Source of the DNA: Thuidium tamariscinum
Taxonomy: Eukaryota; Streptophyta; Bryopsida; Hypnales; Thuidiaceae
Reading direction: 5' to 3'
Length of the DNA stretch: 64,000 bases
NCBI GenBank assembly: GCA_947034885.2
Contig: OX344750.2
Coordinates: forward strand, 36,442,821-36,506,820
Part shown: positions 1 to 64,000 of the stretch, one piece after another
Layout: every line of letters starts with the position of its first letter
Position numbering within the stretch: position 1 is the stretch's first letter
Program-made: the position numbers and the translations under genes
The notes under the pieces: model-generated
Seen by the model: the letters and a program-made list of their open reading frames with translations, nothing else
The model's database searches: none
Told to the model about the DNA's origin: nothing

Positions 1-954
1 AAATTCACCTACCATCCATGTACTTCAATTTTACTATAGAAACTTTAATGAGTAGAAATTTTATTTTTTTGTCTAATTTCATTATCCACTTATTGTATTT
101 AGCCATCTAGCCTCATACCAAAAGCTCATATTGCCATTGAATTCAATAAACACAAGTTTGTAATTGCCTATATTATTCTCATCATGGTCATACATTCCAA
201 ACAAAGTTGCCTTATTTTATCCATTAGATCACATTTTGAGTTCTCAATAGTATACATCTAATTTGAAGATGGATATGTTGCATGTTTGCTTTCTTGTCAA
301 AATCTATGTATAGCCAAAATTCACTAATATTCATCTCTTTGGCAATTTAATTATTTTCTCCCTATAATGAATAGATATAGCCACTTCATCAAAAGTTCGT
401 CCAAAATTATCACAAACATTTTGAAAAAACTAAATCACTAAAAAACCTGCTTGTAGGTGATCTTGAGGGTCTATACAAAAACAAATGTCTAGTTCTTTTT
501 AGGAAATGAAGCTAGATGCCAAAAAAATTAGTTTTTTTAATTTTTTTCAAGCTTTGATGAATATAATACAGATTTTTTTAAACAATTGCCGAGACAAGTG
601 CATAGATGCATCTACTGTGAATAATAGACTAATATACAAATGATCCCCTAAACACCCAAAAGCAAAAACAAAAGCCCCACACCTCAAGCTTGTATCACTT
701 GAGGTGTGTATTACAAGATTGGCCAATGTGGAATCTATCTACATCATCATGACAACTTTTTGTACCCCACTTGTCAACTTTGGGTCTACCTACACATTTT
801 TTTAAGGGTTCATGTAATAGGTATTGATAAATGACTCCTTTGACATTTGGGTGCTTCTACATTAAGTTAACCATTGGAAGATGTGGCCCCTTGTCATCAA
901 AGTAGTTAATAAAATACTCTAGTTATTGAACCAATAGATACATTCTTTATTTCT
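1..954. other. AT-rich intergenic DNA, no gene seen
   Basis: No open frame of useful length or recognisable protein in either strand. The only local structure is a short hairpin at about 677-708, where CACACCTCAAG is followed after about ten bases by its reverse complement CTTGAGGTGTG. The stretch at about 885-954 recurs, diverged, at 1887-1967, so related repeat sequence flanks the element between them. Confidence 0.6.
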
Positions 955-1830
955 GTAAACTCCTAAAGGACCAAACTGTGTTTTTTGGCAACATAGTGAT
1001 TTTGGGCAACTTACTATAGATGGATTTGTTCTTTTTCTTATAAATTTTCACTCAACATGAGCCCAAGGAGTATCTTTAAAGCCCAACAATTTTCATAACT
1101 TTTGACTGTATGGTTCAATAGTTATTGTGCAATATGTAGTTTTCATTGCTCGGTGGGCAGCCTAGGCAACTAAAAAAACTTCCTCAAAAATCACTTTTTT
1201 TAAAATAATTTTTTTAAATTTACATATAAATGAAAAACTTTGAATGATTTCATTTTAATAAATGAGATGAAATTTGTGGGAGTTTTAGTTTGTGGGTAGT
1301 TATAGGATGTCTACTCAAAAATAAACTTTGAAGTCCTTTTTTAAATATTTTTCAAAAAATATATATGTTGGATGTATATTATTTATTACAACATTTTAAC
1401 CTTTAGGATTGGCATTTTTCAATTCTATGAATAATTTGTTAATAATTTAGTATTTTGAATCATATTCTATTTTTTGCTACTTACTATTTTTTTCCTACAT
1501 GTTGTACAATTCCAATTGATTTGAAAATTTTCAAGAATGTAGCCAACTTAACTTGAAGAACAAAATCAAAGATTAACAACCATTTTGGACGTTTATTCAT
1601 ACAAATGTTGAGTTGTCTGGGTTTTCATAGGGATAAAAAAAGGATTTTAGTCACTTCAAACATTAATATCTTGCAATCTACATGGCGGAAATTTCTAAAA
1701 ATTTTCTACATCTATTCAAACTAGTGTACTAAAAGATACTATGGTTACATTTGTCCAAGAAAAATTTCTAAAATTTAGTAGTTTTCCTAGAAATGATAGG
1801 TTTGGAGCGGTTTTGGTAAAAAACATGATT
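955..1830. mobile_element. Degraded member of the TTAA-flanked element family (long subfamily)
   Basis: The left end reads GTAAACTCCTAAAGGACCA, close to the TTAACCCCTAAAGGACCA end of the intact copy at 35706-36640, and continues with the shared subterminal TTTTTTGGCAACATAGTG. The interior also follows that copy in reverse orientation, including the subterminal stretch CCTAGAAATGATAGG near 1785-1800. The far end is eroded, so the right boundary is approximate. No protein-coding capacity is visible. Confidence 0.55.
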
Positions 1831-2249
1831 TCTATCATCAAACACTAGTTTAATTCTCCAATGTCCTCCAACTTTGGAATGACATGGGCCTCTATGACCA
1901 AGGTTGTCACCAAAATACTCTAATTATTAAACCTAGAAGTATACTCTTTATTTCTTTAGCCATCAATGGAGTCATTCATTGAACCTATGAGGTTCAAAGT
2001 GTCCTTGCAAGATTAACCTTAGCTTCAAAAGACAAGACCTACTACCATAGTAGTTTGCCAAAAGTGATTTGATTAATGAATCAATATATAGGTGCATTCT
2101 TCATTTGGGAAAGAACCTTGAAAGTCATCCAAATAAAGCTCTTCAAATATTCTCTCTAGATGAGCTACCATCTTCTTAGCATAACTTTCTTAATCCAAGG
2201 GCTTGCCTACATTTTTGCCAAAATTTGTTTTTCATCATACAAACACTAT

Positions 2250-2470
2250 AAAAAACCTATGTTTTATATGGCATTTTCAAATTTTGTATGAGAGATTTTA
2301 GGTGATGTCAAATACTATAACCCATGTTTTTATGTTAGCAATGATGTTTAATGTAATATGAAGATGTTACATTGGACATCATTGCTAACATAAAAACATA
2401 GGTTGTTGTATTTGACGTCGCCTTTAATTGTTACAAAAAATTTCAAAACTTCACATAAAATATAGATTTC
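2250..2470. mobile_element. Inverted-repeat MITE-like element
   Basis: Two arms of about 100 bp face each other across a loop of under 20 bases. The core TTTTATGTTAGCAATGATGT at about 2329-2350 is mirrored by ACATCATTGCTAACATAAAA at about 2374-2395, and the match continues outward with mismatches (GGTGATGTCAAATAC against GTATTTGACGTCGCC). There is no ORF. Superfamily and target-site duplication are not clear. Confidence 0.65.
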
Positions 2471-2958
2471 TTACAATGAAATTTTTTGCTTTTTGAAAAA
2501 TCATTTTTTTGTTAAAATAATATCATCTATTTTTAGAAATATTTCCACCTTACAAAATAATATTCATGAAATCTACATCCATTACACTCGAAGGATAGAT
2601 CCATGTCTACTACAAGCATTAAAGATCAATAACTATAAAAATACTACCCATTGTTTGCATTGGTGTCATACCTTTAGATAGCTATCTCCACCTTCTTATA
2701 CTAGACCTAGTCCAAAACTAAAATTCTAGGCAAAACTAAATTCCAAGCTTGCTTCATGTTAATTGAGGTTTTTTTAATGCTATAGAAACACTACCTTCTC
2801 ACCAAGGTACTTGACCAAAAATTATCAAAATAATTTAGATTTTAGAATGAGTTGGTGCATTCTTCATTTTTAGAGTTTTCAAAATAAATCATTCACCAAG
2901 ATGCATTATATTTTATACAATATTTCAAGGTTAATATGACCTTATCTTCAAATACTTT

Positions 2959-3184
2959 CACTAGAAGAAATCCCTATTTATTTCAACAAAACACATCAAC
3001 AAGATTGTGTTGAGACTGCGTTGCTGAAAACGCAGAAAAAACGCAAGAAAACACAAAAAAACGCGTTTTTTGTGTTTTTCTGCATTTTCAGCGTTTTTCT
3101 GCATTGTCAGCAACACAGTCTCAACACAATCTTGCTGATGTGTTTTGTTGAAATAAACAGGGATTTTGCATTTTTCTTCTAGTG
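2959..3184. mobile_element. CACTA-ended MITE, 226 bp, TTT target-site duplication
   Basis: The element starts CACTAGAAGAAA and ends TTTCTTCTAGTG, with TTT directly before (2956-2958) and after (3185-3187). It is an almost complete palindrome: the left arm runs through ACAAGATTGTGTTGAGACTG and the right arm through its complement, meeting near ACGCGTTTTTT. CACTA termini with a 3-bp duplication are the known signature of the CACTA (EnSpm) superfamily. It is far too short to code for a transposase, so it is non-autonomous. The near-perfect arms suggest recent origin or folding into a long hairpin. Confidence 0.8.
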
Positions 3185-3683
3185 TTTGAATTTTGAATTA
3201 TCTTGTAGAGTCACTTACCACACTATCATTGATTAAAATACATTTGTTTTGCATTCAAGCTATTTATCCTTAAAAACCATTGTCCTTGAAGCAATTGGAT
3301 TAAAAGGTTTGAGTGTACAAAGATAAAAATAAATCCTAATGATGTAGTAAATCTTTGATTATCTAAAAAAGGGAAAGAAAACCTTTATTTAAATAAAAAT
3401 TCGGACTAATATAAAATAATATTTGGTACCATTGACTAGTCTATACTATTCTCCAATGTTCTTGAAGGAAGCTAGTCTAGCTAGTTGCATTACTTGCATG
3501 TTGTTGAGGTGAAGAAACGTCGAGTTACAAAGTTGAACTAGTTGCTTGGTACAAAGGTGGAGAAATCTTCATCTTTGCATGTAGAAGCTATAATTGGGTG
3601 TTGCATTATAGTAGGACTTATGTTCTTCTAGGTTCCAACATCAATACCTATAAGACTATGAGCTTTAGTTGATAGGAAGCTTA

Positions 3684-4193
3684 CTACTTGCTTGCCTTTC
3701 CATATAGTCTTCGAGACAAAACCTGTTTTATATATCCTAGTCCACATCCTGAAGGGATTTTGGTCATCCTTGGTGGTGTAGCAATATTATTTGATGGAGC
3801 TCGAGAAGAAACCAATGTACTTGTTTGTTGTTGGAGCAAGCTAACATTCCTTGATGGCCCCCCAGATAGAGTTGGTCTACTTGATTGTTCGATTTTTGTT
3901 GTTAATGTAGGCAATTGAATTTGTCTTAGCCTTTTAAGTTTGGCTCTACGTGGATGATGTCGAGATTGGATAGATGTTGATCCAATTGTGAGTTGTGACA
4001 TCATTGGCAATATATAAGGATTGAATACAATACTTTCCTCAGGAACACTCTCTAAAATTGGCTTCCACTTATTTTTTCGTCTAAAGTGTGCCCTCTTTTG
4101 TTTCTTACATGCTATAACTAGTCCCTTTAGTTCTCTTCTTGTCTTACTTTTCAAAAGAGATTTTAGAATTTTTTCCTCTTCTAACAACTCCAT
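3684..4193 (-). CDS. Unrecognised 169-codon open frame, doubtful gene
   Basis: This is the longest uninterrupted frame in the first 15 kb, starting at an ATG at 4193. The predicted protein is basic in its N-terminal third (KSKTRREL, CKKQKRAHFRRKNKW) and rich in Ser, Thr and Pro later. I do not recognise a domain. No intron signals or partner exons were found and the surroundings are repetitive. It could be a fragment of a mobile-element protein, an exon of an unseen gene or chance. Confidence 0.15.
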   Translation of the reverse strand: MELLEEEKILKSLLKSKTRRELKGLVIACKKQKRAHFRRKNKWKPILESVPEESIVFNPYILPMMSQLTIGSTSIQSRHHPRRAKLKRLRQIQLPTLTTKIEQSSRPTLSGGPSRNVSLLQQQTSTLVSSRAPSNNIATPPRMTKIPSGCGLGYIKQVLSRRLYGKASK

Positions 4194-5399
4194 GAGGACC
4201 AAACAATCTTGAAATAATTTTAATAATATTGACTTAATACTAATCCTACTAAAGAAAAGTACTAGTAGGTATTGGTATCTTCTCCAACAACTCGACTACA
4301 ACTATCAGCTAGTGAAAAGAAAAGACTTGAAAATGGATTGCAAATGATTAAAAGAACAAAAAAAATAGTAGAAAAATAGTAATACAAACGATGATATCCT
4401 CAACACTCCAAAAATATCAATTGAATCTGCAATCTCCATCATACAAAAATCACTATGATATGGGTTCTACTAGACGTACACTTGAAGATTAATAAGCATA
4501 GAAGAATTAATCTTTAACAAAGTTTAGAACTAAGAAAAAATTTGCATGCTTAAATACCAATCCAATCCTTCCTACTGAGACTCTTAAAGGCTTGTAAGAT
4601 TACTACCGAGGCTTGAGTGACTTCAAGGAAGTGAGTTTTTCTAAAATTATTAAATGCAAATATGAAAAATTTAGACCAAAGTTACTTTTGATATCTACTA
4701 AGTGAATTGGGTCTATTGCTTGGTTGGATTCAACTTAAAACTATTAAACACTAGCAATGGAATTAATTGCTTGCCTTCATGAGGCCTTGCTAGTAAGATT
4801 AATTCATTAGAGGGCTTTCGAGGGAAATGGGAGACCGTGCGTGTTTTTGAGTTCTTAGATTGAGGGAACATGCCACATCAATAGTCTAATGTGGTCAAGA
4901 GATTGGAATGTCAGAAAATAATAATTTTTAAAATTTCAAAATAATAATTTTTAATTCAATTTCAAGATTCTTTAAAAAAAATTCAAAAAAAATTCAAAAA
5001 TTCAACCATTATGGGCTAATTTATTGTTTCAAGACAACATAGGGAATTGGCAAGGGAACAGCCCCAAAACGGACCTTCCTTGCCTTGAAATGTCTTCTAA
5101 TGGTTATACTGAAATCTACTCCCGAGGCTTGATTATTAGCATTTAACTTATAAAAGCTATATGCTGGAGCCAATGGTCTTTCTACTATAAGCACAAGGAT
5201 GATCATTGTAATCAATTTTGTGTTTGTTTGTGTCAATCAAAGAGAGTATTGGGCCATTTATCTAGGTAGGTTTTATATGACTTCCTCTTCTACTTTACAA
5301 CAAGTTATATAGAGGTGGTATTGCTTGGCTCCCGAAAGTCATTCCTTCTTTTGCAGTCACTTACATTCAAAATACCCTCAAGAAGTTTTTTATTCTTTA

Positions 5400-6220
5400 A
5401 GTTCATTGGTCATATTAGTGATCATTAGTACTTATTTCTTCAAATGTTACAATTATTAAAATTTATTCAACATCCTTTTGATAAAGAATGATGTATCCTT
5501 CATTAATTAATTGAAGAAACTATAAATTCCATTAGAAAGATCCTTGTTTCAAATATAGTTGTATTCCAAAAACTTCATAGAATTTTTTTCTTCTTGGAAT
5601 CATATTCTCAGTCTATTTTGTCACTTACAACAATTGATGTATAGTTCATGGAAAGAAGTTTATTTCAAAGGTATATAGAAATCATTTGAGCATTTTTTGG
5701 TAATTGCAACAAACCGCTTGTGCATCAATGGAATCCTCTTTTGTGGGATATGTTTGTAATTTTGTGATAGTAACATTTACGATAAGTTTTATAAAAAAAT
5801 TGTATTCTTTGAATCAATTGATCATAATAGTGATCCATAAAACTTAGTTCTTCAATTCCATTAGGATTGTTGGAATTGAACATCATCTTGAGAGTATTAT
5901 GTCCTAGAATAATTGAAAAGAGCAAAAACTTCATTAGAAAGATTCTTACTTCAAACATACTGTTGTGTTGAAAAAACTTCATAGAATAATCTTTTTTTTA
6001 GAATGGCATTCTCACTCTAATTTGTCACTAATAATAGTTGGTGTGTGATTCATGAAAATAAATCTATTCAAAGATATTTTGACACTAGTTGAGTAGTTTG
6101 AGTGTTTGTAGCAAAAGCTTGTACAATTGCATGTTCCAAACTAATATCTAGCTTGCACATCTTTATTTCAATTTTTGATTTGCAATCATCAAGTTTGTGT
6201 ACAAAATGATTGCAAGTAAG
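5400..6220. repeat. Diverged tandem duplication, about 400-bp unit
   Basis: Two adjacent blocks share landmarks in the same order: GTCATATTAGTGATC with GATCATAATAGTGATC, CCATTAGAAAGATCC with TCATTAGAAAGATTC, AAAACTTCATAGAAT in both, and TTTTGTCACTTACAA with ATTTGTCACTAATAA. The offset is about 405-410 bp. The copies have many small indels, so the duplication is old. No gene is visible in either copy. Confidence 0.5.
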
Positions 6221-6561
6221 GACTTCGCTTGTGCAGTGACCAATTTGCAAATGGATGATGAGGAAATGTTTGAAGGAAAGCACATTATAAAACTAAAGAG
6301 CTTAGATGGAAAAATCATTGAAGTGAATAAGGCCATCACATGTAAACCACTAATCTTGAAGTTTGTGGTGTAGGACACGGCACCAAGGGGGGCATTCCTA
6401 CAATTGACATGTCTAGTGATACCTTGGCTATGGTGATTAAATATTGTGAATATCATTTGGAGAATGATGACAATATTCCACAAGCCATGATGGATGCATG
6501 GGATGAAGATTTCATCAATGTTAGCTAATGATTCTTAAACAAGTTGATGCTAGTAACTATG

Positions 6562-7558
6562 GGTGATTGCACGAAACACCTAGCAGTTTGGTTGCGTTTT
6601 GATTTTGGAGTGCTATAACTTTTGATGTATGAATCCAATGCCAAAACCAAAAAATTTATTTCTAAAGATATTGACAAAGATTGAATTCCTTATTTTTCAG
6701 AAATTTTAAAAAATCATTTTATATTTAAAAGTTAATTTTGTTAATTTGTCACACTTTGACAAAGTGGGGTTTTTAGTACTATTGAGCGATTAAAATTAAT
6801 TTTTTTAGCTGAAATTTCTATGGTATATTTTCTTAGTAGGTAGACATGTTCCTACCAAAATAAATCTAAAAATACATTACTTTATATCCTCCACATTCGT
6901 GCAAATAGGCCTTCTTCGTGCGTGCAATTCCAAACATTAGAAATGTTTTTGACGTCATTTTTTTAGTCAAATAGCATCACCAAAAAGTCTTCCCAAATGG
7001 ACAATTTTTATTTTTGTTGAAATTTTTTTTTCCTATTTTCTACAAATTAAAACGTTAAAGCATGTATTTTCTAGGACATTTTTTGGACATAGAGTTTTGT
7101 TCCAGAAAATAAAAATTTATCATTTGGGAAGACTTTTTAGTGATTCTATTTGACTAAAAAAATGACGTCAAAAACATTTCTAATGTTTGGAATTGCATGC
7201 ACAAAGAAGGCCTGTTTGCACGAATGTGGAGGATATAAAATAATTTACTTTTAGATTTATTTTGGTAGGAACATGTCCACCTACTAAGAGAATATACCAT
7301 AGAAATTTTAGCTAAAAAAATTAATTTTAACCGCTCAATAGTACTAAAAACCCCACTATGTCAAAGTGTGACAAATTAACAAAATTAACTTTTAAATATA
7401 AAATGATTTTTTAAATTTTTTGAAAAATAAGGAATACATCCTTGTCAAGATCTTTAGAAATAAATTTTTTGGTTTTGGCATTGGATTCATACATCAAAAG
7501 TTATAGCACTTCAAAATCAGAACGCAACCAAACTGCTAGGTGTTTCATGCAATCACCT
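6562..7558. mobile_element. 1-kb foldback element with arms of about 460 bp
   Basis: The left arm begins GGTGATTGCACGAAACACC and the right arm ends GGTGTTTCATGCAATCACC. The two can be followed inward as near-perfect reverse complements (for example CCTAGCAGTTTGGTTGCG against CGCAACCAAACTGCTAGG) until a loop of roughly 80 bases around 7025-7105. There is no coding sequence. Long inverted arms with a short unique centre fit a Mutator-like or foldback element. No convincing 9-10 bp target duplication was found. Confidence 0.75.
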
Positions 7559-10500
7559 CTATATTCACCTGTGGACTTTTGACTTAATAGAGTATTTTAT
7601 TTAATATTCTTGAGTACTATCATCAAAATTTGTAAAAAAAAAACTATTGGATTTTGGAGAATGTATGTCAATATTGTAATTTATTGTTGTAATTTAATGG
7701 TGCATTTTAACTTCATAAATTATATTGTTAGCCTTAATTTTAGTACAACAATATAATAAAGTTGTTGCAAATATAATTTTTTAGTTGAAAAATGTGTGAG
7801 ATGATTGCATTTTATACTTAGTTTTACTATTACTATGATGGTGAATATTTACTTTGACTTTTGAGAGATCTTCAAAAATTGTGTAATGACTAAATTTACT
7901 TCATGATCTTTTAAGCAAATGGTTTGTTGATGTTGTGAGTACTATTAATATGCTTGATGATTTGCATGCATTTGACTACTTGGGCATCCAAAACCTATTG
8001 AAGTTGGTTGATAAGGTTATTCAAATGATGTTGATAAAAGGTTAGAATCTTTAAGGATTCACTAAACCTTTTAAATCATTCATTAGTAACCTATATAGTA
8101 AAAGGGGATCACTGAGGAAATAATGCAAGATGAAAAAATTATTCTAATCTAGATTAAATAGTACTCATCTTGAGGGGGATAATATTAATGTAGTCTAAAA
8201 TTCTAAATTTTTGTATGAGCTCATAGGAGATTTGTAAGTATATGTGTTCTACAAGAATAGTGTTTCAACCTTCGCTTAGATGCATTGGAGACCTCTCACA
8301 ATTTTATTGAAATCATATTAAGGCTTAAATTGGAGGAATTTATTAAGCTCTTATTTATAGATTTTTTTAGTCACTTCTATTGTCTTGGCAATTACCATTG
8401 CAAAATAAAAATTGAATGTCAGTGGGAGAAAATATTATACAAACTAACTTACTTCAAAAGATAAATTTTTATTACTAAAATCTATAAAAGTACTATAGTA
8501 ACAATCTAGAAGAAGAAACTTATACTAATAGAGTAGTGTGCTAGTGATTGCATTATGCTCAATGAATTTAATTTTCTCATGGATATTAATTAAGATAAGA
8601 ATTGATATTTTCACAGTAGCCTAATAGCCTATACTTTGCAAGCCAATGAATTTTTCATATTAAAAAATATTCTATGTTATTTTTGGATTTTTATAGTTCT
8701 TTCCATTGATGTTTGAAACCTTAGGTTAATTTCAAAGTCTTAAAGAAAAAATTCATTTTTTTAAAGTAAATAATCATTTTACAATGATTATGAGGTAGAA
8801 ATTTGGATGCAAATTATCTTAAATAATTTCTTATTTTGATGTACATATTCTTAGTACTTTAAAGGCTCATGACTTATTCAAATAATATCTAAAAATATAT
8901 TCAAAGAGAATTCTCCTTTTGGCCCTCAAGAAGATCAAATAAGAACTTTTGTAGTAGAATACCAATAGGAATCATGCTTAAAATGCATTTTGAGACAATT
9001 ATAAGTATAGAGTTTTAATGTATAAGCTTCAATAACAATCTTGAATAAGAGATTGGGGTCTTTGTTTTAAATATATCTTTGACAAACAATTTCTTGGAAT
9101 GTTTTCTTGGAATGTTTCAATCTATTGAATACACTTCTATAGATAACGTTTGTTAGAAATTACTTTTAGATTGCAAAGTGAAAGCTTTGTTTCTTGGTCA
9201 AGTTTACATCCTTTGACTAGACAAACCTTAGGCAAGGTGCAAGACCTATGCTTCACTTTTAAAAGATTATTGATCCCCCCTTCAATTGTCTTGCTTAAAG
9301 ATTAACATATGGAGACAATAGAATCTCCATTGGTAATGCATGTGAACTTTCACTTGTAATAAATGTGAAATCATTGATTATATTGACATTTGATTTGTAC
9401 AATATACTCTCCACCTTAATATATCATTCACGGTGGCTAAAGTTCCTAGATTGCTACAAGAAAAATTCACATTTATTCTAATTGAAAATCTCCATTAGAA
9501 AAAAATCCAAAAAAAACCCTGAAAGGGGCTATCAATCATGGATAGTAAGGAATGACCAACAAATGCAAATTGAGAAAAAGAATTCAATTTTTTGGGGTAG
9601 TGAATTGCAAGGCTTGATAAATGTAGGATTTTTCAAAGAAATAATTAAAAAAATTCTTAAAAAGTGTTTTAAAAATATTTATATAAAAAAAATACAAAAT
9701 TACAGAAACATTGGATTTTATTTGGCATTAGTTAGTATAACCACATTAAATTGATGTTTTCTATACTATTAATTTAATTTTTTTTTGTTTAAGAAAAAAT
9801 TATTTAGTTTTCAGTTTTAAAAAAAACTGAATTTTTTGAATATTTTAAAATTTGGCCTTTATGATGATGAATAGTAACCATTGTCTTTCAAAGAGACTTC
9901 ATATTCTATTGAGGGAACTCCTTGAAGGGAAGCAATTTTTTGAGAGTTGAAATTCTTTCTAATGACTTTTTGTTTGGTAAATGAAGACATTATATTTATG
10001 TAAGTTGTACCCACATTCAACACTAATAGCAAATGAACATAATTACTATTGCAAAATGCAAATTATTTTTATTGAATATCATCAACACCAATGCATTATT
10101 TGAGCATTCATTTGTCCAAATAAATCAAGAACTTTAAATTATTGTTTGTACTTAAAAAAAGACATAAAAGTCTCCTAGGTTCTTATTTTTGATTGTGTGC
10201 AAAATTAAAAATAAATAAAGACATTTTTCAAATGATCAAAATTATATTCTGAAAATGAAAACATAAAAAAAAAAATTTCAAAAATAAAAAACAATATCAT
10301 AAAATGTATTTTAAATTTTATTATTGAAAAATAATTTTTTTGAATAAAATTATAATTTAAAATCAGTAAAAAATTAACATTCAATTTGACATATTAAAGA
10401 GACAATCATACCCATCCACTTTAGATATGGTATTATTTATTATAAAGTTATTTTAATATATATATTTTGTTGTAAGTTTTTGCAAACTATTAATAATTCA

Positions 10501-11840
10501 CTATCTTCTTTAGGCTTGAAATGTCAACTCATGAAATGAGTATGTTACATTTTAGGTAGTGATATAGATAAACTTTTACCTTGTAGGTACTATATTCATA
10601 CTACCTCTGTCTTACTAAAAAGCTCCAAATCAAGAAAAAAATTTGTCCCACTAAAAAGCTCCATTTTTTAATTTCAACCGTTTAGCAAGTGTTTGTTGTG
10701 TTGAACAACCTCGTGGATGCAAGTAAAACAATCTTGGAGCATTTCTGTAGCCTTGCAAGTTTGGTCTTGCTTGTATGACGCACTTTGTACTAATTGCTTC
10801 TTTACACAGTAGTGTTGACAATGCATTTAGTGATCACTTTGGTGCTATGAATATTTCATCATAAAGTGAGCTAGGTTTCTTTTTTTTAGATATTTAGGTT
10901 GAGGAACATGTTTCTAAGATAATATTGTTGCCACCACATTTTAAATCATCTAAAATGATAGAGTTGGCGGCATTCATAAAATGTGTTCAAATACCACACC
11001 ATCCACATGATTTTGGGTGCTTAAACAATACCACCTAAGCTAAAAAATTTGCATAGATCTAAGGGATGGTTTACTTGTTTTGAATGCATGTGTTTGTAGC
11101 ATCATGATTGAAATAATAGTTAATCCTTCAAGAAGAATGTTTTTGGAGCTTTTAAGTGGGATGGAGGTAGTATAAGATTGCCCATCTAATGACATCATCC
11201 AATTTAACAAATTATAATAAATTAGATTTCAAAATCTACAACTCAAGTATAAAGAAGAATTTCACAAGTGCTTTATTCATCATCTATTATATGAATTAGT
11301 GTGATATATTGAGTTACGAGTGTCAAGCGCTCTAATAAAGAAGAAGTCTATAAAACTTTTAAGCTTAAAGAGCATCCTAAGTTAATAAAAAAAATATGTA
11401 TTCAAGTTTTGAATATACTGATAGTGAAAATAATGGTTTTAGAGCCATATGCCATCTCAACTTCAATAATTTGTAACTAATTTCTTAATAAGTTCTAAAA
11501 AAAATGAAACAATAATTTAGGTAATATGCTAATTTCATCTTCAATTTTTCTTATAGATTAATATAAATTCAGGAATCAATTAGTGAAGGATTGCTTTCCA
11601 AAAATGCAATCAATTCTATTGTAGATGACCTAGTTGGTTGTCATTTTTTGCATTTTTGAATGTATCTTTTTGAGTCATATGAGTGTATTTTGTATGTTTT
11701 TGTGGTATTTGTTTAACAATTTGGTGTTTTGGATGCATGTTTGAATGACATGATTTCATTTTCCAAATAGGATTTTGAGGTGATCGGTCGGTTTGTTTGC
11801 TTCTGGTTGAGTCGAATCTGTGGATGAATGGTAGTGAGTG
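7559..11840. other. AT-rich intergenic DNA, no gene seen
   Basis: Over 4 kb of strongly AT-rich sequence with poly-A and poly-T runs. The longest frame (9482-9754) is lysine- and isoleucine-rich and resembles translated AT-rich noncoding DNA. I see no protein motif, RNA gene or clear inverted repeat here. Confidence 0.6.
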
Positions 11841-11841
11841 T

Positions 11842-13413
11842 CCAAATTGGAATTTTGTTTTAAGTCCAAGTTAGGGTGATTGATTCTAATGGAAATGCGG
11901 ATGGAAGGAAGTTGGTGGAATTCCTAGTTGGATTGTGGGAATTTCAATTTGGAATGGTATTGGTGTGTAGTGTGTGCTGTCCAAGTCGGTTAGTGAATAT
12001 GGGTGGTTGTGCTGCCAAGTTGGTTAGGGAACCGTTTGTTTGGTGATATACAGGGTGTCATTCCAATTTGGTTTTCACCCACTGCGAGAGAGTCGAGTGC
12101 GAGTCCCAGCTGATGAAGGCTGCGTTTTTTTTTTTATGTTTGTGTTTCCAAGTTGGTGCTTGGAGTGTGATTGTGTGATGGTTGTATGGATGCATGCTTG
12201 AGTCCTAATCGGGGAAGATTTTGCCAGTGAATGGCTGTGTCGAGTGGAAGAATTTTTTTTTAGTGTCTGTGATCCAAGGCTGGATCGTGTCTGTGTTCCA
12301 AGGCTGGATCGTGTCTGTGTGAGTCCTATTTGGAATTTACAGGTGAAGATTGTCCCGGAGTATCTCATGGAGAGAAGTGGAAAAAGATCCAAATTGGAGT
12401 TAAATTGTTGGAAATATAGGTGTATCGAGTGAGTGCCTAATTGTGGGATTTTAAAGAAAATTACAAATTGATATATGAGCTGGAGTGTGCAGCTGTGAGA
12501 CAGTGATTGTGTGAGTCCTAATCGGGTGAGTGATGGATACCGATTAGGTGAAAGATGAGACTGAGTGAATCAAAGCTTGTTGATACCAAATTGTAGAATT
12601 AAGAGGATGGAAGATTCCCAAGGTTTATGGGCTGTAGAATTGTAGAATCTTAAAGTTCAAATTGGGAAGATTGTGATAAGGATTAGTTTAAATGGAAAAG
12701 ACATAAAAATATGTGGACGGTGATTTGTCACCAACTCGGATTAATATGAGGAGAATTCATATCCAGTTGGTGTTGTGTGTCGTTGTAGCTGATGGGAATT
12801 TTATGCTTGGTTGTATGTGGAATTATTGAGATTTTATGTTTTAAACCAAGTTGGTATGAATGCAAGTCCGAATTGGTCGTGTAAGAAGTGATATGTGTGT
12901 TTGTGTGAATTCCAATTTGGTTTGTGAGAGCGAGTCTGTTGCATTGAGCTGCCAAGTTGGGGAGCTGTATGGCAATCTAATGTGAATGATCTAATTTTAT
13001 GAGTCCAATTTGGTAGTTGAAGTGTATGCAATTGGTGAAAGAGGATAACAGTTCATGAGTGAGCTAAGTGAGAGGAAGCTGTGAGTAAGAATCCCAAATT
13101 GTTAGGTGAAGTAGCTAATGTTGTAGTGATAGGAGACAAAACCAATTTGGTTGGTGAGATTGCCTAAGTTGGTAATGAAGGGCAGTGATTAAGAATGTAC
13201 CAAGCAAATTGTGAGAGTAAATCAGTTACCTTGCTGTAATTCAATTCGGGAGAGTGAAGGCGGGTAGTAGTTGCAGAGCCAAATTGGAGAAATAAAAGAA
13301 AGCAGCGGTTCCCTGTGAAGGTGGCCAACTGGGAAGTTCAAAAGGCTGGTGTCAGTAGGCCAAGTCGGAAAAAGACTGGGAACCAAATCGAAGAGGAAAT
13401 GCCATCCAATTTG
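11842..13413. repeat. G-richer block punctuated by CCAANTTGG-like motifs
   Basis: About 30 copies of a short near-palindromic motif occur roughly every 20-90 bases: CCAAATTGG (11842, 12389, 13279), CCAAGTTGG (12015, 12148, 12846, 12952), CCAATTTGG (12063, 12912, 13005, 13142, 13405), CCAAGTCGG (11981, 13359) and CCTAATCGG (12204, 12518). The DNA between motifs does not form an obvious longer repeat, apart from a 24-bp direct duplication at about 12272-12319. The block stops at about 13420 and ordinary AT-rich DNA resumes. No protein is recognised on either strand. Confidence 0.6.
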
Positions 13414-13439
13414 GAAGATAAGCATAATTAAAAATAATT

Positions 13440-14560
13440 AAAATAAATGAGAAATAAAAATTGATTAAAATTAGCTTATTTAATTAAGTAATCAAAGAAA
13501 TTATGGGAACAATAGTCTATGCTTGGTGTTTGTTTAGGCCAATTAGGTGTATTTAGAAACAATCCTATTTAATAACCTCCCTAGGAACGAACATAACTAT
13601 TAGTTGGATAAATCCAAATAGGTTCCAACATTATCTACATCTATAGTGATATATTAAAGTAGTTGCACCTTAAATAGCTAAATCTCTGATTTTGAACTTC
13701 ATTAGATAATCAAAGCAAATATTTGGGGGCTTCTATTCATACATCATTCTTTGTTGCTTTACCCTTAAAGTCCCAAAGTCCCTTTAGAGCACACTTGGGA
13801 TTTTGACTAGGCTTATGTGAACTCAATTTTTGACATGATTTTTTGGATCTATTTATGCTTGTTTTTCAAGTAAGGTGAAGGATTTCCAAGTAAGGTGTGC
13901 TTGCAATATTGAGGGACTCATAGTTTATCGAAACACACCACAACTATATAGAAAATTACGTTGTAATGAATCATTAATCATCTTTATTGCATGGAAAGAA
14001 AGCACTGTACGATGCAAGAATGAGGAGTGATCATTAATAGATTGCCTCCTATATATCAAATACAAACATCATTTCAAAGAATTTGCATTTAAAAATAAAT
14101 TATTATAATAAATTCTAAATTCAATTTCTTACCTAAAACATTAGAAGAAATTTGAGGGCATTGAAAGCCCATTTCAGGGCTATTTCCAAAACCGTTCCTG
14201 AATATTGTATAGTATTGTGATATAATAGTACCATTGTGCTCAACATCAAAAACTTAGAATGAATTCAAATGAACTCATAGACAATAATGCTTCTAAGGTA
14301 GGTACACCCAAAAGTGCTAGTTTTTCATATTGTGCCTAGTTCCTGCTATTATGTTAAATTCAGAATTTTTTACAATCTTGTTGGTGAGTGAAAGCATGTT
14401 CCAGAGCACCAAAGAACAATGGATTTGGATACTATATGTAAAAGTTATTAACAGTCAAAGTGTATTTCTGAAAGCGCCATCTACAGTCTGGGTACATGAC
14501 TAATTTTGAAAATGTATGTGCGTTGTACAGGGCGCTTTAAGGTCAGGTGCCATTTTGGGT
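13440..14560. other. Intergenic DNA, no gene seen
   Basis: AT-rich sequence without a useful open frame. Towards the right end it grades into the dispersed repeat annotated at 14560-14965. Nothing else is supported. Confidence 0.5.
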
Positions 14561-14965
14561 GTACCTAAGGGAGAAACACCCATTTCCGTCCCTGTACCTA
14601 TTCCAGGTCCCTAGAGTGTCACTAAATTTGTCCATGAGTATCCATAAAAGTGTGTGACAAGTGTTTAACTCTAATTTGCTGACGTAGTTTGAAGACACAT
14701 GTATAATTTTCATTCACTGACAACTAATTTCAGCAGAGTTCAGTTTAGGGTACACCTGTAGGACGGTTCCAGTGGTCTAGGGAGCCAACTCTTTGAAAAT
14801 TTGTAGAAATTACATACTGATTCCGAAAATTTTAATTTTATTTTTGAATATTCATGATTTTCTCTCGCTAATACTAGAAAAATATCAGTTTTAGAAAAAG
14901 ATGCCTCCAACCATGCTGAATTCCTTATTCAGACGGTTTTGGGTGTTTCCACTGTACCTTATTGC
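14560..14965 (+). repeat. Dispersed repeat, copy 1
   Basis: This copy matches 35590-36950 in the same orientation, sharing TTTGAAAATTTGTAGAAATT, GAACTTCAG-free but colinear flanks, TATGCTGAATTCCTTATT (CATGCTG here) and CGGTTTTGGGTGTTTCCACT. Copy 2 is interrupted by a 935-bp TTAA-flanked element that is absent here. It lies about 600 bp upstream of the ligase start codon. Function unknown. Confidence 0.6.
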
Positions 14966-15584
14966 CTTTGAACTTCCACAATTTGAAATTCATTATTAAG
15001 TAAAGGACATAACAGCATTGCACTTCAACTTCAGGGCCTAATCTGCCAAACGCCGGCACCCGCCAAGGTTTTTTGGCATGTGCGCGGGCCTCAGTGCCGA
15101 GGCGTGACGCCGTCAGTGGCCCCTACCAGCTCGACTCCAGGACACGCGTCGCGCAGCTACTTCCTCCGGTCCGGCTTCAAAGCCCAATCAACTTCCATGG
15201 GAAGATACGGCAATCCATACGAAAAGCGTTCAATCGAGGCTTCAATGCCCAGTAAACTTAGCTCAGTGTGTGCAGAGATCGGCGTGAGGATCTCAGTGGG
15301 AAGTGCATTCGATCGAGGCCACTACGGTTTTCGTGAATTTTTAGATTGCGACTGGCCATGGCGTTTCTGGGCTTGGCGGGCGCTGTGGGCGTGGGCGGGG
15401 CTGGGTGGTGGCTGTGGAGCATCCAACCCAAGGGTACCGTGTTTAAGGTTTAAAAATTTCATGACGAGGAAGATGCCGCATGGAAGGTGCTGGTATTGAG
15501 ATTTTGGGCTCCGGATCGACACTTGGTGGCGTTATTGCTGTTGTTTGAGGGGAATTTTGATAAGTTACTTGGTGTGCGTTCAAG

Positions 15585-18500
15585 ATGTTGCGTTTGTCGA
15601 GCGCGAGTGCAATCTTCCATGGCGGCGTTGACTCCAGCGGTTTCAATAGCTCTGGAAATGCTAGCGCTTCATATCGCCACTATTTCAAACATGGCGGTAG
15701 TTGGAATCGTGTCTGGAAAAATGGGTCGTTCTATCTTGGCCAAGTCTGTGCCCAGAGTTGCAAATTTGGAGTACCTGCAGCATACAAAACGAGAAGGACG
15801 AGGGTTGTTGTCACGAGGAGGTAAGCGTGAATGGGAACAATGGGAGCCACCTCTTTCGTTCTTGGATCTCACCAATTTATTGAGCTCCCTACCCTGTTGT
15901 CGTGCTTGCCAATGTTGTGAGGGTTAATATTTTAGTGATAACTAGTGTGGAAGTATTTTGATTTAGGGTTTAATCTAGCTCTGTGAGTCACTCGTGCTAC
16001 GGGATTTTAGCTCACAAACTACCAAGTGGCTCAAATGTTTTTTTAAGCACTTTTGAGTTGGTCATGTAGGAACCTTCTTCCACTCTATTTTATTTCATTT
16101 TGCACCAACACATGCAATGTTCTTCACCAATTTTGGTGATATATGATTTGGCTCTGCTTGAATTTTGTTTTCTCACAATTTGATTGATCGAATTGGTCAT
16201 TTTAGAACCTTGCATTGTTGGTCATTTAGGTTCAGCTATTGATTGCGTGTGGATGACAGTGGTGTGAAGGAGCTCCATTCCGAAGTAAAGAAGGTGCAAG
16301 AAGAGGGCAAAACTTCAGTACAAAAGGACGAATCAAGGTCTGGGATCCTCCGAGTGGCTCTTATCTGTGGTGGTCCTTCAGCAGAGCGTGGAATATCGCT
16401 GAATTCCGCGCGCTCTGTGCTTGATCATTTAGAGGTAAGTTAGAGGATGCAATTTGTGTCCAACTTCAAGCATTTTAACTAGTATTTTAGGCGTGTGTTT
16501 TCATTGGGAGATCACTATAGAGCTCACTGAGGAGGTCACTTTGTTTACAAGAGTCAAATTCACGCTGAATGAATTGCTTATGCAAACATTCACATTTGGG
16601 CTTGTAGATGTCTATTGAATGAATATCTTTCCATTGAAAGATGAATGGTCATAGACATTTAACCACTTGCTAATTGAAGACCAATCAAGTGTAGTGGAAG
16701 AGATGAGTTACTGTTGGTCACAGGGGACAGTATAGGAGACGGGATCAGGGCCTAGAATGTTTTAATATTCTCTAGCTTGTGGGCTGCCGGGACTTTTTTA
16801 TTATACTGTTTTGAAATTTTGGCAGTTCTAACAGTTTTAATGATTGTGTCAGGCGGAGGATGTGTTGGTGAGTTGTTACTATGTGAACCAGAAGTTGGAG
16901 TTTTTTGGCGTTGCTTCAGCGCAGGTGGGTCGCACATTCAAATCGCTAAACTGGCACCTTGGGTTACGTATAATGGCCTCGGACGGGGGTTCTGTTTTCT
17001 TATTTATTTGTTATTTTAAATTTTGTTGTGTTCAGTTGTGCTTCATATTTATTTTGAATTATTTCACTACCAGGAAACGTAATCGTAGAGATATTCTAGG
17101 GAGCCTGGCCGCGTTACAGTTGGCAGGGTTTAATGTGGTTAATTTTCCAGAATACCTCCGGAGAGGCGTTTTCTATGAGTGACTGGTGCTTAGATGCAAA
17201 TTGACTGCCGCTCACTGTAAATGTTGTTGCAGATGTACTCCAACACGCCGTCAGATTTTGATTTCAAGATTGCTAGGTGAGTAGGATTGGAAAGAACTCA
17301 CAAACAGGTGGTTTCTAGATGTTGCATACAAAGCATGAGTACAAGGAGGGGCATGCTTTTAATGCCTCTTATCTCCTACTAATATCAGTAATAGTGTTTT
17401 AACAGCATGTGGTCGTGTTGATTTGAGGTAGCACTGCGCAAAGCTTTCGTTCTCATACTACGTTTCTTGAGCATCTTCAAGCTTCTTCAGACATCGTGTT
17501 CCCTGTGCTGCACGGCTTATTTGGTGAAGGCGGAGGCATTCAGGTGATCTTTCTGGAAATTTCAGGAGACATTTCCATTGAAAGTGTTTGGCTACCGCCA
17601 AATGATACTAATACATGATACTTCGTCTTTCCGCCCTTCTTGTAAGTTTGGGGGTGAAGTGGCTAGACTAATCTGTGGTTATTTTATGCTCGACTGTAAT
17701 GACCCTTCAGGCCCTTCTTGAAAGTGCTGGCCTTCCCTTTGTAGGAACGGGGGCTGCTGCGGCTCGGGTTGCATTTGATAAAGTGAGCATTTTTCTTTGC
17801 TGTTTGGACTTTGTTCTTTGGAGATGGTCTCTAACTTCACACCCTCAAGTCATATTGACTAGGTCAGCTGACTGCAAGTTTGTTTCAGTATGATGCAGCT
17901 GTGGAGCTGGGAAAATTTGGGTTCGCTACGCTTCCCAGTTTTCTGGTTGAAGTATGTATCCTGACTCTGTTCAAAGTTCAGTGATTTAATCGTATGAGAT
18001 GGTTCAGATCAATTTATGTCAATCATTCCCAGTATATTGGTATCACATGTTCACCTTACCTGGCCATGGGAGGTTTGAAATTTTACGAGTCTTGGTTGAA
18101 CTTGTGAATCTCTTCTCTCGGTACAGGTTGGGAAGGTAGACATCAGTGGATTAAGGGAGTGGTTTCAAAGCAACAATGTCGATACGAACACCGGACGTGT
18201 GGTGGTAAGTATCATTGAATTCTGCCCGCGTTGAGGTTTCATGAAAGTGATATTTGTAGTCAGTTCAGCAATTCTCTATGGCTCTATCCTTCTATCATCT
18301 GTACCAGGGTTTTTTTGGGGGGGCGGTTACAGTGCCAGATTGCACCAGAAGAAAATAATTTGGCTGAGAAATGGCAATAAAGCATGAAGTTTTTCGCCAG
18401 AAATCTTCAAATTAACAAAAAAATCTTGGATGAATCGCCAGATTGTGGATAAAAACAGAATTATGGACATGTGATGTGCGCTAATGTGATATTGTCTATC

Positions 18501-21500
18501 CAATCTGTGGATGAATGTTGAAAATTGGAGCACCACTAAAACATTTTATATCGCCACTTTGGCACTTCATAAAAAATGGGAAAATAAAGAAGCTCTGATC
18601 TGCACCTTCAAATCACAATGAGATATGATATAATAATTAAGCATTGAATTTGAGCATGAGATTCTACTAGTGAATGGACATTGTAGACTTTAATCAATAT
18701 CTGTAAGTGGCTTAGGCCATTCCCAAGCGACACAAAATGCTGAGTGCATGGCTACATGTGTTGTTACATTATGATACTTGATATTTTGTTCTGCTTGATG
18801 CTATTGCTTGGAAATATTTACAGAACGCTCGGGCATTCTGGCAGGTTAAACCCGCGCGGTCAGGCTCCAGTGTGGGAGTTAGTGTTGCAGAGGGCCTGAA
18901 TACTGCAGTGAAAAGGGCTGAAGCATTATTTAGTGAGGTAATTTCTTTATCTTATTAGATCATCTACGATGACCAAAATAGAGATGTTTTGTTTGTGAGC
19001 AAGCGGTAGAGAAATACTGTGTGTGAGATGCGATTATTTTCAGCTCTACTTTGGTTGGTCATCAACGCTTGTTGAATGATAAAACCAGGTCTCAAAACCA
19101 TTGCCTGAATCATTCTATAATCTTCTATTTCTGTTTTTCTGGGTGCAGGGCATTGATGAAAGAGTTATCATTGAGTTGTTTGCAGAGGGTGGTCAAGAGT
19201 TTACTGCCCTTGTGTTGGACGTGGGATCTGGAAACGAGAGTCGCCCTGTGACTCTATTACCAACTGAGGTTGTAATTTTATTCCTGCTCTCGGTTTAACA
19301 GCGTTATTCTCGCTTGTCACCGTGTGTTTATCTCGGTTACTACATGTCATGTAGATATATTGTTGTACTCACTATGCAAAATCTGCAAGCAGGTGGAAAT
19401 TTTTGGAGGAGATTCGAGTGATGGTGAGCAAGAAGTTGCAATCTTTAACTATCGTCGGAAGTATCTGCCTTCTCGACAGGTATAATGTTTAATCAAACTT
19501 CCGGTTTACAAATTGAACATCAGCACTACTTCAAGATCGTGTTTTGTAGTGCTGAAATTTCTGATGTTTCTCCTTGTCTTCAAGTTTTGCTCTTGAGAAA
19601 CTCTTGATATTTCGTTCAACAAAGTATGAGGGACGTTATCAAAAGTTTTCTGCCTCCTATGTAAGAATTTAAGTATGCCTTACTGGTCTTGTGCAGGTCT
19701 CATACCACACTCCTCCACGGTTTTCAGAGGAGTCTATCAACAAAATTCGCAGTGGAGCAGCTGATTTGTTTCGAATACTTGGGCTTCGTGATGTTGCTCG
19801 GATAGATGGGTGGTTGTTACCTCAAGGGCAGGCTAGCGAGTCAAGTTCTGGGACCGTCGTCTTTTCTGATATAAATCTGGTGAGACACATTTTATCATGC
19901 GATTTGTACTATGCGATAATTCAAGATTCTTTATTCAGTAACTACAAAGGGGGAAAGGTTGTGATAGTTCTAAACTTGGAAGCGTGCAGATGAGTGGAAT
20001 GGAGCAAACTAGCATCCTTTTCATGCAAGCTGCACAGGTGAGTTGTTGAGTCTTTGTGGATGTGCTGCTGTAACAGTCATTGAATTTAGAAATTTCACCT
20101 TGTGAATCTATTTTGCCATCTCGAGGAGCATCCTGAGCGTAGTTAACTCCGCAAGCTTAAAATAGAAAGTACACTTTGGAAGCTAATAGTCGATTTCAGT
20201 AACTTCCAAAACATATTTCTATAGTTCGAAAAACTAACGTATGATTTCTTCTTTCTGTTGGTAGATTAACCTTCCTTGAAGTTTCTCTATTTATTTGTTA
20301 ACTCCTATAGATTTGGAAGCGGCTACATGGCCGTTTGGCACTTATGGGATAATGCATTTTAATCATTCCTCACATTTTTTTTCATGCTTCGCAGATGGGC
20401 GTCTCACATGCTGATATTCTTCGGTCTATACTTAGGCGTGCATGCACACGATATCCCACCATCCCACTTCCAAATTCGATCAGACCTTCCACGAATTTAT
20501 CAAACGCAAACTTAAAAGCAGAATTTGGAAAAGAAGGTTTACCTACAAGAAGGCAAAAAGTCTTTGTTATATTTGGAGGAGATTCATCTGAGCGGCAAGT
20601 TTCCCTGATAAGTGGGACCAATGTTTGGCTGAATTTACGAGGTTGCAATGATGTACGTTTCCAAACCCATTTATTTTCCGTGTTCCATCTAAGATATTTA
20701 TCTCAATGATACAATTCTTCCACATGGGCCATATATATATTTCATGACTTTGCACCTCTGCCAATGTCGACAGCCTGCTCAGAGTTTATGTAGAATGTGT
20801 TTTTGGAATTTGCTCCTCTTGCTGGATTATTTCTTTCGTGTCATTATCCTCCATTTGTGTTACATTATAAAATTAATTTCATGTTGCAGCTTGATGTATC
20901 ACCGTTTCTTCTCGCTCCAGTTGACTCCAATGACACTGAAATGGAGGCTGATAGAGTAGGAGACAAGACAGTCTGGGCTTTACCGTAAGCTATCACGACA
21001 TTTTGTTTGAAACTGGATATTGACTCAATTGGCTTTCTAGCTTGTTGAGGATACCTTTGAACATAATACAGCGTGTCTGGATATTAGGCTAGTGTACATG
21101 TTGAGATTGGGATCGTGTTGCAGATACGCAGAAGTCTTGAAACATACAGTCGAGGAAGTCGTGGAAGGATGCATCGAACATTTGGAGTCTTCGACAGTCG
21201 CGAAGGTGTCCTCTTTGAGGGACCAGGTATTGTCTGAGCTGCAAGGACAAGTGAATGCCAGTTTGCTGTCGGATGAAGGCTTTATGGAAATACCAAGGAA
21301 GCTTACGCTGGAGAGGTTCATCGAAGAAGCCAGGCTGGACGATGCGGTCGTGTTTATTACAGGTAAACTCTTTTTACTGGACGGTGAATTTACCGATTTG
21401 AAGATCGAGGGTATTGGATACATATTGATATGTTTAAAACACATTGAAAGATTTGTTGTTGGTATTATTTGACTCTATTAAGGAGATTTCTGTGGCTCAG

Positions 21501-24500
21501 CACTGATTTGCAGAGTCTAAAACTTATGTGAAAGATACTACTGATGACAATTGCAATTGCACTGCCTTTTATTTTTATTTTATGAATGTGCGGAGCGGAA
21601 ATTCAATCTTTCGAGTCTAGCTTTGATATTTTGTATCAGATCTCTGCTGGTGGTGTTAGTTCCCGAGTAGAAATTGTGGCCATCGTACAGCCGTTTGACT
21701 ATCAGAGATGTTAAGTTGCATACTTGTTTGAGAAACATCTCAAGTATCATCTTATCGTCCTTTTCCATTTTGGGATGAGCTTCGACTGGATTAAATTTGA
21801 ACAGGAATCCCTGATGTCGAGTGCCATGAGATTTTGTAACCCTGAGGCGTTTTCATTCTGTATTTCAGTTCATGGTAGCCTCGGTGAGGACGGCACGTTG
21901 CAATCTCTTCTCCGAGTTTCAGGAGTACCACATACAGGTTCTCTGCAGTCTCTCTTTCATAGTTGCAGCTGAACAGGCTTAAATATGGGTAATACGCGAA
22001 TATGAATTTAATAGGTCGCTTATGCCATAGTACATGGAAGTTTTATAGGGTGCATGTGAAGTCCGGAAAAATCATGAGACTTTGCAAAAGACTTTACCTA
22101 AAGAATTGCATGTGGCGTTGGACAGGATCTAGTGAAGAGGCATCAAGGCTCTGCATGGACAAGGCGGCTACAGGCGCTGCTCTTTCCCATGTGTGTGCCA
22201 TCCATTCATCATCTTTCTCGATTCTGGGGTTAAATAATCCATCTGAATTTTGATTAGTCAAATTCTGTGAAGGTTTCGTAAGTTAATTTATGCATTCCGC
22301 CTCCTTGTACAGATTTGTATATAGTAAAACGATTTTTTGATCACTCGTAGTGATGACCGCGGACCTAGGTGTTGTGATCTCACGAAATGCTCGTGCACTT
22401 CGTCCCAGCTATCATCTCAGGGTATATTTACTGCTGCTAAAGCAGTGATAGATTTTCATAAGCTTTTAGAGGGCGGGGATCAAATGTGGCTGAAATTGAA
22501 GAAGGAATTGAAAGCAGACGACGTCTGTGTAAAGCCGGTTGGTGATGGATGCTCAACGGGCGTCGCCAGACTCAGGTGGGTTGATAAGCTATCTTGAAAA
22601 TATATTGTGCATTGACATTTTAGTTTTTGCCTCCAGTCCAGGTCTCGCCAGGACTTAAGTCTAGTTTGGGTGGGTTTTTTTTTCCATGTTCATCCCTTAT
22701 GGAACGTATATTCTATCTGGATCTTAGTGTCATAAGTAATGACTCCGGTGATCTCCAGCTGTGCCGACGATTTGGCAGCATATGTCAAGGCCATCCAAAC
22801 TGGCCAAAATCAGATTCACCCTGGCACTTTTCTCAAGGTAGGTGCGCTTGTTCCATGTCAAGGCTGAATTTCTTACTGTTTTTGGCTCGGATTTGGATGT
22901 TGAAGTTCTTCAAGTAACAGCAGTGGCTTTTCTGTCGATGTGCAACAGATGTTCCGTAGGTTTTCAGTAAAATTAGATTATTTCAGGAACTTTTTCAAAC
23001 ATTTGAGTTATTTGTAAAGTCCCCCCCACTTTGGGCATGACTTTTTTTGAAGTTGAGAAGGCAACTATAGTTGAAGCATCAAACTTTTTTGCAAGATACT
23101 TATGTCACATGACTTCAAAAGTGGGAATCAAACTTTTTTAGGCACCATTTTGATGGAAAAATAAGTTTCATACCCACTTTTATTTTGACTTTTTTAACTC
23201 AACCGACTTTTTCACAAAACTCATGGGTTTAAACCCCGGTTTAGGGTACTTTACAAATAACTCAATTATTGTGAGAATGTTTCAGGGAAAGGTCTCTCTA
23301 TGATCATTGTAAGCGTAGGGAGATGTCATGGGAAGATAGTCTTTATGATATCCTCCAAAAGTTCCTGTAACAGTCAAATTTACGGAAAATCCTGTTACAC
23401 CTTGTATAACTCACTTAGAATTTGATTCTGTACGGATCCGCACTCGTGTGATCGCTCATTTTAAATTATTTTCAACTTTCGCAGGCACATGGAATCGTTG
23501 AGATGCCAGTTCCTTCGCCTCAGCAGCTCCTATTTGAGCCATTTATTGAGACAGATGATGTAGTAGTGGTATCCTCCAATACAGGAGGCAGTGGGAGGGA
23601 GGGAGAGCTCTATTGGGAAGGCAATAGTCGCTGGCTAGAGGTCACTGTAGGAGTTCTAGGCTTGGATGGGGTCATGCATGCACTCAATCCGAGTATCACT
23701 GTCAAGGAATCTGGAGGTATATTGACGCTCGAAGAAAAATTTCAAGGTTGTGAATCATTCTTTTTCTCTTCTCTGAAAATTTGCTCCAGATTGGACGTGA
23801 TAGAGCTTGATTCCAGAATTGCTTTTCTCTATTGAAAATGACGAGGACATCTGATTGATGAGATTAACTGCGGATTCTGAGCAACGTGTATTCATTGTGT
23901 GCAGGTGGAACTGGGGTTAATTTGACTCCACCACCTCCGTCACTCATCAAGTAAGTTTGATGTTTTGATATCTGATTTTCAGTGTCGAATAGCAAGTGTC
24001 CTGCCTCGAATAGATAATTTTCTTGTCTCATTTTCTATGTAATCCGTTGTACATTTCTCAACATTTTTCTTAGTCTAATCGACTACATGAAGAATAGAAA
24101 AACCCTATTTGACAATCTTGAAATACCTCTATTTCTACAGCATATGTCACAATTCTACTGAACATTATAACTTCATTCTTTGAAATGATAGACATGCCTT
24201 AACATGCTATTGTTGCATTAAATTTATGTCTATTTCATTAGACAGCGTATCTTTCTAAATTTTCGAACCATTCCTTAGTCTCTCCCCTGGGTTAGAGGCA
24301 ACAAATCTGTCACATTCGAACTTTCCAGCGGGAATTTAATGGTGTTTGGTGGTTTGTTTACAGGGAAGAGGCGATTGCAGCATGTAGACACCGCATAGAA
24401 ATCGTGGCCAATACTCTGGGTCTTGAAGGCTTTGCACGTATCGATGCGTTTGTGCACGCTGATACTGGGGAGGTGAAGCTGATTCTTCTGCATTTGAAAA

Positions 24501-25120
24501 GGCTCACCCAGTCAAAGAGCTATGGTAGAAAAAATGCCTTATTGCAAGGCTTAGGATTTTGTATCAGTTTTAATTCTCCTCATTTGCAATGTGTCAGGTA
24601 ATTGTTATTGAAGCGAACACAGTGCCCGGAATGACTCCATCGACGGTTCTTATCCATCAAGTATATCTTGCACCCCTTCGATTGATGCGGTCTGGCTTAT
24701 GTTGTAGAATGTATGTGTCATTTGTTACTGTCTACTTTGATGTCCGCCAGAAATTTATTCTTAGATTATGGACTTGACACTGTTCTGTGGCGGGTTGAGA
24801 TCATTATCGGACATAAAATCAAGTCAATTTACACTTTGAAGAACATCCAGATCTGTGCTTTCTGGTTGTTTTAAGGGCTTAGAATGAGGAGAAGGATTAT
24901 GGGGTTTAATTCCCTACTGATTACCCAATGACATAGTTGCCCTGAACACTGAACTTGGCTTTATTTACATAACATGAATTTTGGTGAACCTACTAATCCT
25001 CTTCATTCTGATTCCATGTTCCAGGCGCTCTCAGAGATACCACCAATGTACCCAAGGTCCTTTTTCAGGAAAGTCGTTGATCTGGCGCTTCTTCAGCACT
25101 CTAGAAAACAAATCTCCTGA
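15585..25120 (+). CDS. DDL: D-alanine-D-alanine ligase, chloroplast type, two tandem ligase domains
   Basis: The family joins two D-alanines using ATP, making the dipeptide of peptidoglycan precursors; in mosses it is needed for plastid division. I assemble 25 exons: 15585-15820, 16260-16434, 16853-16924, 17233-17276, 17432-17543, 17711-17782, 17889-17951, 18127-18204, 18845-18937, 19149-19268, 19393-19479, 19697-19879, 19990-20037, 20395-20652, 20890-20984, 21124-21362, 21869-21937, 22126-22190, 22409-22575, 22759-22837, 23485-23746, 23905-23950, 24364-24472, 24598-24660, 25025-25120. All phases join, giving about 976 residues, near the plant family length. The first 100 residues are Ser/Arg-rich, like a plastid transit peptide. 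Domain 1 (about 110-460) has CGGPSAERG, VKPARSGSS and ARIDGW; domain 2 (about 515-970) has FGGDSSERQVS, VHGSLGEDG, VKPVGDGCSTG and the metal-binding EANTVPGMTPST. In domain 1 that last motif is only DINLMSGMEQTS. Start codon and exon 1 are the least certain. Confidence 0.9.
16500..16775 (+). repeat. Intronic repeat shared with the phosphatase gene
   Basis: Inside ligase intron 2. Landmarks GATCACTATAGAGCTCACTG, GGGATCAGG and TTTTAATATTCTCTA recur in the same order at about 29868-30180, within phosphatase intron 3, as GATCACAATATAGAGCCCAC, GGGATCAGG and TTTTAGTATTCTCTA. The middle parts are strongly diverged. No terminal inverted repeats were seen, so class is unknown. Confidence 0.45.
23003..23265. 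mobile_element. Intronic MITE with 18-bp perfect terminal inverted repeats
   Basis: Lies wholly inside ligase intron 20. It begins TTGAGTTATTTGTAAAGT and ends ACTTTACAAATAACTCAA, exact reverse complements. The interior is AT-rich, non-coding and carries further inverted stretches (CCCACTTTGGGC, and AAAAGTGGGAAT against ACCCACTTTTAT). Target duplication is unclear, so the superfamily is not assigned. Confidence 0.75.
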
Positions 25121-27936
25121 GTTTCAGAGGATGATAACGTTGAACCTGAACGTTGATACCAGCAAAGCCTTTAGTTGCTTCAAGTATTACAGGTAACGTA
25201 CTTAGCTAAACAGTAGGGTGGCATCAATTAAGATGACCAGTTTAATGATACAGATTTGCATGTACTCATGTACTTTGTTGCTTCGATATCCTAGATGGAA
25301 AGACCAAAAAGTATTAAAATCATATGGTACAGTGTATGTAAACTCTTTAGTATGACCTCAAAAAATGGAATTCTGAAATGTCCTTCGCTTGTCACATCTG
25401 GAATATGAATTTCTTGGGTATCATGTCTTGGGAACCGGTTCTTTTCTTTGTCTGTGTGGAACGAAAGTGGCTTTTTTGACAATTGCAGGTCGGTCCAGAA
25501 TCTCAGTTTCTACGGACCTGAATTGCATTCCTCCAAGTGTGAAGGGGCAAAAGGAACATGCTTGAGTACATACTCAGTTTCATAAAGGTATGGAATAAGT
25601 TCAACATAAGTTACTTGCAAAGCTCTTCCGAGGCTGCTTTCAATACAATTGTAAGCTTTTTATTCCGGTTTGACCAATTGCTGGGTTTTATTCATTTTTG
25701 AATCCAACCGACGAAGTGAAGGACCGTGCATATGCCAATTGTTAGAGGGGGAATATGCCACTTCAAATTTCCAGGTGTAAGCTTGTGTATGGTGACTATT
25801 TTAAAAGGGATAAATGAAAAAATCCTTGTTGGCATATCCTCATTTTTTAATCTTTGATCTTGGCATATTTCAAACTTTGTTTCGCATATCCGCATTTTGT
25901 AAATGTCTTCGCAGCACCCAGCTGGGTCTCTAGGCGGCTTCGATACGGAGAAATTAACGGCTTTACGACGTGACACCATGCGCACTTACCTGAACGCTTT
26001 GATTTTGAACTCCTTGATTTTACAACAACTGACATTGGTCAGCATGCCTCAATTGCAATATCCAACTTCATCTGCAGGGACGACAGTAGAAGGGAGACTT
26101 GAATTCATTCAGGTATCTAAAACATTGCCTTGAGCAGTTCATTCATCAATCAAAATATGGATGTGGGAGCACTAAGAGGTTAAGAGGGTGGCAAATTCAT
26201 AATTTCATACAAAGAACCTCTGTACTGCTGCTTGAAGGTCAAATTAATGTCATTAACACTAATTATCATGCATTGTCCTCTGAATATGGCTGTGGGATCT
26301 GCAACTGATGAGCTTTTGAATACTGCGGGTTTCAATGCTACATTTCATTGCAAAAATGTGTCCCCGGTTTGATTCATACTCCTCTATTATCTTGAATCTT
26401 GAATGGCTTTTAAAAGATGGTCATTATATATGTTCAATTTCATGCAATTGAGGTAGTTAATATATTTATACAAAGATATAAGAAAAAAGATGTGCAAAAA
26501 ACCAAAGGAGGGTTTAAGTGTTAATGGGTTAAAAAACTTATCAAACAAATAGAGGGTCTTCCTTACAAACTAATTTTGTGCAAAAATGAGTGTCAACAAG
26601 TTCATAACATTCTTAAACAATGAGGTTGTACATTCTTCACTATAGTTGCTACAAAATCATGTTGGGAATACTATTGGAGTCTCTTTCTTAACATAGAATG
26701 CAATTTTGGTTTCACTTGATTATATTCTATGAAGTAACAATAGAGATCCAAAATGAACCAACCCCTTCAAGTAGATATATTGTACTTCCAAGTCTTGAAA
26801 TCAACCAAGCTTTTGTAGTGAGACAATGAAAAGTTTTTTGGAACTCTACATAGAAGTTTACAATATTTGCAAGGGGGAATCAACATAATTTGCCAACAAG
26901 ACAATAGGGAGGATGTCACAAAAAGTGTAAAGAGCCAAAATTTCCAACTTCTTGAAAAACTACTTTTCATATCAAACTTGGAATTTGAAGTTGTTTTTTG
27001 TTTCACAACATAAAGCTACTCCTAAAGTGTAGTTTTTGCCTATTCATATGGAAGTGTAAACATCTTGGAAGTTGCCTAAAGCAATTTTGATTCTGGAGAA
27101 CTTGACATCTATTTTCTGATTTTGACTTCACATGGAAGTTTGCTTGGACTAAAAGAGAATTGGTTGAAATTTCTTCTCTCTTTCTAAACACTATTGGATG
27201 AATGATCACATTCTTGGATGACTAAACTGGTTCATTGCCGTGTTGATTCATTCAAATTTCATTCATGTATACATAAAGCTGCGTTTTCCCAGTGCAGATC
27301 GCTTCCTGCAAATCAAAAAAACCCTAGTCCAAAGTCAAGGTCCAAGGTCCGGGACCTTACGCGAAGGTGCGACCTGGGTTTTGCGGGGCCCAACTGTGCC
27401 TTGCCGAGTCTCCCGAGTGCGTCGGGATCCCTCGCATCTTCCCCGATCCGCCTACATGTAATTTCCTTTATAAGGCCTAGCCCATGCAATCCAGACGCCC
27501 GCACAAGCTCCGCACAAGTCCCAAGCAAGGTCCAATTCATTAGCCTGCAGCTAGGACTACGCCCCAATAACTCAACGCTTGGTGAGTCCATTTCGCAATC
27601 ATACAGTATCACCCCTGATGAGCGAGAACGTTTCTACTGCTGTGAACACGGATGCTTACCCAGCACATTGCCCCCCAATTCTTCGAGGAAACCCACAAAA
27701 TATAATAGTGGCGATTCCACTTGGGCTTATGGTTTTGGAGACCGTGTATGGGATGCTTAGAATAGGAGGGTTTCACTGCCATGGCCTTTGAGTCCGTCAG
27801 CTGAACTAATCGATCACCAGCAGGATGAGTGAAGCATTGGATCTCGACGCGAGTGTAGTTTTTGCTTGCTCTGTCATTGATGTAATCCCCGTGTGGATCC
27901 TGCAGGGAGGAAGGTGGGTTTTGCAATTGGGGAAGG
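25121..27936. other. Intergenic DNA between ligase and phosphatase genes
   Basis: Holds the 3' end of the ligase transcription unit (poly-A site not identified) and the phosphatase promoter and leader. Bases 25900-26100 look slightly coding-like but match no ligase sequence. Bases about 27290-27560 are clearly more GC-rich than their surroundings and probably belong to the phosphatase promoter or 5' leader. No additional gene is supported. Confidence 0.5.
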
Positions 27937-30900
27937 ATGGGGGATGGCAGCCAGGTCTGGGTTTGGCTCTGTGTACTGCTGCTGGCTTCAGTGTCGGTGA
28001 CGACAGCTGAGGAAGTGGGCTTCGACTTCGGCGCCGGAAGCACCAGCCGGTACGTCAGGAAACTGGCGGAGAGTGTCGATTTGCCCTACTCGTCGCCTTT
28101 GTTCGCTGTGCCGCCAGGCCCCAATCCGGCGCAACAGGTATATATCAAAGATTGGCGTCGCCTTACGTGTTGGAAATTTGGAATTTGTCCATTGCGCTTT
28201 CGCGGGGTTCAATTTTGATCGATTTTGAGGTGTTGGCGACACAACATTGTCGTATTGTACTGGCTGCTAATGTACATTGTCTGCTTTGATCCTCCTCTCC
28301 CCGGCCAACAGTTATAAATCCTCCCGGGAACCAATTCATTGTATTAGGGGTTTTAGTGTGACAAAGGCCGAGGTTGAGCAATGAGAGTTTAGAGTTTCGT
28401 ACTTTGACATTGAGTGGAAACAGAGGGTGTCATAGTTCCGTGCGGGGTACAACACGAGAGACCTGATGATGGTACAAACGGCATATGCCTTTGAGATATT
28501 CTGTATTCTGAGGTATATTCCAGGAGAGGTTCAGAAGGATTACTCCGTATATTGCTTGAAGTCAATGGAGTGATGCTGGAAAGGCTGTTCGGGATTTGGA
28601 GAAGTCGTCAATATTTTTGCGGTGTCATTAGTGTCTACTGGTGAAGAGATTTTTAGTAAGAGTTTAGTAGGGTTTAAAGTCAGTATGCTTAATTGATTAA
28701 TCTACTGTAGGTTATATGAAGTCGATGATAGGATTTCTGTTAATGAACTGTGTGAGTTACTTGAGAGTAATAAACCAATCTAAATGACCCCAACAGCATC
28801 ATCGTCATTGCATCTTGAAAAATTTAGCTAAGTTTGGATTTGTCTTTGAAATTTGGGTATAATACTTTGTGTTTGATCTAGAAGCATGAAATCAATGAAT
28901 TGCTGCTTAGGCCATAGTCCGCACCAAGCAAGTAGCGCCAATTAGCTAATTTGGACCGTGTTAATGCCCATCAACAAATTAGAAGTTCATGGCCGCGCTT
29001 TCAATGTAACTAATCTGGAGTTAGTCTTCCAAGTTAGCAAAAAATTGTCTAACTGCAGCTGGTGTAAGGCGTGGTGGAGTTAAGTGAATTTAGCTGGTCC
29101 AAAATTTTGTACGTAAATTCATCTCCAACACTCAGCTCACACGATGCCTAACTCTAAGTTCGAGTTGTTGCTACCTGGTTGATGCGAGCATAGGCTTAGT
29201 TAGTGCACTTGTTTAAATTTGGGGAGTTAAGACAGTTTTGGTGATCAATTCGGCAGGTGCACCTGACTCAAGGAGATTACGATGGCAAAGCTGTGATCGT
29301 CTCTTATGTGACAGTCAAGCCGAGCAAGCCGAAGGTGTGGTACGGCAAATCAAAAGGGAACCATCCTTGGGAGGCCAAGGGCTACACAACGCAATACCAG
29401 TTCTACAACTACACCTCCGGCTTCATCCACCATGTCCTCGTGTCCAACTTGGAGGTAGTTATCTCTACTTTCTACGAGCAAACTCAACGTTCTCACTTCT
29501 CAACTGAGCTCTTTGATGTTTTTGTTGAGCTTGTCTATAGCACACTGCAGACAGTTTCATCTCTGATATATGATTTGTCTACAGTTTAACACAAAGTACT
29601 ACTACAAAATCGGTGCAACAGAGGATGGCCCCCGCGAGTTTTTTTTCACAACTCCTCCTGCCCCTGGACCTGACACTCCTTACACTTTTGGAGCAATTGG
29701 TGAGTTGGAATTCTGACTTCTCTTCAGTAATGGACTTGCACACGAAGATACTGTTTTTTTAAAATCAGTTGTGGAGTCTTGCATTCGAATCTCAATTTCC
29801 TTAATTATGGTAGATATACTGTTGGCGTCCTACTTTTATCATTTTAACCAATAAGTAGGAGTGAGCTTTCATTGTGTGATCACAATATAGAGCCCACTGG
29901 AGAGATCAATCGAAACCGAATTGTTGAGATCAAATTTTCATCAGTGGATGAAACTCTCTTGAAATCATTTACAGTGGGAGGTTGTAGACCGCTATTGAAG
30001 TGATAGAATATAACTCCATTTTCATTTCGATGATGAGTGAGCATAGATATATTTAGCCAAGTTTGCGTTCTCCTTTCGCTGATTGAAAGTCAGTCAAGTA
30101 CATGGGAAGAGGCATGTTGGTAACAGGCGTCAGTCTAAGAGATGGGATCAGGTTCCGAATGGTTTTAGTATTCTCTATCAGAGCTCATACATGACATATG
30201 GTTTAAATTCTGTCTGTTGGTTTATCCAGGGGACTTGGGACAAACATACGATTCTGCCAACACTTTGGAACATTACTTGCAGAGTTACGGGCAAACCCTT
30301 CTCTATTTGGGGGACCTAGCGTATCAGGACAATTACCCGTTTCATTACCAAGTCCGTTATGACACCTGGAGTCGGTTTCTGGAACGCAGTGCTGCTTACC
30401 AGCCATACATATGGACAACCGGGAACCATGAGATTGATTTTGTCCCTGAAATTGTACGTACCGACCTTCATTAATTCTTTCTTTGCATCTGATTTGAATT
30501 CTCTGCTAAGGTAGGTCTGGATAGGCCTACTTCTGAGTGTCGTGTTATACGTCTGATGTCTTATTATAGATGGGTGTTGAACATGCTTGTGTGACAGGCG
30601 AGGTTGTCTATTGGACGATGTGTCAAACTTAGACGTTTCGTCTGCTTGTCTGCGAAGATTAAACTCCGCAAGGGGATTTACCAAGTGAAACTAATGAGAT
30701 GGGTGTTGAATCCTGTGTTTGCATAGGGGGAGAGCACTCCATTTAAGCCTTTCAACCACCGCTTCCCCACACCTTACTGGGCGACCAACAGCACTTCACC
30801 TCAGTGGTATTCAATCCGCCGTGGACCAGCCACTATCATCGTTCTTTCATCCTACTCTGCTTACGGTATAATCATCTTCTTCTTGCATATTATTATTGTT

Positions 30901-32134
30901 TTGAATACAAATGAGACTTTATTTCATTGCAGCAGTAACACATGGGGTACCAGACTCTAATTGTGTGTTAGACTTTAATTTCTAGATTTTCTTCTGTTTT
31001 TCCATTTGAGCTCTGCAAAATATTTGATCTCCAAATTCTTGCCAAGAAATAGTAGAGACTGATTAGGCGTCACATTGTTGCAGGGAAATACACTCCCCAA
31101 TACATTTGGTTGCAGGCAGCCCTTGCGGCAGTGGACAGGAAAGTGACGCCATGGCTGATCGTCTTAGTCCATTCTCCGTGGTACAACTCATACAATTATC
31201 ACTACTTGGAGGGCGAGACCTTGCGAGTCGTATTCGAGCCTTTCATTGTAGCTGCTAAAGTTGATCTTGTGTTTGCTGGCCATGTTCATGCCTACGAACG
31301 ATCTGTAAGCTCTTGCGCCCTTTTTCCTTATTTTCAATTTCCTTCTAGTTTGTTTGGTACATCTCTTCAGTTCACTTGCTATTAACCCCTAAAGGCCAGG
31401 AGTCCCAAATTTGACCACACGTTTCTTGTAGCATCATATGGTTATATTTTGAGGAGATCGTATGCAACTTTTTTTTGTCAAGTTTTATGTATTCTTTGAC
31501 CTACACATGCAATGTATTTCATTGATTCTAGGTATATAAAATTTGGGCCCAGGTGATTTATATTTTTCTCAATATGATCATGAATTAGAGTTGGTCATTT
31601 TCGAACCGTGAGTTGTGTTTTAAACTTTTTAACCTGTTTAATGTGGTACTCTTTTGCTGTTTTTTAACAGTGGACCACTTCATGCTAGACCAGAGTCTAA
31701 CTGTGGTACCCTGTAATTGCAGTATCCGGTTTCAAATATCAAATACAACATAACCAACGCGCTCTGCACTCCAATAATAGACCCAGCATCTCCAGTCTAC
31801 ATCACTATTGGTGATGGTGGTAACATTGAAGGTCTTGCAGCAAAGTAAGTCACTCACGAAAATGTTTTGTATTTTTTTCCCTCACTACCTTGATCCTCAA
31901 AAAAAGTCTTTTGGGGGGATCAATTTTTTGATGCAGTGCAATACGTTTTTCTTGGTTGGTTTCAGCTACACAGAGCCACAACCCAGTTACTCAGCGTTTC
32001 GGGAAGCCAGTTTCGGCCATGGCCTGTTGGACATCAAGAACCGTACAACTGCGGTGTGGACATGGCACAGGAACCAGGACGGCGAAGCTGTCTCAGCAGA
32101 CTCTCAGATCATTCGCAACAAGATTTTTGGTTAG
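27937..32134 (+). CDS. PAP: Secreted purple acid phosphatase (plant high-molecular-weight type)
   Basis: Hydrolyses phosphate esters with a binuclear Fe-metal centre; plant members act in the apoplast or vacuole in phosphate scavenging. Eight exons join in phase: 27937-28137, 29257-29454, 29585-29699, 30230-30453, 30727-30865, 31084-31304, 31723-31844, 31966-32134, giving 462 residues, normal for the PAP10/PAP12/PAP26 class. Residues 1-25 form a signal peptide (hydrophobic [15 protein letters not shown], then TTAEE). All five metal-binding blocks are present: GDLG (172), GDLAYQDNY (199), GNHE (236), VLVHSPWYN (319) and GHVHAYERS (358). The first 150 residues form the fibronectin-like domain. 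It lies 2.8 kb downstream of the ligase gene on the same strand with no sign of co-regulation. Intron 3 carries a repeat shared with the ligase gene. Exact PAP subgroup is not resolved. Confidence 0.93.
29868..30180 (+). repeat. Intronic repeat shared with the ligase gene
   Basis: Inside phosphatase intron 3; the partner is at about 16500-16775. Shared landmarks are listed with that copy. Spacing between them is conserved to within tens of bases, which argues for a mobile or duplicated origin rather than chance. Confidence 0.45.
31382..31405 (+). mobile_element. Lone left end of a TTAA-family element in phosphatase intron 6
   Basis: TTAACCCCTAAAGGCCAGG starts at 31382 and matches the family end in all but one of its first 16 bases. 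No matching right end (CCTTTAGGGGTTAA) was found before the intron ends at 31722, so this is either a truncated insertion or an old copy with a lost end. Confidence 0.4.
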
Positions 32135-33748
32135 AGGATTGGGTATTTGAATAATGAGAAAATTATAGATGCCAAATGAGTATCAAGTCTTCTCCAAAAA
32201 ATGAGAGTGGATCACAAGTTGTATCATATGAAATCAGTGCAACACAGAAGGAACTGTTCCTTGCACTTCAACAAATAAGAAACAGATCGTCTTCTTGGTC
32301 ATTCACATGGAGTGCAGATTTTCTCCATGTCCATCTATTCTTACGAAGAAGAGTGCCAAGAAGTTGGTAATCTGATTATGAACCTTTTGCAAACAAATTT
32401 TTTTTACCACTCGATTGCAAGAAAATTTATCGAATTTCTGCCAATTTGATGGTGAATTGTGATATTTCTGCTCATTTATGGACTCATTACATTACTAGCC
32501 GATAGGCCCCTCATAATTAAATCTGTCGAAGATGGGCATACGATTCCGCAATTGTACCTCTGCAAAGTCAGCAAGAGCTACCAGCGAAGTTACTGTATAT
32601 ATCACGCGCATACTTTTCTTGGTCAAGTCCAAGGAAGAATAGGGTCTCATCTCTAGTTTATGGATCTACTCAGGAACATTGAGAATCAAGCTGATAACTC
32701 GTAATACCATCGGCGTGCAGAGGCCACGTATCCCCATCTACAAAACTTTGTTAACACACAAATGAGAAAGACATGGTGCAGACTGTCGTTAACTGAGCGG
32801 AATTCACGACATTGGTAATCTTCAGGTCCGTCTCTCTGAAACGTAACATCCATGGGCAAGCCAATCCAACTTTTAATTATCTGAGCATTGTGCGTTGAAA
32901 ACCATATCCTAATGTTGAAGCTCAAAATTCTACCAACCTAACAGAATTGAAGTTAGATCTTCAGACATCGGCACAACCGCGTCGAGGCGATCGATAAAGA
33001 AACCAGTTGGATACATACGCACTACGCAGTCTGCCCAATTCTCGGCAGACTTGAATTTCCGTTGGTCGTATTTGTTAACTCCTAGTCAGTCCGGGAGCTC
33101 AAAGAAAACTGATAAACTGCTGATAATTAATAAGATCACTTTTAATGAATCGTAATGAATACGGAGTAATTGTATCTATAATATTGATTCATATCGAACG
33201 TGTGTATCATACTTTACTGGGAAAAGTGTACTTCGCCTGCTTGCCAGTAAGTCGGGGTAGTTGAGTAAGACGGGTTAAGTGAAATCCGTGCAATTCTCTT
33301 CCAGCCAACCGACATTACGATCATTCAAGTTCACAGAGCTCCAGAAATGATTAACTGAACCACGATTGGCACAGACAGGCGCCTGGAAAAGTCTGCGACT
33401 CTGTGCCCAGGCACGGATCTCTTTGAAGCCAGTTTCGCCATTTGAAGTTAATACGGTCATCAAGCATGGCGACGCGCCTTCCAAGAACACATTGCAAGGT
33501 TGGCAATTCGGCATGGGTCTAGAGCCACTCTCTAGGTGAGGATTTTCCTGCCCTGAAGGAGACGATTGAGGCTCCCTCAGTTTGTGGAGAGAAACGAACC
33601 CAGGTACAGTAGTAAGGTGGGCAGTTGGGCACCCCCAAAACCCGCCACTTTTTCCAGTGCAGTATGATACACACATGAACATGTTATTAGACTAGTCAAA
33701 GTTTTATTGATTTCCTAGCTGGCAATTGAAAGTAGTGAGGTTCCAACA
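32135..33748. other. Intergenic DNA downstream of phosphatase
   Basis: No gene supported. An open frame of 135 codons on the minus strand (33275-33682, ATG at 33682) has cysteine-rich ends and no recognisable domain or splice partners. It is listed here rather than as a gene. Confidence 0.45.
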
Positions 33749-33979
33749 TGGTCAATTTCGTTGAAATGGTGGTATTCCAAGTGCCATTTTGACATATTTC
33801 ATGTGCCACTTTGACAAATTTCAAGTACCATTTCAATTGACATATTTTGTGTACCGTTTTGACATAGAGGCCTAGAGGTAGAGGAAGAAAATGTGCCATT
33901 TTAACGGAATGTTGTGCCAATTTGACGGAATATCATGCCATTTTAATGGAATGTCATGCCATTTTAACGAAATTGACCA
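33749..33979. mobile_element. Small inverted-repeat element filled with a 21-22 bp tandem motif
   Basis: Ends are exact complements: TGGTCAATTTCGTT at 33749 and AACGAAATTGACCA ending at 33979, with weaker complementarity extending about 30 bp. Inside, a unit resembling GTGCCATTTTGACA starts at 33781, 33803, 33825 and 33851, and a second version, GTGCCATTTTAACGGAAT, at 33893, 33914, 33935 and 33956 with exact 21-bp spacing. The terminal repeat is itself an inverted copy of the unit. Related motifs occur around the carbonic anhydrase gene. Confidence 0.6.
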
Positions 33980-35279
33980 TCAACGCATTAAAGAACGCGA
34001 CATTTGAATTCTTAATGCAAAAGTTATGAAGAGTCAAAAAAATTTGGACCACTTGTGGCTGGCGGTTTGTATTTTATTTCCCTTGCAATGATATTCGCTT
34101 CACTGGTGTCGAAAGAAAAATAAATAAATAAATAAATTGGATGTGGGTTCTGAAATCGTTTGCTTCATTATTGGTTTTGGAGATGCACCTGGAGTGATGA
34201 TAACAGTTTTGGAGTGGTGGCAAAGTAGGAGGTGTCTAATTCTCATTCGTTGACTTTTTAGGGATGGTGGAGTCAATTTCGTTTAAAGATGCAACTTGGA
34301 TACAATGGAGAATTTTCAGTTGAAAAGAGATTGTTGAGAAACTTCATACTAAGCATCACGAACCTGTTCAGGAAATTTTGGTTTGCAAGTCAAGCGGCCC
34401 GCTCTTGACAGGTAATGCTTTGCCTTTTCTTCAGTCAACCGGCAGGTTTCCAGATTTCAAGCAGGTTTCCGGGTTTCCAAAACTGTGAAGATGCATTGTA
34501 AAATGCAACTTGGAAGGATAATCTAATGATGACTCTTTAACCTTGTAAGGACGGAGTGGTCTCCATGGAAATCCATGTCTTTTGAAATCGTGCAAATCAT
34601 CTACTTTAAAAAAATTCAAAAGTATTCAGTGCAAACCAAGCTACTGTTCATGACCTCCCTCTTTAGCACCAAATTGCAAGGATGAACAATAGCAATTTTG
34701 TCTTACATGCAAGAATTCTTTGTCATCCATTGGACACTTATTGTTCATAGCAACATTAGAGAGTAAAGCTTAATCTTGTTATAGTGGGGTGGTTTCTATG
34801 AAATCATTTCCGTGTATAGTAGTATGCTCTAAAAGTGAACATTTAAAGGTTGGTATGGCCTTTTCATAGGTTTCTATGGGTAGAAATATTTTTAGCTCAT
34901 TTTCCAAATAGAGAGAATTGGATGTAGAACTTAACACATGTGGTTTCATATTTTTCCAAGCATTTATGAATTACAAATGAATTTGTAAAGATTTGGTCTA
35001 TTTGTGACCATAGGTCTCTTGAACTAATCTGTCCACTTACAACTTGTAAAGAGATGGGAGGGAATATAGTGTCTTTTTTATTATCCTATATGAATACAGG
35101 GAGATTCTTGGTTTAAATTTTTTAAATAGAATTTATTTTAAGAAAATTAAATAATCATTTTTTTAGTTTAAAATAAAATAGAAAATAATAATAATTTAAA
35201 AAAAATTAATGAGATAAATTCATTCGAAACAAAGATGTCTTACTTGTCTTCTTAAAATAAGAAAAGGAAGGTAATGCTA
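33980..35279. other. AT-rich intergenic DNA, no gene seen
   Basis: No convincing frame, RNA gene or inverted repeat. A short ATAAATAAATAAATAAAT run lies near 34120-34137. Confidence 0.5.
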
Positions 35280-35580
35280 CTACAAAATGAAATTTTGAAT
35301 ATACTATTCTACAATGCATACATCTAAAATCACACCCTACCTAAATTAAAATGCCATCATCATTTTGAATACATCTCCAAAACCAATATGTACATATATT
35401 GGAGAAATAATTTTAGAACATCTACCAAAAAAACTTTGATTTTTTGTAACTTTTGCATATGGTATCCACATGTTGCATTCTTTATTGCATTTAAACCTTC
35501 TTAAATTACTTTCCAACAAAAAGTTATGAAAATTTGTCTACTCTAATAATAGTAAATAGGCATAGTAGCAAAAATTGACG
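35280..35580 (+). repeat. Dispersed AT-rich repeat, member of a three-copy family
   Basis: Shares the ordered landmarks GCCATCATCA, GAAATAATTTTAGAACATCT and CTAATAATAGTAAATAGGCA with 51560-51960, where the last part is expanded into an 85-bp tandem array, and more weakly with about 60495-60700. No termini were identified. Confidence 0.45.
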
Positions 35581-35589
35581 ATTTGTGGT

Positions 35590-36950
35590 TACCCACCTTA
35601 AACATACAATGGCCACACTATCCCACCTAAGGGCAAAACACCCATTCCCGCACCTATTCCTTGCAATGGACTGTAGATTCATCCAAATGCGTCACTAGAC
35701 TTCCCTTAACCCCTAAAGGACCACAACTATGTTTCCACCAAAACTGCTCCAAAACTGTCATTTCTAGGATAGCTATCAAATTTCAGGAAAAAAAACATTT
35801 TTTGACATATGTAACCGTAGGATCTTTTACTGTACTAGTTTGGGAAGATGTAGAAAAAATTTCAGAAATTTCCACCATGTAGATTGCAAGATATTAGCGT
35901 TTGAAGTTACGAAAATCATTTTTTTTCCACTGCGGAAATCCGGGCAGCTGCACTTTAGAAGGCCACATTTGTATGAAAAAATGTTCAAAATGGTTGAAAC
36001 TCTTTGGATTCATTCTCCAATTCAAGTTGGCTACATGCTTGAAAATTTTCATATCATTTGAAATTGTGCAACATGTACAAAAAAAATGGTAAGTAGAAAG
36101 AAGTAGAGAATGATTCAAAACACAGAAATTGTAACAATTTATTTATTGAATTGAAAAATACCAATCCCAATGGTTCAAATGTTGTAATAAACAACCTTAA
36201 CCCAATGTTTTTATTTTTTTTTCAAAAATATTGAAAATTGAGTAAAATAAAGGACTTCAAAGTTTATTTTAGAGTAGAGAATCCATAACTACCCACAAAC
36301 TAAAATTCTTCATAACTTTTGATTCATTAATCCAAATGGAATGATTCAAAACTTTCCATGTATATATAAATCTATAAAACCAATTTCAAATTTTTATTTC
36401 CAAAAAAAGTGATTTTTTCTGATCTGCCCGAACTGCCCGAGTTGAGAAACAAACAACATTTTATGCCATAACTTTTCAACCATGAAGTCAAAAGTCACGA
36501 AAATTGTTGGGCTTTGAAGATACTCCTCGTCCACACCTTCTATTAAAGTTTGGTTCCAAAATATGGAAATCTCTAGCCACACGTACCTGCCCAAAATCGC
36601 TATGTTGCCAAAAAAGGCATGTTGGTCCTTTAGGGGTTAATGTGTTCGCCACATGTATGATTGTAATTTGTTGACGCAATTGAAGGACACATAGGGAAAT
36701 TTGGTTGGCTGAGTGCTGATTTTCGCAAGGTTCAGTTTTGGGGGCACCTACAGGACGGTTCCACAGGTCTAGGGAGCCAAGACTTTGAAAATTTGTAGAA
36801 ATTACATATTGTATCCGAAAAATCTAATTTAAAAAAAAATTCACTTGCAAATACTAGAAAAATATCATTTTTAGAAAACGCTGCCTCCAACTATGCTGAA
36901 TTCCTTATTTGGACGGTTTTGGGTGTTTCCACTGTATCCCACTTTCAGTC
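35590..36950 (+). repeat. Dispersed repeat, copy 2, split by a TTAA-flanked element
   Basis: The left part (about 35590-35705) and right part (about 36641-36950) together match copy 1 at 14560-14965 in order and orientation, including AATTTGTTGACGCAATTGAA against AATTTGCTGACGTAGTTTGA and GACGGTTCCACAGGTCTAGG against GACGGTTCCAGTGGTCTAGG. The 935-bp insertion between them is missing from copy 1. Confidence 0.6.
35706..36640. mobile_element. Intact 935-bp TTAA-flanked element with 18-bp perfect ends
   Basis: Left end TTAACCCCTAAAGGACCA (35706-35723) and right end TGGTCCTTTAGGGGTTAA (36623-36640) are exact complements, counting the flanking TTAA. Subterminal sequence is shared with copies at 955, 52588 and 54219 (CATAGCGATTTTGGGCAG or its complement, near the right end here). 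No open frame codes for a transposase, so it is non-autonomous. A TTAA target duplication with terminal repeats starting CCC is the piggyBac signature. It interrupts dispersed repeat copy 2. Confidence 0.75.
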
Positions 36951-36994
36951 CCCAGTTGAGCGTACTGTAGTGGAGTAACTTATTTCATTTTCAA

Positions 36995-37480
36995 TCACGG
37001 AATCTATGTTATTATTAGCAATGAATTTTCATCTTTTTCATTTATTGGCTCTACTTGGGAGACGGGAGACTGCCTTCTAAGAGGTTACCAAGACCTCCAT
37101 CTACAGTTAACTTAACTTTGTAGTAGGAAGTGTGACGACGTCGGTTTGAGTAGACTGTAAGTTAAGTTACTGCCTTCTCCGAAAAGCCCAAGCTGTGCTA
37201 AGGAAGTTTCAAGGCCAACTAATAGGAGCCCCTCCTTGCGTGGCTTGCTGCTTGTTTGTAGAAATCGCTTGAAGTGAAGGTAAACTAGCCCATTTTCATT
37301 TGCAACCCAATTTCACTAATTAGACTAGCCCATTTCCATCATTCTATTTTGGTCCCATGTCTATCTAAAATCCCTCCAATACACTCCATATCTTCATTTT
37401 CCTTTAATCTACAACAAAGTCAAAGTTTCTATGACAAAATCAAGGATTTTATGACAAGTTGGGATGGTTATAGGATGTTT
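36995..37480 (+). repeat. Low-copy repeat, copy A (unoccupied site)
   Basis: Matches 38460-39290 over ATCACGGAATCTATGTTATT, CATTTATTGGCTCTACTT, GTTACCAAGA, GGAAGTGTGACGA, CCGAAAAGCCCAAGC and GGTTATAGGATGTTTATGAG. Here the junction reads CAGTTAACTTAACTTTGTAG, containing one TTAA where copy B carries the 38563-38907 element. Confidence 0.7.
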
Positions 37481-37965
37481 ATGAGATGTTTATAAAATAT
37501 TTAATTTTACAAATTTTTCCAAAATTCCAATCAAAGAAGAAACTAGAGTACAAGACCTCCATTTTATTAGTTGGGCTCAAATTCAAAACATGTTGTTTTC
37601 AAGGAGAAATTTCAGATTTACTCAATTTCTCAAAATACACTAAAAAGGCAAATTTTGCCATCCGTTTTTCTTAATTACTTCTCAACTACATGAAAAAAAA
37701 CATCAACTAGAGTAAGAATTCAATTGGACATTCTATGTAACTCAACATGAAAGGTCATTGAAAAAAAATGGGTGAAAAAACTAATGTTAAAGCCCTTCTG
37801 CTAACTCGACAAAGTCAACCGAAAAGCCACAAAATGGCTCCCTGGCGTTAAGGGGTTAAACGTAGAATGGGCACACTATCCCAATTATCCCACTTAATAT
37901 CCCACTTTCAGCCCCAGTTGGTAAAATTCAAGAGGCTTGAGCTTATACTGTAGTGCAGTAACTTA

Positions 37966-38370
37966 GAGCATCTCCACTGGCTGTGTACAGGAGAAGTGCG
38001 GCCAGGGGATGCTTGCCAAGCCATTCAAGAAGGCCGGGCCTGGGCAAATGAATTTCCCCCACCCCAACATGCCAAATAAGCACGTGGAACAATCAATTCC
38101 GGATTCCGAGGCACTTTTCCATGGATTCCAAGAAAACAAGTCAGTAGTCAATGGTAAAGCTTCTTGAAAAGAGGAATTAAATTTAAAGAAAGGCACACCG
38201 AGCCCGTCCAAGGTTTCTCCATTTGGCTGTGCCATCCTTAAATTTGCCCGGGCCCGGCCTTTCTTTTTGCTTGGCCATACCTCCCATGGGACAATTTATT
38301 CACCCGAGCCCGGCCATTCCCCGAGTTGGCCCACTGCCTAAGTCACTACTTGAGGCCCATGGGGATGCTC
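37966..38370. mobile_element. Harbinger-like MITE, 405 bp, TTA target duplication
   Basis: Starts GAGCATCTCCACTGG and ends CCATGGGGATGCTC, imperfect complements, flanked on both sides by TTA (37963-37965 and 38371-38373). A 3-bp TTA/TAA duplication is typical of PIF/Harbinger. The interior has GC-rich inverted stretches (GGCCGGGCCTGGGCAAATGA against AAATTTGCCCGGGCCCGGCC). Non-coding. A 16-bp direct duplication (TTTCATTTTATCCCG) follows immediately. Confidence 0.6.
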
Positions 38371-38459
38371 TTAAGTTTCATTTTATCCCGTTTCATTTTA
38401 TCCCGTTTCATTTGTTTAAAAAAAAATTCATTTTCTTTCATAGAAGCATACTCGGCACC

Positions 38460-39290
38460 TCATCACGGAATCTATGTTATTATTAGTGATGAATTTTTCA
38501 TCTTTTTCATTTATTGGCTCTACTTAGAGGTTACCAAGATCTCCATCCAATCCATAGTTAATTTAACCCTTAAATGACGCGGGCATTGTTTTTTGGTCAA
38601 TGAAGGACTCTAAAATAGGCTACAGAACGGAAAAACGAAGCTTTTCATCCAATTTTTTGGTATCAAATCTAAGATTGTGTGCCATCATGTACTGCAGAAA
38701 CTAGCTTGCATTAATGTTCTCATAATTTTACAGAAGACTAGATTCTTTTAGCATGCCATGAAGGTTTCATTGCCCAGTTCAAAATTTGTATTGCTGGCTA
38801 AATTCTACGTCCAAAATAGTGACTTTCTCCTTTGGGCTTTCCTCAATTGGTCTTTGTTTACAACCCACTGCTCCCCCACGGTGACCCGCCTGTCGTTTAG
38901 GGGTTAATTTAGTATTAGGAAGTGTGACGATGTTGGTTTGGGTAAACTATAAGTTAAATTAGTGCCTTCTCCGAAAAGCCCAAGCAGTGCTAAGGAAGTT
39001 TCAAGGCCAACTAGTAGGAGCCCCTCCTTGCATTTGCCCATTTCCATTTGCAATCCAATTCCACCAACTAGACTAAACCATTTCCATCACTCTAGTTTGT
39101 TCCCATTTCCATCTAAAACCCAATACAAAAATCCCACCCCCATTTCCCTTTAATCTACAACAAAATCAGGGTTTTTATGACAAAATTAGGGATTTTATGA
39201 CAATTTGGGTAACAAGTCACACCTCATATAGGTAATATCTAGTTGTTAATTAAGTGGTTATAGGATGTTTATGAGATGTTTACAACCTTA
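38460..39290 (+). repeat. Low-copy repeat, copy B (occupied site)
   Basis: Colinear with copy A (36995-37480) apart from the inserted TTAA-flanked element. After the insertion it resumes with GGAAGTGTGACGATGTTGG and continues to GGTTATAGGATGTTTATGAG. The pair shows a duplication that predates the insertion. Confidence 0.7.
38563..38907. mobile_element. 345-bp TTAA-flanked element (GACG subfamily)
   Basis: Left end TTAACCCTTAAATGACGCG, right end CTGTCGTTTAGGGGTTAA. TTAA lies on each side, and the related empty site at 37100-37130 has just one. The left subterminal GTTTTTTGGTCAATGAA resembles ATTTTCTGGTTGATGAA in the copy at 50949, so the two form a subfamily. Non-coding. Confidence 0.8.
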
Positions 39291-40616
39291 ATTAGTTTAG
39301 AGGTGGTTTTGTAATTTAGGGCTGACTACTTCAAAAATTCACAAAGATTAGAGTTTTAATCAGAAAGTTATTGGGTTTGGTTCATGAAACATGCACTCAC
39401 TTCTGAAAAATATGTGCTCATCTTGGAATTGCACCCAACTTAACCAGATTGCAAAACAGGTTGGTAATAGGCACGTCTACCTTATTCCACCGCGCAACTG
39501 AGGGTCGCTTTATCACTTACAACTCCATTGCCAGTGACTGACGAGTGCATGTTCAGTTTGCTCATCGCCGGCCTTCAGTTGGAACAGTCGTCATCTATCT
39601 TAGGAAAATGGCCTGAAGTTCTGGGCATCCGGCGGTGCAGCCTAGCTACCAACTGGTTCCTGTCGACTGAAGTCCTGTCCAAGCTCCGTCCCCCCGCACT
39701 TCATTCAGCCTGCAACATCCAGGCAGCTGACGCATGGGACTTAGAACTCAACTTACTCGGAAGAAGACTGACTCCGTAAGTTAACTTAAGTTCCTGTAGA
39801 TGCGCAGCACTGGTACGGTCCGCAGGAGGGAGGGAGGGAGTGCGGCGCTTGACGGAAATACTGTATGGAGCCAACTGAACTGCAGTTCATCCTCAGTCTG
39901 GTCGTTCCAGTCAAGCACATGCGTGACTGACTGACTGAGCGGCCGGGAGGCCAAGAAATGGCACTCGCGCCGCAGCGCAGCTTAACTTATGTTGGAACAG
40001 CAGGCAGGCCGGCAGGGTGGAACAAGCACGACATGCCAGGCTCGAACACTGACTGCCACACTCCTCCCGCCTGGCTGCATCAGAAAAAACTCACTGGAAC
40101 CAAGAAGAGTAACCAGGGATTTGTATATTGTAACCAGCTCTGATTGTGTGCGTCTGTGTGCTCAAATATGTTGCATCCACAAAGTAGGGTAATTTGTTTG
40201 TAAGCAAACAATAGCCATCCACAAAGGCAACAATTACGTGAGTTTTCATCCAGGGACAGAGCTAGTTACATCTCACGGAATATAACCCACTCTCCGATGG
40301 CTCAAAGCGGTTACCTAGTCCATCATTTGGGAGAAGAAGAGAGCTCTATATTTTCATAGTACTATGAGGATACCTAGTCATTAGATGTTTTTTCAGAGAT
40401 TAGAAGATTGTTTCAGGCCCGTTCCCAATGCTGGGAACAGTCAGAATATAAATAAATAAATAAAAATAAATAATTTTTTTTGAATTTAAAAAAAAATTAT
40501 TATAATATGACGTGGCAGTCTCTCGGCCACGTCAGATTGCAGACATGGAAGTGTTCCCACAGTCGGGAATTCACAATCTTGTTACTAGCAAAAAAAACAT
40601 CTAATGGATATCCCCG

Positions 40617-40690
40617 TGATATTCAAGTGATACCCCATGATACTCTATTGATATTTTGGTGATACTCTGGTGATATTGTGGTAATACTTG
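40617..40690 (+). repeat. Degenerate 11-bp minisatellite
   Basis: About seven successive units of the type TGATATTNNGG: TGATATTCAAG, TGATACCCCA, TGATACTCTAT, TGATATTTTGG, TGATACTCTGG, TGATATTGTGG, then TAATACTTGG. One unit is 10 bp. Confidence 0.55.
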
Positions 40691-43685
40691 GTGTCAAAAC
40701 CTATATATTTCAAAATTAGGTGATACCTACAACAAATAGAATTTGGCTCCTTGTCTTAAAATTTAACAAACAAACAAAGAGTAAGATCATGATGTTTACT
40801 TTGAAGATTATACTTTGAATTTTGAATTTGAGATTTATTTATTAGCTAAAGATTAGCATTTAGGTGTTAAAGTTCCTGTGGCTCATACCAAAGACAAGTT
40901 GAAACAAAGTTCTTGGTACCCCAATCACACTTGAGGGAGTTTTTAAAAATCTACCATAGAAAAAACAAAACAAAGTTTACCACTTAGTATATAATAATGA
41001 GTTCCTATGTCTTCTTATTTTTTCAAGAAGACATAGGATTGTTGTCTCTTTGAGGGACATAATAGATTTTCGGAAGGTTCTATGACCTCAATTTTTGGTG
41101 AAACTTTTTGAAACTTTCACATAAGATAGAAAATTATAGTGATTAGCTTTGTGGAAATATCATTTTTATTTCAATTGGTCTTCAGGAGCAAAAGTTATAT
41201 GACAAAAGTCTAGAACTAAACTCAAAGAACAACAAAGTTTTGTTTGAAAGAAAAAATTAAAATTAATTTTTTTTTCAAAAAAATATTTTTTAGTCTACAA
41301 TTGAAGCTTTGATTCATTCTATTTGGACTAGTAATGAGAAAGTTATAGACAATATTGTTTTGGGGGGAAATTTTAGCATCTTCTTGAAAAAGTAACTTTG
41401 ATTACTCATATCTTTCAATCTATACAATCAAACTTCATGAAAAACTCAATTAGATTCTATACAAATGTTTTTTTGTTTTCATAGATGAATTCAACAGAAT
41501 TTGCAGTTTTGAGTGGTTATAATAGAAAAAAGATATCAATCCTTTAGGAGGTAGATACAATCATGGAAAAAATATTGAGTGACTTCAAATGTTAAAATGA
41601 AGTTTTCAACAACTATTTTTATATCTTCCTAATGAAGAAGAACAAAAAATTAAAACCATATTGAAATGGTTTGATGGGGGCTTACTTACATTAACCCTTG
41701 AAGGACAAGGCCTATTATTGAGGTAGTAAAACAAAAATGATCAAATTTTGGATGAATGGGTGCATTATTTGTTCCTTCAATTTTTCTAAAAGTCATTCAT
41801 CAAACACTTTTTGTTTTGTACAAAGTTTTATGATTAATCTTGAAGTACTCTAATGTCCAATTTTTGGACAATGAACTCAATGAAAATTAGTTTTTTTTTC
41901 TCAATACTAATTGGATGAAAGTCATTCTAGTTAGTGGGGACACTTTATCAAGTTATTATCCTATATAATGGTTGGATTTGGTGTTATTAGAGTGCATATT
42001 TTCTAAAATTACAAATGTGAAAGTATATCAAGTGATTGACCAGGACAAAATTGCATTGATTCTAGTTCAAAACCAAAATTATAAATATGAGGTCATAGAT
42101 AAGAAGAGTAAAAAAACTTTAAAAAAAATCACTATACTAAGAAAACATCATTTCAAATCCATTCCAAGAAAATTTACTCAAAAAGTAAAAACATATTAGT
42201 TTGCTTGTAATTGAATTTAAATAAAAAGAATTTAGAGATTTTCATTTTAAATTTTATAAAAAAATATTCGTGATATCATAGGTGAATCTAACTAAGTATA
42301 TGGATGGAACCTAAAAGTCAATCTACAACTTTTAGTTGCATCTCAATTCTAAAATATTTCTTCCAAATAGTACTTTATAATGATTTTTTCCAAACCACCA
42401 ACCCTCAAGAAGACTCTAGATGCTTAGAGAGTAAGAGACTTGCCATTAGTAGGTGCAATTAGAGTTTCTTGATAGGTGGGTGGGTTTTACAAATGAATTT
42501 TTGCTTGTCAAATGCCATCATCAACAAAGTCTAATGCCTTCCAATAAGTTTTAACCTTATAACACCAGATGGGTTCACATGGAAATTAAATCATCCTTTT
42601 GGATGGTTCCATATGAATCATTTGATTAAGAGAATCCCAAGAATATTTGTAGACATCAAACTAATGTGCAAGACCTCTTTATTTTCCACAAAATTCTGAG
42701 GGTGAACACATGCAAACACTTTTAGGTTGTTGCACATTCTTTTACATGGAGAAGCAAGCTTACCTACCTTACCTACTAGATGACTTGTTTTAAAAGTGGT
42801 CATCTAGTTTGGAAGGTAAATAAGCACCTCATACTTAAAAATAAGACTATTTTTTCAAGCTTATTAGTTGGTTTACAAAATAATACTTGGTTGATTGGTG
42901 ATTGATTAAAGCTTGAACTACTCTTGGTGCAAAGTGTTGGGCCTATGCACTAAGAGATTTTTTTGCATGTTAGAGAGGTGCATTGAGTGGTCATTTATAT
43001 ATAATATGTCAACTTCCAACACTATTTTCCAAAAAATGTTCTTCAAATTGGCCCTACCTACAAACTCTATTACCGAAAGGTTTCTACTAGAAGGGGGTGC
43101 ACTACAAAACCTCTTGAGCACATTACTGAACTTCTATATCATTCTTATTTCCAAGTTATTTTTTCAAGCTTGCAAACTAAAGAATTGGCTGAATGATGGT
43201 TGATTATTGGCATTAGATGAAATTTGAGGGCATTAGAAGACTACAGTCTCCTGGATTGTAGGAATGCAGTTTCTGCCACGAGAATAGGAATCCTACACGG
43301 TTGAGAGACTACCACGTCATTAATTTCTTTAAAAAAAAATTTGGACATTTTTTCATATTTTAGGACCCCAATTTTTTCTTGGTTCGTGATGGCTTGACAG
43401 AGGCCAACGATATTGGAAACCATTTTGGGAATAGATCCGAAACAACCCTCTAGAGTCCTCAAATTTCTTCTAATGGCACATCACTCGGCTTTTTTCGCCG
43501 CGTTAGCTTACATATTGGCCCGGTGGGAAAGTACAGTACTTGTTCAAGGAATAAGACAAAAGAGGCTTCACCGTTTGTCTTGTCGGTGTGGGCAAGCAGG
43601 AATGGAGGAGGAGTTTCACTAATTCTGGTGAACAATCTCATTGGTGGAGACTCATCAAACTTGAGAAACTTGAAAATGTGTGATT

Positions 43686-43807
43686 TTCTTATTGCATCCC
43701 TCCAATCCACTTGGTCCACATGAAAGTGCAAAGACTATTTTTTCTTTTCTTATTGTATCCCTCCAATCCACTTGGTCCACATGAAAGTGCAAAGACTATT
43801 TTTTCTT
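43686..43807 (+). repeat. 61-bp tandem duplication
   Basis: Two adjacent near-identical units; ATCCCTCCAATCCACTTGG recurs 61 bases apart (43696 and 43757), followed in both by TCCACATGAAAGTGCAAAGA. Only a C/T change and small differences at the junction separate them. Confidence 0.75.
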
Positions 43808-45304
43808 ATAGCACTCCCTGTGAAGTTTCCTTCACCCAAACATGTAAAGAGACCCTTTATCATTCTCTTTTTGGGTTGATTTTTCAAGCCAGGTGGTGAT
43901 GCCCTAAAAGGCCACTTACTCCAAGATTTTGGTGCATGAGAATTGCACCCGTCGCCCCCCTGCTTCCCTCAAAACGTACATATCCACCCCTCGACCCACT
44001 TGTTTGGGGGTGGTTTTTGGTTTCTGCACCAAAGTTCGTCAAAGGAATTGAAACAAGCACAAGCCTTCCAAGTGGAGGCATTTGAAGTCCGGGTCTTCCC
44101 CTTCCAATTCACAGATGCCTTCCACCTGTTGCTGTTGTGGGGATCCCTCCCAGCCATTATTCACTGCCTCTATCTTCTTTCATGCTGTGATTCCCTGGAG
44201 GTGACAGCAAGGTACAAAGTGGCTCCTCCATTCCGGATACCATGCTCGGTCTTCTTCAGCAGGCTTTCCAAGTGCATCCTGAAAAGGTAGTAACGAGCAA
44301 CAGGGCTGGCATGGCCTTCTCCGTCGTAGGCAAAATCAGTGAAAACGCCTGGATATTCGATCCCACCGCTTCAACAGTGCGGCGCTTTCGAACTCCTGTA
44401 GTGTAGATCCTCACCGCCCAAATAAAAGTAAGAAAAAGAACTGTCAAGCCACACCTACGCTACTTCGAACAGTATTATTGCAAGTCAGGACGTCCTTGTT
44501 GTAGAGTGGACGGGTGTATCAATCTTTGTATATTCGGTTCGGACTCCACGATCACGGGCCCCACTTCGGCCTCGGGAGTCCAGCCCGGAGAGATCTACAG
44601 TGCAGTACAGTATCCTTATCACGGGCTCGCTTGATTCCTCCACTGCTGTGACCGTCGTCCAGCTCATTGAAGGCGCGTCCTTCACAGAATTTGGTGTAAT
44701 GCTGGACCTTTTTTCTTATTTTTAATGGTCCTCGATCACTTCACTCCGACCAGGGATGGACGAAGAATTTCAATAATAGTTGGATTCGTTTGGATCGTGG
44801 TCGGAGTGTTGTCAGCTACGCTGCAATCGAGTACTGTAAGCTTAGATCCCACGCCGCATCACGGCAGTTGCTGTAGACAGGAATTGAGGGTTTGAGATAT
44901 GTGGAGGCGAGGTCACTTGCATGCAAGAATCACAGTTTCAAGGGATTATCGTGCGCATGTTTATGCTACAGTGTAGGGGTGGTACGTAGTCTTGATGGAC
45001 GGGTTCCAAATTTGGTAATTGGACTTGAAGCAGGTGATGAGAACGGGGCGATCGGTTGCACTGTCTAATTCTTGTTGCGAGCAGGCTGTAGTGGTTAGCT
45101 TGTGATATAGTTTTCGTGGTGCAATTGCGCGTGTGCAGCGAATGTTTCGATCCATGGCAATTGTAGAGGTGTCGTGTCTCCACTCACTGGTGGGGATGAT
45201 TCAGGTTCGAGACCATAGGTTTGACGCAACAAGGTTCGTGATTGTTCCACGGTCTGGAAGTAACTGAGATTCGACCAGAGGCTGTGTGTGTGAATGCAAG
45301 TGGA

Positions 45305-48300
45305 ATGGCAGAAGCTATGGCGACTCGCCGCAGCTGCAAATTCGTCAGGAATTTGTGCGCTGGAAGTGCTACAGCATCGAAATTGGGTACGATGCTGGCG
45401 ACGGTGGCCGTGATTGCGATGATTTTGAGCGTGGTGACAGCCGATCCAGCGTCGGACAAGCTAGTGTTGGCCTCCTTCAAAGCGGGGATCACCAACAGCG
45501 ACGTTCTGGGCTGGACCGCGAGCGACCCTTGCTTGTGGACAGGGCCCTCCTCTGTACCCGGGGTGGGATGCGACAGCGCGGGCAACGTGGAGTCGCTTCG
45601 CGTCCGCGAACTCGGTCTCACGGGGACCGTCACGCCAGATCTCAACCAGCTCACGAGCCTCAATTACCTGGAGATTAACCTCAACAACTTCACTGGCGCA
45701 ATGCCTTCGCTCGCAGGCCTATCCAAGCTCACCCAAGCGAATCTCGGCAACAACGACTTCTCGTCGATCCCCGCAGATTTCTTCGACGGATTGAGCAGCA
45801 TCCAGGGGCTGTACATCAACGACAACCCGAAGCTCAACCTTTCCTCCGGCGGATGGACGTTACCCGCGGCTATGACAGACGCCGCCACCACGCTCACCAC
45901 GCTTTACATGAACAACGTCGGCGCAACGGGCGCGGTGCCGGCCTACTTCGGCACCATGCCAGCGTTGAAGACCTTGCGGATGGGGTACAACAGCTTAAGC
46001 GCGGAGGTGCCTGATTCGTTTGCAAGCTCAGGAATCCAGGAGCTTCGGTTGAACAATCAAGCAGTGGGGGGATTCTCGGGGAGTATCAAGTTTATTGGGA
46101 CGATGACCGGGTTGACGATTCTTTACTTGCATGGTAACTCGTTCACGGGGTCGGTCCCGGATGGAATTACAAACGCGGTGGGGTTAACTGATTTGAGGTT
46201 AAGTGGGAATCAGCTCGTGGGGCGGTTGCCTCCCGGGTTGTCGAGCTTGAAAGCGTTGCAGTTTTTGTGGTTGGCGGATGGGAACAAGTTTTGTGGGGAG
46301 CTTCCGGTGTTGCCGGCTGGAAGTCTTGTCGACACGACCACGTTCTGTGCAGCAGCCGGAGTGGCGTGCTCCGCGCAAGTGAATGCGCTTCTGGATTTTT
46401 TGGCTGGGGTGGGGTATCCGCAAGCGATCGCCACGGTGTGGGTTGGTGGGGATCCGTGTTCATGGACGGGCATTGCATGCAACGCTGCGACGGGGGAAGT
46501 CACGTCAATTTCGCTAAATAAGGCTAATTTAACGGGGACTATTTCCCCATCTCTTGCGAATCTGACGTCGCTGGAAACGCTCAGCTTGTCGGGAAACGCG
46601 CTCACGGGCGTCATTCCAGCAGAGCTCACTGGAATCACCACCTTGAAAACGGTGGACGTGAGTTTCAACAACCTCTCCCCGCCGCTACCGTCGTTTCCTG
46701 CTTCAGTGAAGTTCACGTACACTGGAAACGCCCTTTTGACCGGAACTCCCGCGCCAGCCACGCCTCCCATCGCACCTGCTACTCCGCCAGCCACAGTTCC
46801 CGCTCCAGTGTTGACGCCCCCTGCGCCTGCTTCGCCTCCCATCGCACCTGCTACTCCGCCAGCCACGGTTCCCGCTCCAGTGTTGACGCCCCCTGCGCCT
46901 TCTTCGCCTCCAGTCGCGACGCCACCAGGTACGGCACCATCTTCAATTGTACCCGTTTCGCCGGGGCCTACAACCATTGTGGCGCCAGGGCCTTCATCGA
47001 CTGCACCTCCACCTGGAATCCAGTCTCCCGGAAGCAGCCCTGCGCCGACGATACTGAATTCGTCGAAGAAAAGTAGTAGCATCCTTCCAGCTGCTGTGGG
47101 GGGAGCTGTTGGGGGAGTTGCTTTGTGTGTTATTTTCCTTGTGCTCCTTTGCTGCTACAAGCGAAAGATTTCGCGCAGGAACGCCGAAACGAAGAACCAG
47201 GATCGCTCGGAAGCGCTCCCTAGTACTATTACAGCCGCATCACCGGATGTGGTGAATGTTGTTGTTCATAGCAGCAGCAGCAATGGGACATATAACCCCG
47301 ACTCTCCGGTATGTGATTAAACCCTAATCCTCCGCCACTATGGAATTTCTAGATGTGGTAATTTGTTCTCCGTCAGTCCCTCTTCCAAGTAGGTTAGGGT
47401 TTGTACCACTAAACCGCTCAATTTATTGATTTTGGTTATTGAGCAAGCGATCTAGAATTCAAATCACATGCATATCCCCACCCTCCGTTTTACATCGCTT
47501 TCTCAACAATTAACGATCAAAACCTTTTTAGTGGTACAAACCCTAAACCGATTTGGAGATTTTTAGTGGGACTGAGGGCGTAGTACCTTTAATCCGTATA
47601 CTTTAAAATCCTGTGTCGAAGCATACATATTACCGAAAGAAGGGGATTAACTATAACCCATATTCCTTCTTCTAATACTAAGTCCATTGTCAGTCCATTA
47701 GCACAGATGTGGGCTTCATGAAGTAGAAACGACTTGGCATTTTGTCCGTCAATGATTTTGAACCTCCAAGATGTCAAACAACGTCGACGATCTTATTCCA
47801 TAACAGTTGGGTGTGTATGGAAACAAGTAGACCAGAAGTTGAATATCAATGGCCTTCAGTTACAGCGCATGTTTCTTGGCATTTCTCTTGCAGCATTACA
47901 GTACATGCTGTGTCTCATCAGCTCTTACATTGCTCATCACGGTTGAAATTTGATAGTAAGTTTCTCAGGTTGTTAGCGTCCGCCATGTAGCAACAGCCAT
48001 GAAATCCCAGTTCTCTTATGTACCAGCTGGATTGTCTATTTCCCTCGATGCATGTTGAGTACCGGGAATTTATGGAATTCGGGCTGCGAAAGAAAAGAGT
48101 TCACCACTTCAATTGTATATAACGACCTGAATGGTGCTTGTTTGCAGGGCTCGGGGTCGTGGAACATGACGTACACCATCGACGAGCTTCGATCCGTCAC
48201 CAGCAACTTCGCGGAGCGTAACATCCTAGGCCGCGGTGGCTTCGGCGTGGTGTACAAAGGCATCCTTCCGGACGGCACCAAGATCGCAGTGAAGCGGATG

Positions 48301-49878
48301 GAGGCCGCCGTGGTGAGCAGCAAAGGCCTGAGCGAGTTCCAATCCGAAATCGAGGTCCTGACCAAAGTGAAGCACCGCAACTTGGTGGGGCTACTGGGCT
48401 ACTGCACGGATGGGATTGAGCGGCTGCTCGTGTACGAGTACATGTCGCAGGGTACGCTGTCGCAGCATTTGTTCAAGTACCAGGAAATGCAGGTGAAACC
48501 ACTGTCGTGGACGCAGCGGCTGACGATAGCGCTCGACGTCGCCCAGGCTGTGGAGTATCTGCATGGGCTGGCGCACCGGAGCTTCATTCACCGAGATCTC
48601 AAGCCCAGCAATGTGCTTTTGAACGACGACTTTAGAGCGAAGGTCTCGGATTTCGGGCTTGTGAAGCTGGTGCCGGAGGGAAATTTGTATTCGGTGGAAA
48701 CAAGGCTCGCGGGGACGTTTGGGTACCTTGCTCCAGAGTACGCGGGTAAGTGCACGCGGCCATATGCAATTTTATTTGGAGCTTATTTTGGTTTCTTAAG
48801 CACATTCTGTAACCAAGCCGCAGCCGGAATCAGTAAGCAATTCGGAACTGCTTGAACTTGAAATTTCAAATCGAGATTTCGTGCTCAAATCTCAGCAAGC
48901 GTCTTGTTGAGTGATTACTTGCTGGAAGGTTACTGAAGCTCTGCTTCTAAGTCTGAAGTATTGAAGCACAATAAGCAGTCGAAGGTTTTCAGAGAGTATG
49001 GCAGCAGCGAACCAACATGAACTTTATTTTGTTGAGATTTTCTTTGCTCATGTATAGGTCGGATCATTTAAACTATGGCTTGTAGGAACGCTAAGAAAAA
49101 TGCGCGTTTAACACCTTGTAGCAACTGCTCTGATTCAAATCGTGGCAACTGAATCAAGTCATTTATGGTTCAGATCGTACAATTAATACCTTGTTGGAAA
49201 GCTCTGAACGATACGCTTTCACAAGCCATTTCTCATGTTCTGATTCTCTGTATAGAAGCCGTAACAGTCGATTGTGAAGTTTGCTTTCCAGTTAAACCCT
49301 AATTCGAGCACCTCGATGATTCTGATTGTCGGTGGGGTTTTTGCGTGGTCGCAGTGACGGGCCGTGTGACAACAAAAGCGGACGTGTTCAGCTTCGGCGT
49401 GGTGTTGATGGAGCTGCTGACCGGTCGCCGCGCGGTGGATGAAACGCTGGAGGAGGAGGACATTTACCTGGTATCTTGGTTCACCAACAAGCTCCGAGGC
49501 AGGTCGGAGCCTCCTCTTCGGGACTTCCTGGACCCCAACCTTCTCTCTTCCGACCTCGACGACAAAGCCACGTTCAAGACCATCGTCACGGTTGTGGAGC
49601 TCGCGGGCCACTGCACCGCAAGGGAGCCCTCACAGCGTCCCGACATGGGCCACGCGGTGAGCGTGCTGCGGCCGCTGGTGGACGAGTGGAAACCCCGGGA
49701 AACGTTCGACGAGGACTACAGTGGCAACACGCGCGACATGTCGCTGTCGAAAGCCTTGAAGCAGTGGCAGGAAGTTGGGGACGACTCCGCGTCGGCCGCG
49801 ACGGAGAACAGCGCCACAAGTTTACCGACGCGGCCTGGTGGATTTGCGGATTCCTTCACATCTTTAGATGGACGATGA
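45305..49878 (+). CDS. TMK: TMK-type leucine-rich-repeat receptor-like kinase
   Basis: Plasma-membrane receptor kinase; Arabidopsis TMKs signal in auxin responses. Exons 45305-47308, 48148-48745 and 49355-49878 join in phase to 1,041 residues, longer than the roughly 940 of TMK1. A hydrophobic signal ([15 protein letters not shown]) suggests 45392 as a possible alternative start. The ectodomain has two LRR blocks separated by a non-LRR island, with paired-cysteine caps (DPCLWTG, then [12 protein letters not shown]), a Pro/Ala-rich spacer, and one membrane segment near residues 593-618 ([20 protein letters not shown]). The kinase shows GRGGFGVV (about 696), Lys in [21 protein letters not shown] and LAPEY, so it looks active. 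The C-terminus [17 protein letters not shown] is diagnostic for the subfamily. Exon 1 is strikingly GC-rich against its surroundings. The extra length lies partly in the N-terminus and the duplicated spacer. Confidence 0.93.
46763..46906 (+). repeat. 72-bp tandem duplication inside the TMK proline-rich spacer
   Basis: Two adjacent 72-bp units start at 46763 and 46835 and differ at only two positions. Each encodes 24 residues of the type [15 protein letters not shown]. The frame is kept, so the duplication simply lengthens the extracellular stalk between the second LRR block and the membrane segment. Confidence 0.9.
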
Positions 49879-50948
49879 TGAAGGGAAGCGTCTCGTTCCA
49901 CCGGAGGCTGAAACCCTGGCCAACCCCAGCTGTCTATGCAATCAATTCCTCAGTTCACCTGTAAGCTGCCTGAATCTTGTTACAAGTAGCTCAGAGAATT
50001 CAGTTTTGTAAACTACATCGCAAACGGTGAATCTTATTGAGCAACGTTTCTGAGTGGAAATCGGGGATTGTTTCAGGGGCTTGAGTGAATGGAGGATCAA
50101 TTGGGTTATGTAAACTGCAGTGCAAATGGTGCATCTCACTGAGTAGCGTTTCTGTGTGAAAATTGTGAATCATTTCGAGGGTTTGAGTGAATGGTGGGTC
50201 ACTTACAAGTTTTCGCCCTACGCTCCTTGACTCTGTGCAGGAGTGTCATCGGTCTTCACTACACCAGATTTGGCATCAGATATGGTGCCATTGCTGAAGT
50301 TCCAGAAGAGTGATCGACTGCAATCTCAAGCTTTCAATAAGTTCACGAGAGCTGCTGCTGCATCAGCTAATTTACGTTATATGCCGAACAAATCAAGTTC
50401 AGAAACGAATGTGAGACTCGCGCTTGCAAGCCATTGCCTGAGGATATATCAGCGCAATCTGCTTTCAAATAGCGTCTTCTCCAGGCTGCTGGGTACGTGT
50501 AGACTATGTGGGTATGGCGCCGGCTGATACGCTGAAGTTATGCAAAGTGATTAAGAATTTTTCCGGTGGGTCACAGAATTTTATACAAGGATATTCGAAC
50601 CATTGTTCTGATCGCATTTCACTGAAACCGACTCGTTGCATGAATTTATGCATTGTTCTACAGGAATACTTTCTCTGTGTCGATCCGTCATTTATGTTCT
50701 ATGCCATGATTCTGACGAGGTGTTACTAGCAATGGCGAACTCGCATAAGAAGTAATACGGAACTTGGACACCGCTCGGTACATTCCTACTCCATGAACCA
50801 ATATGTTAACCCTAATTTTCTAAAGTCTAAGTGTAAGTCCAAGTGTAAGTGTCTGTTTCCATTCTACGGGAACTGGAAGAAGAATTTGTGCGACTGTGCA
50901 TTGTCAACAAGTATGTTTGACAAAGGTCAATAATTGATTGTTGGCTTC
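49879..50948. other. TMK 3' flank, possible untranslated exon, no separate gene
   Basis: Contains a 102-bp tandem duplication at 50007-50203 (TGTAAACT...GCAAA...GGGCTTGAGTGAATGG pattern). An open stretch at 50240-50510 follows a good acceptor (CTGTGCAG) and ends near GTACGTG, so it may be a spliced 3'-UTR exon of TMK. Its translation matches nothing I know and lacks an ATG at the start. Confidence 0.4.
50007..50203 (+). repeat. 102-bp diverged tandem duplication
   Basis: TGTAAACTACATCGCAAACG at 50007 is repeated as TGTAAACTGCAGTGCAAATG at 50109, followed in both by GGTG, AGCG/AACG-TTTCTG and GAGTGAATGG at matching offsets. Confidence 0.65.
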
Positions 50949-51177
50949 TTAACCCTTAAACGACGCCCAAGTCATTTTCTGGTTGATGAACTTCAGGGAA
51001 TCTTTTTATGTAGGACAGAATTGCAATCATTCATCCTCAGAATTAGGGGTGAAAAAGGAAGATCTTCTATAGTTCTTTGACTTCTAAAATGTGTTTTTAG
51101 ATTTTTTTGAATCAATGATTCCCACAGTATCAAAATTCCTCAATTCCATGGCCACCGGCTCGTCATTTAGGGGTTAA
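50949..51177. mobile_element. 229-bp TTAA-flanked element (GACG subfamily)
   Basis: Left end TTAACCCTTAAACGACGCC, right end GCTCGTCATTTAGGGGTTAA. Same ends and subterminal sequence as 38563-38907, but shorter. TTAA sits on both sides. Non-coding. It abuts, within 30 bp, the perfect 143-bp tandem duplication. Confidence 0.75.
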
Positions 51178-51203
51178 GCACACTCTCTTTATTTCCTCTT
51201 CAA

Positions 51204-51489
51204 GGTATCCAGAGGCTTTTATGAATGGTTGTGCCTTCCCAACTCAAGTGTAGCATTGCCATCAGGAATAATCAAATAGATATGCAAAGGCTTATTTTGA
51301 AGAGTTTCCTTTTGAAAATATTGACAAGGTCGAGGAATACTTTGGAGGTATCCAGAGGCTTTTATGAATGGTTGTGCCTTCCCAACTCAAGTGTAGCATT
51401 GCCATCAGGAATAATCAAATAGATATGCAAAGGCTTATTTTGAAGAGTTTCCTTTTGAAAATATTGACAAGGTCGAGGAATACTTTGGA
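51204..51489 (+). repeat. Perfect 143-bp tandem duplication
   Basis: 51204-51346 and 51347-51489 appear identical base for base, starting GGTATCCAGAGGCTTTTATG and ending GAGGAATACTTTGGA. No terminal repeats. Identity implies a very recent duplication or, if the sequence is assembled from short reads, an assembly artefact. Confidence 0.85.
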
Positions 51490-51720
51490 GATATTGATCT
51501 TGGTAGGGTTTCTAGGGAAAACTAAGTAAGGGCGGGGTGGTTAGTCATTGTATAACCCAAAATCGTACCCTACCTAAAATTGCCATCATCACTGTGTATA
51601 TTTGTGAAATCAATATATACACATGTTGAAGAAATAATTCTAGAACATTAATCTAAAAGGAACTTTTGTATATGACATCTAATTGTCATATTCTTTAATG
51701 CATCAAAATTTCCTTTCTCT

Positions 51721-51957
51721 TGCCAATTAAAAACTATAAAAATTCTAATAATAGTAATTAGGTAGAATAGCAAAAAGTGGTGGTTAGAAGAAACTTCTTT
51801 TTTATTGCCAATTAAAAACAATAAAAATTGTAATAATTGTAATTAGGCATAGTAGCAAAAAGTAGTGGTTAGAGGAAACTTCCTTTTTTTTGCCAATTAA
51901 AAACTATAAAAATTCTAATAATAGTAATTAGGCCTAGTAGCAAAAAGTGGTGGTGAG
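51721..51957 (+). repeat. 85-bp tandem array, about 2.8 copies
   Basis: TGCCAATTAAAAA starts at 51721, 51806 and 51891, exactly 85 bp apart, each followed by ATAAAAATTNTAATAAT and AGTAGCAAAAAGT. It expands the AT-rich repeat seen singly at 35280-35580. Confidence 0.75.
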
Positions 51958-52587
51958 AGGTATCTACATGTCTACCTTATATTGTTTATTGGTTATTAAC
52001 TTTGTAAGTTTGTTGCAAACGAGTATGGTGTAATGGATGACAAAGAGAATTCTTGCATGTAAGACGAAAGGAGGAAGTCATGAAGAATAGTTTGGTCTCC
52101 AATGAATACCTTTGAATGTTTTTAAAATAGATGATTTGCATTGTCATAAAAAAGATAATTTCCTCAAAGACTAGCTTGTCTTTATAGGATCAAGCAATAT
52201 CTTACCATTTGTGAGTTATTTCTAAATTGCAAGTGGTTAGGGCCTACAACAACTTCTTCTCTAGAATTGAATAAAAATTCCTATAAAATTATTGGATTCA
52301 ATGCAAGGAGTTTGAAGGTAGACCTAGACAAAACTTCTTTTTTTGGATGGTAATGGTGTGGATTAAAGTAGACTAGGCCAATGAAATTTCATTCTTTCTT
52401 CTTTAGAATGGGCCTTATTGCTTGAAGTAACTCTAGGTGTAAAAGTGACCTTTTTCTAAAATCAACCCTTAAAGATTCTTGCCTAAAATGTATAAGTTTT
52501 ATTCATGAAAGTTTAGGGATGTTACAAAGTATAATTTTTTTTTCAACACTTTAAAAATGTATAAACTCAAATAATCTAGAACCTTCT

Positions 52588-53073
52588 TTAATCCCTAAAG
52601 ACCAACTAAATTTGGCAACATAGTAATTTTAGGTAAGTACATGTGATTTAAAGATTTTTATATTTTGATCCCAAATTTTAATTGAAGGTGAGGAGAAATA
52701 TCTTTTATACGCACTAAAATTTGGGACATTTGAAAATATAAGCTAAAATTTATAGCCTAATATGTATTTTTTTAAAAATAAATGGGTAGTCTAAGCAAAT
52801 TGGAAAAAGTCACTTTTTTCAAAAAGTAAAGTTTGAAATTATTTTTTTCTTTCATTTGCAGTATGGTGTAGTAAGCTTTTTAAATTTTAAATTTTTCAAA
52901 AGGTGATTTTTTAAGAAGTTTTTTGAGCTACGTGAATTGTCCAAAGATGAAAAAAAATCACATATCATGCAAAAACTTTTTAACCATGTAGTCAAATATT
53001 ATGAAAATTGTTAATGAATTGCCCAAAATTTCTATATTACCAAAAAAATCCAATTTGATCCTTTAGAGGTTAA
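52588..53073. mobile_element. 486-bp TTAA-flanked element (long subfamily, internally deleted)
   Basis: Left end TTAATCCCTAAAGACCAAC, right end TTGATCCTTTAGAGGTTAA, diverged complements. Both subterminal regions carry a TTTGGCAACATAG-type motif (left) or its complement (right, CTATATTACCAAAAA), as in 35706-36640 and 955. Half the length of the intact copy, non-coding. Confidence 0.6.
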
Positions 53074-54218
53074 ACTTCCTACAACATCCAACAAGGTATT
53101 ACATACTCCATTAATAAGGGGACAATGCCCAATTGTTTATTTGGTGTAGTTACCTTATATTGAAGCAATCATAGTTTGTTCACATACTAAAGAGCTATTC
53201 ATACAAAGATACCAATTTTCAAACTTCAATATGTAAACCACACAAAATTCATTAGTGTTCATCTTTCATTGATTCTAAAAGAACATGACTGGTACACAAA
53301 ATTCATTGTTCATTGATACTGCAATGATATGATAGACAAATTTTGACATAAAGAGGAATTCACACTTCTCTTGCATTTATATGAAATATATGTTTATAAG
53401 CTTCTCATTGTAAATCTTTTATAGTTCAAGAAATATAAGTAAATCTTTTGGCAAAGATAAACTTCACAAATTTATATTTGACCATGAAAATTGACTTTTC
53501 CAATTCAAAAAATGATTTTACTAAAACAACTTGAATAAATAAGTAAAGTAAATTAATAAAAAATATCATCACAATTAGAAATTAATATTTTGGACTTAAA
53601 GAAATTCTTTTTTTACAAATTACAAAACCATATTCAATTTATAATCAATATTACAAAGATTCTATGGATCATATTTACAAATATTTTTTGAAAATATTCA
53701 TTATATTATTTAATTATTTTATTTTTATAAATTGCATTTTATACTACATTTCTACAATTTTAAAAATTTGAAGTATAATATGGGACTTCAAGGGGTTAAG
53801 TTTAACATCATAGAAATGAACATTCATTCAATGCATTTAATTATCATCCTATTCTAGTTATATCTGTTTGTTTTCTATAAAATTAAACTATGTTAACTAG
53901 TGGGGTTTTTTTGCATTATAGATGAATAGGAAACAACCTTCCATGCCCTCCTACCAAAGGGCAATATTTGGAGGGGGCCACAAATAGTGGCAAATACTGT
54001 CAAATTAGATTTGGAATCTGGCGATAAATCGCCAAAAAAGAAAACCCTAATGTTAACTATGCTTTATATAGTCAAACATGTTTGATTTTTATTTGCATTG
54101 AATTCATCAAGTATGATTCAATTCCTACTGATAACGTGATTGATGATTGTTGATATTCAAAATTTGGGTTGTAATGTCTATAATTCAATTCCTATTAATA
54201 ATTGTCTTTAATCCAAGC

Positions 54219-54928
54219 TTAGTCCCTAAATGCCCAAATTGCATTTTTGGCAACATTAATAGTGATTTTGGAAAGCTTATTACAAATAAAGTTTTGTTTT
54301 GTTTCTTTGAAATTTTCACAATTCACACAGCATTAAATTTGAAGAGTAGTTGCACGGCACAACAATTTTCATAACTTTTGAATAAATAATTAAAAAATTA
54401 TTGTAAAAGATGTCATTTTCATTCTTTAGTCGGCAACTTGGGTGACTCAAAAAAATTCTTCAAAAATTAATTAATTTTTTAAAAATTTTAAATTGTTTAG
54501 AGATTTATATATATATATATATGTATGTGTGTGTATGTGTGAAAAGCTTGGAATCATTCCATTTTGATTAATGAAATGAATGTGTTGAGGAGTTTTAGTT
54601 TTAGGTTAGTTGTGGATTCTCTATTCTAAAATAAACTTTGAAGTCCTTTATTTAAATCAATCTTCAATATTTTTGAAAAAATATTAAAAATATAGGTTTG
54701 GATTGTTTATTAAAAAATTATAACGATTGAGATTGACATTTTTCAATTCCTTAATAAACTATTAACAGTTTAGTATAATTTTGAATCATCCTCCACTTCT
54801 TTCTATTTACTACTTCTTTTCTATATGCTAAACAATTCCAAATGATCTGAAATTTTTCAAGCATATAGCCAACTTGCCTTAAAAATGAATCCAAAGAATA
54901 ACAGCCATTTTGGATATTTTTCGACACC
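54219..54928. mobile_element. Truncated member of the TTAA-flanked family
   Basis: Begins TTAGTCCCTAAATGCCCAAA and continues with TTTTTGGCAACATTAATAGT and an interior colinear with 955-1600. It stops in the middle of the family consensus near CAGCCATTTTGGATA, so the right third is missing. A microsatellite has expanded inside it. Confidence 0.5.
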
Positions 54929-56300
54929 CACACACACAACCTAAACCCTAAATCCCTACTCCGTTTCCAATCTCCACTTGTTCCAAAAAATTAGACTCAC
55001 ACGCAGGTTACGATGTCAGATGTCTGTTGATTGCAGATCTCTGCATCGGAAATGAGAAGATTTGGGTTCTCTGGCTCTTCAATGAACGTCCGTCCCGCAG
55101 CATTTGTTTTTTTGGAAACAAAGATTTCAAATCCCTTCCTCAGTCTGCAGTCTGCACACACTCGGACCGACGATCCGGCGTTAAGCGCAAACAAACATTC
55201 ATCCATGTCTGCAAGGCATGCCAAACGCGCATTGAAGAATCCCGAGTCCAACTGTCGGATCGATGAATCCCTTAAAAACTGTTGAAAGCGAAAAGAAACG
55301 GAAACACTCATGTCCCAGAAAATTAAAAACAAAGGCCTGAAATTAGATCCAGCTCACCATATCATGGATATATTGTAGTGTAGTATGCTAGACACGAACC
55401 TCGAAGCAGGATTCTCACTTCAATTCCAAGTGCTTGCGGTCAAGAACGAATTGAAGTCGTGAATATATTTTTGTCCAAGCAAGCTTTTCATGTGCACTTG
55501 GATTGCGTAGAGCAGCTTAGCATGTCGATTTCGTTGCATTGACGTGATTTCAGAGCTCCAAACTAGACGCGAGGGAAAATGGTCCAAATCTGGGAAATCC
55601 CAAGTGCACATGGAAAGTTCGCATTGACGGAAACCCAGCTCTGAAATTTAGAAAGCAACCACATCTGGTTCCTGTGATCTGGTAATTACCCGCGGCAAGT
55701 CGCGCACAAACTCAGTGAACAGGAGATTCCAAGTGACTTGTACGGAAATGATCGAGGAGAGGAGTGAGCGATGTGCAAAATCACGAGTGTTTGTTTGCTT
55801 TTTTTTTACAGAAGAGGAAGATTTATTACATTTTAAAGCACCTCAATACAAAGCCAGGCCGGGCAGCCGATCGATTCTGATGAAAGAGATGGACACTCTT
55901 GCAGTCTAGATTGTGTGTGCCTGGCAGATGTAAGTTCCATCATCAATTTCACCAAATTGCCGCAATTGTGGGCATTCATCTTCACAAAACTCTGAAAACT
56001 TGAACTGGTGTAGATTTCCATTTTTCCTTGAAAAGTGTAAAGTCGAGTGAAATTCCGCCAATTTTACGAAACCGACGGTTTACTCTGAGTTTGCACTACT
56101 GTAGAAGCAAATTTATCGCATGTGCCAAAATATATATATCGTACTACTAGAATTGTAAGACAAGTGAAAACTTCCTGTCATGAAACGCAGTGATGGACCT
56201 AGCTTGTTGGCCGCCTGAGTTTTAGCCCGTCTATACGTCTTCCACCCGGTCGAGGGTACCACGGTCCAAGCGGAGCTCGTGATTGTTGCCACCAACTTAC

Positions 56301-56307
56301 TATAAAT
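56301..56307 (+). promoter_or_regulatory. Possible TATA box of the carbonic anhydrase gene
   Basis: TATAAAT in the context CTTACTATAAATGGAAT, 620 bp before the start codon. It would imply a long or spliced 5' leader. Based on the motif alone. Confidence 0.25.
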
Positions 56308-56920
56308 GGAATCCCAACTGCTTTCATGCATCCCAACGAGCTTCCAACATTAGACAGCTCGATCAGATTGAGCACTACAAGGAAAGCACCTCAGTGAGTC
56401 GGTGAAACAGACGTGATTAAGGCTCGGTTTCCTGATCGACAGTTGATATACCAGACTTTCGATCTTAATTCTTGTTACAATACAGAGAGAGTAGTTTTTG
56501 AAAGAACGGCTTGAAGTTGTTATTATACTGCACTTCGGTAGCTAGCAACAGTTGCACTTGTGGAGCTCAGGAGACTTAATGTATTCAATTCTTTCTTCAA
56601 TTGAGTCAGCGCTTGCTTCAAATGATCGTAGTAAGGGATGAAGTTTAGTACGTTTCCATGCTGTTTACAATCCCATCTCTAATAGGATTGCAATCGGATG
56701 GTAGTCCAGGCCTCTTTGAATTAGAACGAGCTAGATAGCTGGATCATGCAGTGCAGCGTAGCTTGCCCGAGGACAGTTTGATCGATCATACGTTCACTTG
56801 GCATATATTAATTCAGAACGGATCGATCGAGTGGAGGAAACAATTGAATATACAGATTCAGTAATCCTCTTCTTGCAATTGTTTTATTTTATTTTGGAGG
56901 ACTTTCATCAGGTGCATTTC

Positions 56921-59900
56921 ATGGGGAGCCAAGTTGAGATGGGGCGAATTCTTCTCGCTCTTCTCCTGTGCCTAATCTGCACTTGTGTATCGGCTGGTGA
57001 TATCCCACAAGCTAGCGACGGAGGTAAGACGAGCAGATCGAACTTGCTATTTGGCATACATTGCTATAACTCCCAAGAGTTTCAAAGATTCAAGCTAGAG
57101 GAGTAAATCGCCGTATTCGTTAATATGACATGTTTAATTTCAGAGTGATGGAAGGTTGAAATTCAAGTGCACAACACTCTGAAAACAAGGACTTGCAAGT
57201 ATAGATCTGAGGTTCCGGACGGGGGCATATGGAGAAGTGCCAATCTCTTGAAATTTTGCCATTTTAACGAATATGTCGATCGATGGAAGTAGCTTGGCGT
57301 TTGATCGTCATATTTGCTGAAATGGCAGAATTTCATGAGAGTGGCACTTTCTCGGACGCCTGTCTGGAACCTCCGATCTAAATATTTCTGTCCTATACAT
57401 TCTTTAGAGCATTCAATTCTACACTGGAATGTTACACTTGAAGAATGTTAAATCTTTGGCACTCTGAAGCACGCCATTTTATCAAATATGACCTTGAGAC
57501 AGTGAGACTCCTCGCTCGCTCGCTCGCTAGCGTGTGTTAATAATATAATGCAGAGTGTGGCGTGGCATGTAATTGTTGTGCAGTGAGCTTTGACTACACG
57601 GATGGGCCGCGAGGGCCATCCCGGTGGGGAGACTTGAAACCCGCGTGGTCCCTGTGCAAAGAAGGTCTGCACCAATCCCCCATGCTCATCACCCTCGACA
57701 ACATGGTGGCGGACCCTCGCTTGGGCAAACTGGATGCTCACTACACTTCCCAGCGAGTGCCTTGCAACATCTCCCACGACGGCCATGAAGTGGAGGTAGT
57801 TAATGCGATCGTCAATTTTAATTGATTTCCTCGTCTGAGCATTCATTTCTTCCACTTGATCGAGTACGTGTCATGTCAAACCTCCCCCATGTAACGAAAT
57901 AATTATGATCCGGAGAACCAAGGATAGTAAAGAAACCATATATGCAGGGCGAATCAAACAAGTGAACAGACCCAAATCAAAATTAAAGCAGGTTGAAAAT
58001 CAGCTGGAAATTAAGAAGGCTCTGTGGTCACGCACAATGGATGCCCGGTGTTCAAGTGCACGAGGTCCTTGGATCAAATTGTTAGTCGAGCAAATCCTAC
58101 ATGCCTGTTTTTAAAAGACCAACTGTGCAATCTGACAAGAGTGCAAGGGCACCGGATGCTTCTGTTTTGCAGTAAAATTTTAGTTTGCATAATAACAAGG
58201 GAAACCGCACAGAGTCACATGCAGACTGCGTGCGGTTTGCGTGCGATGGGGGAGGTTTAATGTGACTCCTTCAATAACCAAGCAATTCTTTCTTTTTCTC
58301 TTTTTTAAGAAGACGTTTTTGAAGTTTATATTTCGAAGGTCAATTTTACTGAACTTAAGCTTTTGAAACCGCGACTTCGAATCTTTCAATGCAAAGAAGA
58401 TTGCTCGATATCGATCGTACACGTGATTGGGTTTCCTAACGTTCACGCTGTGGACGGTTGTTGGCATGGGGGATATTGTGGAGGTCAGCTGTCGATGCCC
58501 ACCAGTGCTGGAAGGTTAAAGATCAATAACGTGGTTTACCGACCTGCACAGATGCACTTCCACATGCCTAGTGAACACAAGATTTTGAACCTCAGGTACG
58601 CAATCAAATCAAATCCTCAAAGCATCGCTACACTGATTTGTGTATAATTTTTTAATTTTTCATTCGTTTTTTCGAAATTGGTTGCATAGATTTCGTTGAA
58701 GTGGCTTGTTTCAGAGCATCAAATTGTCAAGGTGCGCAGAATTGAACCTCTAGTTTAGATGCTCAGGTCTCTGAGCTTTGTGCAAATGAATGTCACATTT
58801 TCTTACGGCAGGAATCATAGCGCCAATTTAACGAAACTGAACGCTCTAATCAAATATTTTGATTCGACAATATTTTGAACGGTCCTCTAATCAAATTTGC
58901 AGCTTTCCATTGGAGCTACACATGGTGCACTTTTCCAAACGCGGTAGGATAGCAGTCATCGCATGGCTCTTCAAGCTCGGAAAACACAGTCCGTTCTTAG
59001 CTCAGGTCAATTCCCATCCTCAGCTTCAATGTTCAAATCCTGTTTTTCATTTGCTGCAAATCCAAAACCATCTTCTTGACAAGAGCTGAAAATCTTGACA
59101 CAAAGATTTTCGATTTTAAAAACGAAAGTTTCGAAAACAACACCCTTTTCTGACTGAGATTCCTGGTCGCTGGGAAGATCGTGAGCGCCTGACTTGGGCT
59201 TGTTGTTTCCACAGTTCCTTGACAAGCTGCCCTCAAGCAAACTCCCAAATGTGCCAACCAAGATTGCAGCTATCCAGCTTCCGAAGCTGGAGTGGAGCTA
59301 TGGCCGTTACCGGGGCTCCCTCACCACACCACCTTGCTTGGAGCATGTCACTTGGACTGTCATGCTTTGGAATGTAAGTTCCTCACTTGTGACATTAATC
59401 TACTGACCCAAAAACTCTTAGTTACTTAAAAATCTAGGACTGATATAGATTTATGTTTTGGGGTTGGGTTGTGCACGCACACAAGTGTCAAACTCATGGA
59501 ATCTTGCCAATTTAAGGAAATGAAATTGATGTCCTATTGAAGGCAATAATGCAAGAGTGTGAGCATGAAAATGTAAGTATGTGAGCCTTGAGCATATGTA
59601 TTCAGTAGATATCCTACAACCACTGAAGGTGCTTATAATATAGGTATCTATTACATAATTACACTATAATCATGACATTTTTTTATAATGTAAACACCTA
59701 TAACATGTGTAGTCTTCTAGGCTCATGAAGGCTTGCTTACGCCACTTCCAAATTGAAGGCCAAGAATATGTTGACAGGACCCTAACGCATCTGATTTCAA
59801 TAATTTTCCATTTGGAGAATTTGACCGTGTTTGGATTTGTGTCAAAGCTCATTTTGTGCGTGGGTGTTTTGTCAAAACTATGGCACAGTTTCCAAGTGTT

Positions 59901-59948
59901 TCAGAGAACCAGCTCCAAAAGTTGAAAGCAGCAATGCCGGTGCGTTGA
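56921..59948 (+). CDS. Secreted alpha-type carbonic anhydrase
   Basis: Interconverts CO2 and bicarbonate with a zinc centre; plant alpha-CAs are secreted or reach the thylakoid lumen. Six exons join in phase: 56921-57023, 57554-57795, 58489-58595, 58903-59005, 59215-59373, 59889-59948, giving 257 residues, normal for the family. The N-terminus is a signal peptide (MGRILLALLLCLICTCVSAG). Zinc histidines are H138 and H140 in QMHFHMPSEH and H157 in LELHMVH; E144 of SEH and the threonines in GSLTTPPC (about 220-226) complete the active site. Cysteines in SLCKEG and TTPPC could form the conserved disulfide. Exon 2 has an in-frame alternative acceptor 30 bp downstream (start 57584) that would remove a Cys-rich ten-residue stretch (ECGVACNCCA). 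The acceptor of exon 3 was chosen because only it gives an unbroken family alignment. Introns contain small inverted-repeat elements. Confidence 0.9.
57200..57385. mobile_element. Inverted-repeat element in carbonic anhydrase intron 1
   Basis: ATAGATCTGAGGTTCCGGAC near 57201 is mirrored by GTCTGGAACCTCCGATCTAA near 57362, and the complementarity continues inward through AGAAGTGCCAATCTCTTGAA against TTTCATGAGAGTGGCACTTT and GCCATTTTAACGAATATG against CATATTTGCTGAAATGGC. Non-coding, about 185 bp. Confidence 0.6.
58683..58850. repeat. Short inverted repeat with the GCCAATTTAACGAAA motif, intron 3
   Basis: AGATTTCGTTGAAGTGGC at about 58688 and GCGCCAATTTAACGAAACT at about 58820 are imperfect complements facing each other. 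The motif matches the terminal and internal unit of the element at 33749-33979. Confidence 0.4.
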
Positions 59949-62075
59949 TTTCTTCTCGACAAACTATTCCTTGTTTACTTACTCATTATGATTTTGGTTC
60001 AAGTTGCTGAATTTGAGTTGTCAAGTCCTTGTAATTCAAGTGACTGACTTTGCAGAGACACAAAACTGAATAATTTTGTTTGTTCATAACTGTCTTTGTT
60101 GTGCTAATGCTGTTTAATTGCTTGGTTGCACTCCAGCATGAGAATGCACGGCCTTCCCATCCATTCCATACAAGGAAATTCCGTATCAACACTGCTTAAC
60201 AGAAATTTGGGGAGAAAGATTATGAACACAATTATAATACAACATTGACGAATAGAAGAAAGTGGAGTTGTTTTTTGAGGGAGAGTATCAATGCATCCAA
60301 AAGCAGCTCTGCCAATAATCATTAGAAAAAATAAGTAGTTAGAGAATACACTTCCATGTACCCTTTGAAAGTGGAGGCAAAAGGTTGTAACCTTGTAACA
60401 CAACAAGAATAATATGCAACCCCAAGTTTGAGTGTGTTTTGACCTCTAGAGGATAATAGGCCTAGATTGGGTTTTAGGGTTTTTTTAATCATGTAAGGTA
60501 GATTCCCCTAAATTGTGCCATGACTTTAATCACTTCATTAGGAGATGTTCATGTTTTTAAATCTCGAAAATCAATATTTACCTATTCTTGTGAAAATAGC
60601 TTTATAACATCTATCAAAAAAACTTTTACCCTTCATAACTTTCAAGTGTGTTATTCAAATGATGTATTCTTTGGTGTATTGGAACTTTTTATCTAATGCC
60701 AATGATAAAATATAGAGAATTCTCCAATAGAAAAGTGGCAATTTTGGATGTCCTTACCTTACATAACATTGCAAAACAAGAAGGATTCTCCTCTCTTCCT
60801 AAGAAGGGAGATAATTGTCCTTCTTTGGAATTCCTGGGGACCTTCATTTTAATTGAAAGACTCTCATCCATCTCCAAAAAGTGTTGTCACACATTTTGCC
60901 AATGTTGAGATTTGAAGGAATGAAAAAGGGATCCCATAAATTCTATGAGTGACAATGTGGAAGTCATTTTTGGTGCAATTGATGACTGACTAAATGTGGA
61001 GGATAGAACGAAGCAAACCTTCATCCAATTTTTTTCCCTTGGGGACCATGCAAATTGGAAGAAGAGAATTTATCACTTCATTCAAGGGTTTTGCTTTCTT
61101 TGGGTACAAAAGATTTTTAAAAACGACAATGGCTACTCCAAAGTTTTTATGCTCGCATTGACAATTCCTTTATTGCAAATGTCTACATTTCAAGAATATG
61201 TATTGTCTTCAACAATATAAATTTGTTTCTTTTAATAGAAAGAAGTCCTAGACCTTCATAAACAATCATAAGAAACAACTTGAGCAAATATCAATCCATC
61301 ATTTCAAGGTTGAGTATTGTTAATTTATTGAAAACCATATGCAATTATTTTTTAAAAGGTTGCAAACAATTTGAGATATTGACAATTTTCAAAGTATGCC
61401 TCTATAAGAACTAAAAGCCCTCATATCAAGCAATGATCCCCCATTGATTAGAAGTTACAAGCATTTCTTACCCTCAAGATATAAAAAGATGAGTTTGAAA
61501 GAAAGATGTAAAAGGATGAGTTTAAAAGAAAGATGGATCACACATGGCATTGTGAACCGTCCACTCTTAGGAGGGCCCTTTTACTTCCATGGAAATTGGG
61601 AGCCCCCCCAAACATGGCACCTTTTCAACCAACGATCCCATAAAACAACCAGCCACAAGAAGCTCAAAAGTTGGGGGTCAATTGGGAGAGAAAGGGTTTA
61701 GGGTATTAGTCACATGGTATTAATCACATGTACAATATATGTGCAGTTGCAGACACACAAGTATAGATATGGATACACAGGGATAAATATACTTGTGGGA
61801 AAAAAGTGCAGTGCTTCCTTTACCGAAAAAATGGTAACAACATTAACAGAAATTTGATAATTCCACAGCCATCAGAGCAGTAAAAAAATCACTCCGGGCT
61901 AATTCTATGAAGGGATAGTACCACCGCAGTTCACAAAGAATAAAGTATCAAGAATAACTTATGTTCACTGAAGGAACTAATTGCTGGAACTGTCGGATGT
62001 TAGTCCCACTTCTTGTGAAAAACCCTGAAACAGAGTTCACGCACCTCACTCATGAGAGCGAGAGCTTCCGAAACA
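59949..62075. other. Intergenic DNA between convergent genes
   Basis: The carbonic anhydrase and aminopeptidase genes converge here. A weak third member of the AT-rich repeat family lies at about 60495-60700. A 27-bp duplication (AAAAGATGAGTTTGAAAGAA, then AAAGGATGAGTTTAAAAGAA) is at about 61483-61536. No gene or RNA is supported. Confidence 0.5.
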
Positions 62076-64000
62076 CTAAACGTCCACCCTCAATTGCTCA
62101 TCTATGGAAGTGAAGTGCTGGAAAAATGCCCTGAAATGTCGGAAAGTTATATCTACGTCCTCAGTACTGCACATTTCTCGCACACTGCACACACGAACAT
62201 GTAACGAGTTGAATCAGCCATGGAAACATCATCACGCATAAACTCCAAACTAAAATATGACAGATCAATCTAGCAAGTGAAGGATCGACGCGTTTACACC
62301 CTGCTATTACATTTCGAAGAAACATTCTACAGCAAATAAGTCCTTTGCACAGACTGTCAGTTTTTTAGTTTCTTACAAAATTATGCTTTATCAAACAAAT
62401 GTTTTACAGTTATTTCTTTGATTTTATATTATTTTCAGCTGTTTCAGTCTTCCTAATTTTGTAACAGCAATCAAAACTTTACCTTAGATTTATTCTTAAT
62501 TTGATTTTTTGACTCAAAAGAAATTACAATGAAGGGATCGTTTGTAAAATTTTAACAACGTGACTCATTGACCAGTCGCATTATTTCAATGGCTTCTTAT
62601 GCCCAGAATTGTAACAAGAGTATGAAGGATACCTGTGCATGGAAAGTAGGGGCAACCCACAGTCAACCAGTCGAATTCCATATCCCGCAGCTAATATTGA
62701 ACTCACTGTAGAGCAACAACCCATATCCCTTGCCACAGGAAAATTCTACAGTCACCAAAACAAGGATAAATTAATAAGATCCAAAATACCCAATGTCATT
62801 ATCTGGAATTCCTGATCAAAAAAATTCATACAAAAATAAACACTTAAAAAAGAGATACTAAAAAGCGAGCGTCTACAAGGTACAGAATCCATTTACACGC
62901 GGTGCTTTTCGTAAGGGTTGAAAGTCACCCATTTAAAATGCAAGGGTCATGCAAACATGTGACTAGTAGGATGAGATAATTCTAGGTTCATTCAGTCTAA
63001 GATACTTTCATGAGATACATTGCATATGCAATACTCATGATTCAAGGGTAGTTTGGGCTCGTAATTGAGACCTTACTACTTCAAACCTCAACAATTCACA
63101 ACTTATACATAGTGTTCAAATAATAAATTATTAGAGCGTTGAAAATCCTCTCAAAAATGGGGACTAAAACCACCAGAAACAGTTCATTCTAATAATGGAA
63201 ACCATGGGAATGAGTTCACCACACTACACTACAACCAAACGCACGCCAGTCATGAGAAAGCTACAAACCTGAGTCGGGATGCTGCTCCGTTTAGCCACTT
63301 CCCGAAATAGAAACGACGTTACAATGTCATTCGAGTTGCCGGCATCGTGCTTCAGGACAAGGCCATCTCGGAGTTTGGGTTGATGGAATGTTTCTTCCTG
63401 ACCTGGTAAACTCACTTGGGAAGGGTGCATTGCATCCGCCATGTCAGCTGACACTACACAAGTCAACACAAATAGCGTGGAGTTAGCATTCAAATAGCAC
63501 CCACAGCTACACCCTGCAAATTCGGGATGTGGCAGCTACGACAGCTGAGATCAGAGAAATGAAAGCCAGGGCCAATACACCACTCATTTCAAATACTATG
63601 AGAGATGGCGAGAGTTTGAATTGTGTGATTATACCTTCACATTAATTTTGGTTTCGAAGCTCTGCTTTGTGTGACAACATAATACCATATATTCAACTAA
63701 TAACCATTCAGTTAGATATTTGATAATAACCGTTCAAATTTCATAAATTTTAATATTTAATATTTTACTACAGTTTTCACTCTAGTCTGTCTCAAATACT
63801 GTGAATTCTAATATTACTGCCACTCGAAAATTTACATGATTCTAGAATTAGTGCGAGTTATTCAAGGCATAGTAGTTGAAATAAGTTGTGTACCACGCAC
63901 GCATAAACCGAGTCCCTGCTATGCACTTACCAATCAATGATCTTCGAATAGCGCGCTCTACAACCCCTTCACTATCTGTACCCCGAGCAAGCCACCTAGC
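62076..64000 (-). CDS. Aspartyl aminopeptidase (M18 family), C-terminal part, cut by window end
   Basis: M18 enzymes remove N-terminal Asp or Glu from peptides using two zinc ions. Four exons on the minus strand join in phase: 63931-64000 (continuing outside), 63269-63453, 62633-62745 and 62076-62184, giving about 157 residues to the stop. The order of motifs matches the family C-terminus: VERAIRRSLIVSADMADAMH (Asp of SADMA is a zinc ligand), LVLKHDAGN, VTSFLFREVA, DMGCCST, GYGIRLVDCG, LSMH (zinc His), REMCSTEDV and a short tail ending VDV. Several usually invariant sites differ: the KHNANQRYAT block reads KHDAGNSNDIVT, CGST is CCST, and STIGPILASG is STVSSILAAG. It is open throughout with good splice sites, so it may be a diverged paralogue with altered substrate use, or a slowly decaying copy. 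Confidence 0.85.

Follow-up and report, generated by a model that had tools for sequence, protein, structure and literature searches.

We find that the 345-bp insert at positions 38563-38907 of the window (the whole 64,000-bp stretch that was analysed, C2:36442821-36506820 in a moss assembly of 363 Mb in 19 contigs) is very probably a non-autonomous MITE of the piggyBac superfamily residing in a moss genome, because it has a TTAA target, the ends of a repeat family, and an end type in common with full-length elements that encode a PF13843 transposase. A sequence-only reading of this DNA had suggested piggyBac on account of the TTAA duplication and the CCC ends, and the proposal is supported by TTAA-flanked copies, by empty sites, and by the PF13843 elements described below. 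piggyBac, a cut-and-paste transposon best known from animals, is a major element there and is in wide use for gene delivery. The superfamily itself is known; mosses are a host group in which it is hardly documented. The host is most likely a moss judging from a PsaD exon of 95 aa, at one of two PsaD places in the assembly: its best PDB matches are 7ksq, 8htu, and 6l35 (187 to 185 bits), which are chains from Physcomitrium patens, and a higher sum is reached only by 9vfj, in which three PsaD-like stretches score 113-116 bits each.

Read directly, the body of the insert (window 38567-38903) is CCCTTAAATGACG...TGTCGTTTAGGGG with a TTAA on each side, and the length of 345 bp counts the body and both TTAAs (Table 1). 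The insert sits in copy B of a direct low-copy repeat; some 1.5 kb upstream of the insert lies copy A, where the same flanks enclose one TTAA. When the element and one TTAA are taken out of copy B by a script, what is left aligns with copy A through the junction, and a BLAST search using the joined flanks of copy B spans the insertion point (window 36994-37461, 73% overall). The coordinates and the description given by the sequence-only reading are therefore right, with TTAA on both sides of the insert versus one TTAA in copy A. We orient the insert by its right end, which matches that at the right (3′) side of an element with a transposase.

The same comparison could be read the other way around, as a deletion in copy A or an assembly error, instead of an insertion in copy B, and there are indeed further indels that distinguish the two copies. 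Against this, the 345-bp unit, with its edges unchanged, recurs at many further places, and there are single-TTAA empty sites for three other TTAA elements. We regard a deletion or an error as scarcely credible.

Table 1. Positions in the window of the insert, its empty site, and other TTAA elements.
Feature	Position	Strand	Evidence or remark
Left TTAA target duplication	38563..38566	+	Read directly; TTAA in 21/21 copies read
337-bp non-coding body of the piggyBac-type MITE	38567..38903	+	Imperfect TIRs CCCTTAAATGACG.. / CCCCTAAACGACA..
Right TTAA target duplication	38904..38907	+	Read directly; TTAA in 17/21 copies read
The one TTAA at the empty paralogous site (copy A)	37112..37115	+	Alignment; BLAST across joint
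Low-copy repeat, copy A, with no element at the insert site	36994..37461	+	Alignment and BLAST
Low-copy repeat, copy B, with the 345-bp insert	38462..39207	+	Alignment and BLAST
End similar to that at the left of the 5.1-kb element with a transposase	37820..37859	-	83% over 41 bp, E 5e-4
MITE of 229 bp, end type as in the insert	50949..51177	+	TTAACCCTTAAACGACG / TTAACCCCTAAATGACG
935-bp MITE of another TTAA family	35706..36640	+	TTAACCCCTAAAGGACC ends
Diverged copy of the 935-bp family	958..1817	-	73% identity
End piece of the 935-bp family	52588..52846	-	68% identity
Internal piece of the 935-bp family	54540..54921	-	80% identity

A DNA search of the assembly with the 345-bp insert reports 45 matches including the insert itself (40 of 91 candidates were scored), some of them two pieces of one copy, and the non-self matches have 67-91% identity. 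We read the 20 best of the 44 non-self matches with 1 kb of flank and, together with the window copy, these make 21 copies. All 21 have TTAA on the left and 17 have it on the right; the other four right sides (TTAG, TTAC, TTTA, and TTCA) are each one base off. The 15-nt flanks vary by eye between copies, and the base just outside the TTAA is C, T, or G on the left (6, 12, and 3 copies) and any of the four bases on the right. The copies are 8-17% away from the majority sequence, and because of that we call the family old; transitions make up 61-84% of the differences, as expected for old, methylated repeats.

Two more insertions of this family can be compared with an empty paralogue, and in both cases the empty site has a single TTAA: L016 against L021 (80% identity) and L026 against L028 (72% identity). 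The comparisons of L026 with L012 (the same as L005) and with L018, in which the alignment is poor at the joint and has no TTAA, were left uncounted. The TTAA had been read as the duplicated target and not as part of the terminal repeat, and each empty site that we count has one TTAA.

One empty site is not sufficient to fix the target, because an element duplicating TA or TTA leaves the same empty site. Thus, the insert could be a PIF/Harbinger or a Tc1/mariner MITE in which a 3-bp (TTA/TAA) or a 2-bp (TA) duplication mimics TTAA, and a TTA-flanked insert with a different end (GAGCATCTCC) is found just 0.2 kb upstream of the 345-bp insert, as a PIF/Harbinger reading would have it. The genome-wide counts of ends speak to this question. 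The exact 17-nt end TTAACCCYTAAAYGACG, preceded by the full TTAA, occurs 604 times (vs. once for the reversed pattern), and the same end with A, C, or G as the first base occurs 10 times. The outer T is then nearly obligatory and the base before the TA is not free, while the base outside the TTAA is; hence the target is TTAA rather than TA or TTA. The CCC ends and the association with PF13843 also argue against the two superfamilies, to which we assign an extremely low probability. As for target duplications other than TTAA, which the sequence-only reading had named as contrary evidence, the copies read and the 604 vs. 10 counts both point to TTAA.

The left end is CCCT in 20 of the 21 copies and CCAT in the other one. 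The right end is CCCCT in most copies, that is, it starts with CCC and does not strictly follow CCYT, and it has C at positions one and two in 19/21 and 20/21 copies. The two majority ends form a TIR of about 13 bp with one mismatch. A passage of PMC10175614, worded for Teratorn, gives the piggyBac rule as TIRs of 12-19 bp that begin with CCYT. A TTAA duplication would equally fit a MITE of the Kolobok superfamily, for which PMC9587614 describes TTAA duplications, a presence in chlorophytes and rhodophytes, and termini 5′-RR and YY-3′. Those termini disagree with the 5′-CC left end present in 21/21 copies and with the C-rich right end, and ends similar to those of the insert are found on PF13843 elements. 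A Kolobok assignment is very unlikely, and we keep the piggyBac assignment for the insert.

The sequence-only reading had also suggested looking for a piggyBac transposase, and that search is positive. The profile PF13843 (DDE_Tnp_1_7) produces 659 first-look candidates in this genome, and all 116 that were scored pass the cut-off (best E-value 5.7e-80); the same profile has no match in 14 control genomes. A full-length element at C2:46049281-46054376 measures 5,096 bp including both TTAAs, has an open frame of 1,023 aa, and ends in CCCC on the left and CCCT on the right. Eleven of the 116 scored matches have the 1,023-aa frame. In all eleven, the left end TTAACCCCTAAACGCCGGCAGCGCC is found 2,612 bp from the domain, and in the nine examined with flank, the right end TTAACCCTGAAACGCCGGGCGGGT is found about 1,284 bp past the domain. 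The joined flanks of four insertions were searched: three report their own flanks or one-sided matches only, and one, an insertion of a 1,023-aa-frame element at C9:5.33M, has empty paralogues, two of which (L078 and L087) read TTAA and the third (L079) TTGA.

Over 3.9 kb, the C2:46049281-46054376 element has an identity of 100, 99.97, and 100% to three other copies, and this identity begins at the left TTAA or at most 4 bp from it. Because these copies are nearly identical, some complete piggyBac elements probably moved recently. On the other hand, not all transposase loci look so complete. A TTAACCC end is found at least ~800 bp past the domain at 25 of 40 loci and is absent at the other 15, so many transposase copies are truncated, different in their ends, or longer than the stretch examined. 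Where ends are found, TTAACCC...GGGTTAA are the own ends of the PF13843 elements.

The frame of the 5.1-kb element (991 aa in the locus searched) matches PF13843 with an E-value of 5.5e-79 and, in the PDB, matches the "piggyBat transposase" 9c0f (3e-27) and the "Transposase" 6x67/6x68 (9.6e-23); we take 6x67 to be the Trichoplusia ni protein. In an alignment of seven moss transposases, two of them nearly identical, the residues D144, D249, D365, and D368 (A1 numbering) are invariant in all seven, and they sit in motifs aligned with 9c0f and 6x67. These are, we assume, the catalytic residues of the piggyBac transposase. By inspection of one element, there is a Cys/His-rich C-terminal tail, CIVCGQ...CPGCHAHVCKGAC, which may correspond to the cysteine-rich domain at the C-terminus of piggyBac transposases. 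The six other transposases are 40-73% identical to the first one, that of the 5.1-kb copy, and because the identity is so low, several piggyBac transposase lineages exist side by side in this genome. The N-terminal half of the 1,023-aa frame has no Pfam match. In the C2:46.05M element, an open frame of 285 aa (L049:2419-3276) starts ahead of the 1,023-aa frame and runs into it in a different reading frame; it too lacks a Pfam match, and may represent a first exon or another protein.

Could these transposases be contamination from an animal or a fungal symbiont, with nothing to do with the moss MITEs? Animals are where piggyBac is best documented. Yet the scored matches are on contigs C1-C10, which are 24-54 Mb long; one transposase copy (L042) occupies the terminal TTAA of a copy of the 935-bp MITE family, and another (L054) lies downstream of another copy of that family. 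Contamination has a negligible probability in our view. In all, Kolobok, PIF/Harbinger, mariner, a deletion or assembly error, and contamination were each considered and rejected, and we retain a piggyBac MITE next to resident moss transposases.

How close are the ends of the insert to those of the transposase-bearing elements? We compared 18 ends from 17 loci (using one of nine identical copies) with 26 bases of the majority right end of the MITE. The right end of the 5.1-kb element (L044) matches in 22 of the 26 bases, followed by L068 and L039 (20), L058 and L033 (19), L073 (18), and L029 and L031 (17); the remaining ten ends match in 9 to 16. Three of the 26 bases match because of how the ends were selected, and 20,000 random 26-mers reach at most 16. 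Past nt 12, the scores of L044 and L039 are not attained in any of 300 shuffles and that of L068 is attained in 3 of 300, while the scores of the other 15 ends are reached by 20 to 295 of 300. Thus, the subterminal similarity to the MITE is rarely reached by shuffles in only three of the 18 ends compared. In a BLAST comparison of the 5.1-kb element with the window, the right end of the insert is found (29 bp, 86%, E-value 0.006). On the left side of the window MITE, the similarity past nt 14 to the left end of the 5.1-kb element is not significant (34 of 200 shuffles are as good).

A transposase with ends matching those of the insert, for which the sequence-only reading had proposed a search, is borne out in the end type and in the right end, and not in full, as no transposase-bearing element with CCCYTAAACGACG at both ends was found among the loci examined. 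The insert and the transposase-bearing elements share the same end type and the same target. Six moss transposase queries against the window report no remnant (best tblastn E-value 0.08), and when viral contigs were scanned with the transposase, three pattern matches and no confirmed relative resulted.

The known piggyBac mechanism proceeds by TTAA overhangs at excision, scarless rejoining, and insertion into TTAA. By analogy, a resident transposase would bind the CCCYTAAACG... ends of the insert, the element would be cut out with TTAA overhangs and be joined to a staggered cut at another TTAA, which would duplicate it, and a later excision would restore the TTAA without a scar. Most likely, the insert was mobilised in trans by a resident transposase. 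Judging from the copies that are 99.97-100% identical, at least one autonomous lineage appears to have transposed very recently.

The window and the genome have other TTAA-flanked elements. The 229-bp MITE in Table 1 has the same end type as the insert, and by our own count a spacing of 218-230 bp is found in 14 of 18 close inward pairs of TTAACCCYTAAAYGACG among the matches listed. A search for the 935-bp family gives 10,321 first-look candidates, and scoring 40 of them results in 41 matches: the window copy, 39 nearly full-length copies with 91-96% identity, and a partial copy at 75%. The edges of the 39 are at TTAAs or within a few bases of them, and the four copies read, the window one included, have TTAA on both sides. 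In the window copy, stop-to-stop frames reach 97 codons at most. An end of this family, TTAACCCCTAAAGGACCA, occurs 4,488 times genome-wide (control 0), and TTAACCCYTAAA occurs 23,907 times (vs. 367 for the reversed pattern). If there are two ends per element, the elements with TTAA ends are in the order of ten thousand.

At six loci (L009, L015, L018, L028, L039, and L042) elements abut with one TTAA common to both, and genome-wide there are 68 exact back-to-back sites that share one TTAA. From the 23,907 ends and about 2.6 million TTAA sites, as scaled from the window, random insertion would be expected to produce roughly 100 such sites. We do not favor a preference for self-targeting.

Other observations concern the neighborhood. 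By eye, a MITE-like GAGCATCTCC...GGGGATGCTC lies between TTAs at copy B (window 37966-38370), which to us resembles PIF/Harbinger MITEs. At 43684-43805 there is a 61-bp tandem duplication with directly adjacent units that are 98% identical. The window also carries LRR exons, kinase exons, and a purple acid phosphatase exon. Directly after the open stretch with the latter (31056-31382), a TTAACCCCTAAAGGCC end lies at 31382, which may indicate a TTAA element in an intron of the purple acid phosphatase gene; no partner end was seen for it at up to 3 mismatches.

The sequence-only reading had cautioned that there is little evidence for piggyBac in land plants. That agrees with a passage of PMC12732532 (December 2025), which describes a widespread distribution of piggyBac among animals, fungi, and protists but just occasional occurrences among plants, for which red algae are cited. 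Passages in PMC10140906 and PMC10813416 say that it is known from plants and name no plant there, and PMC10004981 and PMC10794571 include PiggyBac among the MITE superfamilies of angiosperms and among the TIR superfamilies of plants, respectively. A fern table in PMC6890710 gives PiggyBac 1,230 fragments and 122 kb. A "piggybac" passage in PMC10619864 turns out to be the word "piggybacking". In the literature searched, a partial collection, we found no report of a native piggyBac in a moss.

A broader reading is that piggyBac forms a large system in a land plant, comprising several transposase lineages of which at least one is still jumping, and that this is essentially undocumented in embryophytes. 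This takes in the near-identical 5.1-kb autonomous elements, the lineages that are 40-73% identical, and the MITEs in thousands. We would put it at an even chance, a lower figure than otherwise because some passages in the literature do mention plants. If true, there would be a native plant piggyBac to study, together with tools for scar-free excision. With its intact, nearly identical copies and its very large load of TTAA MITEs, such a moss genome would firmly extend the host range of piggyBac to land plants, it would become testable whether piggyBac arrived in mosses by vertical descent or by horizontal transfer, and it would provide a native plant transposase to try. The findings also suggest that this class may escape the annotation of plant repeats; to our knowledge, the usual plant pipelines assign TIR elements to five superfamilies, and piggyBac is not one of them.

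In comparison with known systems, Kolobok elements have a similar TTAA duplication and differ in the ends, 5′-RR..YY-3′ in contrast with 5′-CC..GG-3′ in the moss. With piggyBac (6x67/6x68) and piggyBat (9c0f), the moss elements share the TTAA duplication, the single-TTAA empty sites, and the ends starting with CCC, as well as the PF13843 transposase with its conserved aspartates; the Cys/His-rich C-terminal tail of the one element inspected may be a further resemblance. They differ in that the host is a moss, and in that the 5.1-kb element has a stop-to-stop frame of 1,023 aa, whereas the PDB chains have 594 and 578 residues. Animal piggyBac MITEs are short, non-coding, and TTAA-flanked, with the end type of the autonomous elements resident in the same genome. 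The moss MITEs are like them in all of these respects, and are unlike them in having a plant as host and in the very large number of ends, 23,907 for TTAACCCYTAAA.
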